Positions 1-64,000 of a stretch of DNA of 64,000 nucleotides are shown here, one piece after another (position 1 is the stretch's first letter; every line of letters begins with the position of its first letter). Below the pieces are notes generated by a model. It was not told the origin of the DNA. It worked only from the letters and a program-made list of their open reading frames with translations, and did not search any database. Source of the stretch: Cytophagaceae bacterium (GTDB lineage: Bacteria > Bacteroidota > Bacteroidia > Cytophagales > Cytophagaceae); contig JALONH010000011.1 in assembly GCA_025455005.1 (NCBI GenBank), forward strand, positions 1 to 64,000, given 5' to 3'. Both the position numbers and the translations under genes were made by a program.

Positions 1-242
1 CGCTTCCAATTTTTAATAGTAGCAGTAAAAAACACCGGATGATGTTGTATTATTTCCATAGCAAAGTAATAATAAAAAAATTATTACACATTAACTACAT
101 TGAGCTGTTGGTCGTTGACACAACAGCGGAAGCTGCGGTGCTTAGGAAAAAGAAGATAGTCACCAACAGCGGAGACAGAGGTGCTTAGGAAAAAGTAGAT
201 AGCTACCAACAGCGGAGGAAAAAATCAGTAGCGCATTCTTTT
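1..242. other. Left-edge non-coding stretch
   Basis: I see no convincing reading frame, RNA gene or mobile-element end here. The first 100 bases are A/T-rich. A short inverted repeat (GCTGTTG near 105, CAACAGC at 121) leads into a 43-bp tandem repeat listed separately. A gene could end just left of the window, which cannot be judged from here. Confidence 0.6.
121..216. repeat. 43-bp imperfect tandem repeat, about 2.3 copies
   Basis: The ten-base word CAACAGCGGA starts at 121, 164 and 207, exactly 43 bases apart. Copies one and two also share GGTGCTTAGGAAAAAG and a GATAG tail; copy three decays after its first 12 or so bases. A period of 43 is not a multiple of three, so this is unlikely to be a coding repeat. 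It lies just upstream of the small ORF at 270-497. Function unknown. Confidence 0.75.
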
Positions 243-269
243 TTGCCTAATGCAGCAACTTTTGTTCGT

Positions 270-497
270 ATGTACCCTATAAACAAAAAACCAAATTATT
301 ATCTATTAAAACTCGAAAGTATTCCGTATGGTTCCAATTATAGCGATTTCATATTTATTAAAATCATGTATGACCAAAACTTGAGTTCGGACTATGTCCA
401 ACTATACTTGATTCCTCAAAATAACTGGTCAGAATCGACTCCATTAAACAGACAAGATCTCGTAAATGCCGGATTAGTAAGATTTAGTATAATGTAA
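270..497 (+). CDS. Small hypothetical protein (75 aa)
   Basis: I do not recognise this protein. The frame is open from a TTG at 243, but the first ATG, at 270, gives 75 residues beginning MYPINKKPNYYLL. It is rich in Tyr, Asn, Ile and Leu, has no signal peptide or membrane segment, and shows no known motif. It could be the surviving C-terminal piece of a longer gene, since the repeat-bearing sequence just upstream is non-coding. It converges on hemE with a strong hairpin between the two stop codons, which argues weakly for a real transcription unit. Low confidence. Confidence 0.35.
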   Translation: MYPINKKPNYYLLKLESIPYGSNYSDFIFIKIMYDQNLSSDYVQLYLIPQNNWSESTPLNRQDLVNAGLVRFSIM

Positions 498-506
498 CGT
501 ATTTTA

Positions 507-537
507 ATACTACACCTCTTTACAAGAGGTGTAGTAT
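507..537. terminator. Bidirectional hairpin between small ORF and hemE
   Basis: A perfect 14-bp inverted repeat (ATACTACACCTCTT and its complement) with a 3-base loop lies between two convergent stop codons. There is no long T-run on either side, so rho-independent activity is probable rather than certain. Confidence 0.7.
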
Positions 538-550
538 ACGTTAGTTCATC

Positions 551-1582
551 TTATCTTTTACTCAATTCCTTTACCGCATCTACAAAAAACTTCACTTTGC
601 TTTTCTCTGTATCCGGATACAATCCGTGACCTAAATTGGCAATATGTTTATTTGGACCAAAAGCATCTAACATTTCTTTCGTCTTTTGATAAATTTTATC
701 TTCCGGCAAATACAAAGCACACGGATCCATATTACCCTGTAACACTTTATTCGGCCCTACCATCTTTCTAGATTCCTGAATATCCATATTCCAATCCAAG
801 CCTACTGTTTCACATGGAAACTGGGCAAATTCATCTCGAATAAAAAAAGCACCTTTTGAAAAAACGGTTCTAGGAACGTGTGGAACGTCCTCACAAATTT
901 GTTTTATATAAGGCAATGAAAATTCTTTATATTGATCCGGTGGTAATATACCGGCCCATGAATCAAATATTTGAACTAAAGCAGCACCTGCATCTATTTG
1001 CCGCTTAATATAAGTTGTAGTGGCCCGAGTAATTTTTTCTAATAATGCATGTGCTACTACCGGTTCATTGTACAAAAATCGACGAGCCTTGGAAAATGTT
1101 TTAGAGCCATGCCCTTCAATCATATATGCTAAAATGGTAAACGGTGCTCCTGCAAAACCAATCAAAGGAACTCTACCTTTAAGTTCTTTGAACGTTATAT
1201 CGATAGCATCGTAAACATATTGTAAGTGATCGGCTGCCTCTTCTGCCAATAAGCGGTCTACGTCCGATTTGTTTTGTATTACATTAGGAAAATAAGGCCC
1301 CCGAGCTTCTTGCATTTCATACGGCAAACCCATGGCTTCCGGAATGACTAAAATATCCGAGAAAATAATCGCAGCATCTACACCTAATATATCGACCGGT
1401 TGTATCGTCACCTCTGCGGCTAATTCCGGTGTGGTACATAATTCTATAAAACCACTTAATTTTTCTCGAACGGCTCGGTATTCCGGTAACACCCTTCCGG
1501 CTTGACGCATTAACCAAACCGGTGTTCGTTCTGTTTCCTCCCCTCTAGCAGCCCTTATAAGGATATCGTTTTGATACTTCAT
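551..1582 (-). CDS. hemE: Uroporphyrinogen decarboxylase
   Basis: This enzyme removes the four acetate carboxyls of uroporphyrinogen III to give coproporphyrinogen III in cytosolic haem synthesis. The 343 residues match the family length. Visible signatures are [14 protein letters not shown] near the N-terminus, the catalytic-Asp segment [33 protein letters not shown] and the C-terminal LGHGLYPDT. The start is an ATG, and a TATCTTTG element ends four bases before it. It stands apart from the upstream CotH-type gene by 43 bases, and the haem gene hemB lies 48 kb away in this window. The identification is secure. Confidence 0.97.
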
Positions 1583-1586
1583 GTTT

Positions 1587-1614
1587 CAAAGATATAAAAT
1601 ATCCCTTAAAGGGA
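1587..1614 (-). promoter_or_regulatory. Putative hemE -7 box with adjacent palindrome
   Basis: On the minus strand TATCTTTG (1587-1594) fits the Bacteroidota -7 consensus TAnnTTTG and lies only four bases before the ATG, implying a very short or absent leader. Just upstream is the palindrome TCCCTT-A-AAGGGA (1602-1614), where an operator could sit. I found no TTG at the usual 19-20-base spacing. Confidence 0.4.
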
Positions 1615-1625
1615 AATAGACCAAG

Positions 1626-4600
1626 CTACAATCCATGGTGTTGTACTATAATCTTTCGGACCAAGGTGTTAGTCCCTATTTGTATACGAACAAGATACAT
1701 ACCGGCGGGCAAAGATCTAATAGGAATTTCGGTAATAGTTGAATGCATTTCCGGACTTATATAAACCAACCGACCATCTACCGTTTCTATTTGATAGGTA
1801 AACGGTTCAAGATCTTGCGTTTGTATATACAATATATCTGACACCGGATTCGGATAAAGAGTAAACGCATGGAACTGAACCGGATCTACGGACGAGGTTA
1901 CACAACCGAGCAATGAAGCTCGTCCCGGAGTACCTTCCATACATCCTACTTCCCATGAACTCGAAAGTGCGGGTGGAGCAGTTGGGTTAACCAACTGAAT
2001 GGTATAACCGGTACCGTTGCCTTCAATAGGCCAAGGCATTTGATTGGAATAACTAAACGACAAATAGGTGGCGCCTGTAGGGGTAATCAGTTCTATCTTT
2101 TCTCCTTCATTTGACCAATCAAAACCTATTGGGCCAATAGCGTTTCCTATTGTTGGATGTCGTTGTTGAAATAAAGTAGCATCTGAATATAAAACAAGAT
2201 ACCCACTTGCCGGAACTACTGTACCTTGTGGAATTACAAAGGAATGATACGTTTTACTATCTCTAATTTTCCATAAGGATAGATCCATAGAAGTTGACCC
2301 ATAATTATGCAACTCTACCCAATCACCTGAATTTTTAAAAAGAGATGAACGGTAATTTATTTCGCTTACTGCAATACGAACGGGTTGGGCAACTCCGGTA
2401 AAGTTTGCCGTAATCGTTTGTGAAAGATTACTAATATTTAGAATCAACCGATTTGTTGAACTATTATTACTTGGTAGACCCGGAATAGACCAATGACTAA
2501 ACGTACAACCGGGAGCAGGGAGAACCGTAATCGTTACCGGAACTCCATCAAAATAAACTCCGGTCCAAGGATAACTACTAGGAACAACAGAATTAATTTG
2601 AATAGTGCCGGATCCTGCGGGTAATACTTGTAGTGTCACATCGACCTGTTTGACTAATTGAAATTGTGCTCTTATTTCATTCCGAGCGATAGGGACACGT
2701 GCAGTATAAAAATCATCTGCCTCTCGAACCGCATTATCAAAGTTTTTCCAACGATTCCATCGAATACTATGTTCTTCCATTTCTTCATCGATAGTATCTT
2801 TTAAAGCATACAGGTAACGATCTAAAAAAGTAGGTTGAAAAACGGTATTTAACAAATCGGCATATCGGTTGACAAAACGATTTCGAAACGGTATATAATC
2901 CAACATATTTTTAAAAATATCGGTAACCGGATTTTTTGTGGCATCATCTGAATCTACCACATTAGACAAGGCATTATACGTAACTTCACTTAAATCATAT
3001 ATGCCTAAACTTAAATCGGTATCCCATAGTATCATCCTCCACTTTCGATTGCCTTCTCGATCTCTCCAATACTTTACATTGTTCTGTGGCCAATCCCAAT
3101 TCGATATAAAAATTTGAGCTGCATAATAATCAACCAGATTATCTAAATCAAAACTATCGGCAACCACTTTATAATTGGCTTCCTGTGATAAATCTCTATT
3201 AGTAGCCCACCATTGTAAATCCCATATATTGTTCGTACCCTCCAACGCTGTCCCCCATGTTTCTGTCAAGTCAATTCGTTCAGCGTCGATACCGGAATTA
3301 TCTTCTACAAAATGCTCGTTTATCTTTTCCCGCAGATTTAAAATACCCCAATACTCTCCGTTGATAAATACTGCTGTCGGACGAAAATCCTGATAATCCA
3401 GATTGGTATTCGCACCTATTGCTTTGTGAATAAAGCCATCCCGAAAATGCATATAATTAAAATCACCACCGGAGTTACGTAAAACGATTTGAGTAAAATC
3501 AGTAATATCTTTATCCGGGAAAAATGGATGTGAAAAATCACCATCGCCAAACTGTTGATAGGCTTTTAATACAAAACTTTTTTGGTCATTGGCTCGAGAA
3601 TAGTTACCCGAAATACGTAAAGCAGCATCTTGATTAATGTATCGAAGCGTATTGGTTTCAAAATATTCTACATGTATCGGTATTTCCGTTTCTTCCCAAA
3701 AATTAGCTCCAAAGTAAGGTGCATTCGGTTCTGCATCCGGTCCCATCATATAAATGCCCGTTACCGGATCAAAGAGTAAAGCCGGTGTAGTACTAATCGA
3801 AAATACAGGGATTGATGTTGACTTATTCAACAAATAAGTAGAAGTAAAAACAGAACGAGGCGGACCTAAGGATGAAAAACAAGCCGCTCGAATAACGGTT
3901 GTGCCCGTGATTAAAATAGGGGAAACATAGAGAGGAGAGCTAATATTGGGAATACTACCATCTACCGTATACCGAATCACCGCAGATCCGCTTAAAGCAA
4001 TACTAACCGATCCGGTATAGAATCCGGCCGGTAAAGAAAACCGAATGGAATCTCTACAATAATCATCGAAGGACTGTACTGCACTATTGGCCATTCCAGG
4101 AGTCGGTGTACTAAAGTATTTCCTGGTCGATTGCCCATTAGGTAAAGATCCATAGCTATGATCCGTCATCATGGAAGGTAAGACCAACTGATCTACTAGT
4201 GCCCCGGAAGACGTCCGTATAGTGAGCGATTCACCGGAGGAAAGCTTAAAATTACTATGTAAGGGAAGTGTAGTGGAGAGATTAAACCAGGAAGGGGTAG
4301 GTCGATACGTCACAGTAGTATTTTTAATTCCAAAGCTTAAAAAAGGACGTGCCGTTATATCACTGGACGTCGCATTTATATTGTATACTTGAATAGCTAA
4401 TACGTTCATTCCATTTCGTAAGGCCATTCGTAACGTATCTAGGGAAATTATCTTTAACTCCGGCAATCCTCCTGTATACATTACTGCTTCCCTACTGTTG
4501 GTTGCTACAGAAGTAAAATTTGGAACGGAGGGAACATTCGAGCGTGCAATTGGGATGCCATTTAAAAATGCTATATAACCATCATCATAATCTATATGGA

Positions 4601-5132
4601 AAGCTGCTGCTGAAATCAACGATGTATCTGAAACAGAAAATTCATGGCGAAGGTATACCCTAGAAGTTCCATTTGGGAGAATAGTATTATCATCCGCATC
4701 GCCTAAACCTACACCTCCGGTTCCTGTACTCCATAATCCATTCGTAAAGCCGGCCAACTTCCAACTTGCAGGAGGCTCTGAACTAGGTACGATGTATTGC
4801 CATGTATCGGATTCCATTACGGCCGTTTCCCAATGGTCAACATGTCGAAATCTATTTTTTTCTGAACAATAAATGAGTTGATAAGAACCCGGGAGTAATG
4901 AAACAGAGGGAATCCTCCATTTAAACGGTAGGGCACCATTATCAGATATAAAATAATTACTTAAATCCTCTACTTGAGAACCTGCATTGTATAACTCTAT
5001 CCAATCGGGATAGTCTCCATCTTCATCTGATATAATGGTAGTATTAGAAGCACAACTTTCATTTATTTTAATTTGAGCTATACCTTGGATATTTAACCAA
5101 AGAATGGAAAACAGAATACAGAGACGAGCCAT
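1626..5132 (-). CDS. Secreted CotH-kinase-like protein with lamin-tail domains and T9SS sorting domain
   Basis: A 1168-aa exported protein. A signal peptide (about residues 1-19) is followed by a lamin-tail domain (about 20-110, with DYPDWIELYN), a beta-rich region, a chitobiase/hexosaminidase C-terminal-like segment (about 365-435, IRYTVDGSIP), a CotH domain (about 440-800), a divergent InlB-type repeat (about 835-905), a second lamin-tail domain (about 915-1040) and a type IX C-terminal sorting domain (YPNPVSDILYI ... GMYLVRI). The CotH signatures NNVKYW and WDTDLSLG are intact; in studied CotH proteins such residues support atypical protein-kinase activity on secreted proteins. The substrate here is unknown. 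It is probably monocistronic: a terminator precedes it and 43 bases separate it from hemE. Confidence 0.85.
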   Translation of the reverse strand: MARLCILFSILWLNIQGIAQIKINESCASNTTIISDEDGDYPDWIELYNAGSQVEDLSNYFISDNGALPFKWRIPSVSLLPGSYQLIYCSEKNRFRHVDHWETAVMESDTWQYIVPSSEPPASWKLAGFTNGLWSTGTGGVGLGDADDNTILPNGTSRVYLRHEFSVSDTSLISAAAFHIDYDDGYIAFLNGIPIARSNVPSVPNFTSVATNSREAVMYTGGLPELKIISLDTLRMALRNGMNVLAIQVYNINATSSDITARPFLSFGIKNTTVTYRPTPSWFNLSTTLPLHSNFKLSSGESLTIRTSSGALVDQLVLPSMMTDHSYGSLPNGQSTRKYFSTPTPGMANSAVQSFDDYCRDSIRFSLPAGFYTGSVSIALSGSAVIRYTVDGSIPNISSPLYVSPILITGTTVIRAACFSSLGPPRSVFTSTYLLNKSTSIPVFSISTTPALLFDPVTGIYMMGPDAEPNAPYFGANFWEETEIPIHVEYFETNTLRYINQDAALRISGNYSRANDQKSFVLKAYQQFGDGDFSHPFFPDKDITDFTQIVLRNSGGDFNYMHFRDGFIHKAIGANTNLDYQDFRPTAVFINGEYWGILNLREKINEHFVEDNSGIDAERIDLTETWGTALEGTNNIWDLQWWATNRDLSQEANYKVVADSFDLDNLVDYYAAQIFISNWDWPQNNVKYWRDREGNRKWRMILWDTDLSLGIYDLSEVTYNALSNVVDSDDATKNPVTDIFKNMLDYIPFRNRFVNRYADLLNTVFQPTFLDRYLYALKDTIDEEMEEHSIRWNRWKNFDNAVREADDFYTARVPIARNEIRAQFQLVKQVDVTLQVLPAGSGTIQINSVVPSSYPWTGVYFDGVPVTITVLPAPGCTFSHWSIPGLPSNNSSTNRLILNISNLSQTITANFTGVAQPVRIAVSEINYRSSLFKNSGDWVELHNYGSTSMDLSLWKIRDSKTYHSFVIPQGTVVPASGYLVLYSDATLFQQRHPTIGNAIGPIGFDWSNEGEKIELITPTGATYLSFSYSNQMPWPIEGNGTGYTIQLVNPTAPPALSSSWEVGCMEGTPGRASLLGCVTSSVDPVQFHAFTLYPNPVSDILYIQTQDLEPFTYQIETVDGRLVYISPEMHSTITEIPIRSLPAGMYLVRIQIGTNTLVRKIIVQHHGL

Positions 5133-5173
5133 ATTCTAAAAATATAAAATATTATTGGATAAATTAAATAAAA

Positions 5174-5198
5174 AAAGCAGGTAAAAGATACCTGCTTT
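5174..5198 (-). terminator. Rho-independent terminator of the lysS-pheA-aminotransferase operon
   Basis: A 10-bp stem (AAAGCAGGTA / TACCTGCTTT) with a 5-base loop; on the minus strand it is followed by a run of T residues. It lies 18 bases past the aminotransferase stop codon. Confidence 0.85.
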
Positions 5199-5215
5199 CA
5201 GTTGTTACTAGACGT

Positions 5216-6397
5216 TTATTTTTTGGAAGCTACATACTGTTCAATCCGTTCACCGGCTTGAATAATTTTTTCCATAGGAACACATAACGATGCTCTTAAA
5301 TAACCTTTACCACCGGCCCCGAATATTTCACCGGGTGTAAAAAACACAGAAGCTTGATATAACAACTCATCTACAAATGCCGGAATATCAGAAATGGAAC
5401 TAGTCTTTTTAGGCTTACACCAAACAAACAAACCCACTTGATTACGATCAAATTCAAAACCGAGAGTATCAAGTAATTCAAATATTTTCTCTCGACGGTC
5501 ATGGTATACCTTATTTCTTTCTTCATGCCATTCTGTAGTATTTTGAAAGGCTTTAATCGCTGCTTTTTGTATACCTAAAAACATCCCGCTGTCTATATTA
5601 CTCTTAACAGCTAAGGCCGCAGTAAGATACGCTTCGTCTCCAACCATCATCCCGACTCTCCATCCGGCCATGTTATGGGATTTACTTAATGAATTCAACT
5701 CGATCGCTACCTCTTCTGCTCCCGGCAAACTCAAAATACTAAATGGTTTTTGTTTGTTTAAAACCAAACTATAGGGATTATCAAAACAAAGTAGTATTCG
5801 ATGCCGTTTTGCAAATTCGATTAAAGGCAACAAGCGATCCGGATTAGCCTCTGCTCCGGTGGGCATGTGTGGGTAATTTAACCACATCATCTTCACTTTG
5901 CTCAAATCCATGGATTCAAGCGCTTGTATTGTCGGATGCCAGTCTTCTGATTCTTCTAATGTATACTTCCGCACAACAGCACCTATTAGAGTACTCAAAG
6001 AAGTATAGGTAGGATAGCCGGGATCCGGCACCAGCACTTCATCACCGGGATTTAAAAATGCCATTGATATGTGAAGTATACCTTCCTTTGAACCCATTAA
6101 AGGCAAGATCTCTTTATTCGAATCTAAGGATACACCATAGGTAGAAGCATAGAAAGTAGCCATCGCTTCGCGTAACTCCGGTATACCTCTATAAGGTTGA
6201 TATCCGTGAGATGGAGCAGCAGAAGATGTTACAATTAAAGCCTCTATTGTTTCGGTGGAGGGAGCCAAATCGGGACTTCCAATACCAAAACTGATGACAT
6301 TTTTGCCCGCTTTATTTAATCGAGCGATCTCTTCTAATTTTTTTACGAAATAATATTCCTTTACTGTGGAAAGCCTATCGGCTGCTGGAATAATCAT
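5216..6397 (-). CDS. Class I/II aminotransferase, probably for aromatic amino acids
   Basis: A PLP-dependent fold-type I aminotransferase, 393 aa from the ATG at 6397 (a TTG two codons earlier is a less likely start). The PLP lysine lies in ELNSLSKSHNMAGWRVG. The N-terminal FGIGSPDLAPS and the PDPGYPTYTSL motif resemble LL-diaminopimelate and aspartate aminotransferases. It overlaps the 3' end of pheA by 23 bases, so it is translationally coupled to a phenylalanine-pathway enzyme. The likely role is therefore transamination of phenylpyruvate or prephenate. That role is inferred from position; a diaminopimelate or aspartate role cannot be excluded. Confidence 0.85.
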   Translation of the reverse strand: MIIPAADRLSTVKEYYFVKKLEEIARLNKAGKNVISFGIGSPDLAPSTETIEALIVTSSAAPSHGYQPYRGIPELREAMATFYASTYGVSLDSNKEILPLMGSKEGILHISMAFLNPGDEVLVPDPGYPTYTSLSTLIGAVVRKYTLEESEDWHPTIQALESMDLSKVKMMWLNYPHMPTGAEANPDRLLPLIEFAKRHRILLCFDNPYSLVLNKQKPFSILSLPGAEEVAIELNSLSKSHNMAGWRVGMMVGDEAYLTAALAVKSNIDSGMFLGIQKAAIKAFQNTTEWHEERNKVYHDRREKIFELLDTLGFEFDRNQVGLFVWCKPKKTSSISDIPAFVDELLYQASVFFTPGEIFGAGGKGYLRASLCVPMEKIIQAGERIEQYVASKK

Positions 6398-7220
6398 GCA
6401 CAAAGTCTCCTTTTATATATTCACCCAATACAGTTAAATCTTCTACTAATGAATTGATAGCAATACTTTTTTTAAAAGTTTCGTATTCCTTCCATTCACA
6501 ATCTACATAAAATCGATAGGCATTTACTTGACCAAAAACAGGTAAGGATTGTATTTTGGATAAGTTGACACCATTATCTACTATTATTTTTAACACTTCC
6601 GCTAACGCACCTACCTTATCTGCTAATCGAAAACTAATCGTCGCTTTATTCGCCTCTTTTATGCGTTTCTTTTTATCTGTGGTTAAAATAAAAAAACGAG
6701 TAAAGTTTTCTTTATAAGTTTCAATACTTTCTTTTTCCAATAATTTTAAGCCGTATATCTCAGCAGCATATTTACTAGCAATAGCCGCTGTGTCTTTGAT
6801 ATTATTCTCCAGAATATATTTTGCACTATCGGCTGTATCATGGTATTCTTTCCGAACCCAATCCGGATGTTGTAATAAATAGTCTTCACACTGATTTAAT
6901 GCCATATAGTGAGACATCACATATTTCACATCCGACTTTTTGGATTCCGGATGCACCATGATATATTGCTTAATTCCTAAATAGACCTCCCCTATGATTT
7001 GTAATTGATACTCTTGTATCAACGCATAATTTGTAAGTATCGAAGCAGCTATGGAATTTTCAATCGCCATAACAGCATAATCAACGGAATCATTATGCTT
7101 TAACTCTTCACATAAGATTCTAAATCCGGAACATTCAGTTATCTGAATGCCTTCTCCAAAATGATACCGCGCTGCTATATCATGAAAAGATCCACGCCCA
7201 CCTTGAATCGCTATATTCAT
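6375..7220 (-). CDS. pheA: Prephenate dehydratase with ACT domain
   Basis: Converts prephenate to phenylpyruvate, the committed step to phenylalanine. The 281 residues comprise a periplasmic-binding-like catalytic part (about 1-180, with AIQGGRGSFH, the family's Ser-His segment as SHYMALNQC and the TRF motif in ENFTRFFIL) and a C-terminal ACT domain (about 195-270), the usual phenylalanine sensor. The ACT motif usually written ESRP reads IQSLP here. I chose the ATG at 7220, two bases after the lysS stop codon, over an upstream in-frame TTG inside lysS. No chorismate mutase is fused, because that activity is on the DAHP synthase gene at 13854-14957. Confidence 0.95.
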   Translation of the reverse strand: MNIAIQGGRGSFHDIAARYHFGEGIQITECSGFRILCEELKHNDSVDYAVMAIENSIAASILTNYALIQEYQLQIIGEVYLGIKQYIMVHPESKKSDVKYVMSHYMALNQCEDYLLQHPDWVRKEYHDTADSAKYILENNIKDTAAIASKYAAEIYGLKLLEKESIETYKENFTRFFILTTDKKKRIKEANKATISFRLADKVGALAEVLKIIVDNGVNLSKIQSLPVFGQVNAYRFYVDCEWKEYETFKKSIAINSLVEDLTVLGEYIKGDFVHDYSSSR

Positions 7221-7222
7221 GT

Positions 7223-8950
7223 TTATGCTTGCCAACTCTTTACTTCGTCAATAGTAGGATTAGGAATGTCCAACTTCATCTTCTTACGTAACCCACAGAC
7301 GTCATTAAATAATTTATTGGGGTTAGCACTTTTAACTTGTTCTTTTGTTGTGATACCTAATTTTTGTAATAACGGTAATAACTCCGGTCGAACACCTTCC
7401 AAACCGGCATCTTCTGTAACGACTCCACCGGTGTTCACTTCAGGTCGCATTTGAGGGAAAAACAATACATCTTGGATAGACGGTGAATTAGTCATAATCA
7501 TACTTAATCGATCAATCCCTATTCCTAAGCCGGCTGTCGGAGGCATACCATATTCTAATGCACGTAAGAAATCTTCATCCAATACCATGCTTTCGCTATC
7601 GCCTCGTTTACCTAACTCCAACTGCTCCTCAAATCGTTGACGTTGGTCGATAGGGTCATTTAATTCAGAAAAAGAATTACAAATCTCTTTCCCGTTACAT
7701 ATCGCTTCAAAGCGCTCTACCAGACCCTCTTTACTTCTGTGTTTTTTTGCCAGAGGGGACATTTCAACCGGATAGTCCGTAATAAACGTTGGTTGAATTA
7801 ATTTTGGCTCACACGTAGCACCAAATATTTCATCAATGAGTTTTCCTTTACCCATCGAGGCATCTATTTCAATTCCTAATTCCGCACACGTACGTTTTAA
7901 CTCCGATTCATCCATTGCACTGATATCAATACCGGTGAAATGTTGAATAGCTTCGAACATGGTAAATCGTTTCCATGGTCGTTGGAAACTGATCGTATGT
8001 TCGCCCACTTTTACTTCGGTCGTTCCATGTAAAGCTAATGCTACTTTTTCGATCATTTCTTCCACCAAATCCATCATCCAATAATAATCCTTATAGGCTA
8101 CATATAGCTCTACTTGTGTAAATTCCGGATTATGAAAGCGAGACATACCCTCGTTTCTGAAATCTTTAGAAAATTCATATACACCGTCAAATCCACCGAC
8201 AATGAGACGTTTTAAGTACAACTCGTTTGCAATACGTAGATATAATGTCATATCTAATGTATTATGATGTGTTTTGAATGGTCGTGCTGCAGCCCCTCCA
8301 TATAAGGGTTGTAAAATAGGAGTTTCTACTTCTAAATAACCCTTATTGTTCAAATACTCGCGCATGGTGTTTACTAAGCGCGTACGTTTGATAAAGGTGT
8401 CTTTCACTTGAGGATTTACTATTAAATCTACATAGCGCATACGATAACGTTGTTCCGGATCGGTAAAAGCATCATACGTTTTTTTATTCCCTTCTGCATC
8501 TTCTACTTCTTTTGGCATCGGTAGTGGACGCAATGCCTTAGATAAAATTTTAAAAGAAGTTACATGGATGGTAATTTCCCCCGTTTGCGTTGTAAATACA
8601 TAACCGGATACCCCTATGATATCCCCAATCCCTACTAACTTTTTGAAAACCGTATTGTAAAGAGTTTTATCTTCATCCGGACACAAATCATCTCTCCTAA
8701 AATATACTTGAATACGTCCTGTAGAATCCTGTATCTCCGCAAACGAGGCATTACCCATTATGCGACGGGTCATTACTCTTCCGGCAATAGCAACATTCTT
8801 ATAATCTAATTTTTGCTGTTCGTAGTGGTCATGTATGTTCTTAGCCGTTACATTCACTTCAAAAAGTTCTGCAGGATAAGGCGCAATGCCCATTGTCAGT
8901 AATTCTTCTCTTTCTTGGCGACGAACCAGTTCTTGTTCACTTAATTGCAT
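7223..8950 (-). CDS. lysS: Lysyl-tRNA synthetase, class II
   Basis: Charges tRNA-Lys. The 575 residues contain an N-terminal OB-fold anticodon-binding domain (about 55-165, [14 protein letters not shown]), class II motif 2 ([18 protein letters not shown]) and motif 3 ([13 protein letters not shown]). After the catalytic core, which ends near LFFPQMRPE, about 70 extra residues follow ([20 protein letters not shown] and beyond). This makes the protein longer than the roughly 505-residue E. coli enzyme. Such tails occur in Bacteroidota LysS to my knowledge, with no assigned role. It is first in an operon with pheA and an aminotransferase. Confidence 0.97.
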
Positions 8951-8974
8951 GATTGCTCTTTAATATTAGGATTG

Positions 8975-8982
8975 CAAAAATA
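8975..8982 (-). promoter_or_regulatory. Putative -7 box of the lysS operon
   Basis: Minus-strand TATTTTTG matches TAnnTTTG and lies 24 bases before the lysS ATG. No TTG was seen at the expected upstream spacing, so only the -7 half is supported. Confidence 0.4.
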
Positions 8983-9073
8983 CGATTTTATAAATAATTT
9001 GGAGGATAAAATCAGGTATTCCTAAAGGATTATTTTAATTGAAAATCAATCGCTTACTAAATAACTCAGATTT

Positions 9074-9760
9074 ATGACCAAAATTGCAGTAGTACTTTCC
9101 GGATGTGGCGTCTATGATGGCGCTGAAATTCATGAATCTGTTTTAACCTTATTAGCCTTGGAAGAAGCCGGCTTTTCGTATCAATGTTTTGCCCCCAATC
9201 GAACGCAATACCATGTTATCAACCACCTGACGGGGGATACTCAATCGGAACAACGTAACATTTTAGTAGAAGCGGCTCGAATTGCTCGAGGTTCTATCTT
9301 AGAATTGAATGCTTTAGACGCCTCCTACGATGCGCTTATTTTACCCGGAGGATTTGGAACCGCCAAAAACTTTACGACATGGGCAGTGGATGGCCCTTCC
9401 GGAATTATACAAGATGATATCAAAGCTATTATTTTACACTTTATACAAGCCCAAAAACCTATAGTAGCATTATGTATGTCCCCTACTACCATTGCAAAAG
9501 CACTGGAAGGCACTTCTTATTCACCCATCCTTAGTACCGGTACGAGTGCGGCACCTTCCCCATATGACATTCAAAGCATTCATAATGGAATGGAATCTAT
9601 AGGTACACAGACTGTACCTACTACTATTCAAGAGGTTTCAGTTGATTCTGAATTAAAGATTATCAGTTGCCCTTGTTATATGATGGAAGGAACAATAGTT
9701 GACGTTAAAAAAGGGATTGATCAAGCGATTACAACTTTAAAAGGATTCCTAGTTCGTTAA
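9074..9760 (+). CDS. elbB: ElbB-family glyoxalase-like protein (DJ-1/PfpI superfamily)
   Basis: A 228-aa cytosolic protein of the DJ-1/PfpI class I glutamine-amidotransferase-like fold. It carries the ElbB hallmarks: the N-terminal VLSGCGVYDGAEIHE, the elbow PGGFGTAKN and the putative nucleophile Cys in IVALCMSP. E. coli ElbB was named for an effect on isoprenoid output and has weak glyoxalase III activity; the physiological substrate is unsettled. It has its own upstream region divergent from lysS. Its stop codon overlaps the convergent MATE gene stop by four bases with no room for a terminator. Confidence 0.92.
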   Translation: MTKIAVVLSGCGVYDGAEIHESVLTLLALEEAGFSYQCFAPNRTQYHVINHLTGDTQSEQRNILVEAARIARGSILELNALDASYDALILPGGFGTAKNFTTWAVDGPSGIIQDDIKAIILHFIQAQKPIVALCMSPTTIAKALEGTSYSPILSTGTSAAPSPYDIQSIHNGMESIGTQTVPTTIQEVSVDSELKIISCPCYMMEGTIVDVKKGIDQAITTLKGFLVR

Positions 9761-11148
9761 TCTGTAAAGGATAAAACAGAAGACAGTCGGTAGAAGCGTC
9801 TCCACAAAACAACAGAAGCGATAACCAAACCTATAGTTAATCCTACCCATATTCCATACACTTCCCAGCCTAAACCAAACGCTAAATAATACCCACAAGG
9901 GAGGCCAATCGCCCAATAGGAAACAAAAGCTATAATGGATGGAATTTTCACATCCGAAATTCCTCTTAAAGCTCCCATACTGGTTACTTGAATTCCATCG
10001 GATAATTGAAAAAAAGCAGTCATCCATAAAAGCCAACCACTAATGGTTATAACATAAGGATCGTCTGTAAAGAGTTGAGGTAAAATTTGATGGAGCATTA
10101 CAAATAGAAAAGAACAAAGACTCATGAATAGGATCACCATACCGATAGCAGAGAATCCGGCTTTTTGTAATTCTACTTTGTTTTTTTGTCCAAATAAATA
10201 ACCGACTCGAACGGTTCCGGCAGCGGCTATTCCACTCGCAGCCATATATGTAACGGAAGCTAAATTTAATGTTATTTGATGTGCTGCCAATTGTGCTACT
10301 CCAAAATTACCAACGTATATAGCGGCAACACTAAACGCCGTTCCTTCAAATGACATCTGAAAACCTGTTGGAAAACTTTTATTCCAAACCCATTTCATCA
10401 ACACCGGATTCCAACGTGTTTTCTTATTGGGTATAACCTGCTTTAATAGGTTATTGGAAACACTTAATTTTTTAATATTGACATAATGCAAATACACATC
10501 ATAGTTTCCGGAAAAATAGACATACCCCGTCATACAGAACGCCATAAAGATTCGAGCCGTTAGGGTAGCATAAGCAATCCCTTCTACACCCATCGCCGGC
10601 ACTTCCCACCACCCCTCTACAAAAATGTAATTGAGTACTATATTTAAGATATTCCCACTAACACTAATCACCATCGCTTGTTTGGTGTGACCTAATCCTT
10701 CAATAAATTGACGGAGAATTTGAAATAAAGAAACCGGAAATATCGTCCATACTAATATCTTTAAAAACCGAATAGCATCCGGAACAATCTCTATTGGTTG
10801 GCCTAAGTGTGGGATGATTTGTGTAGAGGCTGCCAGTAATAAACTTAGAACAAGTGCTATTCCGAAATTAATCAATAATGCATGATAAAGAATTCCGGAT
10901 ATCTTGGGTGGATTATTCTCTCCGTGTGCTTGAGCTATTAAGGGTGTAAAACCATAACTCAACCCTATATAAAACATGAATAAAGGGAAATAAACACTCA
11001 GTGCAACTGTAACAGATGACAAAGCCTGCTCGCTGATACGTACGGCCATATAGGTATCCACTAAGCCTACCATAATATGACCTAATTGACTAAACGCCAC
11101 CGGCAAGGCTAACCAAAAGGTATCTCGAATATGAGTGGAATACTTCAT
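9757..11148 (-). CDS. MATE-family multidrug/cation efflux transporter
   Basis: A 463-aa inner-membrane protein with about 12 hydrophobic segments arranged as two repeats, typical of NorM/DinF-type MATE exporters that use Na+ or H+ gradients. The N-terminus FWLALPVAFSQLGHIMVGLVD is characteristic, with the conserved Gln and the GLVDTYM segment. The substrate cannot be read from sequence. Its ATG overlaps the stop of the small upstream membrane gene (11145-11489) by four bases, so the two are probably co-translated. Confidence 0.92.
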   Translation of the reverse strand: MKYSTHIRDTFWLALPVAFSQLGHIMVGLVDTYMAVRISEQALSSVTVALSVYFPLFMFYIGLSYGFTPLIAQAHGENNPPKISGILYHALLINFGIALVLSLLLAASTQIIPHLGQPIEIVPDAIRFLKILVWTIFPVSLFQILRQFIEGLGHTKQAMVISVSGNILNIVLNYIFVEGWWEVPAMGVEGIAYATLTARIFMAFCMTGYVYFSGNYDVYLHYVNIKKLSVSNNLLKQVIPNKKTRWNPVLMKWVWNKSFPTGFQMSFEGTAFSVAAIYVGNFGVAQLAAHQITLNLASVTYMAASGIAAAGTVRVGYLFGQKNKVELQKAGFSAIGMVILFMSLCSFLFVMLHQILPQLFTDDPYVITISGWLLWMTAFFQLSDGIQVTSMGALRGISDVKIPSIIAFVSYWAIGLPCGYYLAFGLGWEVYGIWVGLTIGLVIASVVLWRRFYRLSSVLSFTD

Positions 11149-11489
11149 TTAAAATCAATCCACCGGGCAATGGTTAGAATACCTAAAGTCAACCCGGTAA
11201 ATATGGCTGACAATAGTAAGTATTCTGCTCCTTTTAACTCACCGGTGTACCCCATGTACTGAACGGTGATTACAATAAACAAAAAAAGATAAGAAAAAAA
11301 ACCGAGTACACTTAAACCCTTTGTAGTAATAACCCGATAGGTTAGATACAACCCACTCAAGGTAAAGAGCACCAGAGCCGGCCAATACACATAGGGCGTA
11401 TTAGCTAAACCCATTGCTTGTAAGAGAATAACCAAGCCTACGATACCGAGTATACTTTGCTGTGCCTTTTTTTTATTTATTTCCACCAC
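11145..11489 (-). CDS. Small four-helix membrane protein, unknown
   Basis: A 114-aa protein that is almost entirely hydrophobic, with about four predicted membrane helices and a Lys-rich cytoplasmic start (EINKKKAQQ). I do not recognise a family. It starts with GTG (11489, with a second GTG directly after) inside the 3' end of the SGNH esterase gene, and its stop overlaps the MATE start. It therefore sits in a coupled run from proline dehydrogenase through SGNH hydrolase to the MATE transporter. A helper of the transporter is possible but is only inference from position. Confidence 0.6.
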   Translation of the reverse strand: MVEINKKKAQQSILGIVGLVILLQAMGLANTPYVYWPALVLFTLSGLYLTYRVITTKGLSVLGFFSYLFLFIVITVQYMGYTGELKGAEYLLLSAIFTGLTLGILTIARWIDFK

Positions 11490-12628
11490 GTTTGTTGTTT
11501 TATAAAAGTAACTAAAGAATCTGCCATTTGTTCATGTGTTCGTTTGGAGGGATGGTAATCTTCTCCAAAAGGTCCCTGTTGGGGACTAAACTTAAACGAA
11601 TGAACCTGTTGAATATTTTTAGAATGAAAATACGCACAGACACGTTCTATATTGGCTTGCACTCTGGTAAAACATTTCTTACCCATAGGCCATCCGTCAT
11701 TTAACATCGTTCCATTAGTACAAATAATATGCGCTTGAGGATACCACCGGAGCAACTTTTCTACAAATAAAATATAGTGTTGAACAAATGCTTCTTCCGG
11801 CAATGGAATGTCTTTTGATTCTAAATAATAATCATTTGTTCCTAAGTTAATTACAATTACTTGATAGGAAGATTTTGTACTATCCCATATAGGGCTTTCC
11901 GGATTTTCCAATAAAACTCGATTGAATAGTTTAGGTAATGTGTTCGTCGTGTCTCCATTAAAGTTTCGGTACATTCCTAATCCTGAATAACAAACGGCAT
12001 CTGCTGATGTAGATAAACGTCGGGCACATACCTGTGCATAGCTATCATAAGCATTTTCATTCGCTGCATGAAAACCGGTATTCGGATTTCCTTGAGGTGG
12101 CGAAGGAATGGCGACTTGATTACCATACCCACAAGTGATGGAGTTACCTATAAATAAAAGTTTAGAAGATGGTGATAAAGCGGTTTTATCCGATTGAGCA
12201 GAGCCGCTACGAAGTGTTATCCCATAAAATCGAATCTCCCCCACAAAACTTTCTGTACATTTAAACCAACGAACGGTTACATTGCCATTGCTATAGTTTT
12301 TCAGATGAATCGGGTAAGCATGTTTTCCCGGACGTAAGCGCAATGTATCCCAAAGCACTTGATTCACTTCTACCAATAACCAATTCCAGGTCGTTGAATC
12401 TTCTGTTCCGGTACTTTCCAACAATACATCAAAATCACCCGACTGTAAACTTAGCTCTACAGTAGTAGCTGACATAGAATAGCCCAAATAACCTTTAGAG
12501 GGCTCCGTATAATACCTTCCTTTTACCTGATATGTCAATTGATGATACGGTATATAGGTTATGGAACCCATACAGGTAAGGGTTAAAAAAAGGAATAATA
12601 ATCCTATCGTTTTATTTAGCGCGTTCAT
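11477..12628 (-). CDS. SGNH/GDSL-type esterase lipoprotein (CE2-like)
   Basis: A predicted lipoprotein of 383 aa from the ATG at 12628; the lipobox LTLTC follows a hydrophobic stretch. After an N-terminal jelly-roll-like domain (about 30-150) comes an SGNH hydrolase domain. Block I is LLFIGNSITCGYGN with the nucleophile Ser, block III is NLGTNDYY, and block V is DYHPS with the Asp-His pair. This two-domain order resembles carbohydrate esterase family 2 (deacetylation of xylan or other glycans). The substrate is not known, and no polysaccharide-utilisation genes are nearby. It overlaps the 3' end of the proline dehydrogenase gene by 17 bases. An earlier in-frame start would delay the lipobox and is disfavoured. 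Confidence 0.85.
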   Translation of the reverse strand: MNALNKTIGLLFLFLTLTCMGSITYIPYHQLTYQVKGRYYTEPSKGYLGYSMSATTVELSLQSGDFDVLLESTGTEDSTTWNWLLVEVNQVLWDTLRLRPGKHAYPIHLKNYSNGNVTVRWFKCTESFVGEIRFYGITLRSGSAQSDKTALSPSSKLLFIGNSITCGYGNQVAIPSPPQGNPNTGFHAANENAYDSYAQVCARRLSTSADAVCYSGLGMYRNFNGDTTNTLPKLFNRVLLENPESPIWDSTKSSYQVIVINLGTNDYYLESKDIPLPEEAFVQHYILFVEKLLRWYPQAHIICTNGTMLNDGWPMGKKCFTRVQANIERVCAYFHSKNIQQVHSFKFSPQQGPFGEDYHPSKRTHEQMADSLVTFIKQQTWWK

Positions 12629-13793
12629 GTTGTAATCGTCTTCTGCGTTCAATCTCTTGTTGTATCAACTCACCTTCTCTTGATGTTTCTCCGGTAAGTG
12701 AAGTGTTTTCTTCTGCTCTTCGAATCATATAGGGCACGACCTCTTTCAACGGTCCATAGGGCAGATACTTTGCAACCTTATAGCCATTTTTAGATAAGTT
12801 AAACGTCAGGTTATCACTCATCCCATACAATTGAGCAAAGCCCGATTGTGTTTCATCTTTATCATCCATCTCGATAACCGCTTTTTCAATACTTAAGGTG
12901 TTGTGTGTGGCTATCAGTACGGCCAAATCATGTTCTAAAGCATATTCAACTGCCTCATCAAACATTTGATCACATGCTTTTTTACTGTCATGAATAGGGC
13001 TCGGATATCCTAATTCCTTAGCTCGTTCTCTCTCCTTATCCATGTAGGCTCCTCGCACCATTTTGAATCCGGGGAAATATTTATTTCGGATACTGCTTTC
13101 ATGAATCCGAACCAACCGCGCAAAGCTATCTTTTCGATAACATTGAATCGTCATAAATACAATAGGCGACTCAATATTATATTCTTCCATAGCCTCAATT
13201 AACAATCGATCTATTGGGTCTTGAATCCAACTTTCTTCAGCATCACACATTAATCGAACATGATTTTCAGATGCGCATTTTACTAATTGATAAAATCGTC
13301 CCCGTACTCTTTCCCATTCCGCTTGCTCCTCGATTGTGAGGGGATCCATCCGGTTCTTCTTTTCCAATAATGCCACCCGAGCCAAACCTGTCATTTTAAA
13401 AACTGCATACGCCACCATAGGTAAATCTTCTACTTGACGTATCACTTGCAGTAATTCTTGGACGGTAGCCTCATATTTATCTTCCCCTTCCGCACCTTCC
13501 ACAGCATAATCCGGGATACTTCGAACTCCGGAATAATACAATCGTTCCATTACCGGTATACATTCCTCTAAGGTCTCCCCCCCACAGAATTGCTTAAAAA
13601 GGGTCTTTTTTATAATATTTTTTATAGGAAAATGCCATTTTAATGCAAAAATTAAGAGAGAAGTCCCTATCTTTGTCCACTTAGGCTTGGCCATAAGTCC
13701 AAATAATCGCCTCATTTGGATCAGTTCTTTATCCGAACGAGAAGCAAATGCGGCGGCTGTATCTGTAAAATTAATATGTTGTAACAGTTTCAT
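12612..13793 (-). CDS. Proline dehydrogenase
   Basis: FAD-dependent oxidation of L-proline to 1-pyrroline-5-carboxylate, feeding electrons to the quinone pool. The 393-aa protein is a stand-alone ProDH rather than bifunctional PutA. Diagnostic segments are MCDAEESWIQDP, VRGAYMDKERERA, LIATHNTLS, YLPYGPLKEVVPYM and the substrate-binding RRAEEN. The ATG at 13793 is preferred to a TTG three codons earlier. The partner P5C dehydrogenase is at 25253-26860. Divergent from the DAHP synthase gene with only 60 bases between them, so the two promoters must be close or overlapping. Confidence 0.95.
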   Translation of the reverse strand: MKLLQHINFTDTAAAFASRSDKELIQMRRLFGLMAKPKWTKIGTSLLIFALKWHFPIKNIIKKTLFKQFCGGETLEECIPVMERLYYSGVRSIPDYAVEGAEGEDKYEATVQELLQVIRQVEDLPMVAYAVFKMTGLARVALLEKKNRMDPLTIEEQAEWERVRGRFYQLVKCASENHVRLMCDAEESWIQDPIDRLLIEAMEEYNIESPIVFMTIQCYRKDSFARLVRIHESSIRNKYFPGFKMVRGAYMDKERERAKELGYPSPIHDSKKACDQMFDEAVEYALEHDLAVLIATHNTLSIEKAVIEMDDKDETQSGFAQLYGMSDNLTFNLSKNGYKVAKYLPYGPLKEVVPYMIRRAEENTSLTGETSREGELIQQEIERRRRLQHERAK

Positions 13794-13853
13794 TCTTGAC
13801 AATTAGAACGGAAATATACGATTCTTTGTTAAGGATAAACAGAAAAGACGATT

Positions 13854-14957
13854 ATGAAAGTAGAATTGAACGTAAATCCAATTGAATCTTGGGCTAAAAC
13901 AAAACATAAGCCCCTGTTAATCGCAGGTCCCTGCAGCGCTGAAACTCCGGAACAACTATTTGCCACAGCAAAATTATTGAAAGAGTTAGGAAAAGTTGAT
14001 GTACTACGCGCAGGTATATGGAAACCAAGAACCCGTCCCAACAGTTTTGAAGGATCCGGAGAAGAGGGATTAAAATGGTTATCGGATGTTAAAAAAGAAT
14101 TAAATATTCCTATCGGTACTGAGGTTGCTAACCCACAACATATTGAATTAGCACTTAAATACGATGTGGATGTGCTTTGGGTAGGTGCTCGTACAACAGT
14201 ATCCCCATTTGCGGTTCAAGAAATGGCGGACGCTCTACAAGGAACGGATAAGGCTGTGTTAGTAAAAAACCCTACACACCCGGAATTAGGACTATGGGTA
14301 GGTGCTTTCGAGCGCTTCTACCGTGCGGGTATTCGCAACTTAGCCGCTATTCACCGTGGGTTTTCTACTATTGACAAAGCAAAATATAGAAACGTACCTA
14401 CTTGGGTTATACCGATTGAATTAAAACGTATTGCCCCACAAATTCCAATCATTTGTGATCCTTCACATATCGGTGGAAAAAGGGATTTGATTTTTGAAAT
14501 TTCTCAAAAAGCTATGGACTTAGGTTTTGATGGCTTAATGATTGAAACTCATATCGACCCGGATAAAGCTTGGTCCGATGCAGACCAACAAGTAACACCG
14601 GCACGTTTAGGAGAAATCTTAACCGAACTAAAAGTACGGGATGAAAACTCTGCTTCACGTGATTTCAATGATCACTTGGCTGAATTGAGAGAAAAAATTG
14701 ACAACATCGACCGTGAGTTATTAGAAATATTAGCTACTCGTATGGCTGTTGTTGAGAAAATAGGTGAATACAAAAGAGACAACAACGTAACAACATTACA
14801 AGTTAGCCGTTGGGATGAAATCATGAAAAACCGTTCTGAGATGGGTAAAAAATTAGGTCTGAACGATGAATTCATACAAGAAGTTTTCAAATTGGTTCAC
14901 GAAGAATCTATCCGCAAACAAACAGAAATAATGAAAGCGGTAGAATCAAAAGCCTAA
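13854..14957 (+). CDS. Bifunctional DAHP synthase / type II chorismate mutase
   Basis: Catalyses the first shikimate step (PEP plus erythrose 4-phosphate to DAHP) and, through a fused C-terminal domain, chorismate to prephenate. Of 367 residues, about 1-265 form the KDO8PS-like DAHP synthase (AGPCSAETPEQ, GTEVANPQHIE, CDPSHIGGKRDLI). About 275-367 form an AroQ-type mutase (LREKIDNIDRELLEILATRM, with the closing helix EVFKLVHEESIRKQ). The fusion lets the mutase product prephenate inhibit the synthase in studied homologues. It lies upstream of aroB and aroA but a strong hairpin separates them. The start codon is ATG. Identification secure. Confidence 0.96.
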   Translation: MKVELNVNPIESWAKTKHKPLLIAGPCSAETPEQLFATAKLLKELGKVDVLRAGIWKPRTRPNSFEGSGEEGLKWLSDVKKELNIPIGTEVANPQHIELALKYDVDVLWVGARTTVSPFAVQEMADALQGTDKAVLVKNPTHPELGLWVGAFERFYRAGIRNLAAIHRGFSTIDKAKYRNVPTWVIPIELKRIAPQIPIICDPSHIGGKRDLIFEISQKAMDLGFDGLMIETHIDPDKAWSDADQQVTPARLGEILTELKVRDENSASRDFNDHLAELREKIDNIDRELLEILATRMAVVEKIGEYKRDNNVTTLQVSRWDEIMKNRSEMGKKLGLNDEFIQEVFKLVHEESIRKQTEIMKAVESKA

Positions 14958-14987
14958 TGTCTTTATAATCTAAATCATACTATTCCT

Positions 14988-15019
14988 CAAACCCTCAATC
15001 TGTCCGGATTGGGGGTTTG
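14988..15019 (+). terminator. Hairpin between DAHP synthase/chorismate mutase and aroB
   Basis: A 13-bp stem with one G-T wobble (CAAACCCTCAATC / GATTGGGGGTTTG) and a 6-base loop lies 31 bases after the stop codon. The downstream flank is mixed A/T rather than a T-run, so it may be a partial terminator or an attenuator ahead of aroB. Confidence 0.65.
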
Positions 15020-15037
15020 ACATTTAAAAATGTTCGT

Positions 15038-16075
15038 ATGGCGTCTGAGATTTTGTTTACCCAAAATACCGCTGAAGTAGTCCAAAAATTCCTATCACAA
15101 TATTCACAAGCGCTGGTGATTGTGGATGAAAATACTCAAATTCATTGCCTTCCGTTGATAGGTTCTTTATTTTCACCGGATGCCGTTATCTGCATTCCCA
15201 GTGGAGAAGAAAACAAGCACTTAGGTACTTGCGAGGTGTTGTGGTCCGCTATGACAGATAAAGCACTCGACCGAAAAGCTGTTGTGTTTAACTTGGGTGG
15301 AGGCGTTATTGGTGATATGGGAGGTTTCGCTGCTGCTACTTATAAAAGAGGTATTGATTTTATTCAAATCCCTACTACTCTGTTGTCTCAAGTAGATGCC
15401 AGTGTGGGTGGGAAATTAGGAGTGGACTTCAAAGGATTTAAAAATCATATCGGCGTCTTTCAAGAACCCAAAGCTGTTATTATAGATACTACGTTTCTTA
15501 AAACCTTACCCAAAAGTGAAATTCGCTCCGGTTATGCTGAAATCATTAAACATAGTTTGATTGCAGATGCGGCACAATGGAAAGAACTATTAAACATAAC
15601 CGATGTAAATGAACACGATTGGGTACACTTAACCCAACACTCTGTTGCTTTAAAAGACCGAATTACAAAAGTAGATCCAACGGAAAAAGGCTTACGTAAA
15701 ATATTAAACTTTGGTCACACCATCGGTCATGCTATTGAGACCTTTTATCTGAACCAACCGGGTAAACGCTTATTACATGGTGAAGCTATCGCTATCGGTA
15801 TGATCTGTGAAGCCTATCTTTCCGAAATGAAAGGTTTTCTGTCTTCTTCCGATCTAGTATCCATAGAAAAATATATCCTTTCCATTTTTGGTAAAGTCCA
15901 AATCGATTCATCCGCATTGTCGGATATAGTAGAACTTACCCATCAAGATAAAAAGAATGAGCATGGCAAAGTATTGTATTCTCTATTACAATCCATAGGT
16001 CAAGCGAATTTCAATATTCCAATCACAAAAGAAGAAACCCTTTCGGCAATACAATATTATGTCCAACTCAACTAA
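15038..16075 (+). CDS. aroB: 3-dehydroquinate synthase
   Basis: Converts DAHP to 3-dehydroquinate using NAD+ and a divalent metal. The 345 residues include the nucleotide-binding VFNLGGGVIGDMGGF, the PTTLLSQVDASVGGK motif, the metal-binding GYAEIIKH and NFGHTIGHAIE, and HGEAIAIGM. I chose the ATG at 15038; an in-frame TTG at 15017 lies inside the upstream hairpin stem and adds nothing conserved. The 3' end overlaps aroA by 17 bases if aroA starts at its first ATG, so the two are probably coupled. Confidence 0.96.
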   Translation: MASEILFTQNTAEVVQKFLSQYSQALVIVDENTQIHCLPLIGSLFSPDAVICIPSGEENKHLGTCEVLWSAMTDKALDRKAVVFNLGGGVIGDMGGFAAATYKRGIDFIQIPTTLLSQVDASVGGKLGVDFKGFKNHIGVFQEPKAVIIDTTFLKTLPKSEIRSGYAEIIKHSLIADAAQWKELLNITDVNEHDWVHLTQHSVALKDRITKVDPTEKGLRKILNFGHTIGHAIETFYLNQPGKRLLHGEAIAIGMICEAYLSEMKGFLSSSDLVSIEKYILSIFGKVQIDSSALSDIVELTHQDKKNEHGKVLYSLLQSIGQANFNIPITKEETLSAIQYYVQLN

Positions 16076-17315
16076 ATGTTCTATGGATGTACTTACGTTA
16101 TCTCACTCCACTCGTAAAATAAATGGTACGATAACCCCTCCTGCATCTAAAAGTGAAAGCAACCGCGTCTTAGTTATTGACGCACTTACTGGAAGAAAAT
16201 CAACATTGGATAACCTATCCAATGCTCGAGATACTCAAACCATGATTCGCTTGTTGGACCAACCGGATAGCACGGTTTGGGACGTCTTGGATGCAGGAAC
16301 TACTATGCGGTTTTTAACTGCTTTTACAGCCGTTCAGGGGAAAGAGCGGACCCTCACCGGAACAGCACGAATGCAACAACGCCCGATTAAACTATTAGTA
16401 GATGCCCTTCGCGAACTGGGAGCCAACATACGCTACACCGCCAACGAGGGATATCCACCACTGCATATATTGCCTTTTGATCCGGCTCTCACAACAACCG
16501 ATACTATCGCCATAAAAGGAGATGTGTCTTCTCAGTATATTACAGCCATCTTGATGATTGCTCCTATTCTTCCCAAAGGATTAACGATAGAATTATTGGG
16601 GCATGTAGGATCTAAACCGTACATCGAGATGACTCTTCAACTCATGAAAAAATTCGGTGTGTCTGCAGAATGGGATAAAACAACCAACCGAATAACGATA
16701 CCTCACCAAGCCTATACACCCACCCAACATTCTGTAGAATCCGATTGGAGTGGGTCCAGCTACTGGTTTAGTATGGTCGCATTGGCAGAAGAAGCCACGC
16801 TTCAACTGAAAGGATATGTTCCGAATTCCTTGCAAGGCGATAGTGCGATTGTTCAGATCATGGATTTATTAGGCGTGCAGACCGAATATGAAACAGGCGG
16901 TTTACGTTTAACGAAAAAAGCCGCTGCCTCCGATTTCACTTGGGACTTCACTGATTGTCCGGATTTGGCTCAAACTATCGCTGTTGTCCTGGCCGCTAAA
17001 GGGATTTCGGGTACCTTATCCGGATTACAAAGCTTACGAATTAAAGAAACCGACCGTATTCGAGCCATCCAATTGGAACTTCAAAAATTCGGTGCAGATT
17101 TGATTGAATTGGAGAAAGATATCACCTATAAAGTAGTCCCCGGAAATTTTACCGTTAACGGTCAACAAGTCCACACCTATGAAGATCACCGTATGGCCAT
17201 GGCCTTTGCTCCCCTTGCTCTATTAGGAAACATCTCTATTGAAGAACCTACTGTAGTAAACAAATCCTATCCGGATTTCTGGAAAGACCTGCAACTTGTA
17301 GGATACCAATTTTAA
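16059..17315 (+). CDS. aroA: 3-phosphoshikimate 1-carboxyvinyltransferase (EPSP synthase)
   Basis: Transfers enolpyruvate from PEP to shikimate 3-phosphate. The 418 residues show PPASKSESNRVL near the N-terminus, DAGTTMRFLTAF, and LRIKETDRI near residue 330, all EPSP synthase signatures. The usual NAGTAMRPL loop reads DAGTTMRFL, so the Pro that matters for glyphosate binding in class I enzymes is Phe. An ATG at 16083 would avoid overlap with aroB and still keep every conserved segment, so the true start is uncertain. A good terminator follows the stop codon. Confidence 0.95.
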   Translation: MSNSTKCSMDVLTLSHSTRKINGTITPPASKSESNRVLVIDALTGRKSTLDNLSNARDTQTMIRLLDQPDSTVWDVLDAGTTMRFLTAFTAVQGKERTLTGTARMQQRPIKLLVDALRELGANIRYTANEGYPPLHILPFDPALTTTDTIAIKGDVSSQYITAILMIAPILPKGLTIELLGHVGSKPYIEMTLQLMKKFGVSAEWDKTTNRITIPHQAYTPTQHSVESDWSGSSYWFSMVALAEEATLQLKGYVPNSLQGDSAIVQIMDLLGVQTEYETGGLRLTKKAAASDFTWDFTDCPDLAQTIAVVLAAKGISGTLSGLQSLRIKETDRIRAIQLELQKFGADLIELEKDITYKVVPGNFTVNGQQVHTYEDHRMAMAFAPLALLGNISIEEPTVVNKSYPDFWKDLQLVGYQF

Positions 17316-17320
17316 CCCTG

Positions 17321-17349
17321 AAAAATCCCATACAATTATGGGATTTTTT
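17321..17349 (+). terminator. Rho-independent terminator after aroA
   Basis: A 12-bp A/T-flanked stem (AAAAATCCCATA with its complement) and a 4-base loop, with T-runs after it. It begins six bases after the aroA stop codon. Confidence 0.9.
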
Positions 17350-17368
17350 AATATTTTTTTGATACAGT

Positions 17369-17408
17369 CAACAATATTGTTGTTTTTATTGTATTATTCC
17401 TATATTTA
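17369..17408 (+). promoter_or_regulatory. Putative promoter and operator of the first metal-efflux operon
   Basis: A perfect 14-bp palindrome, CAACAATATTGTTG (17369-17382), contains TTG triplets 18 or 21 bases before TATATTTA (17401-17408), which is one base off TAnnTTTG. A repressor on the palindrome would cover the -33 region. ArsR/SmtB-type metal repressors bind A/T-rich palindromes of this sort, and an ArsR gene lies at 23861, but the link is inference. Confidence 0.45.
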
Positions 17409-17469
17409 AAATCCTGAAGGAAATCTGAAGTAGTCCTTCCGGAGTCAATACAACACCCTTTTATACCGA

Positions 17470-18696
17470 ATGCATACCCGACTTGAATTTTCTCGAAAGA
17501 ATAAGAGAACGTTAATCGTTTTTATTCTTTCCCAACTCTTTCTAATCCATAGCGCTTTTGCCCAATCTCCTCTCTATGCAGACTCCGCCGTGGCTAGAGC
17601 TTTGGTTCATTACCCTCAACTTAAAGTCTCTAATCTTCAAGTTGAGCAACAAACCTTGTTAAAGCCCGCCGGTTTTAACTTGTATAGTCCGGAGTTGTTA
17701 TTCCAATCTCCAACCGGCGATCAAATGCGCTTAGGTATCATGCAACGTTTTGATTTCCCTACACTCTATTGCCAACAAATGAAATTGCAAAGTGCAGCTG
17801 TGGGTGTATCCGAAACGCAACGCGATATCACGGTCAATTATTTAAAATATAGTGTGCGTAATTCCTTTATTGAATTTCAATATTGGTATGAAACCCAACA
17901 AATATTGAAACGATTTGATTCTATTTTATCCGACTTAGTTGAAATCAATGAAGTACGTTACCGCGTTGGTCAAATTTCAAACTTAGAAAAAATAAATGGA
18001 GAGGCTAAATATAAAAATTTACGGTTTACCTTATTACAAGCGGAAGCAGAAGTAACACGTGCCCGTAAACAAATTTTAGTCTACATGGGTAACTTAGAAG
18101 ACTCCCTACTGGTACCGGCTTACAAAATGAAAAAATTAGATTCGATCGAAGTTATTGAAGTAGATAGTGGCAGTTTTTACAGAAACCCTTTATTAAATTA
18201 TTACCAAAAACAAATAGAGTACAACCAACGTTTACATAAAGTAGAACGTCATAGAAGTTATCCAGGCTTAGTTGTAGGTTATTTAAATCAAGCAGGTCCC
18301 AACACCGAAACCCAATATCGCTTGCAATATGGTATTACACTTCCAATCTGGTACTGGCAGTACAATGCTCGAATTCGAGCAGCTAAAAAAGGAATAGAAG
18401 TAAGCGAAGCTCAAGCCCGAACAGGAACGTTCCAATTGAATAGCGAATACTATCAAGCGCAAGCTCGCTATAGACAATATTCCGATGGGCTTAAATTTTA
18501 CGAACAAGCCGGATTACTTCAAGCAGCTGAAGTACTAAAATCGGCAGCCACTAGTTACCGCTTAGGCAGCATTGGTTATTACGCCTATTTAATGAATATA
18601 GAGCAAGCATTCACTATTGAACGCAACTACTTAGAAGCGTTAAAAAATTACAACCAATCTATTCTTTACGTTAATTACTTAAAAGGAGAATTATAA
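17470..18696 (+). CDS. TolC-like outer-membrane efflux protein
   Basis: Outer-membrane channel of the tripartite pump encoded with the next two genes. The 408-aa protein has a signal peptide ending near HSAFAQ and then long amphipathic helices with Gln/Ala/Glu-rich coiled-coil character, as in the outer-membrane efflux protein family. Sequences such as YRVGQISNLEKINGEAKYKN and SYRLGSIGYYAYL match the helical hairpin repeats. It is somewhat short for TolC but normal for CzcC/CusC-like members in Bacteroidota. The pump gene starts four bases after its stop codon, so all three genes form one operon. Confidence 0.9.
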   Translation: MHTRLEFSRKNKRTLIVFILSQLFLIHSAFAQSPLYADSAVARALVHYPQLKVSNLQVEQQTLLKPAGFNLYSPELLFQSPTGDQMRLGIMQRFDFPTLYCQQMKLQSAAVGVSETQRDITVNYLKYSVRNSFIEFQYWYETQQILKRFDSILSDLVEINEVRYRVGQISNLEKINGEAKYKNLRFTLLQAEAEVTRARKQILVYMGNLEDSLLVPAYKMKKLDSIEVIEVDSGSFYRNPLLNYYQKQIEYNQRLHKVERHRSYPGLVVGYLNQAGPNTETQYRLQYGITLPIWYWQYNARIRAAKKGIEVSEAQARTGTFQLNSEYYQAQARYRQYSDGLKFYEQAGLLQAAEVLKSAATSYRLGSIGYYAYLMNIEQAFTIERNYLEALKNYNQSILYVNYLKGEL

Positions 18697-18700
18697 TACC

Positions 18701-21700
18701 ATGAAATTTATTGATAGCATCATCTCCTTTAGTGTGCGCAATCCAATATTAATTGGATTAATGGTATTTGTCCTCTTGATTTGGGGAAGTATCTCTTTAG
18801 TAAAATTACCTATCGATGCCGTACCGGATGTAACATCCAATCAAGTAGATATCCTTACGAATAGCCCAAGTTTGGCTACATTAGAAGTAGAGCGATTTAT
18901 TACGGCACCCATCGAAATGCAAATGGCAAATATTCCTAAACTTCAAGAAGTTCGGTCTATTTCCAGATATGGGATGTCTGTAGTGCGTCTAGTGTTTGAC
19001 GATGATAAAAGTATAACGGAAGCACGGCAACAAGTATTTGAACGATTAGCGACAGTGGATATACCTCCCGCATTAGGTAAACCGGAAATGGGTCCGGTTA
19101 CTACCGGTTTAGGGGAAGTATACCAATATGTTTTACGACCTAAAAATCCGGAAGATAAGTCGTTTAATTTAATGGAAATCAGAACCATTCAGGATTGGAA
19201 TGTTCGACGTAAATTATTAGGTATTCAAGGGATCGCAGAAATAAATACGTTTGGGGGGTATAAAAAAGAATACCAAGCATTCATCAAACCGGATCGAATG
19301 AAAGCCCTCGGTATTACGATTGATGAATTATACCATGCCCTAAGCTCCGGCAATAGTAATACCGGCGGTTCTTATATTGAACGCAATAATAAAGCATATG
19401 TTATTCGAGGGATAGGTTTAGCTTCTTCCTTGGAAGACATTGGCAAAACAGTCATTAAAGTACGAGACAAATCACCCGTGTTAGTGAGTGATGTGGCAGA
19501 TATTAATTATGGTTATCCGGTACGGAATGGTGCGGTCACTATGAATGGAAATGGAGAAGTCGTGGCCGGTATCGTTATGATGTTGAAGGGTGAAAATGGA
19601 TACGATTTAATTAACCGACTAAAAGGCAGAATCAATGAAATTAAGGCGGGTCTTCCGGAAGGAATCGTTATGGAGTCGTTTATCGATCGGGAGCAACTAA
19701 TATCCAGAGCTATTAAGACGGTAGCGACCAACTTAATCGAAGGCGCTTTAATTGTAGTGGTTGTTATTTTAGTGTTTTTGGGCAACTGGCGCGCTTCGTT
19801 GTTGGCAGCTTCTGTTATCCCACTTTCTATGATGTTCGCCTTCGGGATGATGGTTCAAACAGGTGTTGTAGGAACGTTGATGAGTTTAGGCGCTATTGAT
19901 TTTGGATTATTGGTAGACCCCGCGATTATTATCGTAGAATCAGTGGTCATGTATATGGCGTTAAACTTGAATTCTTATTCTACTTCTCATCACTTAGATT
20001 ATAGAAGCCGTCAATTATTAGTTATCGACGCAGCCGGTGAAGTGAAACGCTCGGTAATATTCGGAGGATTAATCATTTTAATTGTATACTTTCCTATATT
20101 AACCCTGACCGGAATCGAAGGGAAAATGTTTTCTCCGATGGCTAAAACCGTTGCATTTGCTATATCAGGAGCTATTATTCTAGCTATTACGTATGTACCC
20201 ATGATGTCGGCCTTGATCCTACGCCCGGATCCCAATCATGGTCATAGTTTATCCGAACGTATCGTAGACAAAATCTATATGTTTATAGAACCGGTTATCG
20301 ACTATAGCATACGATTTAAAAAAGTGACCATAGCAGTTGCATTATTAATCTTAGTAGCCGGTGGTTTTGGATTTTCTTCTATTGGAGGTGAATTTATACC
20401 AAAACTTCAAGAAGGTGATTTTAATATTGAAATGAATTTGCCGGTAGGTAGTTCCCTGTCTGAGTCGATTAAGTTATCTCAAAAAGTTCAATCCGATTTG
20501 TTAAAAGAATTCCCGGACGAAATAAATAAAGTAGTATGTAAAATAGGAACTACAGAAATTCCTATGGACCCTGCTCCGTTAGAAACCCAAGATATCGTTG
20601 TGAATTTGCATCCAAAAGAACAATGGAAAAAAGCGCATTCGCAAGAAGAATTAGGTGACTTAATTGCAGCCTTTTTAAATAAATATCCCGGTACCATTAT
20701 CTCGGTTCAACAGCCAATCGAAAACCGTGTTAACGAATTAATGTCCGGAGCGAAGACGGATGTCGTGGTTAAACTTTACGGAAACGAAATCGACACCTTA
20801 ATGAATATAGCGAAGCGCATTACTTCTATAATCAAAACAGTAGAAGGGGCTGCCGATATTCAAGGTATAAAAGCATTTGGTTTACCACAAATTAATATTA
20901 ACTACGACAGAAGCCAATTAGCTTTTTATGGCATCACCGTTGAACAAGTCAATTTTGCTGTTCAAACAGCCTTTGCCGGTGCTACTGCCGGTATCATCTA
21001 TGAAAAAAACAAACGCTTTGATCTGACATTACGCTTGTCCGGTGCAGACAGAGGATCGATAGAAAATATCAGTGGTCTACTTATCAGTGATAGTCAAGGT
21101 CGTCCTATACCATTGTATCAATTAGCTGATATATCGCTAAAATTAGGTTACTCCGAAATTCGACATGAAGGTATGCAACGTATGCTAAATTTAGGCTTTA
21201 ACGTACGAGGCAAAGACATGACCTCTGTAGTGAATGAATTAAAAGGAAAAATTGATGCCGAGATATTTATTCCTTATGGGTATCAAATTAAATACGGTGG
21301 CGAATTTGAAAATTTTGAACGTGCTACAGCTCGTTTAGCCATCGTGTTACCTGTTTCACTCTTAGTTATTTTACTATTGTTGTATTTAACCTTCAACAAT
21401 ATGAAAGACAGCTTATTGATTTATGCTGTAGTACCTTTATCAGCGGTAGGTGGCGTATTTTCACTATTGATCCGAGATATGAACTTTAGTATTTCTGCCG
21501 GTGTCGGTTTTATCGCATTATTTGGTATCGCCGTATTGAATGCCATCATGTTAGTGAGTCGATTCAATGCCCTTCGAGAAGAAGGTTACCCCGATATCAT
21601 ACAATGTGTCAAAGAAGGATTAAAAGAAAAATTCCGCCCCGTATTGTTAACTTCAATGGTGGCTGCTTTAGGCTTTATTCCAATGGCGATTTCGAAAAGT

Positions 21701-21832
21701 GCCGGTGCTGAGGTTCAAAAACCGTTGGCAACAGTAGTTATCGGTGGTCTATTTACGGCTACGATATTAACTTTGTTTGTATTACCGGTATTATATATCC
21801 TATTCAACTCTTCTACAAAAAAATCTTCTTAA
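18701..21832 (+). CDS. Heavy-metal efflux RND pump (CzcA/CusA family)
   Basis: Inner-membrane proton-driven exporter of divalent or monovalent metal ions. Its 1043 residues follow the HME-RND plan: a first membrane helix with a PIDAVPDVTSNQV motif after it, two large periplasmic loops and twelve helices. The helix 4 relay acids are present in AIDFGLLVDPAIIIVESVV (two Asp and a Glu). The residue after the second Asp is Pro, where relatives including the second pump in this window have Gly. A clear AAAGGAG ribosome site precedes the ATG, which is unusual in this window. Metal specificity (Zn/Co/Cd versus Cu/Ag) cannot be assigned, though the relay acids favour the CzcA-like group. Confidence 0.93.
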   Translation: MKFIDSIISFSVRNPILIGLMVFVLLIWGSISLVKLPIDAVPDVTSNQVDILTNSPSLATLEVERFITAPIEMQMANIPKLQEVRSISRYGMSVVRLVFDDDKSITEARQQVFERLATVDIPPALGKPEMGPVTTGLGEVYQYVLRPKNPEDKSFNLMEIRTIQDWNVRRKLLGIQGIAEINTFGGYKKEYQAFIKPDRMKALGITIDELYHALSSGNSNTGGSYIERNNKAYVIRGIGLASSLEDIGKTVIKVRDKSPVLVSDVADINYGYPVRNGAVTMNGNGEVVAGIVMMLKGENGYDLINRLKGRINEIKAGLPEGIVMESFIDREQLISRAIKTVATNLIEGALIVVVVILVFLGNWRASLLAASVIPLSMMFAFGMMVQTGVVGTLMSLGAIDFGLLVDPAIIIVESVVMYMALNLNSYSTSHHLDYRSRQLLVIDAAGEVKRSVIFGGLIILIVYFPILTLTGIEGKMFSPMAKTVAFAISGAIILAITYVPMMSALILRPDPNHGHSLSERIVDKIYMFIEPVIDYSIRFKKVTIAVALLILVAGGFGFSSIGGEFIPKLQEGDFNIEMNLPVGSSLSESIKLSQKVQSDLLKEFPDEINKVVCKIGTTEIPMDPAPLETQDIVVNLHPKEQWKKAHSQEELGDLIAAFLNKYPGTIISVQQPIENRVNELMSGAKTDVVVKLYGNEIDTLMNIAKRITSIIKTVEGAADIQGIKAFGLPQININYDRSQLAFYGITVEQVNFAVQTAFAGATAGIIYEKNKRFDLTLRLSGADRGSIENISGLLISDSQGRPIPLYQLADISLKLGYSEIRHEGMQRMLNLGFNVRGKDMTSVVNELKGKIDAEIFIPYGYQIKYGGEFENFERATARLAIVLPVSLLVILLLLYLTFNNMKDSLLIYAVVPLSAVGGVFSLLIRDMNFSISAGVGFIALFGIAVLNAIMLVSRFNALREEGYPDIIQCVKEGLKEKFRPVLLTSMVAALGFIPMAISKSAGAEVQKPLATVVIGGLFTATILTLFVLPVLYILFNSSTKKSS

Positions 21833-21849
21833 CACGATACGCACACATC

Positions 21850-23007
21850 ATGAAATACATATTCCTTAGTCTACTTACAATAATTATGTTCAGTTGTTCG
21901 AAAGAAACAACGAATACGAATTCATCCTCTACAGAAGATAAAGTTCTTACGTTATCAGAATCAAAACTGAAAAATTTAGAAATAAACTTGATAAGGCCTG
22001 AAATCAAAGCCTTACAAACATCTTTGTTCTTTAATGGAAAAATTAAAGCGTTACCAAATTACAGTGCTAAAGTAAGCAGTAACATTGACGGTAAAATCGA
22101 CAATGTTTTTGTTCGCGAAGGGGATTATGTAAAACAAGGACAAACCCTAATTACATTAAGCTCTATGCATTTGATCGAATTACAAGAGCAATACTTAACA
22201 GCAAAATCGGAAGTAGATTTTATGACCATAGATTTTGAACGTCAACAAGAATTAAAACGCAATAATATAGGTGCTCTTTCTGAATATCAAATAGTAGAAG
22301 CGAAATATAAAGCTGCAATAAGTAAAGAAAAATCCATTCGAGCTAAATTAGAACTGTTAGGGATAAATGTAACGGATTTATCCGACCCTTTAAAATCAAA
22401 AATATCCTCCACACTTTATATAAAAGCACCTATTAGTGGCTTCATCTATTCTTTTCCCGTATCGGTTGGCATGCTGGCTAATCCGGAAACCATCATCGCA
22501 GAAATTATAGATAATGAACATTTACATGCAGAAATTTATGTATACGATAAAGACATTAACTTAATTAAAGAAGGTCAAAAAGTTCAAATCGATTATGTAA
22601 ATTCCACCTTTAAAAATTCTATTGGAACGATCATCTCCATTGACCGTGTAATTGATGAAATAACAAAAGCAATCACCGTTCATATTTTATTTGAATCTCC
22701 GGATGATCATTTAGTTTTACCGGATATGACAATTCGAGCCATTCTAGAGTACTCTAACAATCAAAATGCCGGTTATGTAGTACCAAATAGTTCATTACTG
22801 TTAGAAGAAGATCAAGTCTATATCTTTATTGCAGACAAAAATAGTGGAGACAGCATTCAATTGAATAAAATAAAAGTGACGCTAGAAGATCGAAATGATA
22901 AAGAAACGGAAATACGAGTTAACAATGAATTACCTAAAGAGTTTTATGTAGTAAGTAATAATGTATCCGCTATCGAAGTTGAACGTAAAAAAATAATCAC
23001 AGAGTAA
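21850..23007 (+). CDS. RND efflux periplasmic adaptor lipoprotein
   Basis: Membrane-fusion protein linking the pump to the TolC-like channel. A lipoprotein signal (IIMFSCSKE, Cys about residue 16) begins the 385-aa protein. The barrel-sandwich/lipoyl half-motif follows (NIDGKIDNVFVREGDYVKQG), then an alpha-hairpin (about 100-160), the second lipoyl half (TLYIKAPISGFIYSF) and a beta-barrel region. There is no extra His-rich metal-binding domain, unlike CusB/CzcB forms that carry one. It lies 17 bases downstream of the pump and ends the operon before a strong terminator. Confidence 0.92.
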   Translation: MKYIFLSLLTIIMFSCSKETTNTNSSSTEDKVLTLSESKLKNLEINLIRPEIKALQTSLFFNGKIKALPNYSAKVSSNIDGKIDNVFVREGDYVKQGQTLITLSSMHLIELQEQYLTAKSEVDFMTIDFERQQELKRNNIGALSEYQIVEAKYKAAISKEKSIRAKLELLGINVTDLSDPLKSKISSTLYIKAPISGFIYSFPVSVGMLANPETIIAEIIDNEHLHAEIYVYDKDINLIKEGQKVQIDYVNSTFKNSIGTIISIDRVIDEITKAITVHILFESPDDHLVLPDMTIRAILEYSNNQNAGYVVPNSSLLLEEDQVYIFIADKNSGDSIQLNKIKVTLEDRNDKETEIRVNNELPKEFYVVSNNVSAIEVERKKIITE

Positions 23008-23020
23008 TCGACAGCTACAT

Positions 23021-23052
23021 AAAAAAGCACTTCAATTGGAAGTGCTTTTTTT
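23021..23052. terminator. Terminator after the first metal-efflux operon
   Basis: AAAAAAGCACTTC-aattg-GAAGTGCTTTTTT has a 13-bp stem with A and T tails on both sides. It can serve both the plus-strand efflux operon and the minus-strand gene ending at 23051, whose stop codon overlaps its edge. Confidence 0.92.
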
Positions 23053-23716
23053 ATTCTCCTTCCGGAACATATTTTTGGTCGTACGTTTTTTTCATTTGAC
23101 CGGATTTTACATCATTTATAAAACGCTTCCAAGCAAAGGGATTGGTTAACGATAAAGTAGGACTCATATATTGGTTTTGAGTATATAATGCTTGTTGGTT
23201 CATATAATATCTATAATTCATAGAACTACTCGCACCCATTTCAGACATTACTCTTCTCAACACCTGTTCATTTAAATTTCCGTTCATATTTTCCAACTCT
23301 TGACTAGGCAAGTTCAAGGCCAAGAAAGCTTGCTTAAATAACTCTTCTGTAGGCCATGGAGTAATGACAACTGTAGGCATATAAATGGTATCTTGAAAAA
23401 TTTCTATTATGACTGATAGTTTGTCTTGTGTCGATGCCGGTATGACAAAGGTTTTGTCCTTAAAACCTACCGACTTAATCATAATAGTATCTCCGGTTAA
23501 TGTCGGCATAGAAAAATAACCCACTCCGTTGGACATCGTCCCTCTACCCTCTTTTGGAACATATACATAAACGCCGGGTACTCCATATGCACTGTCTCCA
23601 CTTACTATTATACCGGTAAATTGTATCACTTTTCGCGGAACTACTTGTGTAACTTGTGCCCCTGTAAGACCACAGATAAACAACAATAAACATCCAACGA
23701 TTACTCCATTTTTCAT
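23051..23716 (-). CDS. Exported protein with carboxypeptidase-like regulatory domain
   Basis: A 221-aa secreted protein from the ATG at 23716 (another in-frame ATG lies six codons upstream). After a signal peptide ending near GLTGAQ comes a beta-sandwich of the carboxypeptidase-regulatory/CNA-B type (about 35-110: FTGIIVSGDSAYGVPGVYVY, GYFSMPTLTGDTIMIKSVGF). In Bacteroidota this domain is common in cell-envelope proteins. The C-terminal half is Met-, Asn- and Gln-rich and resembles no domain I know. It stands alone between two plus-strand operons. Function unknown. Confidence 0.75.
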   Translation of the reverse strand: MKNGVIVGCLLLFICGLTGAQVTQVVPRKVIQFTGIIVSGDSAYGVPGVYVYVPKEGRGTMSNGVGYFSMPTLTGDTIMIKSVGFKDKTFVIPASTQDKLSVIIEIFQDTIYMPTVVITPWPTEELFKQAFLALNLPSQELENMNGNLNEQVLRRVMSEMGASSSMNYRYYMNQQALYTQNQYMSPTLSLTNPFAWKRFINDVKSGQMKKTYDQKYVPEGE

Positions 23717-23860
23717 ATTCCCTAAATTAAACATAATCCCTCTAAAATCAGCATCAGTATAGTAGAATCCTTATTATTCGAACAAATACCCTATATATAA
23801 CAAAGAATTTCCTAAAAAAGTGTATATTCGTTTAAGCAAATATTCAATACTATTCCGTTC

Positions 23861-24241
23861 ATGCTTGCACCTTCTGTAAAAATCTTTAAAGCCTTATCGG
23901 ACGAGTCGCGACTGCGTATAGTACATTTATTGATTCAGACGGATGAGATGTGTATTTCCGACTTGGAAGTTATATTAGATTATTCTCAAACAAAAACGTC
24001 GCGTCATTTAGCTTATCTTAGAAATTTAGGTGTGGTGGACTATACCAAAATAGATCAATGGGTTTATTATAAAATTAGTGCCGCTTATGTAGATACCATA
24101 ACGCCTTTTTTAAAATGGCTGGGCAAAGACCCCATTCTATATAAAGATTTATTAGAATATAGAACCTTATATACTAATAATGAATTAGCTATTCGAAAGC
24201 TTCATATTCGAAAGAAAGTGTTTAAATTACCTGAACTTTAA
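23861..24241 (+). CDS. ArsR-family winged-helix regulator
   Basis: A 126-aa DNA-binding protein of the ArsR/SmtB type: ALSDESRLRIVHLLI at the start, the recognition helix region SQTKTSRHLAYLRNLGVV, then the wing VDYTKIDQWVYYKIS. Classical metal sensors carry a Cys pair in helix 3 (ELCVCDL-like); here only one Cys remains (EMCISDL), so metal sensing by that site is doubtful. The gene heads a compact operon with a thioredoxin-like ferredoxin, a nucleotidase and P5C dehydrogenase. It may regulate these or the efflux operon upstream; both ideas are inference. Confidence 0.88.
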   Translation: MLAPSVKIFKALSDESRLRIVHLLIQTDEMCISDLEVILDYSQTKTSRHLAYLRNLGVVDYTKIDQWVYYKISAAYVDTITPFLKWLGKDPILYKDLLEYRTLYTNNELAIRKLHIRKKVFKLPEL

Positions 24242-24252
24242 ATTCCAATCGT

Positions 24253-24558
24253 ATGAAATATGTAAAACATGTTTTTATTTGTACAAATCAAAAACCTGAA
24301 GGTAAAAAGTGTTGTGGAGAAGCCCATGGAATGGCATTAGTTGAAGCGTTTAAAAAAGAAATAAAAGACCGTGGATTACACATTGATATCCGAGCGCAGC
24401 GGGCGGGTTGTTTAGATGTATGTGGTCAGGGTCCCGCTCTAGTCGTATATCCGGAAGGTATATTTTATGGTAATGTTCAACTAAGCGATGTGGTTGAAAT
24501 AGTTGAACAACATCTTATACATAACCAACCGGTCACTCGTTTGAAACTCCCATTCTAA
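24253..24558 (+). CDS. Thioredoxin-like [2Fe-2S] ferredoxin-domain protein
   Basis: A 101-aa protein of the thioredoxin-like ferredoxin family, related to the NuoE fold. The four likely cluster-ligand Cys are spaced as in that family: Cys in FICTNQ, Cys in GKKCCGE, then AGCLDVCGQGP. The final half (ALVVYPEGIFYGNV) is also characteristic. Such small proteins are thought to carry electrons, but partners are usually unknown. The gene lies 11 bases after the ArsR gene, and its stop codon overlaps the next start as TAATG. Confidence 0.88.
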   Translation: MKYVKHVFICTNQKPEGKKCCGEAHGMALVEAFKKEIKDRGLHIDIRAQRAGCLDVCGQGPALVVYPEGIFYGNVQLSDVVEIVEQHLIHNQPVTRLKLPF

Positions 24559-25253
24559 TGCGCTCCTATACAACCATATTTTTTGATTTAGACCATACCC
24601 TTTGGGATTTCGATAAAAATTGTGCAGAAACGTTAGCTGAATTATATGACCATTATCAATTGAGTCAATATGCGTTTGATGTTCTAGCGTTTCAAACTAC
24701 CTATCGTTACATCAATGACACCATGTGGGAAGGCTACCATAGAAATGAAATCACTCAGGAGGAATTACGTAATGAACGCTTCAAGCGTACGTTTGAACAA
24801 TTAGGGATACACTCTCGGTATACACCGGATGGTATAGACAAACATTTTATAGAATTATGTCCTACCAAACCCCATTTACACGATGACGCCCTTCCTATAT
24901 TAGATTATTTAACAGATAAAAAATACTCCTTACATATTTTAACCAATGGTTTTCCGGAAACCCAATTTGTCAAAATGAAACATTCGGGTTTGGCACCTTA
25001 TTTTGAAGAGTTAATTCATTCCGCTATGTCCGGATTTAAAAAACCGGATCTTCAGATGTATCAATTTGCTTTAAACAAAACAAATGCAGATGCAAAGGAT
25101 TCCATTATGATTGGAGACGATTTACATGCGGATGTATTAGGAGCAAAAGCCGCAGGGTTAGGACATGTATTTTATAACCCTTCCAAAAAATTGCATACTG
25201 CCCGTATCGATCATGAGATACACCATTTATCCGAATTAAAAAACATACTCTAA
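24558..25253 (+). CDS. YjjG-type HAD nucleotidase
   Basis: A 231-aa HAD-superfamily phosphatase. Motif I is FFDLDHTLWDFDKN, with the nucleophile and acid/base Asp; motif II is the Thr in HILTNG; motif III is the Lys in SGFKKPDLQMYQ; motif IV is IGDDLHADVLGA. The DHTLWDF signature and length fit YjjG, a nucleoside 5'-monophosphatase that acts on non-canonical pyrimidines. It is coupled on both sides by TAATG overlaps to the ferredoxin-like gene and to P5C dehydrogenase. That coupling is odd, since no shared pathway is evident. Confidence 0.88.
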   Translation: MRSYTTIFFDLDHTLWDFDKNCAETLAELYDHYQLSQYAFDVLAFQTTYRYINDTMWEGYHRNEITQEELRNERFKRTFEQLGIHSRYTPDGIDKHFIELCPTKPHLHDDALPILDYLTDKKYSLHILTNGFPETQFVKMKHSGLAPYFEELIHSAMSGFKKPDLQMYQFALNKTNADAKDSIMIGDDLHADVLGAKAAGLGHVFYNPSKKLHTARIDHEIHHLSELKNIL

Positions 25254-26860
25254 TGCAGCTTCCCCATAACGAACCTGTACTTCATTATTTATCCGGTAGT
25301 CCGGAACGAATCGCATTAGAGCATGCGATCCAAAACTGTTATTCTACTGTCCTTGACATACCGATGTACATAGGTGGTGAAAAAGTATTTACGTCCCAAA
25401 AAAAAGAAATACGCCCCCCTCATCGACACCAACAGGTCATTGGGACCTTTTCAGAAGGTAATGAACAACACGTCCATCTAGCGATTCAAGCAGCTTTAGA
25501 AGCAAAGTATAAATGGATGCATACCCCTTTAGCGGATCGGATTCAAATATTCCATACAGCGGCAACATTACTTCGTTCTAAGTATCGGGCTACGATTAAC
25601 GCAGCTACGATGGTAGGGCAATCTAAAAATATAGTCCAAGCTGAAATTGATGCTGCATGTGAACTAATCGATTTCTTCACCTTTAATAATTATAATGCTG
25701 AACTAATCGAAAGCATTCAACCCTTTTCTCCGGATGGTATTAAAAATAGTATCACCTATCGCCCTTTAGAAGGATTTATAGTGGCCATTACGCCATTTAA
25801 CTTCACAGCCATTGCGGGCAATCTGCCGGCAGCACCTGCTTTATTGGGCAATACCGTTATCTGGAAACCCGCTTACACACAAATATACTCTGCCCATATT
25901 ATCCTGAAGGTGTTAGAAGAAGCCGGTTTACCGCCCGGTGTAATCAACTTAATTTATGTAGACGGCCCTGTATTAAGTTCGATTGCCTTTCGTCATCCGG
26001 AATTTTCCGGTTTACATTTTACCGGAAGTACTACTGTTTTCAACCAAATTCAACAAACGATACAACAAAACATATCCCTTTATAAAAATTATCCTAGAAT
26101 CGTAGGAGAAACCGGCGGTAAAGATTTTGTGCTCGTTCATGCATCTGCTGCTCTAGAAGCAGCTGCTACCGCTTTGTTCAGAGGTGCCTTTGAATATCAA
26201 GGACAAAAATGTTCTGCCGCATCTCGAGCCTATATTGCAAAAAGTTGTTGGCCTAAAATTGAATCGTTGTTATTGACTTGGCTTTCTGAAGTAAGTGTAG
26301 GTCCAATAGAAGAAAGTCAACATTTTATCAATGCTGTGATTGACGCGAAAGCATTTGATAAAATTACATCATATATTGAATGGGCTAGACAAGATCACGA
26401 AACTACAATAGTATATGGAGGCACCTATTCGGCTGAAGTGGGTTACTTCATTTCGCCAACGATTTTACTGACAACTAATCCTAAAAGTAAAACTATGGTA
26501 GAGGAAATATTTGGCCCTGTATTAACCATTTATTTATTTGAAGATACCGAATTAGACTCGGTGTTAACACTCATCAATGAATCTACTACTTATGCATTGA
26601 CCGGAAGTATTTTTGCAAACGATGAAAATAGTATTACGTATTGTAAAGAAAAATTATGGTATGCTGCCGGCAATTTATATATCAACGATAAACCAACCGG
26701 AGCTGTCGTCAACCAACAACCTTTTGGAGGAGCAAGAAAATCAGGCACTAACGACAAGGCCGGTTCTGTGTTGAATTTATTAAGATGGGTTAGTCCATTA
26801 ACCATTAAAAATACTAGCAACGCACCTACAAGCCCCTGGTACCCGTATATGATATCTTAA
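25253..26860 (+). CDS. pruA: L-glutamate gamma-semialdehyde (P5C) dehydrogenase
   Basis: NAD-dependent aldehyde dehydrogenase that oxidises glutamate semialdehyde to glutamate, the second step of proline catabolism. Its 535 residues are typical for stand-alone P5C dehydrogenase. Catalytic features are visible: the Asn segment ITPFNFTAIAGNLPAAPAL, the general base in VGETGGKDFVLVH, the nucleophile in QGQKCSAASRAYI, and EEIFGPVLTIYL. The matching proline dehydrogenase is encoded 12 kb away. It is last in an ArsR-led operon, coupled to the nucleotidase gene by a TAATG overlap. Confidence 0.95.
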   Translation: MQLPHNEPVLHYLSGSPERIALEHAIQNCYSTVLDIPMYIGGEKVFTSQKKEIRPPHRHQQVIGTFSEGNEQHVHLAIQAALEAKYKWMHTPLADRIQIFHTAATLLRSKYRATINAATMVGQSKNIVQAEIDAACELIDFFTFNNYNAELIESIQPFSPDGIKNSITYRPLEGFIVAITPFNFTAIAGNLPAAPALLGNTVIWKPAYTQIYSAHIILKVLEEAGLPPGVINLIYVDGPVLSSIAFRHPEFSGLHFTGSTTVFNQIQQTIQQNISLYKNYPRIVGETGGKDFVLVHASAALEAAATALFRGAFEYQGQKCSAASRAYIAKSCWPKIESLLLTWLSEVSVGPIEESQHFINAVIDAKAFDKITSYIEWARQDHETTIVYGGTYSAEVGYFISPTILLTTNPKSKTMVEEIFGPVLTIYLFEDTELDSVLTLINESTTYALTGSIFANDENSITYCKEKLWYAAGNLYINDKPTGAVVNQQPFGGARKSGTNDKAGSVLNLLRWVSPLTIKNTSNAPTSPWYPYMIS

Positions 26861-26876
26861 ATTAACAATATTTTAT

Positions 26877-28163
26877 TTAAAGTAGATGCACAACGGATTC
26901 CAAGCCCATACCCCTAGAACCTTTAATTAAGATAGCAAAACCATTTAACTCTTCTTGGACCAAACGCTCCATTAATTTTTCCTTATTTGGCAAATAAATA
27001 GCTTGAGGGCAATAGTTAAACGCTTCTTGCATTTTTTCACCACACAAAAAGATCACGTTAAAATTACATTCTTTCAAATAAACACCAATAGCAGCATGCT
27101 CTGCAACACTTTCCTCTCCTAACTCATACATATCGCCTAGTATTACTGCTTTTTTGGAAAATTCCGATGAATTAAAATTTTCAATAGCTAGACGCATAGA
27201 CGTTGGATTTGCATTATAACAATCTACTATTAATTGATTCTTGTCTGTAACTTTTAATTGTGACCTATGATTGGAAGGCACATAGTCTTGAATGGCTTTA
27301 TTGGCTTTGATAGGATCTACTTTAAAAAATTTACCAATAGATAAAGCTGCTAAAATATTCTCATAATTATAACTTCCTGTCAATTGCGATTGAACCAAAT
27401 CTCCATTCTCGGCTTCTAATCGTACCATGGGGTTACTATCGATATAACGAGCAGAATAAAAATCTCCGGGACTTCCATAATAAATAGGATCATGTAGTGT
27501 TGTTATACTTTTCAATACTTCGTTGTTCGAATAGATAAATACTTTCCCGCCGTTTTGATTTAAATACTGATATAACTCACCCTTACCTTTCTTAACGCCT
27601 TCTATTCCGCCAAATCCCTCTAAATGTGCTTTACCGATATTAGTGATAATACCATAATTCGGTTCTGTATAAGAGCAGTAACTTTCAATTTCTTTTTGAT
27701 GGTTGGCGCCCATTTCCACTACCGCAATTTCAGTATCTTTGGTTAGCGACAACAAGGTAAGGGGCACTCCAATATGATTGTTTAAATTTCCTTTTGTAGC
27801 AAATGTTCTATAGGTTGTGCTTAATACAGCATGAATCAATTCTTTTGTAGTTGTTTTACCATTCGAACCGGTAATAGCCAATACAGGAATATTTAATTGT
27901 CTACGATGGTGCAATCCTAATGCTTGTAAGGCGGATAATACATTCTCCACATACAACATCTTATCCTCTTGCTCTAGTTTTACATCATCCACAACAGCAT
28001 ACGCCGCACCCATTTGTATAGCTTCTTTTGCAAATGTATTTCCATCAAAATTAGAACCCTTTAATGCAAAAAAAATAGAGCCTTTCTCTATCTTTCTAGT
28101 ATCGGTAGATAGTATAGGGTGTTCTAAGAAAATAGAATAGAGCGTCTCAATCGTTTGTTTCAT
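26877..28163 (-). CDS. murF: UDP-N-acetylmuramoyl-tripeptide--D-alanyl-D-alanine ligase
   Basis: ATP-dependent addition of D-Ala-D-Ala to the peptidoglycan precursor in the cytosol. The 428-aa protein has the Mur-ligase three-domain form: an N-terminal UDP-binding domain (STDTRKIEKGSIFFALKG), an ATPase domain with P-loop ITGSNGKTTTKELI and the GITNIGKAHLEGFGG stretch, and a C-terminal domain (YNANPTSMRLAIENF, LGDMYELG). Its ATG overlaps the omega-amidase stop as ATGA, placing it in one transcript with the aminotransferase and omega-amidase. Confidence 0.95.
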   Translation of the reverse strand: MKQTIETLYSIFLEHPILSTDTRKIEKGSIFFALKGSNFDGNTFAKEAIQMGAAYAVVDDVKLEQEDKMLYVENVLSALQALGLHHRRQLNIPVLAITGSNGKTTTKELIHAVLSTTYRTFATKGNLNNHIGVPLTLLSLTKDTEIAVVEMGANHQKEIESYCSYTEPNYGIITNIGKAHLEGFGGIEGVKKGKGELYQYLNQNGGKVFIYSNNEVLKSITTLHDPIYYGSPGDFYSARYIDSNPMVRLEAENGDLVQSQLTGSYNYENILAALSIGKFFKVDPIKANKAIQDYVPSNHRSQLKVTDKNQLIVDCYNANPTSMRLAIENFNSSEFSKKAVILGDMYELGEESVAEHAAIGVYLKECNFNVIFLCGEKMQEAFNYCPQAIYLPNKEKLMERLVQEELNGFAILIKGSRGMGLESVVHLL

Positions 28164-28939
28164 AATAATAATTTAAAATCATCTGCATCCAGGTGTACAG
28201 GAAATGCCGATCGGTATTGACTTAACGGTTCTTTATCTAAGGTAATGGTAACAACCTGTATATCGTTTTTTAAATCGTATAACACCGTTCCATCAAATTG
28301 TATTACCTGACTATCTCCGGCATACGTCAGGTGATTCCCATCTTCCCCTACACGATTTACCCCAATTACAAACGCTGCATTTTCAATAGCGCGAGCGGCT
28401 AACAGGGTCTTCCAAACAGAAGCTCGTTTACTTGGCCAACTGGCAATGTAAAGTGCAAGATCATACTGTGGAGAATGGTTTCTACTCCAAACAGGGAATC
28501 GTAAATCATAGCAAATAAATGGAGCTATAGACCAATCTTTTATTGTCCAAAGTTTCCTTTCAGTTCCTGCTGTATAAATGGCATCTTCTCCACCCATTCG
28601 AAATAAATGACGTTTATCGTATGTATCGTAGGATCCGGAGGGATGTACAAGTATGCATCGATTGTAAAATTTGTCGTTTTCTTTTACAATATAACTTCCT
28701 ACTATAGCACAAGAAAAAAATGCGGCCATTTGTTTCATCCATTTAAAAGTATCTAGATTATGAACTTCTGCTAAGGATGCCGCATGCATAGTAAACCCGG
28801 TTGTAAACATTTCCGGCAATACAATAAGATCTGTAGCATTGTGGTTTGAATGTAACAACTCCTCCAACTGAGCCCGATTCGCAGATGGGTTTTCCCAAAA
28901 GACATCGGTTTGTACTAAAGTGACGCGGAGATGTGACAT
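28160..28939 (-). CDS. Omega-amidase, nitrilase superfamily (YafV-like)
   Basis: A 259-aa carbon-nitrogen hydrolase with the Glu-Lys-Cys triad: Glu in LPEMFTTGF, Lys in YDKRHLFRMG and the nucleophile Cys in APFICYDLRFPVW. The DLRFPVW and DKRHLF motifs point to the omega-amidase subgroup, which hydrolyses alpha-ketoglutaramate or related ketoacid amides. It overlaps the 3' end of a methionine/glutamine-type aminotransferase gene by 25 bases. That neighbour would produce exactly such a substrate, so the pair matches the glutamine transaminase-omega-amidase pathway used in methionine salvage. Confidence 0.9.
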   Translation of the reverse strand: MSHLRVTLVQTDVFWENPSANRAQLEELLHSNHNATDLIVLPEMFTTGFTMHAASLAEVHNLDTFKWMKQMAAFFSCAIVGSYIVKENDKFYNRCILVHPSGSYDTYDKRHLFRMGGEDAIYTAGTERKLWTIKDWSIAPFICYDLRFPVWSRNHSPQYDLALYIASWPSKRASVWKTLLAARAIENAAFVIGVNRVGEDGNHLTYAGDSQVIQFDGTVLYDLKNDIQVVTITLDKEPLSQYRSAFPVHLDADDFKLLL

Positions 28940-30078
28940 AATAATCGAACAGCTTTTTCCAAGGTATCATCTGATTTTGCAAAACAAAAACGCAAAAGGG
29001 ATGGTGCATTTTCTTGTTGATAAAAGACCGAAACAGGTATAGATGCTAATTTAAATTCTTTGGTTAAGTACTCTGAAAATTCTACATCCTTTAGGGAACT
29101 TATGTTTTCAAAGGAAACAATTTGAAAGTAGGATCCTTGAGTAGGCTTAGCCATCCAACGAGTTGACTTAATCGAATCCAAGAAAAAATTTCGTTTAGCT
29201 TCAAAAAAAGAACGTAATCCATCCATATGAGAAGTCTCCAAAAGAGCTTTGGCAATAGCATATTGAAAAGGGCTTGCGGCGGCGAATGTAGTATATTGAT
29301 GTACTTTTCGAAATTCTTTTGTCAATAGAGGCGGAGCAATACAATACCCAATTCTCCATCCGGTAACGTGATACGTTTTACCAAACGAACCAACCACTAA
29401 ACTTTTCTCCCTAAGACCAGGGTATTCTAAGGCAGAATGGTGTTGATGTTCGTCAAATACAATGTGTTCATACACTTCATCACTTAACACATATAGTTCC
29501 TGATCTTCTACCAATTTTTCTAAGGCTATCATATCAGAATGTTGCCATACTTTACCGGTTGGATTGTGAGGGGTATTCACGATAATTAATTTCGTAGAAT
29601 CATTAAGAGCGGCCTTTACTTTATCCCAAGGGATATCAAAATCGGGAGCTTCTAATCGAATACTTTTAGGGATTCCTCCGGCTAAATATATAGCCGGCAA
29701 ATAGACATCGAAGGCCGGTTCAAAAAGAATCACTTCATCCCCCGGTTGAACAATCGTTGTAATGGCTGTAAAACAGGCTTCAGTAGCGCCACAGGTAATG
29801 GTAATTTCCTCCGATGGGCAAACTATCGTACCGGTCCTCCTATGAATATCGGCGGCATGCGCTTCTCGGAGTGGCAAAAATCCGGGCATTGGAGAATATT
29901 GGTTATAACCCTTTTGCATTCCTTCTGTTACCCAATCCATCAACGATGGATGTAAAGGGAAATCCGGAAACCCTTGGGCTAAATTTATGGCACCATGTTG
30001 TTGCGCTAAGGCCGACATGCGGGAAAAAATAGTCGTACCAATCGACGGTAATTTACTGGGAAAGGTAGACGTGTACAT
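28915..30078 (-). CDS. Methionine/glutamine-type aminotransferase (YbdL-like)
   Basis: A 387-aa PLP enzyme of fold type I. N-terminal NLAQGFPDFP and the PHNPTGKVW loop are followed by the PLP lysine in VVGSFGKTYHVTGWRIGY. These features mark the YbdL / kynurenine-glutamine transaminase K group, which prefers methionine, aromatic amino acids and glutamine. With the following omega-amidase it can pull 2-oxo-4-methylthiobutanoate to methionine using glutamine as donor. The pathway role is inferred from family and gene overlap. Confidence 0.9.
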   Translation of the reverse strand: MYTSTFPSKLPSIGTTIFSRMSALAQQHGAINLAQGFPDFPLHPSLMDWVTEGMQKGYNQYSPMPGFLPLREAHAADIHRRTGTIVCPSEEITITCGATEACFTAITTIVQPGDEVILFEPAFDVYLPAIYLAGGIPKSIRLEAPDFDIPWDKVKAALNDSTKLIIVNTPHNPTGKVWQHSDMIALEKLVEDQELYVLSDEVYEHIVFDEHQHHSALEYPGLREKSLVVGSFGKTYHVTGWRIGYCIAPPLLTKEFRKVHQYTTFAAASPFQYAIAKALLETSHMDGLRSFFEAKRNFFLDSIKSTRWMAKPTQGSYFQIVSFENISSLKDVEFSEYLTKEFKLASIPVSVFYQQENAPSLLRFCFAKSDDTLEKAVRLLCHISASL

Positions 30079-30083
30079 AGACT

Positions 30084-30638
30084 TTATTTTTTTAAAGGAA
30101 ATTTCATTCGATACGCAACGTCACAAATTCCTTTACTGATATTGATTAATTTCCCTTTTAATAATCTCTTTTTTAATCCGGATAAATGGTCTACAAATAA
30201 AACTCCCTCGATGTGGTCATATTCATGTTGGATAACGCGAGCAGTTAAACCCTCAAATACTTCTGTTTGTACTACTCCTTTTTCATCCGTATAACGAATA
30301 CGAATAGTGGATGGCCGAACGACATCCGCACGAACTCCCGGTATGCTCAAACAACCCTCTTCATAGGCCCATTCCTCGCCCCATTCTTCTTCAATCACAG
30401 GATTTATAAATGCTTTTTTAACCCCTTTTTCTTCTTCGTCTTCAAACGCTGAACTATCAATAACAAAAAGTCGAATACCTAACCCTATTTGAGGTGCTGC
30501 CAAACCTACACCACGAGCATGGTACATGGTTTCAAACATATCTAGGATTAAAGTAGGTAAGTCGGCGGAGGGCAAGGAAATATCTTCTGCTTTTTTCTTT
30601 AACACTACATCACCAATAGCAACAATAGGATATATCAT
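30084..30638 (-). CDS. def: Peptide deformylase
   Basis: Removes the formyl group from nascent proteins. The 184 residues include all three family motifs: GVGLAAPQIG, EEGCLSIPG with the metal-binding Cys, and QHEYDHIEGVLFVD with the two His ligands and catalytic Glu. A single full-length copy is present in the window. It lies five bases upstream of the aminotransferase start and 64 bases after ruvX. Confidence 0.97.
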   Translation of the reverse strand: MIYPIVAIGDVVLKKKAEDISLPSADLPTLILDMFETMYHARGVGLAAPQIGLGIRLFVIDSSAFEDEEEKGVKKAFINPVIEEEWGEEWAYEEGCLSIPGVRADVVRPSTIRIRYTDEKGVVQTEVFEGLTARVIQHEYDHIEGVLFVDHLSGLKKRLLKGKLINISKGICDVAYRMKFPLKK

Positions 30639-30658
30639 AATACAGGGCTAACTACCTC

Positions 30659-30666
30659 CAAATATA
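30659..30666 (-). promoter_or_regulatory. Putative -7 box upstream of def
   Basis: Minus-strand TATATTTG matches TAnnTTTG and lies 21 bases before the def ATG, in the 64-base gap after ruvX. The -33 element is not evident, so this is a weak internal promoter call. Confidence 0.35.
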
Positions 30667-30701
30667 CTAAAAAAAACTATCCTCTTAAAGACGGGAAGGG
30701 T

Positions 30702-31136
30702 TTAGATAGGATGGATACGACCTGTCGATTTTTGCTCCAAGAACGATTGAAGTATAAGTGTAGCACTGATTTTATCTACTGTGGCCTTTTCCCTCCTTGC
30801 TTTTTTATTGATCCCACTATCTATCATGGTTTGAAAAGCCATGGAAGAAGTAAACCGTTCATCCACGCCATAAATAGGGATTTCAGGAAAATGGATTTTC
30901 AATTGTTGAATAAATTTTTGAACTGCAGACATGTTGGATGAATCTTGATTAGCCAATGTTTTGGGCAAACCAACTACCATACTTTCTATTGTTTCTTTTT
31001 TGAGATAAGACTGAAGGTATTCGATTACACCGGATGATGGTAAGGTATCTAAAGCAGTAGCGATCAATTGTAAGTTATCTGTAACAGCAACACCTACTCT
31101 TTTTGATCCATAATCAAAGGCAACAATTCGAGCCAT
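30702..31136 (-). CDS. ruvX: YqgF/RuvX family Holliday-junction resolvase-like protein
   Basis: A 144-aa RNase H-fold protein implicated in 16S rRNA 5' end maturation and/or Holliday-junction resolution. Visible motifs are [17 protein letters not shown] at the N-terminus, [13 protein letters not shown] and [13 protein letters not shown] chose the ATG at 31136, which overlaps the upstream stop codon as TAATG; an earlier in-frame start would add residues inside the hemerythrin-like gene with no conserved content. Confidence 0.93.
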
Positions 31137-31876
31137 TAATTTAACGAGGAAGTTTGTTTTAATTTCTCCAACCATTCCTTTTCTAAGGCCAACGCTTTGG
31201 GAAATAAAATCTCGTTTTCAATTCGGGCGTGTAAGCTTAAATCTTTTTCTAATGAAGCAAGTTCTTGATGTACTACTTTTAGAACGGTAGACGACACCGC
31301 TGAGGTATAATTAGACGTAATGTCTTTAATACCGTCCATTACGTCATCGTCTGAACTATGATCTACTGCAAAGTTGCTGATGGATTTTTGATCTAATGTA
31401 CGCAATACTTTTTGAGCCGTAACGTCCCCGGATAACGCTTTATTCATTAACAAAATATAATGGAATAAGGTATCTTCTTCTTCATAGATATGATGAATAA
31501 ACTCTTCTACAAAGTATGGGAATATTAGTTTTAAGTCTTTTTCTTTACCGATTTCTTCCTCCGGTAAATCTTTCAATAAAGAGGCTATGTATGGTAAGCG
31601 TTGTTTGATATAGCTAAAATGGGCGTGCTTTAGGTATTCGATAATTAAATCTACCGAATACGAGCGAAGAACATCCGGTCCAATTACCGCTTCATGACGA
31701 ATGGACTCTAAATGTTTAACAAACGTTTCTTTTCGAATACCTTTAGATGCACATAATTCATCCAAAGTCGTTTCAGAATAATTATAAAATTTTATTCCAA
31801 AAAAATGTAACGCATGCGCGACTACATAATCTTGTTCAACTAATTCTTGAATTTTGGAGGAAGAAGGGATAGACAT
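31136..31876 (-). CDS. YtfE/RIC-like hemerythrin-domain protein
   Basis: A 246-aa protein related to di-iron iron-sulfur-cluster repair proteins. The N-terminal ScdA-type region (about 1-55) keeps [11 protein letters not shown], but the usual FCCGG stretch reads FYNYSE, so the conserved Cys pair is absent. The hemerythrin-like helical bundle (about 75-235) has candidate iron ligands in [38 protein letters not shown] and [12 protein letters not shown] role in nitrosative or oxidative damage to iron-sulfur clusters is known for the family; loss of the Cys pair suggests a variant. Its stop is coupled to ruvX. Confidence 0.82.
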
Positions 31877-31901
31877 AAGACCACTAATATTGGATGTATA
31901 G

Positions 31902-31932
31902 TAAATATATCAAATTAAGCGTTGAATTTCAA
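31902..31932 (-). promoter_or_regulatory. Putative promoter of the hemerythrin-like gene
   Basis: On the minus strand a TTG (31930-31932) is followed after exactly 20 bases by TATATTTA (31902-31909), one base off TAnnTTTG. It lies 25 bases before the ATG. Spacing matches the Bacteroidota primary sigma factor consensus. Confidence 0.5.
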
Positions 31933-31972
31933 TGACTTTTCTCATCCTTTACGTTTATGTGGATAGATTCTT

Positions 31973-34390
31973 TTACCATTTAAATTGTAGGGTAAAAAAG
32001 ACACTACGAGCATCGGAAGGTAAAATACCCGGACCAGGATAACCTTCAGCCCTTCTGGTGAAATAAGAAGCATTTAAAAGATTATTCACCCCGGTGATGG
32101 CTGTAAAATACTTATAAGTATATTCTATGGACCAGTCCCATACTGTATACGATGGTATTATACCCACCACTGCGTTGGGCACTACGGCTGTTGTATTCGT
32201 AGCATCGGAGAATTGTTGAGATAAATAATTCATTTGCAAAACCGTTCTCCATTGCTTATGCTTATACGTAAGCCCAGTTCTATAATTTAGTACCGGTACA
32301 TATTCTACTTTTTTTCCTTGAAAAGCTGTTTGTTCACTGGATATATACCGAGCATCTATTACAGCGATATTATTAAACCAAGAAAATCTAGATTTTGCTT
32401 CAGGATGTATGCATTTTAAAAAATCAATTTCTACAAACATCTCCACACCAAAATTCCTGGAATCTGACACATTCGTTCTATATCGGTATACTACATTTTG
32501 TGCATTGCGCTCTAATATAGTACCTATTCTATCTTTGTAAAACATATAAAAAACATTGGCATCAAAGTCTAGCCAATTTTTAAGTTTCCCTCTAATACCA
32601 ATATCAGAACTAAAACCTCGTTCATCTTTAAGATTCGGATTGATTTGTAGATTCGGATTGTTTACTCGCATATCATTGAAATTGATCGAACGATAATTTT
32701 GAGAGATATTGGCATATACATTTATATTATCAGATAATTTATACGATGTTCCAATTCCAAATAAAACAAATGATCGTCGATTTATTCGATTATCATTAAT
32801 ACGCTCGTACAAAATAATATTACCGGCTAAATCTTTTTGAATATTGGTATAATATCCTTCGGATGCGGTACTAATATATTCCCAACGAACTCCTGGAGTA
32901 ACACTCCATCTGTCTGTTAAATAAAATATGTTTTCTGAAAAAAGAGCAATATTATAACTTGGAAAACGATAGTCAGAACCTTCTAAACTATCCGGATTGA
33001 TATAATAAAAATCAGGTCCGTAGCCATCATTACCTTCTCCTTGTTTACGAAGTGAGGTTCCATGGTAGTAGCGATTACCTATTAAAAAAGTAGCATTTTT
33101 ATTTTTGATTTTGTAATGGTGTAACAATCGTGTTTCAACACCATAATTACGGTATTTATCCGAAAGATAATCTCTATTCAACAATGGATCAGCTCGATCG
33201 ATATTTCCTAAAAATCCTAGTGCATCTCTTCCGGCTATTAATCCAAATACCCGTATGTTCAACAAGGTGTTAGAATTAAATTTATAGTCCATTAAAAACG
33301 CTATTAAATTCCAATTCACTTTAAACCAATTACGTTCCCGATTTGACTGTTGAGGATTGGTTAAAAATTGTCTATCCGTTAAACCTCCGGGTTGTTGTGC
33401 CAAATAATATTGAAAGGTGTATTCTATAGTTGTACTTAAGTGTTTATTCCATTGGTATTTTAAAGAGGCATGCGCAGAAGCCAAATCAAAATGAGCATTA
33501 GGACGCCAACCGTCCGAACGCTTGTATTGAATATAGGTGTAATACGATAATTTTCCCGTTGTTCCGGATAAACTATTAAAGCTATTCATCAATCCAAACG
33601 AACCAACCGTCTGCTTGGATAAAATATGTATCTTTTTATCTATTGGAGGTGTTTTAAATTTAAAATTGATAAAACCTCCAAATTGAGTCCCATATTGTAA
33701 TGATGCTGCTCCCCGAACTATTTCAATACGTTCCAATGCATCAATAGGAGGTGTGTAGTAACTTTCAGGATATCCCAAAGCATCCGCTGATATATCATAT
33801 CCATTTTGACGTGTATTAAAATTCGATACTCGATTCGGATTCAAACCTCTCCCCCCTATACCCAATTGTAAACCCCCTCCATCGCTTTCAAAAATATTCA
33901 ATCCCACTATTTTACCATATACTTGCCTTGGATTATTCGTTGCAGTGTTCCCCGTAATTTCATCTATCTTAATCACCTCATTTTTTTTACCGGCGTAAAT
34001 ATTTGCTCCTTCCACATCTTGCAACCGATCATTTCCTAAGTTGTTTTTAGTAGATTCAATTACTACAGTGGAATAATCATAGGAAAGCGTATCCACTTTT
34101 ACATGTAAATACATATTTTTATTAATGAGGAGGGTATCTATAAAAATCAAGTTATCTGTTGTTGTTATCACTAGAATATAAGTCGCGGGTACTACTTGTT
34201 GAATTTTAAAAACACCTTGAGTATTTGTAGTAGTAAAATAACCGGTTGATTTTAATATGACGGTTGCATTATCAGCCAATGAAGAATCCGGTCGTACTAC
34301 TTTTCCGGACAAAGTAAAGGTTTGTGCATTTGACTTTAAAATAAACAAAGCACTAAAGAACAGAAAACGTATACTGTATTTCAACAACAT
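31973..34390 (-). CDS. TonB-dependent outer-membrane receptor (siderophore/ferric-citrate type)
   Basis: An 805-aa outer-membrane receptor that would import iron complexes with TonB energy. A signal peptide ending near ILKSNAQ is followed by a carboxypeptidase-like N-terminal beta domain (about 25-100), a plug domain (QVYGKIVGLNIFESDGGG, EIVRGAASLQYGTQFGG) and a 22-strand barrel ending in an aromatic residue (VFFTLQFKW). The sequence resembles FecA-like receptors rather than SusC. The ATG at 34390 directly follows the HTTM stop codon; the longer frame upstream overlaps that gene. It is the last gene of the four-gene iron operon. Confidence 0.92.
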   Translation of the reverse strand: MLLKYSIRFLFFSALFILKSNAQTFTLSGKVVRPDSSLADNATVILKSTGYFTTTNTQGVFKIQQVVPATYILVITTTDNLIFIDTLLINKNMYLHVKVDTLSYDYSTVVIESTKNNLGNDRLQDVEGANIYAGKKNEVIKIDEITGNTATNNPRQVYGKIVGLNIFESDGGGLQLGIGGRGLNPNRVSNFNTRQNGYDISADALGYPESYYTPPIDALERIEIVRGAASLQYGTQFGGFINFKFKTPPIDKKIHILSKQTVGSFGLMNSFNSLSGTTGKLSYYTYIQYKRSDGWRPNAHFDLASAHASLKYQWNKHLSTTIEYTFQYYLAQQPGGLTDRQFLTNPQQSNRERNWFKVNWNLIAFLMDYKFNSNTLLNIRVFGLIAGRDALGFLGNIDRADPLLNRDYLSDKYRNYGVETRLLHHYKIKNKNATFLIGNRYYHGTSLRKQGEGNDGYGPDFYYINPDSLEGSDYRFPSYNIALFSENIFYLTDRWSVTPGVRWEYISTASEGYYTNIQKDLAGNIILYERINDNRINRRSFVLFGIGTSYKLSDNINVYANISQNYRSINFNDMRVNNPNLQINPNLKDERGFSSDIGIRGKLKNWLDFDANVFYMFYKDRIGTILERNAQNVVYRYRTNVSDSRNFGVEMFVEIDFLKCIHPEAKSRFSWFNNIAVIDARYISSEQTAFQGKKVEYVPVLNYRTGLTYKHKQWRTVLQMNYLSQQFSDATNTTAVVPNAVVGIIPSYTVWDWSIEYTYKYFTAITGVNNLLNASYFTRRAEGYPGPGILPSDARSVFFTLQFKW

Positions 34391-34391
34391 C

Positions 34392-35759
34392 TTAATAAGG
34401 AATAATCCACGATTTATGTGCCCAACTATCGTGAATGGTAGATAAATCAATCGATGGATCGATGAACGGTTTACTGCGTTGGCCATTTAAAGCAACACGT
34501 GCATCAACATATATTTCAGGATCGGGTACACCGAGTTGTTTGTAGTATCGATCAAGATAATGGGCAAATTGAAGTATTAAGTCCGGCTGAGTACTCATCA
34601 TTTTTTCTTGTAATGGGGTTAAATGTTCTCCTACTATAACCTCTGTCTTTTGTCCTGTTTCCGGATTTCTCACAAAGAAAAAACAAACACCTGCTTTTTC
34701 CATTAACATAACCCGCCAAGAAAATCGATAACCTTGTTCTGTCCAAAATAATTTACCGGGATAACAGATATACCGAAACGGAAATAACAGTTGAAATACA
34801 ATATACAATCCTAAAAGAACCGAAAGAAAAGTATACCATTGTTTAGGAGGACGCCCCCATTTCTTTATGGATATCGCTTCCTGCTTAGAACCGGTCATAC
34901 GTTGTAGAAAGTGCAGTAATCGTTCATGAAACGACACTGAAAAAAATAATAAAGTAGATGCAATCATGATAAAGGGAAACATTCCGATTGGAAATAGAAT
35001 TCGTGTAAGTACATGAAATAGAATGACCGCTGCATAAGCCGATAATCGATACCGACTACTCCATAATAAAAAAGGTATACATAAATCGTATAAGGCACCC
35101 GCCCAACTAAAGGCATATGCAACCCACAAATCATCTAAAAAAGAACCAATTAGCGGCATGTCGTTTCGAGCTGTTAACCATAAGCGAAGTGGCATAGCAT
35201 CCCATAGCCAATCTGAATTCAACTTTGCCAATCCAGCATAAAAATAAACGATAGCCAGTTGTAGTTGTAATATACCAATCATCCAAAATGGAATATGCGT
35301 AATGGTTTTATGAGGAGAGAAATAAGTATCCAATGAGAATCGATTTCCTGCCGGTAGAAATATCATTAAAAAGGATATCAAACTGCAAAAATAATAATGA
35401 TTCAAATAGGTAGTCACATCTATTAATTCTGTATACGTAAAACAAAGGAACGCAATCGTTGCACTCCATTTATACTTCCAACCCAACGCCACACTTATGT
35501 AGGCAAACAGCATAACAAAATAGATGAGAACAATATACGTTTCTGATAGACGCGGAAGCCAATGAAAACCATAGTAAGAAAAGAAAAAAACGGGTTTACC
35601 ATATAATTCATGTACCCATCCATTCCACAGAAATCGAGCAGCACTCCAAGCCATCAACGCTCCAAAAATAAGTCTAAAAACAATCAACGGAGCGATTGAA
35701 ACACTCCGTTGACTATACTTTAGTAATGAATTGACATATGACACATTAGTCCCCATCAT
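34392..35759 (-). CDS. HTTM-domain multi-spanning membrane protein
   Basis: A 455-aa inner-membrane protein with about eight to ten helices in its first 300 residues and a soluble C-terminal part (about 320-455). The segments FSYYGFHWLPRL, VYFYAGLAKLNSDWL and SWAGALYDLCIPFLL are typical of the HTTM (horizontally transferred transmembrane) domain. This domain is related to vitamin-K-dependent gamma-glutamyl carboxylase, whose substrate here is unknown. It overlaps the imelysin gene by 14 bases and the receptor start follows one base after its stop, so expression is tightly linked. A role in modifying or handling an imported iron ligand is a guess. Confidence 0.85.
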   Translation of the reverse strand: MMGTNVSYVNSLLKYSQRSVSIAPLIVFRLIFGALMAWSAARFLWNGWVHELYGKPVFFFSYYGFHWLPRLSETYIVLIYFVMLFAYISVALGWKYKWSATIAFLCFTYTELIDVTTYLNHYYFCSLISFLMIFLPAGNRFSLDTYFSPHKTITHIPFWMIGILQLQLAIVYFYAGLAKLNSDWLWDAMPLRLWLTARNDMPLIGSFLDDLWVAYAFSWAGALYDLCIPFLLWSSRYRLSAYAAVILFHVLTRILFPIGMFPFIMIASTLLFFSVSFHERLLHFLQRMTGSKQEAISIKKWGRPPKQWYTFLSVLLGLYIVFQLLFPFRYICYPGKLFWTEQGYRFSWRVMLMEKAGVCFFFVRNPETGQKTEVIVGEHLTPLQEKMMSTQPDLILQFAHYLDRYYKQLGVPDPEIYVDARVALNGQRSKPFIDPSIDLSTIHDSWAHKSWIIPY

Positions 35760-36861
35760 TATCGGTGTAGGAAATCATCACTCCTACAGCAGAGGTCATA
35801 TCGACTTTCATAAGAGCTATCAAAGCTACTAACTCTGCATGAAATTCTCTAATTTTTGCTCTATGATTAACATCACTTAAAGACTGTGAAAATGTCTCCG
35901 GAATTTCAGATAATTTATTTTCAACAACAACAAATTGTCCTTTGATAGATGCGTCTAAATTAGACTGCCCAATGGCTTGCAAATAATCATCTAGTCCGGG
36001 TCCATTGACTCCTTGTGTGGATACTCCTAAATATGTATTTTTTATAGCCAAAAGAGATGCTCGCATTTGAGTAAGGGAGGAGTCTGAATAATAGGCCTCC
36101 GCTTTACTAGGATTTACTACAGATGGATCACCCAACACATTGGCAATAATATTAACCGGAACCCCCACTTTAAAGTTTTTAACAATTTCTAAGTTACGAA
36201 CCATTCGATTAATAACATTAGAAGTAGAAGATCCGACATCTACACCTAGATTAGAAGTAAACGTATTACGATACGTTCCATTCCATTCTGCTAAAGTAGC
36301 TGCTACTTTAGTATTAATATGTTCGATTACATCGACTAAAAATGTTCTTCGTTTATCATCATCGAATAACGTTATGATTTCAGCGTCCGTAAGGGATTTA
36401 CTATAAAGTAAATAGTCTAAAGCAGGAAATCCGCTGAATGTGGACCCTAAGCTGGAATTGAAATCATATCCTCCTGCTGTAATGTTCGCTTCAATCCGAG
36501 TTCCATCCGTAGGAAAGGTATTAACCCCTAAACCTTCCGGAATCAACTGGACAGTCAACGCAGGACCAAAATCATACAACGAAACATATTGCCACTGTGT
36601 GTATGTTTGTTGAAACGCTGCTCTTAAGAGTTGTAAAGTAGATGTAGTTCGACTTGCGTTGAAATTTACCGCTGCTTGTTGTAAGTTCGATACAGACGTT
36701 TGTAAGTTTTGGTATCCCGGACGTATCAAGTTCTCGGAATAATTAACTAACATAGGTCCACGATCAGCTGAAGGGAGCTCTTCTATTCCTTTACCTGGAG
36801 TACAAGACATAAACCAGGTAAAGAGTAGAGAGAAGAATACGATGTTGTTTAACTTTTTCAT
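35746..36861 (-). CDS. Imelysin-family periplasmic lipoprotein
   Basis: A 371-aa predicted lipoprotein (TWFMSCTPG lipobox) of the imelysin-peptidase (M75) family. It has two helical repeats typical of EfeO/IrpA-type iron-regulated proteins. The classic GxHxxE metal motif appears here as GFPALDYLLYS, lacking the His, as in other non-catalytic IrpA-like members. A peptidase role is therefore unlikely, and iron or ligand binding at the membrane is more plausible. The operon order DUF4856, imelysin, HTTM, receptor supports iron uptake. The direct ligand is not known. Confidence 0.88.
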   Translation of the reverse strand: MKKLNNIVFFSLLFTWFMSCTPGKGIEELPSADRGPMLVNYSENLIRPGYQNLQTSVSNLQQAAVNFNASRTTSTLQLLRAAFQQTYTQWQYVSLYDFGPALTVQLIPEGLGVNTFPTDGTRIEANITAGGYDFNSSLGSTFSGFPALDYLLYSKSLTDAEIITLFDDDKRRTFLVDVIEHINTKVAATLAEWNGTYRNTFTSNLGVDVGSSTSNVINRMVRNLEIVKNFKVGVPVNIIANVLGDPSVVNPSKAEAYYSDSSLTQMRASLLAIKNTYLGVSTQGVNGPGLDDYLQAIGQSNLDASIKGQFVVVENKLSEIPETFSQSLSDVNHRAKIREFHAELVALIALMKVDMTSAVGVMISYTDNDGD

Positions 36862-36891
36862 CTATTTTATAACAATGTAAAGCCCACAAAG

Positions 36892-38076
36892 TTAAAAAGT
36901 AAATCCAAAGGTTGTGTTAATATTTGTTCGTAGTGTATTTAACTCGATTTGGGTTACTTCATAGAAATTATACCCCTGCGTTGCAAAGTTAGGATGATCA
37001 AACACTGACAACCAATTATTTAAAGTTGCATTAGAAACACGAGCAGGATATGCACTATATTGAAACCCCTTAATAAAGGCAATTAATTCGGATAAAGCAT
37101 GGTTACGTTTCGCTTGATCAGTAGTATTGGCATCATCAATATATTTTACCATTGTGGCCGCCCATACTTTTTCTAATTCTTGTTGTATGATTGCTTTTTG
37201 AATATCTAATAAGGCTTGGTCGTTATTATTTATAGCGACTCTTCCGGCTATAAAAGCATTGTATATCGTTCCAATGGCATTCGGTAATTTAGAATCATTT
37301 TTACGGTCAAAAGCATAAGCCCCGAAATAACGCATTCTAGATCTTATCTGTGGATTGGTTAATCCTGAATTTAACAATGAACTATATGTAGATGGTATGC
37401 CTACTAATTTAAATGCAAAGTCCCAATTTTTGATTTTATCTGCTTGACTCACACCGGAACCGGTAGAGGAGACATCCATTAGTTTATTCGTCAGTTGATA
37501 GTAAATCAACGAACCCATTTGCCCTTTATCGACTAATTGTTGGTATTCCATACCATATTTATTTATTACGTATTTAGATCCACTGGTAGCAGGAGGAACC
37601 GGAACCGTTTCTACTACACCTGCAGTTCCTATAGTTCCGGTAACCGGTGCGGCTCCGGTTGCAGATGGATTGGCAGATAATTTCAAACTGTCTATTGCTA
37701 TATTCAAAACATCTAAACCACTCAATGAGATACCCGGAACAGTAACATCTGTTGAGGTAGTAATTAAATCTTCCAGATCAAACGAGGCATTCGTTAATGC
37801 AACATTAGTAAATCCAGATCCTGTTAACATATTTTTCATGGAGACATCATCTAATGTTGTACCCACTGTTTTTACTGCATTCATCTTACCGTTAAGCTCA
37901 GATAACATTAAAAAAACAGTGTCACCTTTAGCAAATCCGGATGTGGTATCTGCAAAATTATAGGTAGAGGGAAACGAATACGAAGGAACGGGAGGTGGTC
38001 CTATTTCTCCTTCTTTACAAGAAATAGCAAGAGCTACTAGAGCCATGCATCCAACGATTTTAATTTTTGTGAACAT
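36892..38076 (-). CDS. DUF4856-domain lipoprotein
   Basis: A 394-aa predicted lipoprotein with the lipobox ALAISCKEG, first gene of the iron operon. DUF4856 proteins of Bacteroidota typically begin YSFPSTYNF, seen here, and are largely helical with no enzymatic motif. The region VDKGQMGSLIYYQLTNKLMD and the end GFQYSAYPA match my memory of the family. It lies 30 bases upstream of the imelysin gene. The function is undescribed; a surface or periplasmic iron-ligand protein is an inference from neighbours. Confidence 0.82.
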   Translation of the reverse strand: MFTKIKIVGCMALVALAISCKEGEIGPPPVPSYSFPSTYNFADTTSGFAKGDTVFLMLSELNGKMNAVKTVGTTLDDVSMKNMLTGSGFTNVALTNASFDLEDLITTSTDVTVPGISLSGLDVLNIAIDSLKLSANPSATGAAPVTGTIGTAGVVETVPVPPATSGSKYVINKYGMEYQQLVDKGQMGSLIYYQLTNKLMDVSSTGSGVSQADKIKNWDFAFKLVGIPSTYSSLLNSGLTNPQIRSRMRYFGAYAFDRKNDSKLPNAIGTIYNAFIAGRVAINNNDQALLDIQKAIIQQELEKVWAATMVKYIDDANTTDQAKRNHALSELIAFIKGFQYSAYPARVSNATLNNWLSVFDHPNFATQGYNFYEVTQIELNTLRTNINTTFGFTF

Positions 38077-38156
38077 AATGCTTTACGTTTAGTTGTATAA
38101 GGTAATTTTGTATGTTTGTAGGTAATGGTTATGTTCTCCTTGAACTACCATTCTTA

Positions 38157-38173
38157 TTTAGACTAATTCTAAA
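38157..38173 (-). promoter_or_regulatory. Candidate Fur-like operator of the iron operon
   Basis: TTTAGA-CTAAT-TCTAAA is a 17-bp palindrome with seven of eight base pairs symmetric. It sits just downstream of the -7 box, where transcription should begin, ideal for a repressor. The operon content suggests Fur, but the motif has not been compared with a known set. Confidence 0.5.
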
Positions 38174-38179
38174 GTGATG

Positions 38180-38210
38180 CAAATCTATACTCTAAAATTG
38201 TATCTTGCAA
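38180..38210 (-). promoter_or_regulatory. Promoter of the DUF4856-imelysin-HTTM-receptor operon
   Basis: On the minus strand TTG (38208-38210), then 20 bases, then TAGATTTG (38180-38187) is a full match to the Bacteroidota TTG-N19/20-TAnnTTTG promoter. It gives a leader of roughly 95 bases before the ATG at 38076. Confidence 0.7.
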
Positions 38211-38263
38211 ATTATTTAGAAATATTTTAAATAAAAATAATACTCACTGTATATCAATCTTTT

Positions 38264-39886
38264 ATGAATAATACTGAATCAAAAAACTCTTCTTGGGGGA
38301 TCCGCCTTCCGCTTTTTCTTTCTATTACTTTAGTAATTGGAATCTTGGTTGGCTCATTGATGTCGGGAGATAAATCCCTTCAGGGCACATTGCCGTTACC
38401 GGAAAAACTAAGTGAGATACTTACATATATACAGCAAGATTATGTAGACACAGTGGATGTTAATGATCTGACAGATTTTACCATCACCAAATTGTTAGAA
38501 AAGTTGGATCCACATACGAGTTATGTTCCCATAAAAGATTTGGAGATGTCTCATGCTCAATTGGAAGGCGACTTTGAAGGTGTAGGGATAGAATTTAACA
38601 TCATCAAAGATACCATTTATGTTATTTCTCCAATCGCAGGAGGGCCCTCAGAAAAAGCGGGAATATTGGCCGGTGATAAAATTGTACGTATTCAAGATGA
38701 AAATGTGGGGGGTGTAGGATTTACATCATCGGATGTTTTTAAACGATTGCGGGGTAAAAAAGGCACTGAAGTAAAAATTGGGGTGGTACGGAATGGCAGC
38801 TCTGAAATCTTATACTATACTATAACAAGAGATAAAATACCTACCTACTCAGTAGAAGTGAGCTATATGATAGATGCTCAAACTGGATACATCAAAATAA
38901 GTCGATTTGCTGAAAATACAGCGGCCGAATTTAAAGATGCGGTTACTCAACTGAAGAATAAGGGGATGAAACAGCTCATGATTGATTTGAGAGATAACCC
39001 GGGGGGATATTTAAATCAAGCAACGGAAATCGCTGATGAAGTGCTATCCGGACAAAAGATGATTGTGTATACGGATGGTAAAAAAGACCAGTACGATCGT
39101 GAATACAAAGCCTTTTCAACCGGATTGTTCGAGGTAGGCGCCATTGTCATATTAATCAATGAAGGTAGTGCATCCGCATCTGAAATCGTTTCCGGAGCAG
39201 TTCAGGACCATGATCGGGGTATCATTGTAGGTAGGCGTTCATTTGGAAAAGGATTGGTTCAAGAAGTAAAACGATTAAAAGATGGTTCTGAACTTCGATT
39301 AACAATCTCCAGATATTATACCCCTTCTGGAAGATGTATACAAAAGCCCTATGAAAAGGATAAACCGGAAGCATATGAAGACGAAGTGATGGAACGGTAT
39401 AGCCACGGTGAATTATTTAATAAGGACAGTATAAAATTTAATGACACATTACAATATAAAACAGCAAAAGGAAGAATCGTATACGGAGGTGGTGGTATAA
39501 TGCCGGATATCTTTGTCCCAAGGGACACGAGCGATTATACCGAACTATTGAGTGGTCTATTTAATAAAAATATTATACGTGAATACACCTTGGACTATTA
39601 TCAAAAAAATAAAACACAATTAGAAAAATATTCTTTTAACGAGTATCAACAATCCTTCCAAGTGAGTTCCCCTATGTTTCAAGAATTATTAAGAAGAGCA
39701 ACTGCGGTTGGCATATACTATACCAATAAAGACGTAGAACGTTCACGACATAGTATTGAAACCTATGTTAAAGCTTATATTGCCAGAAGTATTTGGGGCA
39801 ATGCCGGATTTTACCCTATAGTCAATTTAAATGATGAAATTTACACGGAGGGCATAAAAGCGTTTTCTTCAAACGTATTGCGTTAA
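38264..39886 (+). CDS. CtpA-type S41 carboxy-terminal processing protease
   Basis: A 540-aa membrane-anchored or periplasmic serine protease. One N-terminal helix (about residues 12-30) is followed by a PDZ domain (about 90-180, with GVGIEFNIIKDTIYVISP) and the S41 catalytic domain. The nucleophile Ser lies in EGSASASEIVSGA and the catalytic Lys in RRSFGKGLVQE. A C-terminal helical extension follows. Family members trim or degrade envelope proteins. The gene is monocistronic and divergent from the iron operon, with 187 bases between them. Confidence 0.94.
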   Translation: MNNTESKNSSWGIRLPLFLSITLVIGILVGSLMSGDKSLQGTLPLPEKLSEILTYIQQDYVDTVDVNDLTDFTITKLLEKLDPHTSYVPIKDLEMSHAQLEGDFEGVGIEFNIIKDTIYVISPIAGGPSEKAGILAGDKIVRIQDENVGGVGFTSSDVFKRLRGKKGTEVKIGVVRNGSSEILYYTITRDKIPTYSVEVSYMIDAQTGYIKISRFAENTAAEFKDAVTQLKNKGMKQLMIDLRDNPGGYLNQATEIADEVLSGQKMIVYTDGKKDQYDREYKAFSTGLFEVGAIVILINEGSASASEIVSGAVQDHDRGIIVGRRSFGKGLVQEVKRLKDGSELRLTISRYYTPSGRCIQKPYEKDKPEAYEDEVMERYSHGELFNKDSIKFNDTLQYKTAKGRIVYGGGGIMPDIFVPRDTSDYTELLSGLFNKNIIREYTLDYYQKNKTQLEKYSFNEYQQSFQVSSPMFQELLRRATAVGIYYTNKDVERSRHSIETYVKAYIARSIWGNAGFYPIVNLNDEIYTEGIKAFSSNVLR

Positions 39887-39925
39887 TAGAAAAACAAAGT
39901 CGTTAACGTAAGGAGGACAATCCTA

Positions 39926-39946
39926 ACAGGTCAAAACTTTACCTGT
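39926..39946. other. Small hairpin in the S41-protease/cyclo-ligase gap
   Basis: ACAGGT and ACCTGT are separated by 9 bases, in the 142-base gap between two convergent stop codons. It is a weak terminator candidate without a T-run. No gene is seen in the rest of this gap. Confidence 0.35.
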
Positions 39947-40028
39947 ATTTGATTCTTCACAAAGTTCAACTAGTAATGAACAACAACCTCAGAATATTAA
40001 TGTAACCGTCATTGTATTAGCATAATGT

Positions 40029-40601
40029 TTAAAATCGATGGATGCCTTGGGGTGTAATAACACTATTTAACGCTACGTCCCATGCATCTACAAGAATTTC
40101 TTCTTCGATGGCTTCGTAAAATGAAATACCAATTTTTAGGGTATCAACTCTACACATTCTTAATAAAGCATCATAATACCCTTTACCATAGCCCACCCTA
40201 TGTCCATTTTTATCGAAGGCCAATAATGGAACAATAACTATATCTATTTCTGTTGGTGCTATCACTATTTTGTTTTTGGGTTCTTCTATTCCAAATTGAT
40301 TTTGAATCCAATCTGTTTGTTCATTAAATAAAACAACTTGTTGTTCCATGCTTCCCTTTTCGATAGAACTGGTACACCATTTTACGGAGGGATAAAGTGC
40401 CATAACTTCAGTATATAGAAAAGAGGTAATTGGTTCTTTAAGGCGATCTAATGTTTTGAAAAGATGAATACAGTGTACATCACTTAACGGTATTTCATTA
40501 ACAAAAAGATGTGCTATCAACCGGCTAAATAACCGTCGATCTTCTTCTGAAAGCAAGGCTCTTTGTTCTTTGAATCGTTTACGAATTTCATTTTTCATCA
40601 T
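40029..40601 (-). CDS. 5-formyltetrahydrofolate cyclo-ligase
   Basis: Converts 5-formyl-THF to 5,10-methenyl-THF with ATP, restoring an inhibitory folate store. The 190-aa protein shows the family pattern: N-terminal KNEIRKRFKEQRALLS, and near the C-terminus VPLLAFDKNGHRVGYGKGYYD with the phosphate-binding RVGYGKGYYD loop. The start at ATG 40601 (or the next codon) overlaps the bshC stop by 14 bases. A longer frame from 40634 would extend into bshC and is not needed. Confidence 0.94.
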   Translation of the reverse strand: MMKNEIRKRFKEQRALLSEEDRRLFSRLIAHLFVNEIPLSDVHCIHLFKTLDRLKEPITSFLYTEVMALYPSVKWCTSSIEKGSMEQQVVLFNEQTDWIQNQFGIEEPKNKIVIAPTEIDIVIVPLLAFDKNGHRVGYGKGYYDALLRMCRVDTLKIGISFYEAIEEEILVDAWDVALNSVITPQGIHRF

Positions 40602-42159
40602 AACACCACCATTCCATTTCAAATGTTCCATCAAACGGATGTTCTACTAGATTTGATATAACTTCTGCAGAATTAATATACCACGTCCAAAGGGACTCCT
40701 TACGTTCCATTAATCCATCATTGGGAAATATTTTTTCCTTTAGTTTTAAAACCTTTTGAATGGGTACATCTTGTTTCCGTTCTAATGCCTTTTGTACTTT
40801 CTTTTCCAAATCCAATAGCATTTTTTCAACTTTAACTCTATCCCCTTTTACTGTTGCCACCATCGTGGTATCTACAGTTAAGACTTTATGTTCAATAGCT
40901 GTCCATTGAGCCAATAACAAATTCTTTTCCTCCGTAAAATCGATAACCGTCTCGGTAAGCAATTGGGTTATTTTGGACCGAATCTTTTTCTCCTCGTCTG
41001 ATAATTCTTCAATTGTACAAGAATATTGTTTTAACATATTCCATTGTGTAACACTCATACCTCCTAAATGTAGCCGGGGGAATAATACCGGAAAAAAAGA
41101 ACCAAACGATTGAAACACCGGTAAAAGTTGGATCCAATACGCCATCTCACCCGGACCGCCTACATAAACAACATCAGGCAAAATAGTAGTTTCATAAACC
41201 GGACGCAAGACAACATTAGGACTGAAGTGTTCAGGACGTTGTTCTATCTCTTGTAATAATTCTGCTTCTGTCCATTGTTTATCTCCGGTAGGAACAAGAT
41301 AAGAATCTCCTTCTTTAACTAGTCTCTCTCTCCTATTATTGACTAAATAAAATAAGTTAATAGGCCGAACATAAACTTGTGTATCCCACCCCATGGCTTT
41401 AATTTTTTCTGTTGACGTTTGGGATGCCTCAAGGGCCGCTTGTTCAATAACCTCTTTTTTGAATAATGGAATACATTGTTGTTTTAAAGCAGCATCATCT
41501 CCATCTAATATTAGAATAGGGTAATCTTTAAATAATTCATGAACCAAACGCCGTGTAGCTTGGGATAAGGAAACGGATGTGGCATATACTTCTTTAACCC
41601 AAAAAGGAAAATCCGGAATGGTATCGAATAGTTCCGCGATACCGTCTGTCTTCATTCGCCCTACTGCTCCTGTTTGTTCCGTTATCCAAGTATATTCTTT
41701 AGAAAAAACGTGAAGCGATTGTATTTCTTGTATATCGTGATCTTCTGTAGCCATCCAAAAGACCGGAATGAATTTATTTTCAGGAAAATGAATCGAACAC
41801 CATTTACTGTATCGAATCGCTGCAATTATTTTTAATACTGTATAGAAAGGTCCTAAGCCAATACCGATTTGTTGGCCTGTAGTAATGGTGAAAGTAGTAG
41901 GTTGTATTAAGTCATTTACAAAGGGAGGAAGTGAAATACCGTCCGTTTGATATTGTTGTTGTAGTACGTCAACCAACAAGGGTCTATTCACTGGATAGTT
42001 GGACCTTTCCTGAATGGCTTTAGCGATACCTTCTTTGGTAGGAGAAAACGCTGTAAGTTCTGAGAAAGTGTCAGGACTAGAAATATAGGATCGAAATAAG
42101 GAAGAAAACTTTCCTTTTAAAGAATCAAATGAAGTACTGGTATGAAACGACAAAGACAT
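40588..42159 (-). CDS. bshC: Bacillithiol biosynthesis cysteine-adding enzyme
   Basis: Adds cysteine to glucosaminyl-malate to complete bacillithiol, a low-molecular-weight thiol of Firmicutes and Bacteroidota. Its 523 residues carry BshC signatures: TITTGQQIGIGLGPFYTVLKI, FWMATEDHDIQEI, GGPGEMAYWIQLLP and a long C-terminal coiled coil (about 395-480). I chose the ATG at 42159; the open frame upstream to a TTG would add a spurious hydrophobic leader to a cytosolic enzyme. It lies divergent from cysE-cysM, which make its substrate. bshA and bshB are not in the window. Confidence 0.94.
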   Translation of the reverse strand: MSLSFHTSTSFDSLKGKFSSLFRSYISSPDTFSELTAFSPTKEGIAKAIQERSNYPVNRPLLVDVLQQQYQTDGISLPPFVNDLIQPTTFTITTGQQIGIGLGPFYTVLKIIAAIRYSKWCSIHFPENKFIPVFWMATEDHDIQEIQSLHVFSKEYTWITEQTGAVGRMKTDGIAELFDTIPDFPFWVKEVYATSVSLSQATRRLVHELFKDYPILILDGDDAALKQQCIPLFKKEVIEQAALEASQTSTEKIKAMGWDTQVYVRPINLFYLVNNRRERLVKEGDSYLVPTGDKQWTEAELLQEIEQRPEHFSPNVVLRPVYETTILPDVVYVGGPGEMAYWIQLLPVFQSFGSFFPVLFPRLHLGGMSVTQWNMLKQYSCTIEELSDEEKKIRSKITQLLTETVIDFTEEKNLLLAQWTAIEHKVLTVDTTMVATVKGDRVKVEKMLLDLEKKVQKALERKQDVPIQKVLKLKEKIFPNDGLMERKESLWTWYINSAEVISNLVEHPFDGTFEMEWWCYDEK

Positions 42160-42217
42160 AAACGAAGATACTAAAAGCAAATGGATATATAGTAGAAGAA
42201 CTAAGTTCAAAGGCGAC

Positions 42218-42248
42218 TTGTTCCCATAAGAATAAAAGAATACCTTTG
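42218..42248 (+). promoter_or_regulatory. Promoter of cysE-cysM
   Basis: TTG (42218-42220), 20 bases, then TACCTTTG (42241-42248) fully matches the Bacteroidota primary promoter. The expected start of transcription is near 42255, about 27 bases before the cysE ATG. Confidence 0.7.
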
Positions 42249-42281
42249 TACCACTATCATTAACGATAAGTAATTGATACT

Positions 42282-43082
42282 ATGGATGCTAAATTTCTAG
42301 AAACCTTATTATATAAACATCAAACCTCAAAAGAATATCCCCCCAGTTCTGAAGTATGTCAGTGGGTAACCCGATTGATGTTGTTGATGTTTCCGGAGCA
42401 AACACAAACACAGTATCAATCCGTTAATGATATAAAACATGAACTAAAGCATCACGAGCGTACGTTAGTTGAGTTACTCACGCAAATGCAGGCTACAATA
42501 CCGCGTTCACCTGAGACTTTAGCGACTGAATTTATGAAAGCGCTACCCAGTCTATATCAACAACTGGTGTTAGATGTACAAGCAATTGTAGAAGGCGACC
42601 CGGCTGCACGTTCAGAATTTGAAGTGATTAGAGCGTATCCCGGTTTTTATGCCATAGTTTTTTACCGTTTGGCTCATCAATTATACTTGTTAGACATCCC
42701 ATTATTACCAAGAGTGATTGCAGAATATGCGCATTCTAAAACAGGTATAGATATTCATCCCGGAGCTCAAATTGGCAGTTATTTTTATATCGATCATGGA
42801 ACCGGTATTGTGATTGGAGAAACGGCGATAATAGGAGATCATGTAAAATTATACCAAGGTGTGACCTTAGGAGCACTAAGTGTGTCAAAAGATAAACAAG
42901 ATACAAAGCGCCATCCTACCATTGAAAGTCACGTGATCATTTATGCAGGCGCTACTATATTAGGTGGAGAAACAATAGTAGGGCATAACAGCGTAATTGG
43001 AGGGAATGCTTGGTTAACCGAAAGTGTTCCACCCTACACTAAAGTATACCACAAAGCACAAATTGACGTTCGTATCAGTTAA
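42282..43082 (+). CDS. cysE: Serine O-acetyltransferase
   Basis: Acetylates L-serine to O-acetylserine, committing it to cysteine. The 266-aa protein has an N-terminal helical domain (about 1-140) and left-handed beta-helix hexapeptide repeats (GIDIHPGAQIGSYFYIDHGT, then GIVIGETAIIGDHVKLYQGV). The catalytic His lies in IDHGTG. It is followed 16 bases later by cysteine synthase. The end VYHKAQIDVRIS differs from the canonical Ile-terminated tail that docks into CysK, so complex formation is uncertain. Confidence 0.95.
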   Translation: MDAKFLETLLYKHQTSKEYPPSSEVCQWVTRLMLLMFPEQTQTQYQSVNDIKHELKHHERTLVELLTQMQATIPRSPETLATEFMKALPSLYQQLVLDVQAIVEGDPAARSEFEVIRAYPGFYAIVFYRLAHQLYLLDIPLLPRVIAEYAHSKTGIDIHPGAQIGSYFYIDHGTGIVIGETAIIGDHVKLYQGVTLGALSVSKDKQDTKRHPTIESHVIIYAGATILGGETIVGHNSVIGGNAWLTESVPPYTKVYHKAQIDVRIS

Positions 43083-43098
43083 TACTACCGATTGAAGT

Positions 43099-43983
43099 AT
43101 GGCAAGTTTAGTAGACTTTATTGGCAATACGCCACTAGTAGAAATTAAAAAAATTTTGCATAAGCCCAACGTGCGACTATTCGCAAAGTTGGAAGGTCAT
43201 AATCCAGGAGGAAGCGTTAAAGATCGAGCGGCCCATGGAATGATTAAAGGAGCATTAGAACGGGGTGAATTGAAGCCCGGGATGAAGTTAATAGAGGCTA
43301 CCAGTGGTAATACCGGTATAGCATTAGCTATGATTGCTCGATTGTATGATTTAGAAATTGAATTGGTAATGCCAGAAAATTCAACCCGTGAACGAGTTTT
43401 AACGATGGAAGCATTCGGTGCTAAAGTAATTTTAACACCCGAATCCATAGGAATAGAAGGGGCACGAGATTATGCTGAGGCGCAAGTAGCGAAGGGTGGG
43501 TATGTTATGTTGAATCAATTTGCCAACCCGGATAATTATTTAGCACACTATACTACAACAGGCCCTGAAATTTGGAGGGATACCAACCGACAAATCACTC
43601 ATTTCGTCTCCTCCATGGGTACAACAGGTACCATAATGGGAACATCTTCATTTTTGAAAGGGGTGCGTCCTGAAATACAAATTATAGGCGTCCAACCTAC
43701 AGATGGATCTAGAATACCCGGAATACGTCGATGGCCAAAAGAATACTTACCAAAAATTTTCGATCCTACTAAAGTAGATAAAATCATAGATGTAAGCGAA
43801 GCCGATGCAAAAGCAATGGCAAATCGTCTGGCCAAAGAAGAAGGTATTTTTTCCGGAATGAGTAGTGGTGGAGCCATGGTAGCCGCTTTACAAATCGCGG
43901 ATTCTATCGATTCCGGAACTATTGTAAGTATTGTTTGCGACCGGGGGGACCGCTATTTATCCAGTGATTTATTTGGAGTGTAA
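43099..43983 (+). CDS. cysM: Cysteine synthase (CysM-like)
   Basis: PLP-dependent replacement of the acetyl group of O-acetylserine by sulfide (or thiosulfate in CysM enzymes). The 294 residues contain the PLP lysine in GGSVKDRAAHGMI, the substrate loop EATSGNTGIALAM, and the phosphate loop SSMGTTGTIMG. The compact length and motif pattern resemble CysM rather than CysK, which is a family-level judgement. It forms an operon with cysE, and bshC on the other strand would use the cysteine. Confidence 0.92.
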   Translation: MASLVDFIGNTPLVEIKKILHKPNVRLFAKLEGHNPGGSVKDRAAHGMIKGALERGELKPGMKLIEATSGNTGIALAMIARLYDLEIELVMPENSTRERVLTMEAFGAKVILTPESIGIEGARDYAEAQVAKGGYVMLNQFANPDNYLAHYTTTGPEIWRDTNRQITHFVSSMGTTGTIMGTSSFLKGVRPEIQIIGVQPTDGSRIPGIRRWPKEYLPKIFDPTKVDKIIDVSEADAKAMANRLAKEEGIFSGMSSGGAMVAALQIADSIDSGTIVSIVCDRGDRYLSSDLFGV

Positions 43984-44080
43984 TAAATGGTATATTTTAT
44001 TAATATATCTTTTCACTCTTGTTAACAGGAGGATACATAATAGTAATTAAACGATTTATAATTCAAAAAAATAAATTACT

Positions 44081-44611
44081 TTAAACCATTTTATTGGATA
44101 ATCGTTGAGATAATTCCTCTTTTATATAAGGCAATAAAGCACCTGTCATCTTCGGTTTTTGACGTAATAAAAGAGTTAAAGCATCCGTCTCCTTACCCGG
44201 AGCCAACGAAGAAATGGCATACGCTCGTCGCTCTGCCGATATGTTTCGATAGGAAGTAAACACTCCTTCTGTTATATATTTTAAATAAAAAAAATATTCC
44301 GCATCTATATCATGCCGATGGACTTGCTCATGAGCAATTAAATACAGCCACTCTAAAGGAGTTCTTTTCTTTTTAGAATAAAAAACTTTATTTCCTTTTA
44401 CTGTAGCAGAAAAAGTTCTGTCCAACTTTGTTATGCGACACCACCATCGATCGATAGTATTTAATTGTCCTTCTTCAAAGCTTACCCAAACCGTCTCTTT
44501 AAGGGATGGTGCACTTAAACCAAAAGCGGTAGTTAAAAATAATTGTAAAGGCTGTGTGAGTCGCCCGTTTTGATCAAGAAAATATTCCGGAGGACTCGTT
44601 GACTGTATCAA
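44081..44611 (-). CDS. Small HExxH (zincin-like) protein, unknown
   Basis: A 176-aa protein with no family I can name. The segment LIAHEQVHRHDID gives HExxH, the zinc-protease signature, and ISAERRAYAIS about 37 residues later offers a Glu that could be a third ligand, as in minimal gluzincins. There is no signal peptide or membrane helix. It starts at a TTG nine bases after the rimO stop codon; the frame closes just upstream, so no ATG alternative exists. Co-transcription with rimO is likely. Peptidase activity is inference. Confidence 0.6.
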   Translation of the reverse strand: MIQSTSPPEYFLDQNGRLTQPLQLFLTTAFGLSAPSLKETVWVSFEEGQLNTIDRWWCRITKLDRTFSATVKGNKVFYSKKKRTPLEWLYLIAHEQVHRHDIDAEYFFYLKYITEGVFTSYRNISAERRAYAISSLAPGKETDALTLLLRQKPKMTGALLPYIKEELSQRLSNKMV

Positions 44612-44620
44612 GAAATGACT

Positions 44621-45934
44621 TTATTTTATTACAGTTCCAAATAAATCAAACTCTGTTGCATCGTGAATATGTACGTTGGCAAAGTCTCCAATGCGTACAT
44701 ACGCCTCTTTAGCCTCAACTAATACTTCATTATCCACTTCCGGACTATCAAATTCCGTTCTACCAATAAAATAACCGGACTCCTTACGATCAAATAATAC
44801 TTTAAATGTTTTATCTACTTTCTTCTCATTCAATTGAAGTGAAATCCCTTCTTGAATGTCCATAATTGTAGCTTGACGTTCTTCTTTTAATGCCTGAGGG
44901 ACATCATCGACCATAGAAAAGGAATGCGTTTGATCTTCGTGAGAATAAGTAAATACACCTAAGCGATCAAAACGTTGCTTTTGTACAAAGTCACACAATT
45001 CTTCAAAATCTTTTTCTGTTTCCCCGGGATGTCCAACTATCATTGTAGTTCTGAAAGCAATATCGGGAACCGCATCTCGGATGGATTGAATAACATCTTC
45101 TGTTTTTTCTTTCGTTATACCCCTACGCATTAATTTCAGCATGTTCGAACTGGCATGTTGTAATGGCATGTCAATATAATTACAAACATTACTTCGTTCT
45201 TTTATTACATCGAGAACATCCATTGGAAAACCACTGGGATAGGCATATTGTAATCGTATCCAATCGATTCCTTCTACATCGGACAAGCGACGCATCAAAT
45301 CAGCAAGGTTGCGTTTACCATATAAATCTAATCCATAATAGGTAAGATCTTGCGCGATTAAAATCAATTCTTTAGTACCTCTTGCAGCTAAAGAGGCTGC
45401 TTCTTTTACTAATTCATCATATGGACGTGAAACATGTTTTCCACGCATAACTGGAATAGCGCAAAACGAACAAGGGCGGTCACATCCTTCCGAAATTTTT
45501 AAATACGCAAAGTGAGAAGGGGTAGTTAATAAGCGTTCGCCTACTAACTCATGTTTATAATTAGCTTTAAATTTTTTTAAAATAGCAGGTAATTCATTTG
45601 TGCCAAAGAAAGCATCTACTTGCGGAATTTCCCGTTCTAAGTCTTCTCTATAGCGTTGAACCAAACAACCGGATACATATACTTTATCGATGACACCTTG
45701 TTCCTTCGCATCTACATATCGTAAAATAGTATCGATTGATTCTTGTTTTGCATTGTCTATAAACCCACAGGTATTAATTACCACAACGTTCGCATCATCC
45801 GACGAAGACTCATGATCTGCCATGATACCATTTCCCCGCAATTGCGTCAATAAATTTTCAGAGTCTACTGTGTTTTTAGAACAACCTAATGTAACGATAT
45901 TTACTTTAGTAGTGGTATTGCCTTTTGCTTTCAC
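44621..45934 (-). CDS. rimO: Ribosomal protein S12 methylthiotransferase
   Basis: Radical-SAM enzyme that methylthiolates Asp of ribosomal protein uS12. The 437-aa protein has the N-terminal UPF0004 cluster domain (VTLGCSKNTVDSENLL), the radical-SAM CxxxCxxC in EGCDRPCSFCAIPVMRG, and a C-terminal TRAM domain (about 370-437). The YYGLDLYG and IRLQYAYP stretches favour RimO over MiaB. It starts with GTG three bases after a small lipoprotein gene and belongs to the ftsY transcript. Confidence 0.95.
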   Translation of the reverse strand: MKAKGNTTTKVNIVTLGCSKNTVDSENLLTQLRGNGIMADHESSSDDANVVVINTCGFIDNAKQESIDTILRYVDAKEQGVIDKVYVSGCLVQRYREDLEREIPQVDAFFGTNELPAILKKFKANYKHELVGERLLTTPSHFAYLKISEGCDRPCSFCAIPVMRGKHVSRPYDELVKEAASLAARGTKELILIAQDLTYYGLDLYGKRNLADLMRRLSDVEGIDWIRLQYAYPSGFPMDVLDVIKERSNVCNYIDMPLQHASSNMLKLMRRGITKEKTEDVIQSIRDAVPDIAFRTTMIVGHPGETEKDFEELCDFVQKQRFDRLGVFTYSHEDQTHSFSMVDDVPQALKEERQATIMDIQEGISLQLNEKKVDKTFKVLFDRKESGYFIGRTEFDSPEVDNEVLVEAKEAYVRIGDFANVHIHDATEFDLFGTVIK

Positions 45935-45937
45935 TTT

Positions 45938-46444
45938 TTAGTCCTCATATTTTGCGAGATAGTCAATGGTAAATTCCATCTCTGTTAATGAATCTTTTGT
46001 AATTATGATTGGGGAAAACCACCCGTCGTCATTTAATGGAGAATAGTATTGCTCGTTCTCTTTTACGAATACGGAATACATACCCGGTTTAAGGGGCAAT
46101 TGAAAATATCCGTCTTTGTCTGACTTGATAGAATCAATTAGTTTAGTATGAATTAATTTTATAAAAGATCCGGTACTAATTTCCGCTTCTTGAAAAGACG
46201 TAGCTTCAAATATATAGAGCTCTCGTTGAACGGCCATCACTCTTCCATTTCCTACTAATTTCCCTTGCTGATCAAACTGACCTTGTCGGAAAACTATATG
46301 TCCGGCTACTCCTTGTTTCGGTTTTGGTTGATCTTCCTCCAACGAGGCCTGCGTGTGCAGTACGGATTCTGCGCAGGATAATAATAAAAATACTACAATA
46401 AAGGAAAGGTAGTTAATTCTGAAATAAAGAGTCCACGAATTCAT
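45938..46444 (-). CDS. Small exported lipoprotein with carboxypeptidase-like beta domain
   Basis: A 168-aa predicted lipoprotein (lipobox LLLSCAE) from the ATG at 46444, which lies 32 bases inside the ftsY 3' end. It has one beta-sandwich stretch (GVAGHIVFRQGQF to GYFQLPLKPGMYSVFVKEN) of the carboxypeptidase-regulatory type that usually binds or spaces other domains. No catalytic motif is seen. Its place between ftsY and rimO is curious but carries no clear meaning. Confidence 0.75.
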   Translation of the reverse strand: MNSWTLYFRINYLSFIVVFLLLSCAESVLHTQASLEEDQPKPKQGVAGHIVFRQGQFDQQGKLVGNGRVMAVQRELYIFEATSFQEAEISTGSFIKLIHTKLIDSIKSDKDGYFQLPLKPGMYSVFVKENEQYYSPLNDDGWFSPIIITKDSLTEMEFTIDYLAKYED

Positions 46445-47366
46445 GTTTGTTGAAAACTTGTAAATCATCTATTTTTTCGCCTACCCCAATATATTTTACC
46501 GGTATTTTAAATTGATCAGAAATACCAATCACCACGCCTCCTTTTGCAGTTCCATCTAATTTGGTAATCGCTAAAGAAGTTACTTCTGTAGCTTTGGTAA
46601 ATTCTCTGGCTTGTGTTACGGCGTTTTGTCCGGTACTTCCATCCAATACCAACATGACATCATGTGGAGCTTCCGGAATAAACTTCTGTATCACACGTTT
46701 AATCTTGGATAACTCATTCATCAAATTTACTTTGGTATGTAAGCGACCGGCTGTATCAATAATTACAACGTCAGCTTGCATATCAACGGCTTGTTTAACC
46801 GCATCAAAGGCTACAGCCGAAGGATCGGTGTTCATGCCATGCGCGATGACCGGCACACCGACACGATCTCCCCATAATTTAAGTTGATCTACAGCTGCCG
46901 CTCTAAACGTATCCCCGGCTCCTAATACAACTTTTTTACCGTGCTTATGAAATTGAGCTGCCAGCTTTCCAATCGTTGTAGTCTTTCCAACACCATTTAC
47001 CCCCACTACCATGATAACATAAGGACCGCTAGTGGATGGCAAGTCAAATGACTTTAATTCCTCTGTGGTTTCCCCCAGCAACAAGGCAGCAATTTCTTCT
47101 TTTAAAAGTCGATTTAATTCATCGGTCGTCACATATTTGTCTTTTGCGACACGGTCTTGTATGCGTTCTATAATCTTCAGCGTAGTCTCAATACCCACAT
47201 CCGATGTGACCAATACTTCTTCCAGATTATCCAACACTTCGTCATCTACTGTAGATTTACCTACAATAGCCTTGCTTAGTTTAGATAAAAAACTATCTTT
47301 CGTTTTTTCTAAACCTTTGTTTAATGACTCTTTTTTATCTTTGGAAAAGAAATCAAATAATCCCAT
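46413..47366 (-). CDS. ftsY: Signal recognition particle receptor
   Basis: The receptor that docks SRP-ribosome complexes at the membrane. The 317 residues comprise an N helical domain (about 1-95) and the G domain with GVNGVGKTTTIGKLA, DTFRAAAVDQL, DTAGRLHTK and TKLDGTAKGG, ending GVGEKIDDLQVFNKHEFVDSLF. The acidic A domain of E. coli FtsY is missing, as in many Bacteroidota. It lies downstream of the rpmB-rpmG-DUF4295 operon but is separated from it by a terminator. Confidence 0.97.
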   Translation of the reverse strand: MGLFDFFSKDKKESLNKGLEKTKDSFLSKLSKAIVGKSTVDDEVLDNLEEVLVTSDVGIETTLKIIERIQDRVAKDKYVTTDELNRLLKEEIAALLLGETTEELKSFDLPSTSGPYVIMVVGVNGVGKTTTIGKLAAQFHKHGKKVVLGAGDTFRAAAVDQLKLWGDRVGVPVIAHGMNTDPSAVAFDAVKQAVDMQADVVIIDTAGRLHTKVNLMNELSKIKRVIQKFIPEAPHDVMLVLDGSTGQNAVTQAREFTKATEVTSLAITKLDGTAKGGVVIGISDQFKIPVKYIGVGEKIDDLQVFNKHEFVDSLFQN

Positions 47367-47418
47367 AGATGTAAAGTTGGATAAGTAGTTAAATGTACAA
47401 CCGATTGGTTAATAAAAC

Positions 47419-47445
47419 AAAAAAGTCCCTAGAGGGACTTTTTTT
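47419..47445 (-). terminator. Terminator after rpmB-rpmG-DUF4295
   Basis: A stem of AAAAGTCCC with its complement GGGACTTTT and a short loop; flanking A- and T-runs give a T-tract on the minus strand. It lies between the DUF4295 stop and the ftsY start. Confidence 0.85.
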
Positions 47446-47467
47446 ATTCAGAAATAGGAGAATACAC

Positions 47468-47623
47468 TTATTTCTTCAATGCTTCTTGAACCTCTGTTAC
47501 CGGTACCATTTCTTCTTTGAAAGTGTAGGCTCCGGTTTTAGGAGATTTTACTGCTTTAATAATTTTAGCGAAACCTTTGGTAGGGTCAGTACTCTTAAGG
47601 GTCGCAACTACCTTCTTTGCCAT
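47468..47623 (-). CDS. DUF4295 small basic protein
   Basis: A 51-aa basic protein, MAKKVVATLKSTDPTKGFAK at the start and VTEVQEALKK at the end, with the KSPKTGAYTFKEEMVP centre typical of DUF4295. The family is restricted to Bacteroidota and always close to rpmG. To my memory it was seen as a ribosome component in a Flavobacterium ribosome structure and named bL38; I cannot confirm that here. It lies five bases downstream of rpmG. Translation was done by hand. Confidence 0.9.
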   Translation of the reverse strand: MAKKVVATLKSTDPTKGFAKIIKAVKSPKTGAYTFKEEMVPVTEVQEALKK

Positions 47624-47628
47624 ATCGC

Positions 47629-47811
47629 TTACTTAATTTCTTTGTGAACAGTATATTTCTTTAGAAACGGATTGTATTTTTTTAATTCAATACGCTCCGG
47701 TGTGTTTTTACGGTTTTTTGTAGTCACGTGACGGCTCATGCCGGGTTGACCACTGTTCTTGTGCTCTGTGCACTCTAAAATCACTTGGATTCTATTACCT
47801 TTTTTAGCCAT
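47629..47811 (-). CDS. rpmG: Ribosomal protein bL33
   Basis: A 60-aa large-subunit protein with the bL33 pattern [34 protein letters not shown] and YTVHKEIK. Only a single Cys is seen where zinc-binding bL33 forms carry four, so this is the zinc-free type. It is five bases after rpmB in a three-gene operon. Confidence 0.96.
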
Positions 47812-47816
47812 GACTA

Positions 47817-48059
47817 TTAATATTTTTTAAGATAACCGTCTGCTTGTGCTTCTTTGATAACTGCATAAAGACCTTTCTTATTGATGGTCTTTATCGCTTT
47901 AGTAGATAACTTTAATGTTACCCATCTGTTCTCTTCCGGTAAGAAGAAACGTTTCTTCTGGATGTTCGGTGCGAAGGTTCTCTTCGTCTTATTGTTGGCG
48001 TGTGAAACATTGTTCCCTACGCGTGTTTTTTTTCCAGTAATTTGACAAACTCGTGCCAT
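47817..48059 (-). CDS. rpmB: Ribosomal protein bL28
   Basis: An 80-aa protein starting [20 protein letters not shown], the bL28 signature, followed by [20 protein letters not shown]. The ATG at 48059 fits the family start; the frame extends upstream to 48101 but those residues are not conserved. It is the first gene of rpmB-rpmG-DUF4295. Confidence 0.96.
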
Positions 48060-48215
48060 GACAACTCTTTCTAGTGTAAATAATTGGGTTGCAAATATCA
48101 TTAAAATTTAAGAAAATACCAACCCTGCTGCTTAAAATAACCTAAAATTGTTAATAAAATCCGTTAAAACAATTATAAAAACTTGTATTTCTGACACTTA
48201 TAACTAACGCTAAAT

Positions 48216-48389
48216 TCACGGCGTTCTTCTTTTTCTTACTTTTGAAGGATAAGGACAATGTAAACAGCCTTTGGTACAACAATACCCCCGTTGTCGGAGA
48301 TAACTAGCCGTAAAAACCATTTGACCGGTTTCATTGATATAATAATCGCGTTGAATCAACATACCATGTACAGATTTCTTTGGTGGCAT
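48216..48389 (-). CDS. DUF5522 small Cys-rich protein
   Basis: A 57-aa protein translated by hand from the ATG at 48389. It begins MPPKKSVHGMLIQRDYYINE, and its core is MVFTASYLRQRGYCCTKGCL followed by HCPYPSK. The GYCC...GCxHCPY pattern defines DUF5522; four Cys and a His suggest a small metal-binding fold. Its function is unknown. It is a single-gene unit between rpmB and rocD. The rest of the 48060-48513 stretch holds upstream regions and no other gene. Confidence 0.85.
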   Translation of the reverse strand: MPPKKSVHGMLIQRDYYINETGQMVFTASYLRQRGYCCTKGCLHCPYPSKVRKRRTP

Positions 48390-48513
48390 TTTTAAGTACT
48401 TGATAATAATATTGTATTTTTGTTTGTTCTATACATGCATTAACCATCCCTGACTGGTTAAGTTTAATGTTATGGGATATATCCATATTAGCACTGTTTA
48501 AACAATATACTAT

Positions 48514-49749
48514 ATGTCTACTTCAATCTCCTCTCTTTCCCATCAGGCAATGGCCTTGGAAGACCAATACGGCGCGCATAATTACCATCCGCTACCGGTA
48601 GTATTGGCAAAAGGCGAAGGAGTACATCTATGGGATGTGGAAGGAAAACACTATTATGATTTCTTATCCGCCTACAGTGCCGTTAATCAAGGGCATTGCC
48701 ACCCAAGAATTATTCAAGCACTCACGGAACAAGCTAAAACACTTACGTTAACCTCTCGAGCCTTCTATAATAATCGTTTAGGTGAAGCGGAACGGTACCT
48801 ATGTGAATTATTTGGATACGATAAAGCACTCCTCATGAATTCCGGCGCAGAGGCCAATGAAACCGCCATAAAACTAGTGCGCAAGTGGGGGTATCAAGTA
48901 AAAGGCATTCCAAATAATGAAGCTATCATAGTGGCGGTAGAACGTAACTTCCATGGTCGTACCACCGGTATTATATCTGCCTCTACAGATCCAGATTCCA
49001 GAAATAATTTTGGTCCATTTATGCCGGGTTATCAAATCATACCTTATAATGATATTCCGGCTTTGGAGAAAGCACTCAGCCATCCTAATGTTTGTGGTTT
49101 TTGGGTTGAACCTATTCAGGGAGAAGCCGGCGTTTATGTTCCGGACGACGGTTATCTTAAAGCTGCTCAAGAATTATGTACGACGTATAACGTCATTTTG
49201 ATGATGGATGAAATCCAAACGGGTGTAGGGCGAACCGGTAAACTTCTCGCTTCGCAACATGAAGGTGTTCACCCCGATTTATTGATATTAGGTAAAGCAC
49301 TTTCCGGGGGGACATACCCTGTCTCCTGTGTGTTAACTTCGGATGAAGTGATGTTAACCATACAACCCGGAGAACATGGCTCTACCTTCGGAGGCAATCC
49401 ATTAGCTTGTGCTGTGTTAATGGAATCATTACAAGTCATTTTGGATGAAGACTTAATTCAAAATGCAAATCAAATGGGCGAATTATTCCGTGAACGGATG
49501 CGTGCGTTGCAATCTAAAACGCCCTTGATTACAACCGTTCGTGGTAAAGGGCTGTTGAACGCTATCATTATTCAACCCACTGCCGATGGAAAGACCGCAT
49601 GGGATGTATGTATGCAACTAATGGAAAACGGTTTATTGGCCAAACCTACACATGGAGATATTATTCGATTTGCACCTCCTTTAATCATAACAGAGGAACA
49701 AATGAATGAGTGTTGTTCCATCATTGAAAAAACTATTCTTGCTTTCTAA
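48514..49749 (+). CDS. rocD: Ornithine-oxo-acid transaminase
   Basis: Converts ornithine and 2-oxoglutarate to glutamate semialdehyde and glutamate. The 411-aa PLP enzyme starts [20 protein letters not shown] and shows [30 protein letters not shown], the PLP lysine in [15 protein letters not shown] and [12 protein letters not shown]. The [12 protein letters not shown] and [11 protein letters not shown] segments separate it from acetylornithine transaminases. The product feeds P5C dehydrogenase at 25253. A TATTTTTG box lies at 48415-48422, about 90 bases upstream. A terminator follows. Confidence 0.94.
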
Positions 49750-49766
49750 TTAATAATCTAATTCTG

Positions 49767-49789
49767 AAGGAGTCGTTACCGACTCCTTT
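49767..49789 (+). terminator. Terminator after rocD
   Basis: AAGGAGTCG-TTAC-CGACTCCTT, a 9-bp stem with a 4-base loop, 18 bases after the rocD stop codon. A TACTTTTG -7-like box (49789-49796) for hemB begins where the stem ends. Confidence 0.8.
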
Positions 49790-49796
49790 ACTTTTG
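49789..49796 (+). promoter_or_regulatory. Putative -7 box of hemB
   Basis: TACTTTTG matches TAnnTTTG and ends nine bases before the hemB ATG, which would give a leader of only a few bases. No TTG at the usual spacing, because the rocD terminator occupies that position. Confidence 0.35.
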
Positions 49797-49805
49797 TATA
49801 TACTT

Positions 49806-50774
49806 ATGAGACGTCCCAGAAGAAATAGAAAATCCCCAACCATTCGATCCATGGTCCGCGAACATGAAGTATCCGTTACGGACTTAATGTTTCCTTTATT
49901 TTTAACGGAGGGGAAACAGATTCAACACGAAATCGCTTCTATGCCCGGTATCTTTAGACATTCTCCGGATGAAATAAAAAAAGAAATCGATGCTTGTTTA
50001 GCACTTGGGTTATCTTCTTTTGTTCTTTTTCCACATATAGCGGATTCGCTAAAAGACCCGTACGCCACAATTAGTTATAACCAGAATATTTATTTAAATA
50101 CCATTCAACAACTTAAATCTGACTATGGCGACTCCATCTGTTTAATGACCGATGTGGCGATGGACCCCTACTCTACAGATGGGCATGATGGTTTAGTAGT
50201 CGAGGGTAAAATTGTAAACGACGAGACACTTCCCATATTAGGGAAAATGGCATTAGCACAAGCTCAAGCCGGAGCCGATATCCTTGGGCCATCCGACATG
50301 ATGGATGGACGAGTAGGTTTTATACGTGACCTATTAGATCAAGAAGGGTATATCGATACCTCCATCATGTCCTATACTGCCAAATATGCCAGTTCGTTTT
50401 ACGGACCTTTTAGAGATGCACTTGATTCAGCACCCAAAGCCGGAGATAAAAAAACCTACCAAATGGATCCAGGAAATGTTACCGAGGCTTTAGTAGAGGC
50501 GGAATTAGATGTACAAGAAGGAGCAGACTTTTTAATGGTTAAGCCGGCTCTATCGTATTTAGATGTTATCAAAACATTATACGATCAATTTGATATTCCA
50601 ATTGCTGCCTATAATGTCAGCGGTGAATATGCGATGGTGAAAGCTGCTGCAGCCAAAGGTTGGCTTCACAATGATAGTGTTAGAAATGAAATGTTACTCA
50701 GTATGAAGCGGGCCGGTGCTAAAATTATTATCACTTATTTTGCTAAAGAATATGCGTTCTCTTTAAAGAGATAA
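49806..50774 (+). CDS. hemB: Porphobilinogen synthase (delta-aminolevulinate dehydratase)
   Basis: Condenses two 5-aminolevulinates to porphobilinogen in haem synthesis. The 322-aa protein has the active-site Schiff-base lysine in MVKPALSYLD and RRPRRNRKSPTIRSMVREH at the start. Where zinc-type enzymes carry three Cys (DVCLC...GHCG), this one reads DVAMDPYSTDGHDG, so the metal site is Asp-based and probably uses magnesium. The ATG at 49806 is preferred to the upstream TTG at 49794, which falls in the promoter box. Confidence 0.96.
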   Translation: MRRPRRNRKSPTIRSMVREHEVSVTDLMFPLFLTEGKQIQHEIASMPGIFRHSPDEIKKEIDACLALGLSSFVLFPHIADSLKDPYATISYNQNIYLNTIQQLKSDYGDSICLMTDVAMDPYSTDGHDGLVVEGKIVNDETLPILGKMALAQAQAGADILGPSDMMDGRVGFIRDLLDQEGYIDTSIMSYTAKYASSFYGPFRDALDSAPKAGDKKTYQMDPGNVTEALVEAELDVQEGADFLMVKPALSYLDVIKTLYDQFDIPIAAYNVSGEYAMVKAAAAKGWLHNDSVRNEMLLSMKRAGAKIIITYFAKEYAFSLKR

Positions 50775-50812
50775 TCCATAAACCTTTTTGTTTTACTTTA
50801 ATCCTTTTTAAT

Positions 50813-51781
50813 ATGAAAAAAATCTTTTTAGCTGCTTTGGTACTTATCGTTTTCGTAGTAATCGGCTTGATCACCTACCTACACGTTGCCTTACCCAATG
50901 TGGGAGAGGCTCCGGTGTTAAACATTGAACGAACAGCGGATCGAATCGAACGAGGGAAATACTTGGCTAATGCCGTAACTGTATGTATGGATTGTCATTC
51001 TAAAAGAGACTGGTCCTTATACGCTGGCCCTATGGTAAAAGGGACGGAAGGAATAGGCGGAGAACTGTTTTCAAGGGACTTTGGTTTCCCGGGTAATTTT
51101 TATTCCAAGAATATTACCCCTAGTGCACTAGGTTCATGGACAGATGGAGAACTCTATAGAGCCATTACCATGGGTGTAAGTAAATCGAATGAAGCCATTT
51201 TCCCTGTAATGCCTTATCATCGATACGGACAAATGGCCGATCAAGATATACACGCCATCATCGCCTATATCCGAACGTTAGAACCCAAAACCAGTACCAT
51301 ACCGGAAAGAGAAATTGATTTCCCTATGAATTTTATATTGCCTACTTTGCCTCGAAAAAATCAAGCGGCAACTACGATCCCAACAAAAGGTACGGTAGAG
51401 CATGGTCAATATTTATTTAATGCAGCGGCCTGTGGTGAATGCCATACGAAACAAGAAAAAGGACAACCTATTGCCGGGATGGAGTATGCCGGTGGATTCG
51501 AATTTAAAATAGGAAGCAGTGCCATTGTACGCTCTGCTAATATTACACCGGATTCGTCGAGCGGAATTGGTAAATGGACAAAAGAACAGTTTATTCAACG
51601 GTTTAAAGTCTATGCTGATAGTGCCTACCAAGCACAAAAAGTTGCACCTAACACTTTCAATACGGTTATGCCTTGGGCTATGTATGCAGGCATGACAATA
51701 GAAGATTTAAGTGATATGTATGATTACATCAGAACACTACCTCCCATTGATAATAAAGTAGTTCGATTTTCGAACGAATAA
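50813..51781 (+). CDS. Diheme c-type cytochrome, membrane-anchored
   Basis: A 322-aa periplasmic electron carrier held by one N-terminal helix (about 3-24). Two class-I cytochrome c domains each bind one haem: CMDCHSKRD at about residue 63 and CGECHTKQE at about 205. Axial Met candidates occur in IFPVMPYHRYGQM and NTVMPWAMYAGM, each followed by the closing pattern (DLSDMYDYIRTL in the second). It resembles cytochromes that serve dehydrogenases or terminal oxidases; no partner gene is adjacent. It lies 38 bases after hemB and may share its transcript. Confidence 0.9.
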   Translation: MKKIFLAALVLIVFVVIGLITYLHVALPNVGEAPVLNIERTADRIERGKYLANAVTVCMDCHSKRDWSLYAGPMVKGTEGIGGELFSRDFGFPGNFYSKNITPSALGSWTDGELYRAITMGVSKSNEAIFPVMPYHRYGQMADQDIHAIIAYIRTLEPKTSTIPEREIDFPMNFILPTLPRKNQAATTIPTKGTVEHGQYLFNAAACGECHTKQEKGQPIAGMEYAGGFEFKIGSSAIVRSANITPDSSSGIGKWTKEQFIQRFKVYADSAYQAQKVAPNTFNTVMPWAMYAGMTIEDLSDMYDYIRTLPPIDNKVVRFSNE

Positions 51782-51800
51782 AGACTCTTATACTCTATAA

Positions 51801-51833
51801 AAAAAACCACTATTCTAATCAGTGGCTTTTTTT
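51801..51833. terminator. Bidirectional terminator after the cytochrome gene
   Basis: AAAAAACCACT-attctaatc-AGTGGCTTTTTT lies between the convergent stops at 51781 and 51843, with A- and T-runs on both flanks. Confidence 0.88.
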
Positions 51834-51842
51834 ATAAAATAA

Positions 51843-52916
51843 TTATCTAAGTTTTAAAAGGTACATTTTGTCTTCCATGACATTGGCAAAAATAAAATAC
51901 GTACCGGAATTGGAACATTGAAATGTTTTAAATACTTGGGCAATCAGGACACCCTCCGGTAATGGTATGGCATCCCCTTCCCCATTCACTAATTTAGTTT
52001 CTTTTGACCAGGGAATCATATAGAAATAGATATCTGATTGTATGGGATAAATGGTCGGAGTTCTAGTTGAAGTAGATTTAGTTTTCAGTCGATCATATTC
52101 TAAGAGCTGAGGGGTAGTATCGAATTGAAACACATGTGTATCCGTTACCAATCGACCGTTATTGATTTGGTTATTGATTACTTGTATGGAATGAAAAGAA
52201 GTATTGGTTTCTAGAGTAGTAGAAAAAGAATCTTTTTCAGAATAATAGACTCTATAATGCTTTAATGTATAACCTATATCCACTTTTTTATGAAAATTCA
52301 TTAGCAATTTACCGGGCGCTATAATTATACAGCTCTCTACACTGTCTTCATATGTTTTTACATCTACTACTTTTTTAGTTGTTAAGTTCCAACGATAAAA
52401 AATAGTTGGATACAAATCAGATGTCATTACTATAGTTTCATTGTTTTCAAATTCGAAATACGAACATTCTACTTTTGAATACAGGACAGAATATCGAAAG
52501 CTAGTAGAGGACGGCTGAAGTAAATCATTACTTTTTAATTGACGCCAATCTTTGATATAAAAAAACTTTGTCACATCAAATCGTATAAGCAATGTGTATT
52601 TATTTGTTGGGTCTACTTTGAATTGAATCGTTTTTAAAGTGGAGGTTTTGGGCATCTGCAAAATGGATTCTACTTTTTTTGTTACCACATTATAAATGCT
52701 AATACCTGCTCCATTCAACATATCACCCCAACTTATGTAAAGCAAAGAATCATCCGACGAAAAAACGATATTCGATTGATTTATATTTTTTACCATTGTC
52801 ATCCCATCCACGCTTAAGGACTTATAATCAATAGTGGAATATAACGTTACCTGTGCATTAGAAGTAATGACAGCGCCAAAGAGAGGAATTAAAAAGAGAA
52901 TAGTATACAATCGCAT
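51843..52916 (-). CDS. Secreted protein, possible beta-propeller, unknown
   Basis: A 357-aa protein with a signal peptide ending near AVITSNAQ. Repeated short motifs such as IVFSSDDSLLYISWGD, TIQFKVDPTNKYTLLIRF and YFEFENNETIVMTSDL look like WD40/YVTN-type blades, so a beta-propeller is possible, but repeats are weak. I recognise no family. It lies downstream of the second RND adaptor on the same strand, behind two hairpins. An imperfect inverted repeat (ACTGTA-ATAA-TACAGT, 52936-52951) lies 20 bases upstream of its ATG. Confidence 0.7.
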   Translation of the reverse strand: MRLYTILFLIPLFGAVITSNAQVTLYSTIDYKSLSVDGMTMVKNINQSNIVFSSDDSLLYISWGDMLNGAGISIYNVVTKKVESILQMPKTSTLKTIQFKVDPTNKYTLLIRFDVTKFFYIKDWRQLKSNDLLQPSSTSFRYSVLYSKVECSYFEFENNETIVMTSDLYPTIFYRWNLTTKKVVDVKTYEDSVESCIIIAPGKLLMNFHKKVDIGYTLKHYRVYYSEKDSFSTTLETNTSFHSIQVINNQINNGRLVTDTHVFQFDTTPQLLEYDRLKTKSTSTRTPTIYPIQSDIYFYMIPWSKETKLVNGEGDAIPLPEGVLIAQVFKTFQCSNSGTYFIFANVMEDKMYLLKLR

Positions 52917-52963
52917 AATAAAACTTAAATAAAGTACTGTAATAATACAGTTGATTAATAACG

Positions 52964-53002
52964 GAAGGGTATCTATTGTTAAACATACAATAGATACCCT
53001 TC
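52964..53002 (-). terminator. 16-bp perfect hairpin downstream of the second RND operon
   Basis: GAAGGGTATCTATTGT and its exact complement are separated by a 7-base loop. It follows a second hairpin on the same strand and precedes the unknown secreted gene. The absence of a T-tract makes its role as a terminator uncertain; an RNA-processing or attenuation element is possible. Confidence 0.6.
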
Positions 53003-53014
53003 AAAATAGTATGG

Positions 53015-53038
53015 ATCGGACAGCTTAGTAAGTCCGAT
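53015..53038 (-). other. 7-bp hairpin next to the larger hairpin
   Basis: ATCGGAC and GTCCGAT with a 10-base loop, lying between the adaptor stop codon and the 16-bp hairpin. The two hairpins are 12 bases apart. Confidence 0.5.
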
Positions 53039-53068
53039 AGTACAATTCCGTTATAAATATAAAAAAAA

Positions 53069-54217
53069 CTAATTAGACTCCATCTTTTTACGTTCCGCAT
53101 TAATTAAATATACATTTTCACTAACGACCAAAGTACCTTTATCAATTCCTTCGCCTACTTTGACTTCAGTCCAAACCCCATCTGAATCTCCTAAAATTAC
53201 TTTTACTTTTTTAAATTGATAGGTAGCGTTTTCTTTAGGCATGGCTATAAAAACAAAAAACAACTCCCCTTCTTGTAATAAGGCAGCGTTTGGAACAGCA
53301 ATCACAGGTGTAGTAGATGCCTTTCCAACCAATAGTGCTTTTACTCCCATATCAGGTAAAATATTAGATCCTTTAGGCGGTATAAAACTTGCATGAACCG
53401 GAATTGCTTTTGCCATGGGATCTATTGCATTTAAGACAAAGGTCACCTTCCCTTTAACTTTAGGTACGTTTTGATTTAAAAATTCTATCGTAACATCTTG
53501 TCCTATCTGAACTAAATCTATGTCTTTTTCATAGATATCTAAGTCTACATACAACTTCTCTAAATTATAAACCTCTACTAAATCGGTTGTTGGATCCACA
53601 AACATTCCAAGAGTACTTTTAATTTTAAATACCGATCCGGATATAGGAGATGTAATCGTTAATGTATTTTTAACATTTGCAGTCGATTTATGATTATATT
53701 CTGTAACATCAACTCCTAATAACTTTAATTTTTCACCAATACTTTCTACCGTATTCAATGCATTATAATATTTGGATTCCACGGCTTGAAAATCTGCTAA
53801 TGCCCCTATATTGTCTTCTCTTAACTTTTTTTGACGTTCAAACTCTAAGGTTAATAACTGGGCTTCATTTTTAGCTGATAAGTAACTTTGTTGTAACTCG
53901 ATAAATTCAATACTACTAATCCGTAGTAATGGTTGACCTTTGGTAACATAGGTACCTTCTCGGACTAAAATTTCGGAAATTTTACCTCTTATGTTCGTAC
54001 TAATAATAGCAGAACTATTAGGAGCCATCGATACTTTACCGGTACTGACCACCATAGGTTGAATCGTTATCTTTTGAGTAGCCGTAAGGGATATATTCAT
54101 GCCCTTAAGTTGCTTCTCCGATAATGTAAAGGGCTTAGACGAAACCACTTCTTTTTTTACTTCCGAACAACTAAACAGTCCGATACTTACGAGTATAATT
54201 AATATATAAAATTTCAT
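53069..54217 (-). CDS. RND efflux periplasmic adaptor lipoprotein (second operon)
   Basis: A 382-aa membrane-fusion protein with a lipobox (IGLFSCSEV) and the same order of parts as the first adaptor: the lipoyl half-motif NIRGKISEILVREGTYVTKG, a helical hairpin (about 100-165), TLTITSPISGSVFKI and beta-barrel strands. The shared FERQ, EFIELQQ and DNIGALADFQ patterns show that the two adaptors are paralogues. It starts five bases after the pump gene stop. No metal-binding extension is seen. Confidence 0.92.
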   Translation of the reverse strand: MKFYILIILVSIGLFSCSEVKKEVVSSKPFTLSEKQLKGMNISLTATQKITIQPMVVSTGKVSMAPNSSAIISTNIRGKISEILVREGTYVTKGQPLLRISSIEFIELQQSYLSAKNEAQLLTLEFERQKKLREDNIGALADFQAVESKYYNALNTVESIGEKLKLLGVDVTEYNHKSTANVKNTLTITSPISGSVFKIKSTLGMFVDPTTDLVEVYNLEKLYVDLDIYEKDIDLVQIGQDVTIEFLNQNVPKVKGKVTFVLNAIDPMAKAIPVHASFIPPKGSNILPDMGVKALLVGKASTTPVIAVPNAALLQEGELFFVFIAMPKENATYQFKKVKVILGDSDGVWTEVKVGEGIDKGTLVVSENVYLINAERKKMESN

Positions 54218-54222
54218 GTGTA

Positions 54223-57200
54223 TTATTTTTTTGATGGTGTGGAAAGGAACAATAAATATAATATTGGTAAAATAATCAGAGTTAATACAGTTGCTACAAC
54301 CAGTCCTCCAATAACGACCGTAGCTAACGGTTTTTGTACCTCAGCACCGGCTCCAGTAGCAATAGCCATAGGCATGAACCCTAATGCAGCGACAGCAGAC
54401 GTCATAAGTACAGGTCGGAATTTATATTTCACTCCGGCCCTCACTAATAACTCAACAGAGTCATATTCTTTTTGGTGTTGTTTAAAATGGCCTATTAACA
54501 TGATACCATTCAATACAGCAATGCCAAATAAACAAATGAATCCAACACCAGCAGAAATACTAAAATTAATCCCGGTTATATATAAAGCAAAGATTCCGCC
54601 GATAGCAGACATAGGTACAGCTGTAAATACTAAAATACTTTCCCCTACTGTTCCAAATGAAGCATACAATAATGCTAGAATGATAATTAATGCTATAGGA
54701 ACTACAATCATTAATCGTTCTTTCGCCATACGGAGATTTTCATATTGACCACCGGCTTCTAATACATAACCAAAAGGCAAACTCACTTCTTTCTTAATAC
54801 GCACATTAGCTTCTTTTACCAAACTTTCCATATCTCTTCCTCTTACGTTTGCTCCTATTTGTAGACATCTCGATTTGTTGACATGGCGAATTTCTGCTGG
54901 TCCGATATCTAATGTAATTTTGGCTAATTGTTTTAAAGGAATTAGATTACCTTTGAAATCTTTAATCAAAATATTTTCTAAGGTCTCAACTTTATTTCGT
55001 TCTAGGGTTTCTAATCGAACCACTAAATCATACCTTCGATCTTCCTCATATATAATCCCTGATTTTTTACCGGCAAAAGCCGTTTCAATCACTTCGTTTA
55101 CTTGATTTATTGTAATACCATAGAGGGCTAGGGTTCTTCGATTATAACTTACTTGTATTTGAGGAAGGCCATCCATTTGTTGCATTTGAACATCTTTAGC
55201 ACCTTCTAAAGAAGCTAGAATAGACATCAACTGATTCCCTAATTGTATCATTTCTTTTATATCCGACCCATATAACTTATAAACTACATCTGTTTTTGAC
55301 CCACTTAATAAATCATTAAACCTTGCTTCGATCGGTTGTTGCATGGAGGGTAATGTACCCGGGAAGAACTCTGTATATACTGCATTGATTTGCTCGATTA
55401 ATTGTTCTTTAGAATGAACTCGTTTCCATTGATCCTTCGGTTTAGTTGAAATGATAATGTCCGTTGATTCCATCGGAACAGGATCAACAGGAATTTCAGA
55501 TGTTCCAATCTTGCCGACTACATGTTCGATTTCATCCGGAAATTCTGCCAGTAATTTTTGTTCAATTTTAATAGAGGTTTCAATGCTCTGCGATAAGGAT
55601 GTGCCTACCGGTAACCGGGTTTCGATTTGTATATCTCCCTCATCTAATTTCGGAATAAACTCCCCTCCTATCTGAGTAAAAGTAAAACCGGCTACAAGTA
55701 ATAAACCAACCAAAGCAACTACAAGTGTAGTTTTAATTTTTAATGCACGAAGGAAAATCGGCTCAAAAATTTTATCGTGTAAATAATCAACCAATCGATC
55801 CGAAAATCCCCCTTCAGCATGTGGTTTATTTAATATCCAAGCACACATCATTGGTACATAGGTGAGCGATAAAAATAAAGCGCCAAATATGGCATAACTA
55901 ACAGTTAAAGCCATTGGACGAAACATTTTACCTTCTACACCGGATAAAAAAAGTATAGGCGTATACACAATTAAAATAATTATAGTGCCGAAGAAGACAG
56001 AATTTTTAATATTCTTCATCTCATCTATAACCCATACTTGACGATCTTCATAAGGCACACCTTTAACCATTCCCCGCATTCGTAAGCTTAACATCATGAC
56101 GATACCCTCTACTACAATTACAGAGCCATCAACTATAAGTCCGAAATCTAATGCTCCTAAACTCATTAGATTACCTATCACTCCGGTACTGACCATCATA
56201 CCAAATGTGAACAACATAGACAATGGAATAACAGACGCTGCTATTAAACTTGCCTTGATATCTCCTAAAAAAAGAAATAACACCAGCAACACGACAATAG
56301 CACCTTCTATCAAATTTTTAGAAACTGTAGAAGTTGTTCGAGCAACTAAATTTTTCCGATTAATAAAGGTGTTAATAGTTAATCCTTCCGGTAGAAGCGC
56401 TTTTACCGTAGTCATTCTTTCTTCTAATCCCTCTATAACATCTGAAGCATTTTCACCCATTTGTAAAAGCACAACTGCACCAACGACTTCTCCTTGTCCA
56501 TCCATTGTCATAGCTCCATAACGGATACTACTTCCAAGTTCAACATTGGCAACATCTTTAACTAGAACAGGAACATTATCATTTATTTTAATAACTGTAT
56601 TTTGTATATCTTCTAATGTAGTAGCTAATCCAACCCCTCGAATAATATAAGAACGACGGTCTTTTTCTATGTAAGCACCTCCGGTATTATTGTTACCTTG
56701 CTCTAATGCATCAAATAATTCCGGTATGGTTACATTAAAGGCCCGTAATCGTTCCGGAAATAATTTAGCTTGATATTCTTTTTTATAACCACCAAAACTA
56801 CTTATGTCCGCTACACCAGGCGTACCCAGTAGATTTTTCCGAATAATCCAATCTTGTATGGATCGGATTTCCATCAAGGAGAAGGAGGTATCTCCGGGTT
56901 GTTCCGGCTGAATAACGTATTGATAAATTTCCCCAATACCTGTGGTAATGGGCGCCAACTCTGGTTCTGCACCAGCCGGTAAATCTTTTTTAACGGTACT
57001 TAAGCGTTCAAACACTTGTTGTCTGGCCCAATACAAATCCGTAGCATCATCAAATACAACGGTCACAGAAGACAAACCAAATTTTGATATAGAACGTATT
57101 TGCTGTAAGCCTTTAATATTGGAAAGTTGAATTTCTAATGGTGAAGTGATAAAACGTTCAATCTCCACCGGACCTAAATTAGGCGAAAGGGTAATTACAT

Positions 57201-57342
57201 TTACTTGTTTGTTGGTAATATCTGGAACTGCGTCTATGGGTAATTTTAGTAAAGAGTATCCACCCCAAATAACTAAAAGTAACATAGCACCCAATACAGC
57301 CCACTTATTCCTTACACTAAAGGAAGTGATAGCATCTATCAT
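54223..57342 (-). CDS. Heavy-metal efflux RND pump (second operon)
   Basis: A 1039-aa HME-RND transporter paralogous to the pump at 18701-21832. The first helix leads into PIDAVPDITNKQVNVIT; the helix-4 relay is ALDFGLIVDGSVIVVEGIV with both Asp and Glu and the usual Gly after the second Asp. The C-terminal half carries GSKTDVVYKLYGSDI and the GAGAEVQKPLATVVIGG element. No TolC-like gene accompanies it; a small exported protein gene takes that position. It may share the channel encoded at 17470. Confidence 0.93.
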   Translation of the reverse strand: MIDAITSFSVRNKWAVLGAMLLLVIWGGYSLLKLPIDAVPDITNKQVNVITLSPNLGPVEIERFITSPLEIQLSNIKGLQQIRSISKFGLSSVTVVFDDATDLYWARQQVFERLSTVKKDLPAGAEPELAPITTGIGEIYQYVIQPEQPGDTSFSLMEIRSIQDWIIRKNLLGTPGVADISSFGGYKKEYQAKLFPERLRAFNVTIPELFDALEQGNNNTGGAYIEKDRRSYIIRGVGLATTLEDIQNTVIKINDNVPVLVKDVANVELGSSIRYGAMTMDGQGEVVGAVVLLQMGENASDVIEGLEERMTTVKALLPEGLTINTFINRKNLVARTTSTVSKNLIEGAIVVLLVLFLFLGDIKASLIAASVIPLSMLFTFGMMVSTGVIGNLMSLGALDFGLIVDGSVIVVEGIVMMLSLRMRGMVKGVPYEDRQVWVIDEMKNIKNSVFFGTIIILIVYTPILFLSGVEGKMFRPMALTVSYAIFGALFLSLTYVPMMCAWILNKPHAEGGFSDRLVDYLHDKIFEPIFLRALKIKTTLVVALVGLLLVAGFTFTQIGGEFIPKLDEGDIQIETRLPVGTSLSQSIETSIKIEQKLLAEFPDEIEHVVGKIGTSEIPVDPVPMESTDIIISTKPKDQWKRVHSKEQLIEQINAVYTEFFPGTLPSMQQPIEARFNDLLSGSKTDVVYKLYGSDIKEMIQLGNQLMSILASLEGAKDVQMQQMDGLPQIQVSYNRRTLALYGITINQVNEVIETAFAGKKSGIIYEEDRRYDLVVRLETLERNKVETLENILIKDFKGNLIPLKQLAKITLDIGPAEIRHVNKSRCLQIGANVRGRDMESLVKEANVRIKKEVSLPFGYVLEAGGQYENLRMAKERLMIVVPIALIIILALLYASFGTVGESILVFTAVPMSAIGGIFALYITGINFSISAGVGFICLFGIAVLNGIMLIGHFKQHQKEYDSVELLVRAGVKYKFRPVLMTSAVAALGFMPMAIATGAGAEVQKPLATVVIGGLVVATVLTLIILPILYLLFLSTPSKK

Positions 57343-57388
57343 ATAAATAAGATTAAAGTATAACGAAAACTATTAAAGACTAAAGTAG

Positions 57389-57793
57389 TTAAGCGTTATT
57401 AGGAGGTGGGGTTGGTATGTTACGGTATGGAATGGGATAATTAAAAAAGTCAGCGTGATGAATATAGTTAGTATCCCCTATTACTTTCGAATGTAGAGCG
57501 ATATTGGATATTTTATCCGGTATTACAAAGTAGAAATATACTTTTTCTATTAATGATCCACCTGAATCATCTTCTTGATTTTCAGGAATCATATTCTTCT
57601 TATCCAAACAATATTCAATAAACCATTCTGAAATGGATTCCATTTCATTGATTTGCAAATTTTCTTCCAAGCTTAAATCTTTATCTAAATTCGAGCGAAC
57701 ATCCGGAGGGTTGATACAAAAATTCACTACAGCCATTAACCATATACTAATAATGGGATATACAATATACATATGACGTAGTGTACGCAGCAT
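57389..57793 (-). CDS. Small exported protein preceding the second RND pump, unknown
   Basis: A 134-aa protein with one N-terminal hydrophobic stretch (about 8-27, a signal or anchor) and an acidic middle (SNLDKDLSLEENLQINEMES). Its C-terminus, HHADFFNYPIPYRNIPTPPP, holds a His pair and a proline-rich end. I do not recognise a family. Its stop is 46 bases before the pump ATG, so it probably belongs to the operon. Small proteins of this sort are found in front of Bacteroidota heavy-metal pumps; whether it binds metal is unknown. Confidence 0.65.
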   Translation of the reverse strand: MLRTLRHMYIVYPIISIWLMAVVNFCINPPDVRSNLDKDLSLEENLQINEMESISEWFIEYCLDKKNMIPENQEDDSGGSLIEKVYFYFVIPDKISNIALHSKVIGDTNYIHHADFFNYPIPYRNIPTPPPNNA

Positions 57794-57815
57794 CCTATAA
57801 ATATGTACGTTAATC

Positions 57816-58487
57816 TCAACTTTTACAAGCTTTTGTCATTTCTTTTTTAAATGGTGGTCCCTTTATCGCCTCTACTCGATAACCAATTTGTTGAAGTGTT
57901 CGCTTAAAATTTCCTTGTGCACAATAGGTTACTAGTATACCTTCCTTTCTTAATGCAGTATATAACATACTAAAATTACTTGTAGACCACATGTCCGGTT
58001 GTTTAGAAGGGGCGAACGCATCAAAGAAACAAATATCAAAACTTTCTTTTGGCAAAGATAGGTCTTCTAGTAATTTTGAATATTTAAATAATATAAAATT
58101 AGAATGGAGTTCAATATTAGTATTAAATGCCGACTCATGTAAGGCTGTAAAAATCGATTCCTGAACCTCCGTCAAGGCAGAATAATTTAATTGTTGTACT
58201 GTAGCTAACGATACAGGAAAGGGTTCTATCGTTGTATACCGAACCAATACATCATGCTCCAGAGCCCACTTATAGGTTAACAATGCGTTTAATCCTGTAC
58301 CGAATCCTACTTCTATGACATCGATTGTGTTTTTAGGCAACAAAGTATGAATTCCTTGTTGTATATAAACATACTTCGATTCTTGTAAAGCACCATGTTT
58401 GGAATGATACGTTTCATTTAACTCTCTATGGTAAAGAGAATGAGATCCATCAGATGAAGTAATCAACTCTACACGTGGAGTGTTCAT
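57816..58487 (-). CDS. mnmD: tRNA U34 methyltransferase MnmD
   Basis: SAM-dependent methylation in the mnm5s2U34 wobble modification, as a stand-alone version of the MnmC methyltransferase domain. The 223-aa protein has the SAM-binding IEVGFGTGLNALLTYKW, the catalytic DAFAPSKQPDMW motif and a GPPFKKEMTKA end. It begins three bases after the cysQ stop codon, a likely co-transcribed pair. The oxidase part of MnmC is absent, as expected for MnmD. Confidence 0.92.
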   Translation of the reverse strand: MNTPRVELITSSDGSHSLYHRELNETYHSKHGALQESKYVYIQQGIHTLLPKNTIDVIEVGFGTGLNALLTYKWALEHDVLVRYTTIEPFPVSLATVQQLNYSALTEVQESIFTALHESAFNTNIELHSNFILFKYSKLLEDLSLPKESFDICFFDAFAPSKQPDMWSTSNFSMLYTALRKEGILVTYCAQGNFKRTLQQIGYRVEAIKGPPFKKEMTKACKS

Positions 58488-58490
58488 TTT

Positions 58491-59264
58491 TTATAGAGTA
58501 CCTAATACTATAAAACCGGAATTCAATAAATTTTCTTTGTTATAGGGAAAGAGACTTCCATCGATTTTGGTGAGGGTGCCGCCTGCTGCTTCTACAATAG
58601 CATGACCGGCCGCGGTATCCCACTCCATGGTAGGTCCGTGGCGATAGTATAAATCTGCACTTCCTTCCGCCACTAAGCAAAACTTAATCGAACTTCCGGT
58701 GCTAATCGTTTCATCAATTTTGTACTTAGTAAGTATTGCTTGTTCATCCGGTGAAGCATGCGAACGACTCCCAACTGCAATTCTAGGAGCTCTTGCAACT
58801 CTTACCTGTAATGGTGTTTTCTTATGTTGTTCTATTTTATATGCCTTCACTTTAGGAATACCAACATACAATTGACTGGTAACCGGTATATAAATAACCC
58901 CCAACACCGGTCGATTATGTTCCATTAACGCAATATTAACAGTAAACTCTCCATTCCGTTTTATAAATTCTTTTGTCCCATCCAAAGGGTCTACCAACCA
59001 ATAATACGGCCATGAAGTGCGTTCCTCTAACAACACTTCACTGCCTTCTTCTGATAAGATGGGTATGGATGGAAAACTATCTTGTAATATTTTTGATAAA
59101 ACAATATGAGATTGCTTATCCGCTAAGGTCAACGGAGAACGGTCGTCCTTGTACTCTATTAAAGAAGTAAAATCAGGACGGTCATAAACTTCCAGTATTG
59201 CTTTACCGGCCTCAATCGCAGCTTGAACTGCAGCTGCTTCTAATGATTCTATTGGATACTGCAT
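58491..59264 (-). CDS. cysQ: 3'(2'),5'-bisphosphate nucleotidase
   Basis: Removes the 3' phosphate of PAP/PAPS and so clears a toxic by-product of sulfate activation. The 257-aa inositol-monophosphatase family protein shows LTLADKQSHIVLSKIL, LSEEGSEVLL, WLVDPLDGTKEFIKRNGEFT and MEWDTAAGHAIVEAAGG. The ATG at 59264 is the family-like start; an in-frame extension to 59306 adds nothing conserved. It is divergent from cysC, consistent with one sulfur locus. Confidence 0.94.
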   Translation of the reverse strand: MQYPIESLEAAAVQAAIEAGKAILEVYDRPDFTSLIEYKDDRSPLTLADKQSHIVLSKILQDSFPSIPILSEEGSEVLLEERTSWPYYWLVDPLDGTKEFIKRNGEFTVNIALMEHNRPVLGVIYIPVTSQLYVGIPKVKAYKIEQHKKTPLQVRVARAPRIAVGSRSHASPDEQAILTKYKIDETISTGSSIKFCLVAEGSADLYYRHGPTMEWDTAAGHAIVEAAGGTLTKIDGSLFPYNKENLLNSGFIVLGTL

Positions 59265-59461
59265 GCAAATAAATTTGTTTGGCAATTTACATAAAAAACA
59301 GAGCATATTATAGCTTACCTATGAGAATACAAAAGGCTATTTGGAAGTCAACATCGATTACAAAATAAATACTTTACTAATTCGATAGAGTATAGAATAT
59401 CACTCAAGTTAAAACAAATAAAAATCCTTCAACTACCGCATGAATATTGGTTATAATACCT

Positions 59462-59469
59462 TACTTTTG
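59462..59469 (+). promoter_or_regulatory. Putative -7 box of cysC-cysD-cysN
   Basis: TACTTTTG matches TAnnTTTG and lies 19 bases before the cysC ATG. A TTG at 59447-59449 is only 12 bases upstream, closer than usual, so the -33 element is unclear. Confidence 0.35.
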
Positions 59470-59488
59470 TACCTCATTATTTTACAGT

Positions 59489-60088
59489 ATGGCTGATCAT
59501 ATACATCCAATCTTTGATAAGATACTTCAACGAAGTGATAAAGAAAAAGCGCTTCGTCAAAAAGCACTGGTAATTTGGATGGTGGGTCTTTCCGGATCCG
59601 GTAAAAGTACACTAGCAAAATCAGTAGAAGGGGCATTACACGAACGTGGGCATGTAACGATGTTATTGGATGGTGATAACCTACGTACCGGTATCAATAA
59701 TAATCTAGGGTTTTCAGAAGCAGATCGTATAGAAAACATACGTCGCGCTGCTGAGGTTTCGAAGTTGTTTGCTTCTTGTGGTATCATAACGATTTGTTCT
59801 CTTATCAGTCCTACAGAAGAGATTCGACAAATGGCCAAAAAAATTATCGGTGAAGACGACTACTTTGAGTTGTTCGTTCATTGCCCGATTGAAGTTTGTG
59901 AACAACGAGATGTAAAAGGTTTATATAAGAAAGCCAGAGCCGGAGAAATTAAACACTTTACCGGAATTGATTCTCCATTTGAAGCTCCTACACATCCCAA
60001 CTTAGAGGTACGTACCGATCTTAATACATTAGAGAAGTGCTTACAGGATATCGTAGATCAAATCTTACCTAAAGTAACGTTACATTAA
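59489..60088 (+). CDS. cysC: Adenylylsulfate kinase
   Basis: Phosphorylates APS to PAPS. The 199-aa P-loop kinase shows WMVGLSGSGKSTLAKSVE, LDGDNLRTGINNNLGFSEAD, the lid region EIRQMAKKIIG and YKKARAGEIKHFTGIDSPFE. I chose the ATG at 59489; the frame upstream to 59447 crosses the promoter region. It is the first gene of cysC-cysD-cysN. Confidence 0.95.
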   Translation: MADHIHPIFDKILQRSDKEKALRQKALVIWMVGLSGSGKSTLAKSVEGALHERGHVTMLLDGDNLRTGINNNLGFSEADRIENIRRAAEVSKLFASCGIITICSLISPTEEIRQMAKKIIGEDDYFELFVHCPIEVCEQRDVKGLYKKARAGEIKHFTGIDSPFEAPTHPNLEVRTDLNTLEKCLQDIVDQILPKVTLH

Positions 60089-60114
60089 ATAAAATATTTC
60101 TATATCCTATCATC

Positions 60115-61020
60115 ATGAATTCGTATAAATTGTCTCATTTAAAACAACTGGAATCTGAAGCCATTCACATTATGCGGGAAGTTGCCGCACAATTTGAGCG
60201 ACCGGCTTTATTGTTCTCAGGAGGAAAAGATTCCATTGTTATGGTTCGTCTAGCGGAAAAAGCATTTTTCCCTGCACGTATTCCATTTCCATTAGTACAT
60301 GTAGATACCGGGCATAATTTTGAAGAGACGATTCAATTCCGTGATTATCTAGTAAAAAAATTAGATGCGCAATTAATCGTTCGTTCCGTTCAAGATTCTA
60401 TTAACAAGGGAACTGCAGTAGAAGAAAAAGGTCCTAATCCTAGTAGAAATTCCCAGCAAACGATTACCTTATTAGAAACAATTGAAGAATTTAAATTTGA
60501 TGCTTGCTTTGGTGGCGCTCGAAGAGATGAAGAGAAAGCAAGAGCGAAAGAACGATTCTTTTCCCATCGAGACGACTTCGGTCAATGGGACCCTAAAAAT
60601 CAACGCCCGGAATTATGGAATCTGTACAACGGAAAAAAACAAGTAGGAGAACACTTTAGAGTATTCCCTTTAAGTAATTGGACAGAGATGGATGTATGGC
60701 AATATATTTTGGCTGAAAATCTTGAAATTCCTAGTATCTACTTTACCCACAGACGCGATATTGTAAACCGTGAAGGAACATTGCTTGCTCATTCACCTTT
60801 TATCACAGTAATGAATGGTGAAACAGTTGAAAATAAGATTGTACGCTTCCGTACCGTAGGTGATATGACCTGTACCGGAGCAGTAGAATCAGAAGCATCT
60901 ACTCTGGAAGAGATTATTCAAGAAGTGGCGGCAGCCCGTCAGACGGAACGCGGAACACGTGCCGACGATAAACGCTCTGAAGCAGCTATGGAAGATCGTA
61001 AAAAACAAGGTTATTTTTAA
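60115..61020 (+). CDS. cysD: Sulfate adenylyltransferase subunit 2
   Basis: Catalytic subunit of ATP sulfurylase, which makes APS from sulfate and ATP. The 301-aa protein has the PP-loop in ALLFSGGKDSIVMVRL, HVDTGHNFEETIQFRD, DACFGGARRDEEKARAKERF, RVFPLSNWTEMDVWQYI and the family end DRKKQGYF. It works with the GTPase subunit CysN encoded 30 bases downstream. Confidence 0.97.
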   Translation: MNSYKLSHLKQLESEAIHIMREVAAQFERPALLFSGGKDSIVMVRLAEKAFFPARIPFPLVHVDTGHNFEETIQFRDYLVKKLDAQLIVRSVQDSINKGTAVEEKGPNPSRNSQQTITLLETIEEFKFDACFGGARRDEEKARAKERFFSHRDDFGQWDPKNQRPELWNLYNGKKQVGEHFRVFPLSNWTEMDVWQYILAENLEIPSIYFTHRRDIVNREGTLLAHSPFITVMNGETVENKIVRFRTVGDMTCTGAVESEASTLEEIIQEVAAARQTERGTRADDKRSEAAMEDRKKQGYF

Positions 61021-61050
61021 TCTATTCGAATTAAGCATTTACTTATATAT

Positions 61051-62346
61051 ATGTCACAGACTACAAGTACAAAAGAATCCTATAGCACAGAAAGTTATTT
61101 AAATATGGACTTACTACGCTTTACTACTGCCGGTAGTGTAGACGATGGTAAAAGTACCTTAATAGGTCGTTTATTATACGACTCTAAAGCCATATTCGAA
61201 GACCAACTCGAACAAATTGAAGAGGTATCCAAACGAAAAGGTAAAGGGTATGTTGATTTATCTTTATTAACCGATGGTCTACGTTCTGAAAGAGAACAAG
61301 GTATCACCATTGATGTTGCTTATCGTTATTTTGCTACTCCAAAACGTAAATTTATTGTAGCCGACACTCCGGGTCACGTTCAATATACGAGAAATATGGT
61401 GACTGGTGCTTCTACAGCAAACTTAGCTATCATTCTTGTAGACGCACGCCATGGTGTTATCGAACAAACTTGCAGACATTCTATCATCGCTTCTCTATTG
61501 CAAATCAAACACGTTATTGTTTGTGTAAACAAAATGGATTTGGTTGACTTCAAAGAAGAAGTCTTTAACACAATCTGTTCGGACTATTCCAACTTCGCAT
61601 CCAAACTATCGATTCCGGATATTCGATTTATTCCCATCTCCGCCTTATTAGGAGATAACGTAGTAGATGCCTCTGATAATATGCCTTGGTATAAAGGGGG
61701 TACGTTAATGTACAATTTAGAAACAGTAAATATTTCAGCTGATTTAAATTTTATAGACGCTCGCTTTCCTGTTCAATATGTCATTCGTCCTATGAATGAT
61801 AAATACCATGACTATCGTGGGTATGCCGGTAAAGTGGAGGGCGGCATTTTCCGTCCGGGTGAAGAAGTGGTGCATTTACCTTCAGGATTATCTTCAAAAA
61901 TAAAATCTGTAGAAACCATTGAAGGTCCTTTAGCAGAAGCTTTCCCTCCCATGTCCGTTACCATCACGTTAGAAGACGATATCGATATCAGTCGAGGAGA
62001 TATGATTGTAAAACCCAACAACCAACCGGAGGTTAGTCAAGATATCGAACTAATGATTTGTTGGTTGAACGATAAAAAAATGAATACCGGTGGAAAATAT
62101 GTCATTAAACATACAACTCGAGATGCCCGTTGTGTCATCAAAGATGTACGTTATAAAATAAATATTAATACCTTAAATAAAATAGAAGACGACAAAACAA
62201 TAGGATTAAATGATATTGGTCGTATTGTTATTCGTACTACAACTCCTCTATTTTTTGATAGTTATTCTAAAAATAGAGCTACCGGAAGTGTTATACTCGT
62301 AGATGAATTTACCAACGAAACCGTAGGCGCCGGTATGATTATCTAA
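61051..62346 (+). CDS. cysN: Sulfate adenylyltransferase subunit 1 (GTPase)
   Basis: GTPase that drives APS synthesis with CysD. The 431-aa protein has the G-domain motifs TAGSVDDGKSTLIGRLL, DTPGHVQYTRNMVTGAS, NKMDLV and SALLGDN, then translation-factor-like beta-barrels. It lacks a fused CysC domain; APS kinase is a separate gene. A terminator follows the stop codon. Confidence 0.96.
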   Translation: MSQTTSTKESYSTESYLNMDLLRFTTAGSVDDGKSTLIGRLLYDSKAIFEDQLEQIEEVSKRKGKGYVDLSLLTDGLRSEREQGITIDVAYRYFATPKRKFIVADTPGHVQYTRNMVTGASTANLAIILVDARHGVIEQTCRHSIIASLLQIKHVIVCVNKMDLVDFKEEVFNTICSDYSNFASKLSIPDIRFIPISALLGDNVVDASDNMPWYKGGTLMYNLETVNISADLNFIDARFPVQYVIRPMNDKYHDYRGYAGKVEGGIFRPGEEVVHLPSGLSSKIKSVETIEGPLAEAFPPMSVTITLEDDIDISRGDMIVKPNNQPEVSQDIELMICWLNDKKMNTGGKYVIKHTTRDARCVIKDVRYKININTLNKIEDDKTIGLNDIGRIVIRTTTPLFFDSYSKNRATGSVILVDEFTNETVGAGMII

Positions 62347-62369
62347 ATTAATTTTAATCCTTATTATCC

Positions 62370-62401
62370 AAAAGCCGTTACTTCATTAACGGCTTTTTTT
62401 T
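62370..62401 (+). terminator. Terminator after cysC-cysD-cysN
   Basis: AAAAGCCGTTA-cttca-TTAACGGCTTTT with a run of T residues after the stem, 23 bases beyond the cysN stop codon. Confidence 0.92.
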
Positions 62402-62434
62402 ATACTAAAAAACGTTTTCGGACGTATTTAATGT

Positions 62435-62557
62435 ATGAAAACACTTCTTGCCATCCTAGCTTTAGCTTTCACGCTCGTAACTTGTAGCCCCAAAAATCAA
62501 ACCTTTAAAGGTAGCCATAAAGATAAAAAAGGCCACACCTGCATTAATGGATGTTAA
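62435..62557 (+). CDS. Tiny lipoprotein (40 aa)
   Basis: Hand translation from the ATG at 62435 gives MKTLLAILALAFTLVTCSPK at the start: a short hydrophobic signal followed by a lipobox Cys. The mature part is Lys-rich (SHKDKKGH) and ends TCINGC with two more Cys. Forty residues is normal for Bacteroidota micro-lipoproteins. It lies between the cysN terminator and the AsmA-like gene. No family or function known. Confidence 0.6.
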   Translation: MKTLLAILALAFTLVTCSPKNQTFKGSHKDKKGHTCINGC

Positions 62558-62621
62558 TTTGATTTAACAGAAATACCTCCATTAGTGTCTTATAGTTTTT
62601 GTATATTGAGTACTATTCTAT

Positions 62622-64000
62622 ATGGTGCTCACAAAAAAACAATTTTCCTATTTACGCTGGGGTGGAGTAACTTTTGTACTTCTTCTTATTTGCTTATATA
62701 GCGCTATTCAATTTTTTTCCGGAAGCATCCGAACAAAAATCGAAGAAATTTTAAATGAAAAATTAACGGCACATATTCATTTTGAGACATTTCAATTCTC
62801 AATTTTGAATTCTTCTTTAAGTCCCACCATTACTGTATCAGATAATACCTTGATCGGTTTGGATGAATTCCATAATGATACACTATTAACTTGTTCTGAA
62901 ATAACCATTAGATTCCCATGGTCTATACTATGGAGAGAAGAGACATTAATAAAAGAAATTGAACTTCTAGAACCCCATATTTTTTTACATATTCTAAAAA
63001 ACGGACATAACAATTTTAATATCCTTCGACCTTCTACTGATTCGGATTCCAGTAGTGATAGGGTGCGGGTAGATGCATTACTTATTAAAAGGGGTGTGCT
63101 AGATTATAAAGATTATCAAAATGATATTTTTATTCATGCTGACCAAATCGATCACAGCGGAATTATTAGAATTAGTGCCGATACTATATTTTATTCCACT
63201 GCATCATCTATTTCAAAACTTAATATCGAACATCATGACATTCTTTTAGTAGATAATAAAACTGTGACATTAAAAGTGGATCATATTTTATTACCTCATA
63301 GCAATCAATTTCGATTTATAGGACACGAGTTAAATATTAATGCACTAAACTTGAGTTTTAATGGTGAAATACAAAATAAATCGAAGGGGATTTTTGTAAA
63401 CTTAGTTGCAAAATCTAAAAGTACAGAATTTAAACAACTGTTATCTTTGATACCCGGTGCGTATCGAATGGATGAGATACCGATGGAGTCCGGTGGAACT
63501 GTCTCCCTCTTTGCCTCTATTGAAGGAATGATTGGCGACAATGATAAAACAATACCCATATTTGATATAGATATGGCTATATCGAATGGATACTTCAAAA
63601 TTGATAGCTTACCTTTTAGAGTAGATTCCATCAATACTCAAATAGAAATTTCCAATATAAATGGCCATCCGGATAGCACTACCTTCCACCTAAAAAATCT
63701 AATGGCTGTAGTGGATAAACACCAATTAAAAGGTAACATATTAGTTAAAGGTGGAAAGGATAAGTTTATTGATATGAGCCTAGTGGGTGATTTTAATTTA
63801 GATGCCTATACTAAAATCTTTCCTCTTTCCTATAAAGAAATCGCAGGGGAAATGCACTTGGACGTAGCAGCTAAAGGTCATTTGAAATATAAAAAGAATC
63901 ATGACTCAACGTATACGTTGTTACAAGTCCCCATTTTCAAAATGAGTAGTGGTATAAAAAATGGGTTTCTAAATTACGATACCCTGCCCCTTCAATTCGA
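62622..64000 (+). CDS. AsmA-like envelope protein, 5' part (cut by window edge)
   Basis: An open frame from the ATG at 62622 that is still open at the last base (about 459 codons). It starts MVLTKKQFSYLRWGG and has one N-terminal membrane helix (FVLLLICLYSAIQFF), followed by beta-rich sequence typical of AsmA/DUF748-like proteins of the envelope, for example IRFPWSILWREETLIKEIEL, LEPHIFLHILKNGHNNFNIL and the G/D-rich VGDFNLDAYTKI. AsmA-like proteins are linked to lipid transport or outer-membrane assembly. The start has no clear Shine-Dalgarno site. The full length cannot be judged. Confidence 0.8.
   Translation, partial: MVLTKKQFSYLRWGGVTFVLLLICLYSAIQFFSGSIRTKIEEILNEKLTAHIHFETFQFSILNSSLSPTITVSDNTLIGLDEFHNDTLLTCSEITIRFPWSILWREETLIKEIELLEPHIFLHILKNGHNNFNILRPSTDSDSSSDRVRVDALLIKRGVLDYKDYQNDIFIHADQIDHSGIIRISADTIFYSTASSISKLNIEHHDILLVDNKTVTLKVDHILLPHSNQFRFIGHELNINALNLSFNGEIQNKSKGIFVNLVAKSKSTEFKQLLSLIPGAYRMDEIPMESGGTVSLFASIEGMIGDNDKTIPIFDIDMAISNGYFKIDSLPFRVDSINTQIEISNINGHPDSTTFHLKNLMAVVDKHQLKGNILVKGGKDKFIDMSLVGDFNLDAYTKIFPLSYKEIAGEMHLDVAAKGHLKYKKNHDSTYTLLQVPIFKMSSGIKNGFLNYDTLPLQF

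Follow-up and report, generated by a model that had tools for sequence, protein, structure and literature searches.

A predicted Fur-repressed iron operon of Bacteroidota with a short homologue of vitamin K-dependent gamma-glutamyl carboxylase

The window, a 64,000-nucleotide stretch of a Cytophagaceae bacterium genome, carries a four-gene operon (31973–38076, minus strand) that is predicted from its promoter region to be repressed by Fur and turned on by iron starvation. By sequence, the HTTM protein of the operon is a short homologue of vitamin K-dependent gamma-glutamyl carboxylase (VKGC). Preferred reading, held with a probability of about 0.4: Fur-repressed iron operon of Bacteroidota, in which the VKGC may modify an acidic residue of an exported iron-binding partner. 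Conserved synteny and the Fur boxes link one clade of bacterial VKGCs with three partners in one pathway; the question of function thereby becomes a short list of candidate substrates.

Description of the operon

Four genes, arranged head to tail in the order DUF4856, imelysin, HTTM, TonB receptor. Junctions are +30, −14 and +1 bases, 5' to 3'; the four closely spaced minus-strand genes described in the initial annotation were all recovered as open reading frames. DUF4856 lipoprotein at 36892–38076 (minus strand; PF16148, E 4.6e-19; lipobox Cys20; AF2 pLDDT 86). Imelysin lipoprotein at 35746–36861 (minus strand; PF09375, E 1.6e-44), a GxxxxE-type variant (GFPALD) with DGD at the C-terminus. 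Short VKGC homologue at 34392–35759 (minus strand; human GGCX, E 3.4e-38), with an HTTM domain (PF05090, E 3.9e-72) and a VKGC lumenal domain (PF22777, E 4.8e-53). FecA-like TonB-dependent receptor at 31973–34390 (minus strand; PF00593 and PF07715). The receptor likely starts at the ATG at 34390, followed by a signal peptide; its mechanical reading frame starts farther upstream, at 34486, and overlaps the VKGC gene. By sequence comparison, the nearest solved structure is FecA (E 3.8e-17). A FecA homologue of F. psychrophilum increases in low iron (PMC9331221) and may be the counterpart of the operon receptor.

DUF4856 proteins of relatives often begin with a surface-export-like start. Comparison of the DUF4856 fold with imelysin gives a best Foldseek E of 0.36 and an E of 1.4 for the imelysin-like Algp7; a second fold comparison places the imelysin-type EfeM at Z 4.6, among unrelated helical proteins, and the profile comparison covers only 40 columns. 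In the literature searched, DUF4856 is not named and no paper links two of DUF4856, imelysin and HTTM. Membership in the operon makes it likely that DUF4856 takes part in iron capture.

Predicted promoter and iron regulation

Two predicted Fur boxes flank the predicted promoter on both sides. Fur box 1 (38156–38174), the palindrome CTTTAGAATTAGTCTAAAT, lies over the expected transcription start, 79 nt upstream of the ATG of DUF4856. Fur box 2 (38214–38232), ATTTAGAAATATTTTAAAT, is immediately upstream of the −33 element. Each matches 17 of the 19 positions of the R. anatipestifer consensus, ATTTAGAATTATTCTAAAT. No other site with up to three mismatches occurs in the 64 kb (four strand matches against 0.16 expected), and both boxes rank with the four best Fur sites of the genome; one of the other two lies ahead of sufB. 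Fur-family proteins are encoded in the genome. The predicted promoter between the boxes (38180–38211, minus strand) is of the Bacteroidota type, with TTTG at 38211–38208, a spacing of 20 nt and TAGATTTG at 38187–38180; it was assigned by eye, against the Bacteroidota consensus. A sigma-70 scan, which does not cover promoters of this type, gave a number of matches in the region that did not exceed that of shuffles. The palindrome at the expected transcription start had been noticed in the initial annotation together with a single promoter; that it is a Fur box had gone unrecognised, and the second box had been overlooked.

In 110 of 119 related operons a similar box (at least 14/19) is present upstream, against about 7 expected. 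The R. anatipestifer Fur regulon table contains four consecutive genes that fit the operon and are Fur- and iron-regulated (PMC5609570). With the two boxes, these genes bear out the earlier assignment to iron acquisition, and the published Riemerella data, with the conserved gene order, largely bear out, in relatives, the expectations of joint conservation and iron-dependent expression that went with it. The statement that the system has no experimentally assigned function holds for the system as such; its regulation had already been measured in this relative.

Conservation across Bacteroidota

All four genes occur in identical order at 120 of the 147 VKGC places fetched across Bacteroidota (three loci were fetched twice), and a further 9 lack DUF4856 only; the operon is thus conserved as the unit proposed beforehand. 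DUF4856 and VKGC share 46 genomes, of 50 and 69 respectively. No relatives were found in viral contigs using close-relative patterns.

Other VKGCs in these genomes sit away from uptake genes; one such place is between ribF and serS. Since VKGCs exist with no uptake genes nearby, they can have unlinked substrates, and it is conceivable, with low probability, that the operon VKGC modifies a product encoded elsewhere and shares the operon solely because it is likewise required when iron is scarce. One locus with an operon-clade VKGC and no operon partner adjoining (L090) fits this explanation; the formation of a single clade by the operon VKGCs (support 0.988), flanked nearly always by the same imelysin and receptor families, argues against it.

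The carboxylase homologue

Homologous to residues 50–504 of human GGCX over approximately the whole length of the protein, lumenal domain included. The relation to carboxylase recorded in the initial annotation was correct and understated: the homology spans nearly all of the operon protein and takes in the catalytic lysine and the Glu pocket. The catalytic base K218 and the Glu pocket N159, H160 and Y395 of GGCX correspond to K179, N120, H121 and Y344. Across 127 operon enzymes K218, N159, H160, W223, F286, F299 and A214 (GGCX numbering) are invariant, so that the comparison of catalytic residues suggested earlier comes out in favour of retention (K218, N159 and H160 in 127/127). Position 395 is Tyr in 97 and Phe in 30 of these enzymes, whereas it is His in 13 of 14 other bacterial VKGCs sampled. 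The quinone pocket is mostly retained; conservation is strongest in the base and in this pocket. Replaced in the operon enzyme are N158, K217, M401 and R436. Since homology stops at human residue 504, the arch domain and part of the propeptide-binding domain (domains that in GGCX extend to residue 758) are absent, and the propeptide groove of the window protein is incomplete. The C99–C450 disulfide of GGCX is absent, with F58 and Y401 standing in for the cysteines. The genome contains menA. A VKOR was considered as epoxide recycler and set aside; none is encoded in this genome, and no link with VKGC is evident across the phylum by inspection rather than statistics.

To our knowledge, the role of the bacterial relatives of vitamin K carboxylase is an open question. 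Of the two roles suggested in the initial annotation, modification of an iron ligand or help with its import, the retained residues favour chemical modification by the operon enzyme, with a protein or a ligand as the candidate target. Known chemistry of the family acts on peptide Glu, and this, with the conserved Glu-binding N159, H160 and Tyr/Phe395, weighs against a ligand as substrate. Such a course, carboxylation or oxidation of the imported ligand after delivery by receptor and imelysin, with release of iron, would leave the iron operon as described and is rather unlikely. In its favour are the receptor, nearest to the ferric dicitrate receptor FecA, whose ligand is a small carboxylate, an incomplete propeptide-binding domain that would suit a small substrate, and the lack of any operon-specific site in the proteins compared.

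Unlikely also, within the same iron operon, is an enzyme acting as menaquinol epoxidase only, in redox work such as ferric reduction or handling of quinone and oxygen in the periplasm, with no carboxylation. The Leptospira relative reportedly performs epoxidation without carboxylation, which counts towards this explanation, as does the conservation, best of all, of base and quinone pocket. Other imelysins are moreover paired with redox haem enzymes (PMC3143127; 17/18 non-operon loci). Against it, conservation extends to the Glu pocket, with Tyr/Phe at the position where nearly all the other bacterial VKGCs sampled have His.

The imelysin and its oxidative partners

Matches IPPA, IrpA and ICMP structures in profile and fold (Foldseek to 3pf0, IPPA, E 1e-7). 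The His of GxHxxE is absent, and 84% of operon members carry Asp in place of the motif Glu (GFPALD). From these residues a binder is more likely than a peptidase, as had been supposed for this protein from the missing His and as was previously argued for the imelysin superfamily (PMC3143127).

A di-haem oxidoreductase (DHOR) lies beside 17 of 18 non-operon imelysins, against 7 of 129 operon loci; none is encoded in this genome, which has a single imelysin. The DUF1111/DHOR association of IPPA/PA4372-type imelysins is therefore not found here. The VKGC would fill the slot held by DHOR beside other imelysins. The two coexist in some loci (L107, L117), hence a plain exchange of one for the other does not explain everything. 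That imelysins have a further type of oxidative enzyme as neighbour hints that the pairing of imelysin and haem enzyme reflects a shared chemical need.

The DGD tail, present in 126 of 129 operon imelysins and of low confidence in the predicted model, is tempting as a VKGC substrate. The same ending occurs in DHOR-linked imelysins of GLPAIEYLL type and in IPPA (3pf0); it therefore marks the imelysin family and not the link to VKGC, though the tail may still be a substrate. In the comparison of operon with non-operon imelysins, no conserved Glu is specific to VKGC-linked members; the only positions differing from the DHOR type are Tyr87 and Asp149, the latter being Glu in the majority of DHOR-type imelysins. 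The same comparison for DUF4856 and for the receptor had four non-operon sequences each, a sample too small and too divergent to indicate an operon-specific site.

Proposed mechanism

In the preferred reading, modification of an exported iron-binding partner, the FecA-like receptor would import a ferric complex through the outer membrane, and the DUF4856 and imelysin lipoproteins would bind iron or the ferric ligand. The VKGC would be an inner-membrane enzyme whose active site faces the periplasm and would, with menaquinol, O2 and CO2, carboxylate or by another carbanion reaction modify an acidic residue of the partner. The target would most likely be the imelysin or the receptor, its two constant neighbours, and the modification would make or tune an iron-binding site. 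The specific form of this reading, with gamma-carboxyglutamate or beta-carboxyaspartate building the iron site, is doubtful; if true, vitamin K-dependent carboxylation would exist in bacteria as a protein modification that serves iron capture, corresponding to the Gla chemistry known from clotting factors. Counted against the preferred reading are the lack of a VKGC-linked-specific imelysin Glu, the incomplete propeptide groove, the replaced residues, the coexistence of VKGC and DHOR in some loci and the absence of VKOR from the genome.

Comparison with known systems

Differs from EfeUOB, of which EfeO is the imelysin-domain protein, in that the EfeU permease and EfeB peroxidase are absent among the four genes and the identified adjacent reading frames. 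Resembles the iron capture system (ICS) of Capnocytophaga and Riemerella in that a DUF4856 protein is found in one SusC/SusD locus of ICS type (L056), which counts in favour of the preferred reading; ICS has a SusC/SusD pair and a metallohydrolase lipoprotein, with neither VKGC nor imelysin, whereas the operon has a single non-SusC receptor and no SusD gene. FecA is the closest solved relative of the receptor, which differs in scoring 112.7 bits against the NCBIfam FecA equivalog cut-off of 1100 and in its carboxypeptidase-regulatory-like N-terminal domain. Human GGCX shares base, Glu pocket and most of the quinone pocket with the operon VKGC, but extends past residue 504 and has the disulfide, K217 and N158.

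P. aeruginosa PA4370–PA4373 and the Leptospira lruB cluster have Fur- or iron-regulated imelysin genes adjoining an oxidative enzyme, with an imelysin of GxxxxE type (PMC3143127, PMC13066512). The operon resembles them, with predicted Fur control and a variant of that motif (GFPALD); unlike them, it usually has VKGC in place of the di-haem enzyme, and DUF4856 upstream. The two imelysins and di-haem peroxidase of PA4370–PA4373 contrast with the single imelysin of this genome, which lacks a DHOR. R. anatipestifer RAYM_09779–09794 consists of consecutive genes for a TonB receptor, a vitamin K-dependent gamma-carboxylase, an imelysin lipoprotein and a fourth product named just hypothetical protein, Fur- and iron-regulated and entered gene by gene with no description as a system (PMC5609570); it agrees with the operon in the first three components, and the fourth is a candidate DUF4856 protein.

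Description of the operon

Four consecutive genes on the minus strand, present where the initial annotation placed them. They encode a DUF4856 lipoprotein (36892–38076), an imelysin lipoprotein (35746–36861), an HTTM protein (34392–35759) and a TonB-dependent receptor (31973–34390), with junctions of +30, −14 and +1 bases. For the receptor, a start at 34390, with the predicted signal peptide MLLKYSIRFLFFSALFILKSNAQ, is favoured over one at 34486. Upstream neighbour is a divergent S41 peptidase gene (38264–39886, plus strand). Directly downstream lies a gene for an iron-sulfur-repair (RIC/YtfE)-like hemerythrin (31136–31876, minus strand).

The genes singled out by the initial annotation are conserved together in relatives. 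Among 296 Bacteroidota genomes, DUF4856 is encoded in 50, the lumenal domain of vitamin K-dependent gamma-glutamyl carboxylase (VKGC) in 69 and both in 46 (Fisher p 9e-32, a statistic that ignores phylogeny). Loci were gathered around DUF4856 or VKGC matches, plus 80 from a contig search with the alignment of the enzyme; these are the top 80 among at least 570 hits and therefore have no bearing on other phyla. Of 147 VKGC places, 120 hold DUF4856–imelysin–VKGC–receptor in that order, 9 imelysin–VKGC–receptor without DUF4856 (some at contig ends), 1 the VKGC–receptor pair and 17 VKGC alone; since loci were selected for encoding DUF4856 or VKGC, these counts are not frequencies in nature. The 129 operons (120 + 9) include three fetched twice. 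Named records belong to Flavobacteriaceae, Cytophagales, Chitinophagales, Saprospiraceae, Balneolaceae, Rhodothermaceae and relatives, presumably mostly aerobes. The four proteins have correlated pairwise identities (correlation 0.86 to 0.89), as expected of co-inherited genes; species phylogeny alone would yield correlation too.

Predicted iron regulation

The palindrome reported earlier in the promoter region is borne out and, by the R. anatipestifer Fur-site consensus ATTTAGAATTATTCTAAAT (PMC5609570), is a predicted Fur box, CTTTAGAATTAGTCTAAAT (38174–38156). The second predicted box is ATTTAGAAATATTTTAAAT (38214–38232). No further site with three or fewer mismatches to this consensus is found in the 64-kb window. 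Two-mismatch sites in the whole genome number four: both operon boxes, a site before sufB (G000:C42:41438) and another close to a gene for an MFS transporter (C45:17016). A three-mismatch site lies upstream of a TonB-receptor gene elsewhere in the genome (C19:36962). Two Fur-family proteins are encoded. Matches of at least 14/19 occur within 250 nt upstream of DUF4856 in 110 of 119 related operons (about 7 expected from dinucleotide shuffles).

Fur-regulated genes of R. anatipestifer in iron restriction include RAYM_09779 (TonB receptor), 09784 (vitamin K-dependent gamma-carboxylase), 09789 (imelysin lipoprotein) and 09794 (hypothetical) (PMC5609570). From its position, RAYM_09794 is probably the DUF4856 protein. 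Regulation of such an operon was measured earlier in that species, without recognition as a system.

Description of the carboxylase

Residues 11–454 of the HTTM protein align to 50–504 of human GGCX (E 3.4e-38; 129 identities in 435 aligned positions). Judged by sequence, it is a short GGCX. The initial annotation, confirmed in its observations and in part of its interpretation, had related the protein to VKGC; this stands, with near-whole-length alignment and catalytic residues present, and was in this respect too modest. In GGCX, K218 serves as the base, the pocket for the substrate Glu consists of N159, H160 and Y395, and the quinone pocket and tunnel include F286, F294, F299, W223 and A214 (PMC12589487). 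Equivalents of all these are present. K218, N159, H160, W223, F286, F299 and A214 are invariant across 127 operon VKGCs; at position 395, 97 of them have Tyr and 30 have Phe. Replaced in the window protein are K217 (Ala), N158 (Leu), M401 (Val) and R436; the C99–C450 disulfide and anything beyond GGCX residue 504 are absent. With the active-site residues kept and these other features missing, the chemistry looks intact and substrate recognition presumably differs. MenA is encoded in the source genome.

Operon VKGCs form one clade (support 0.988) that also holds a lone gene, L090. His occupies position 395 in 13 of 14 other bacterial VKGCs sampled, the fourteenth being L090. The L090 gene (6986–8356, G108:C1) has Tyr at 395; adjoining imelysin, DUF4856 and receptor of the operon families are absent. 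A second VKGC group with His at this position occurs in Flavobacteriaceae (L080 6134–7459, L083 6137–7447, L102 6134–7471). The L080 gene sits between ribF and serS in the locus scanned, and L083 and L102 appear similar; uptake genes are absent nearby.

Description of the lipoproteins

DUF4856 protein. AF2 model confident (pLDDT 86), without clear relative among solved structures, which is no proof of a new fold. At least two acidic residues directly follow the lipid Cys in 74 of 101 family members with a recognisable lipobox, a pattern tied to surface export in Bacteroidota. The window protein lacks E215, H216 and E220 of the family; H326 and E330 are present. At locus L056 (220–11181), a DUF4856 gene lies in a SusC–SusD–metallohydrolase (LP_HExxH)–DUF4302 locus without VKGC or imelysin; it resembles the iron capture system cited in PMC5429918.

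Imelysin. GxxxxE kind, Asp replacing Glu (GFPALD), grouped with IPPA, IrpA and ICMP by profile and fold comparison. Imelysins have been argued to be binders rather than peptidases (PMC3143127). At the C-terminus (35746–35766 in the window), GxxxxE-type imelysins nearly always terminate in DGD, IPPA (3pf0) included; this tail is a low-confidence part of the predicted model. As an operon-specific mark, DGD was rejected, being common to imelysins linked to di-haem oxidoreductases and to gammaproteobacterial IPPA. Outer-membrane vesicles of Tenacibaculum maritimum are rich in a FecA homologue and imelysin-like lipoproteins (PMC10288586), which fits an outer-membrane location.

Proposed function

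Gene set, gene order, predicted Fur boxes and active-site residues are evident at sequence level. The receptor would bring in a ferric complex, the two lipoproteins would bind it, and VKGC may use menaquinol, O2 and CO2 to modify an acidic residue that a partner exposes to the periplasm. Imelysin or receptor is a likelier target than DUF4856, because DUF4856 is absent from 9 sets holding the other three genes. Sequence comparison of the operon proteins found no operon-specific candidate target site. Modification of the ligand instead of a partner protein, close to what was first proposed for the HTTM protein, is a less likely alternative, as is an enzyme acting as an epoxidase only.

Comparison with imelysin-type iron operons

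A DUF1111 di-haem peroxidase is reported to stand almost always beside imelysins (PMC3143127). A di-haem oxidoreductase was found in 17 of the 18 non-operon imelysin loci retrieved (the exception being a short contig), but in only 7 of 129 operon loci, each with an additional imelysin; therefore VKGC usually occupies the slot held elsewhere by the haem enzyme. Locus L099 has a further di-haem oxidoreductase fragment at a contig end. None was found in the source genome. Coexistence also occurs: in L107 and L117 the VKGC and di-haem modules are side by side. These hybrid clusters (L117 309–10855, L107 4422–11531) carry imelysin, di-haem oxidoreductase and imelysin just upstream of VKGC and receptor on the same strand, L117 also with DUF4856. 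The di-haem relatives MauG and MbnH modify partner proteins, which makes a similar role attractive for VKGC as an analogy, not as evidence. The operon gives bacterial vitamin K-dependent carboxylases a concrete functional setting, and is a new variant of the imelysin-type iron operons.
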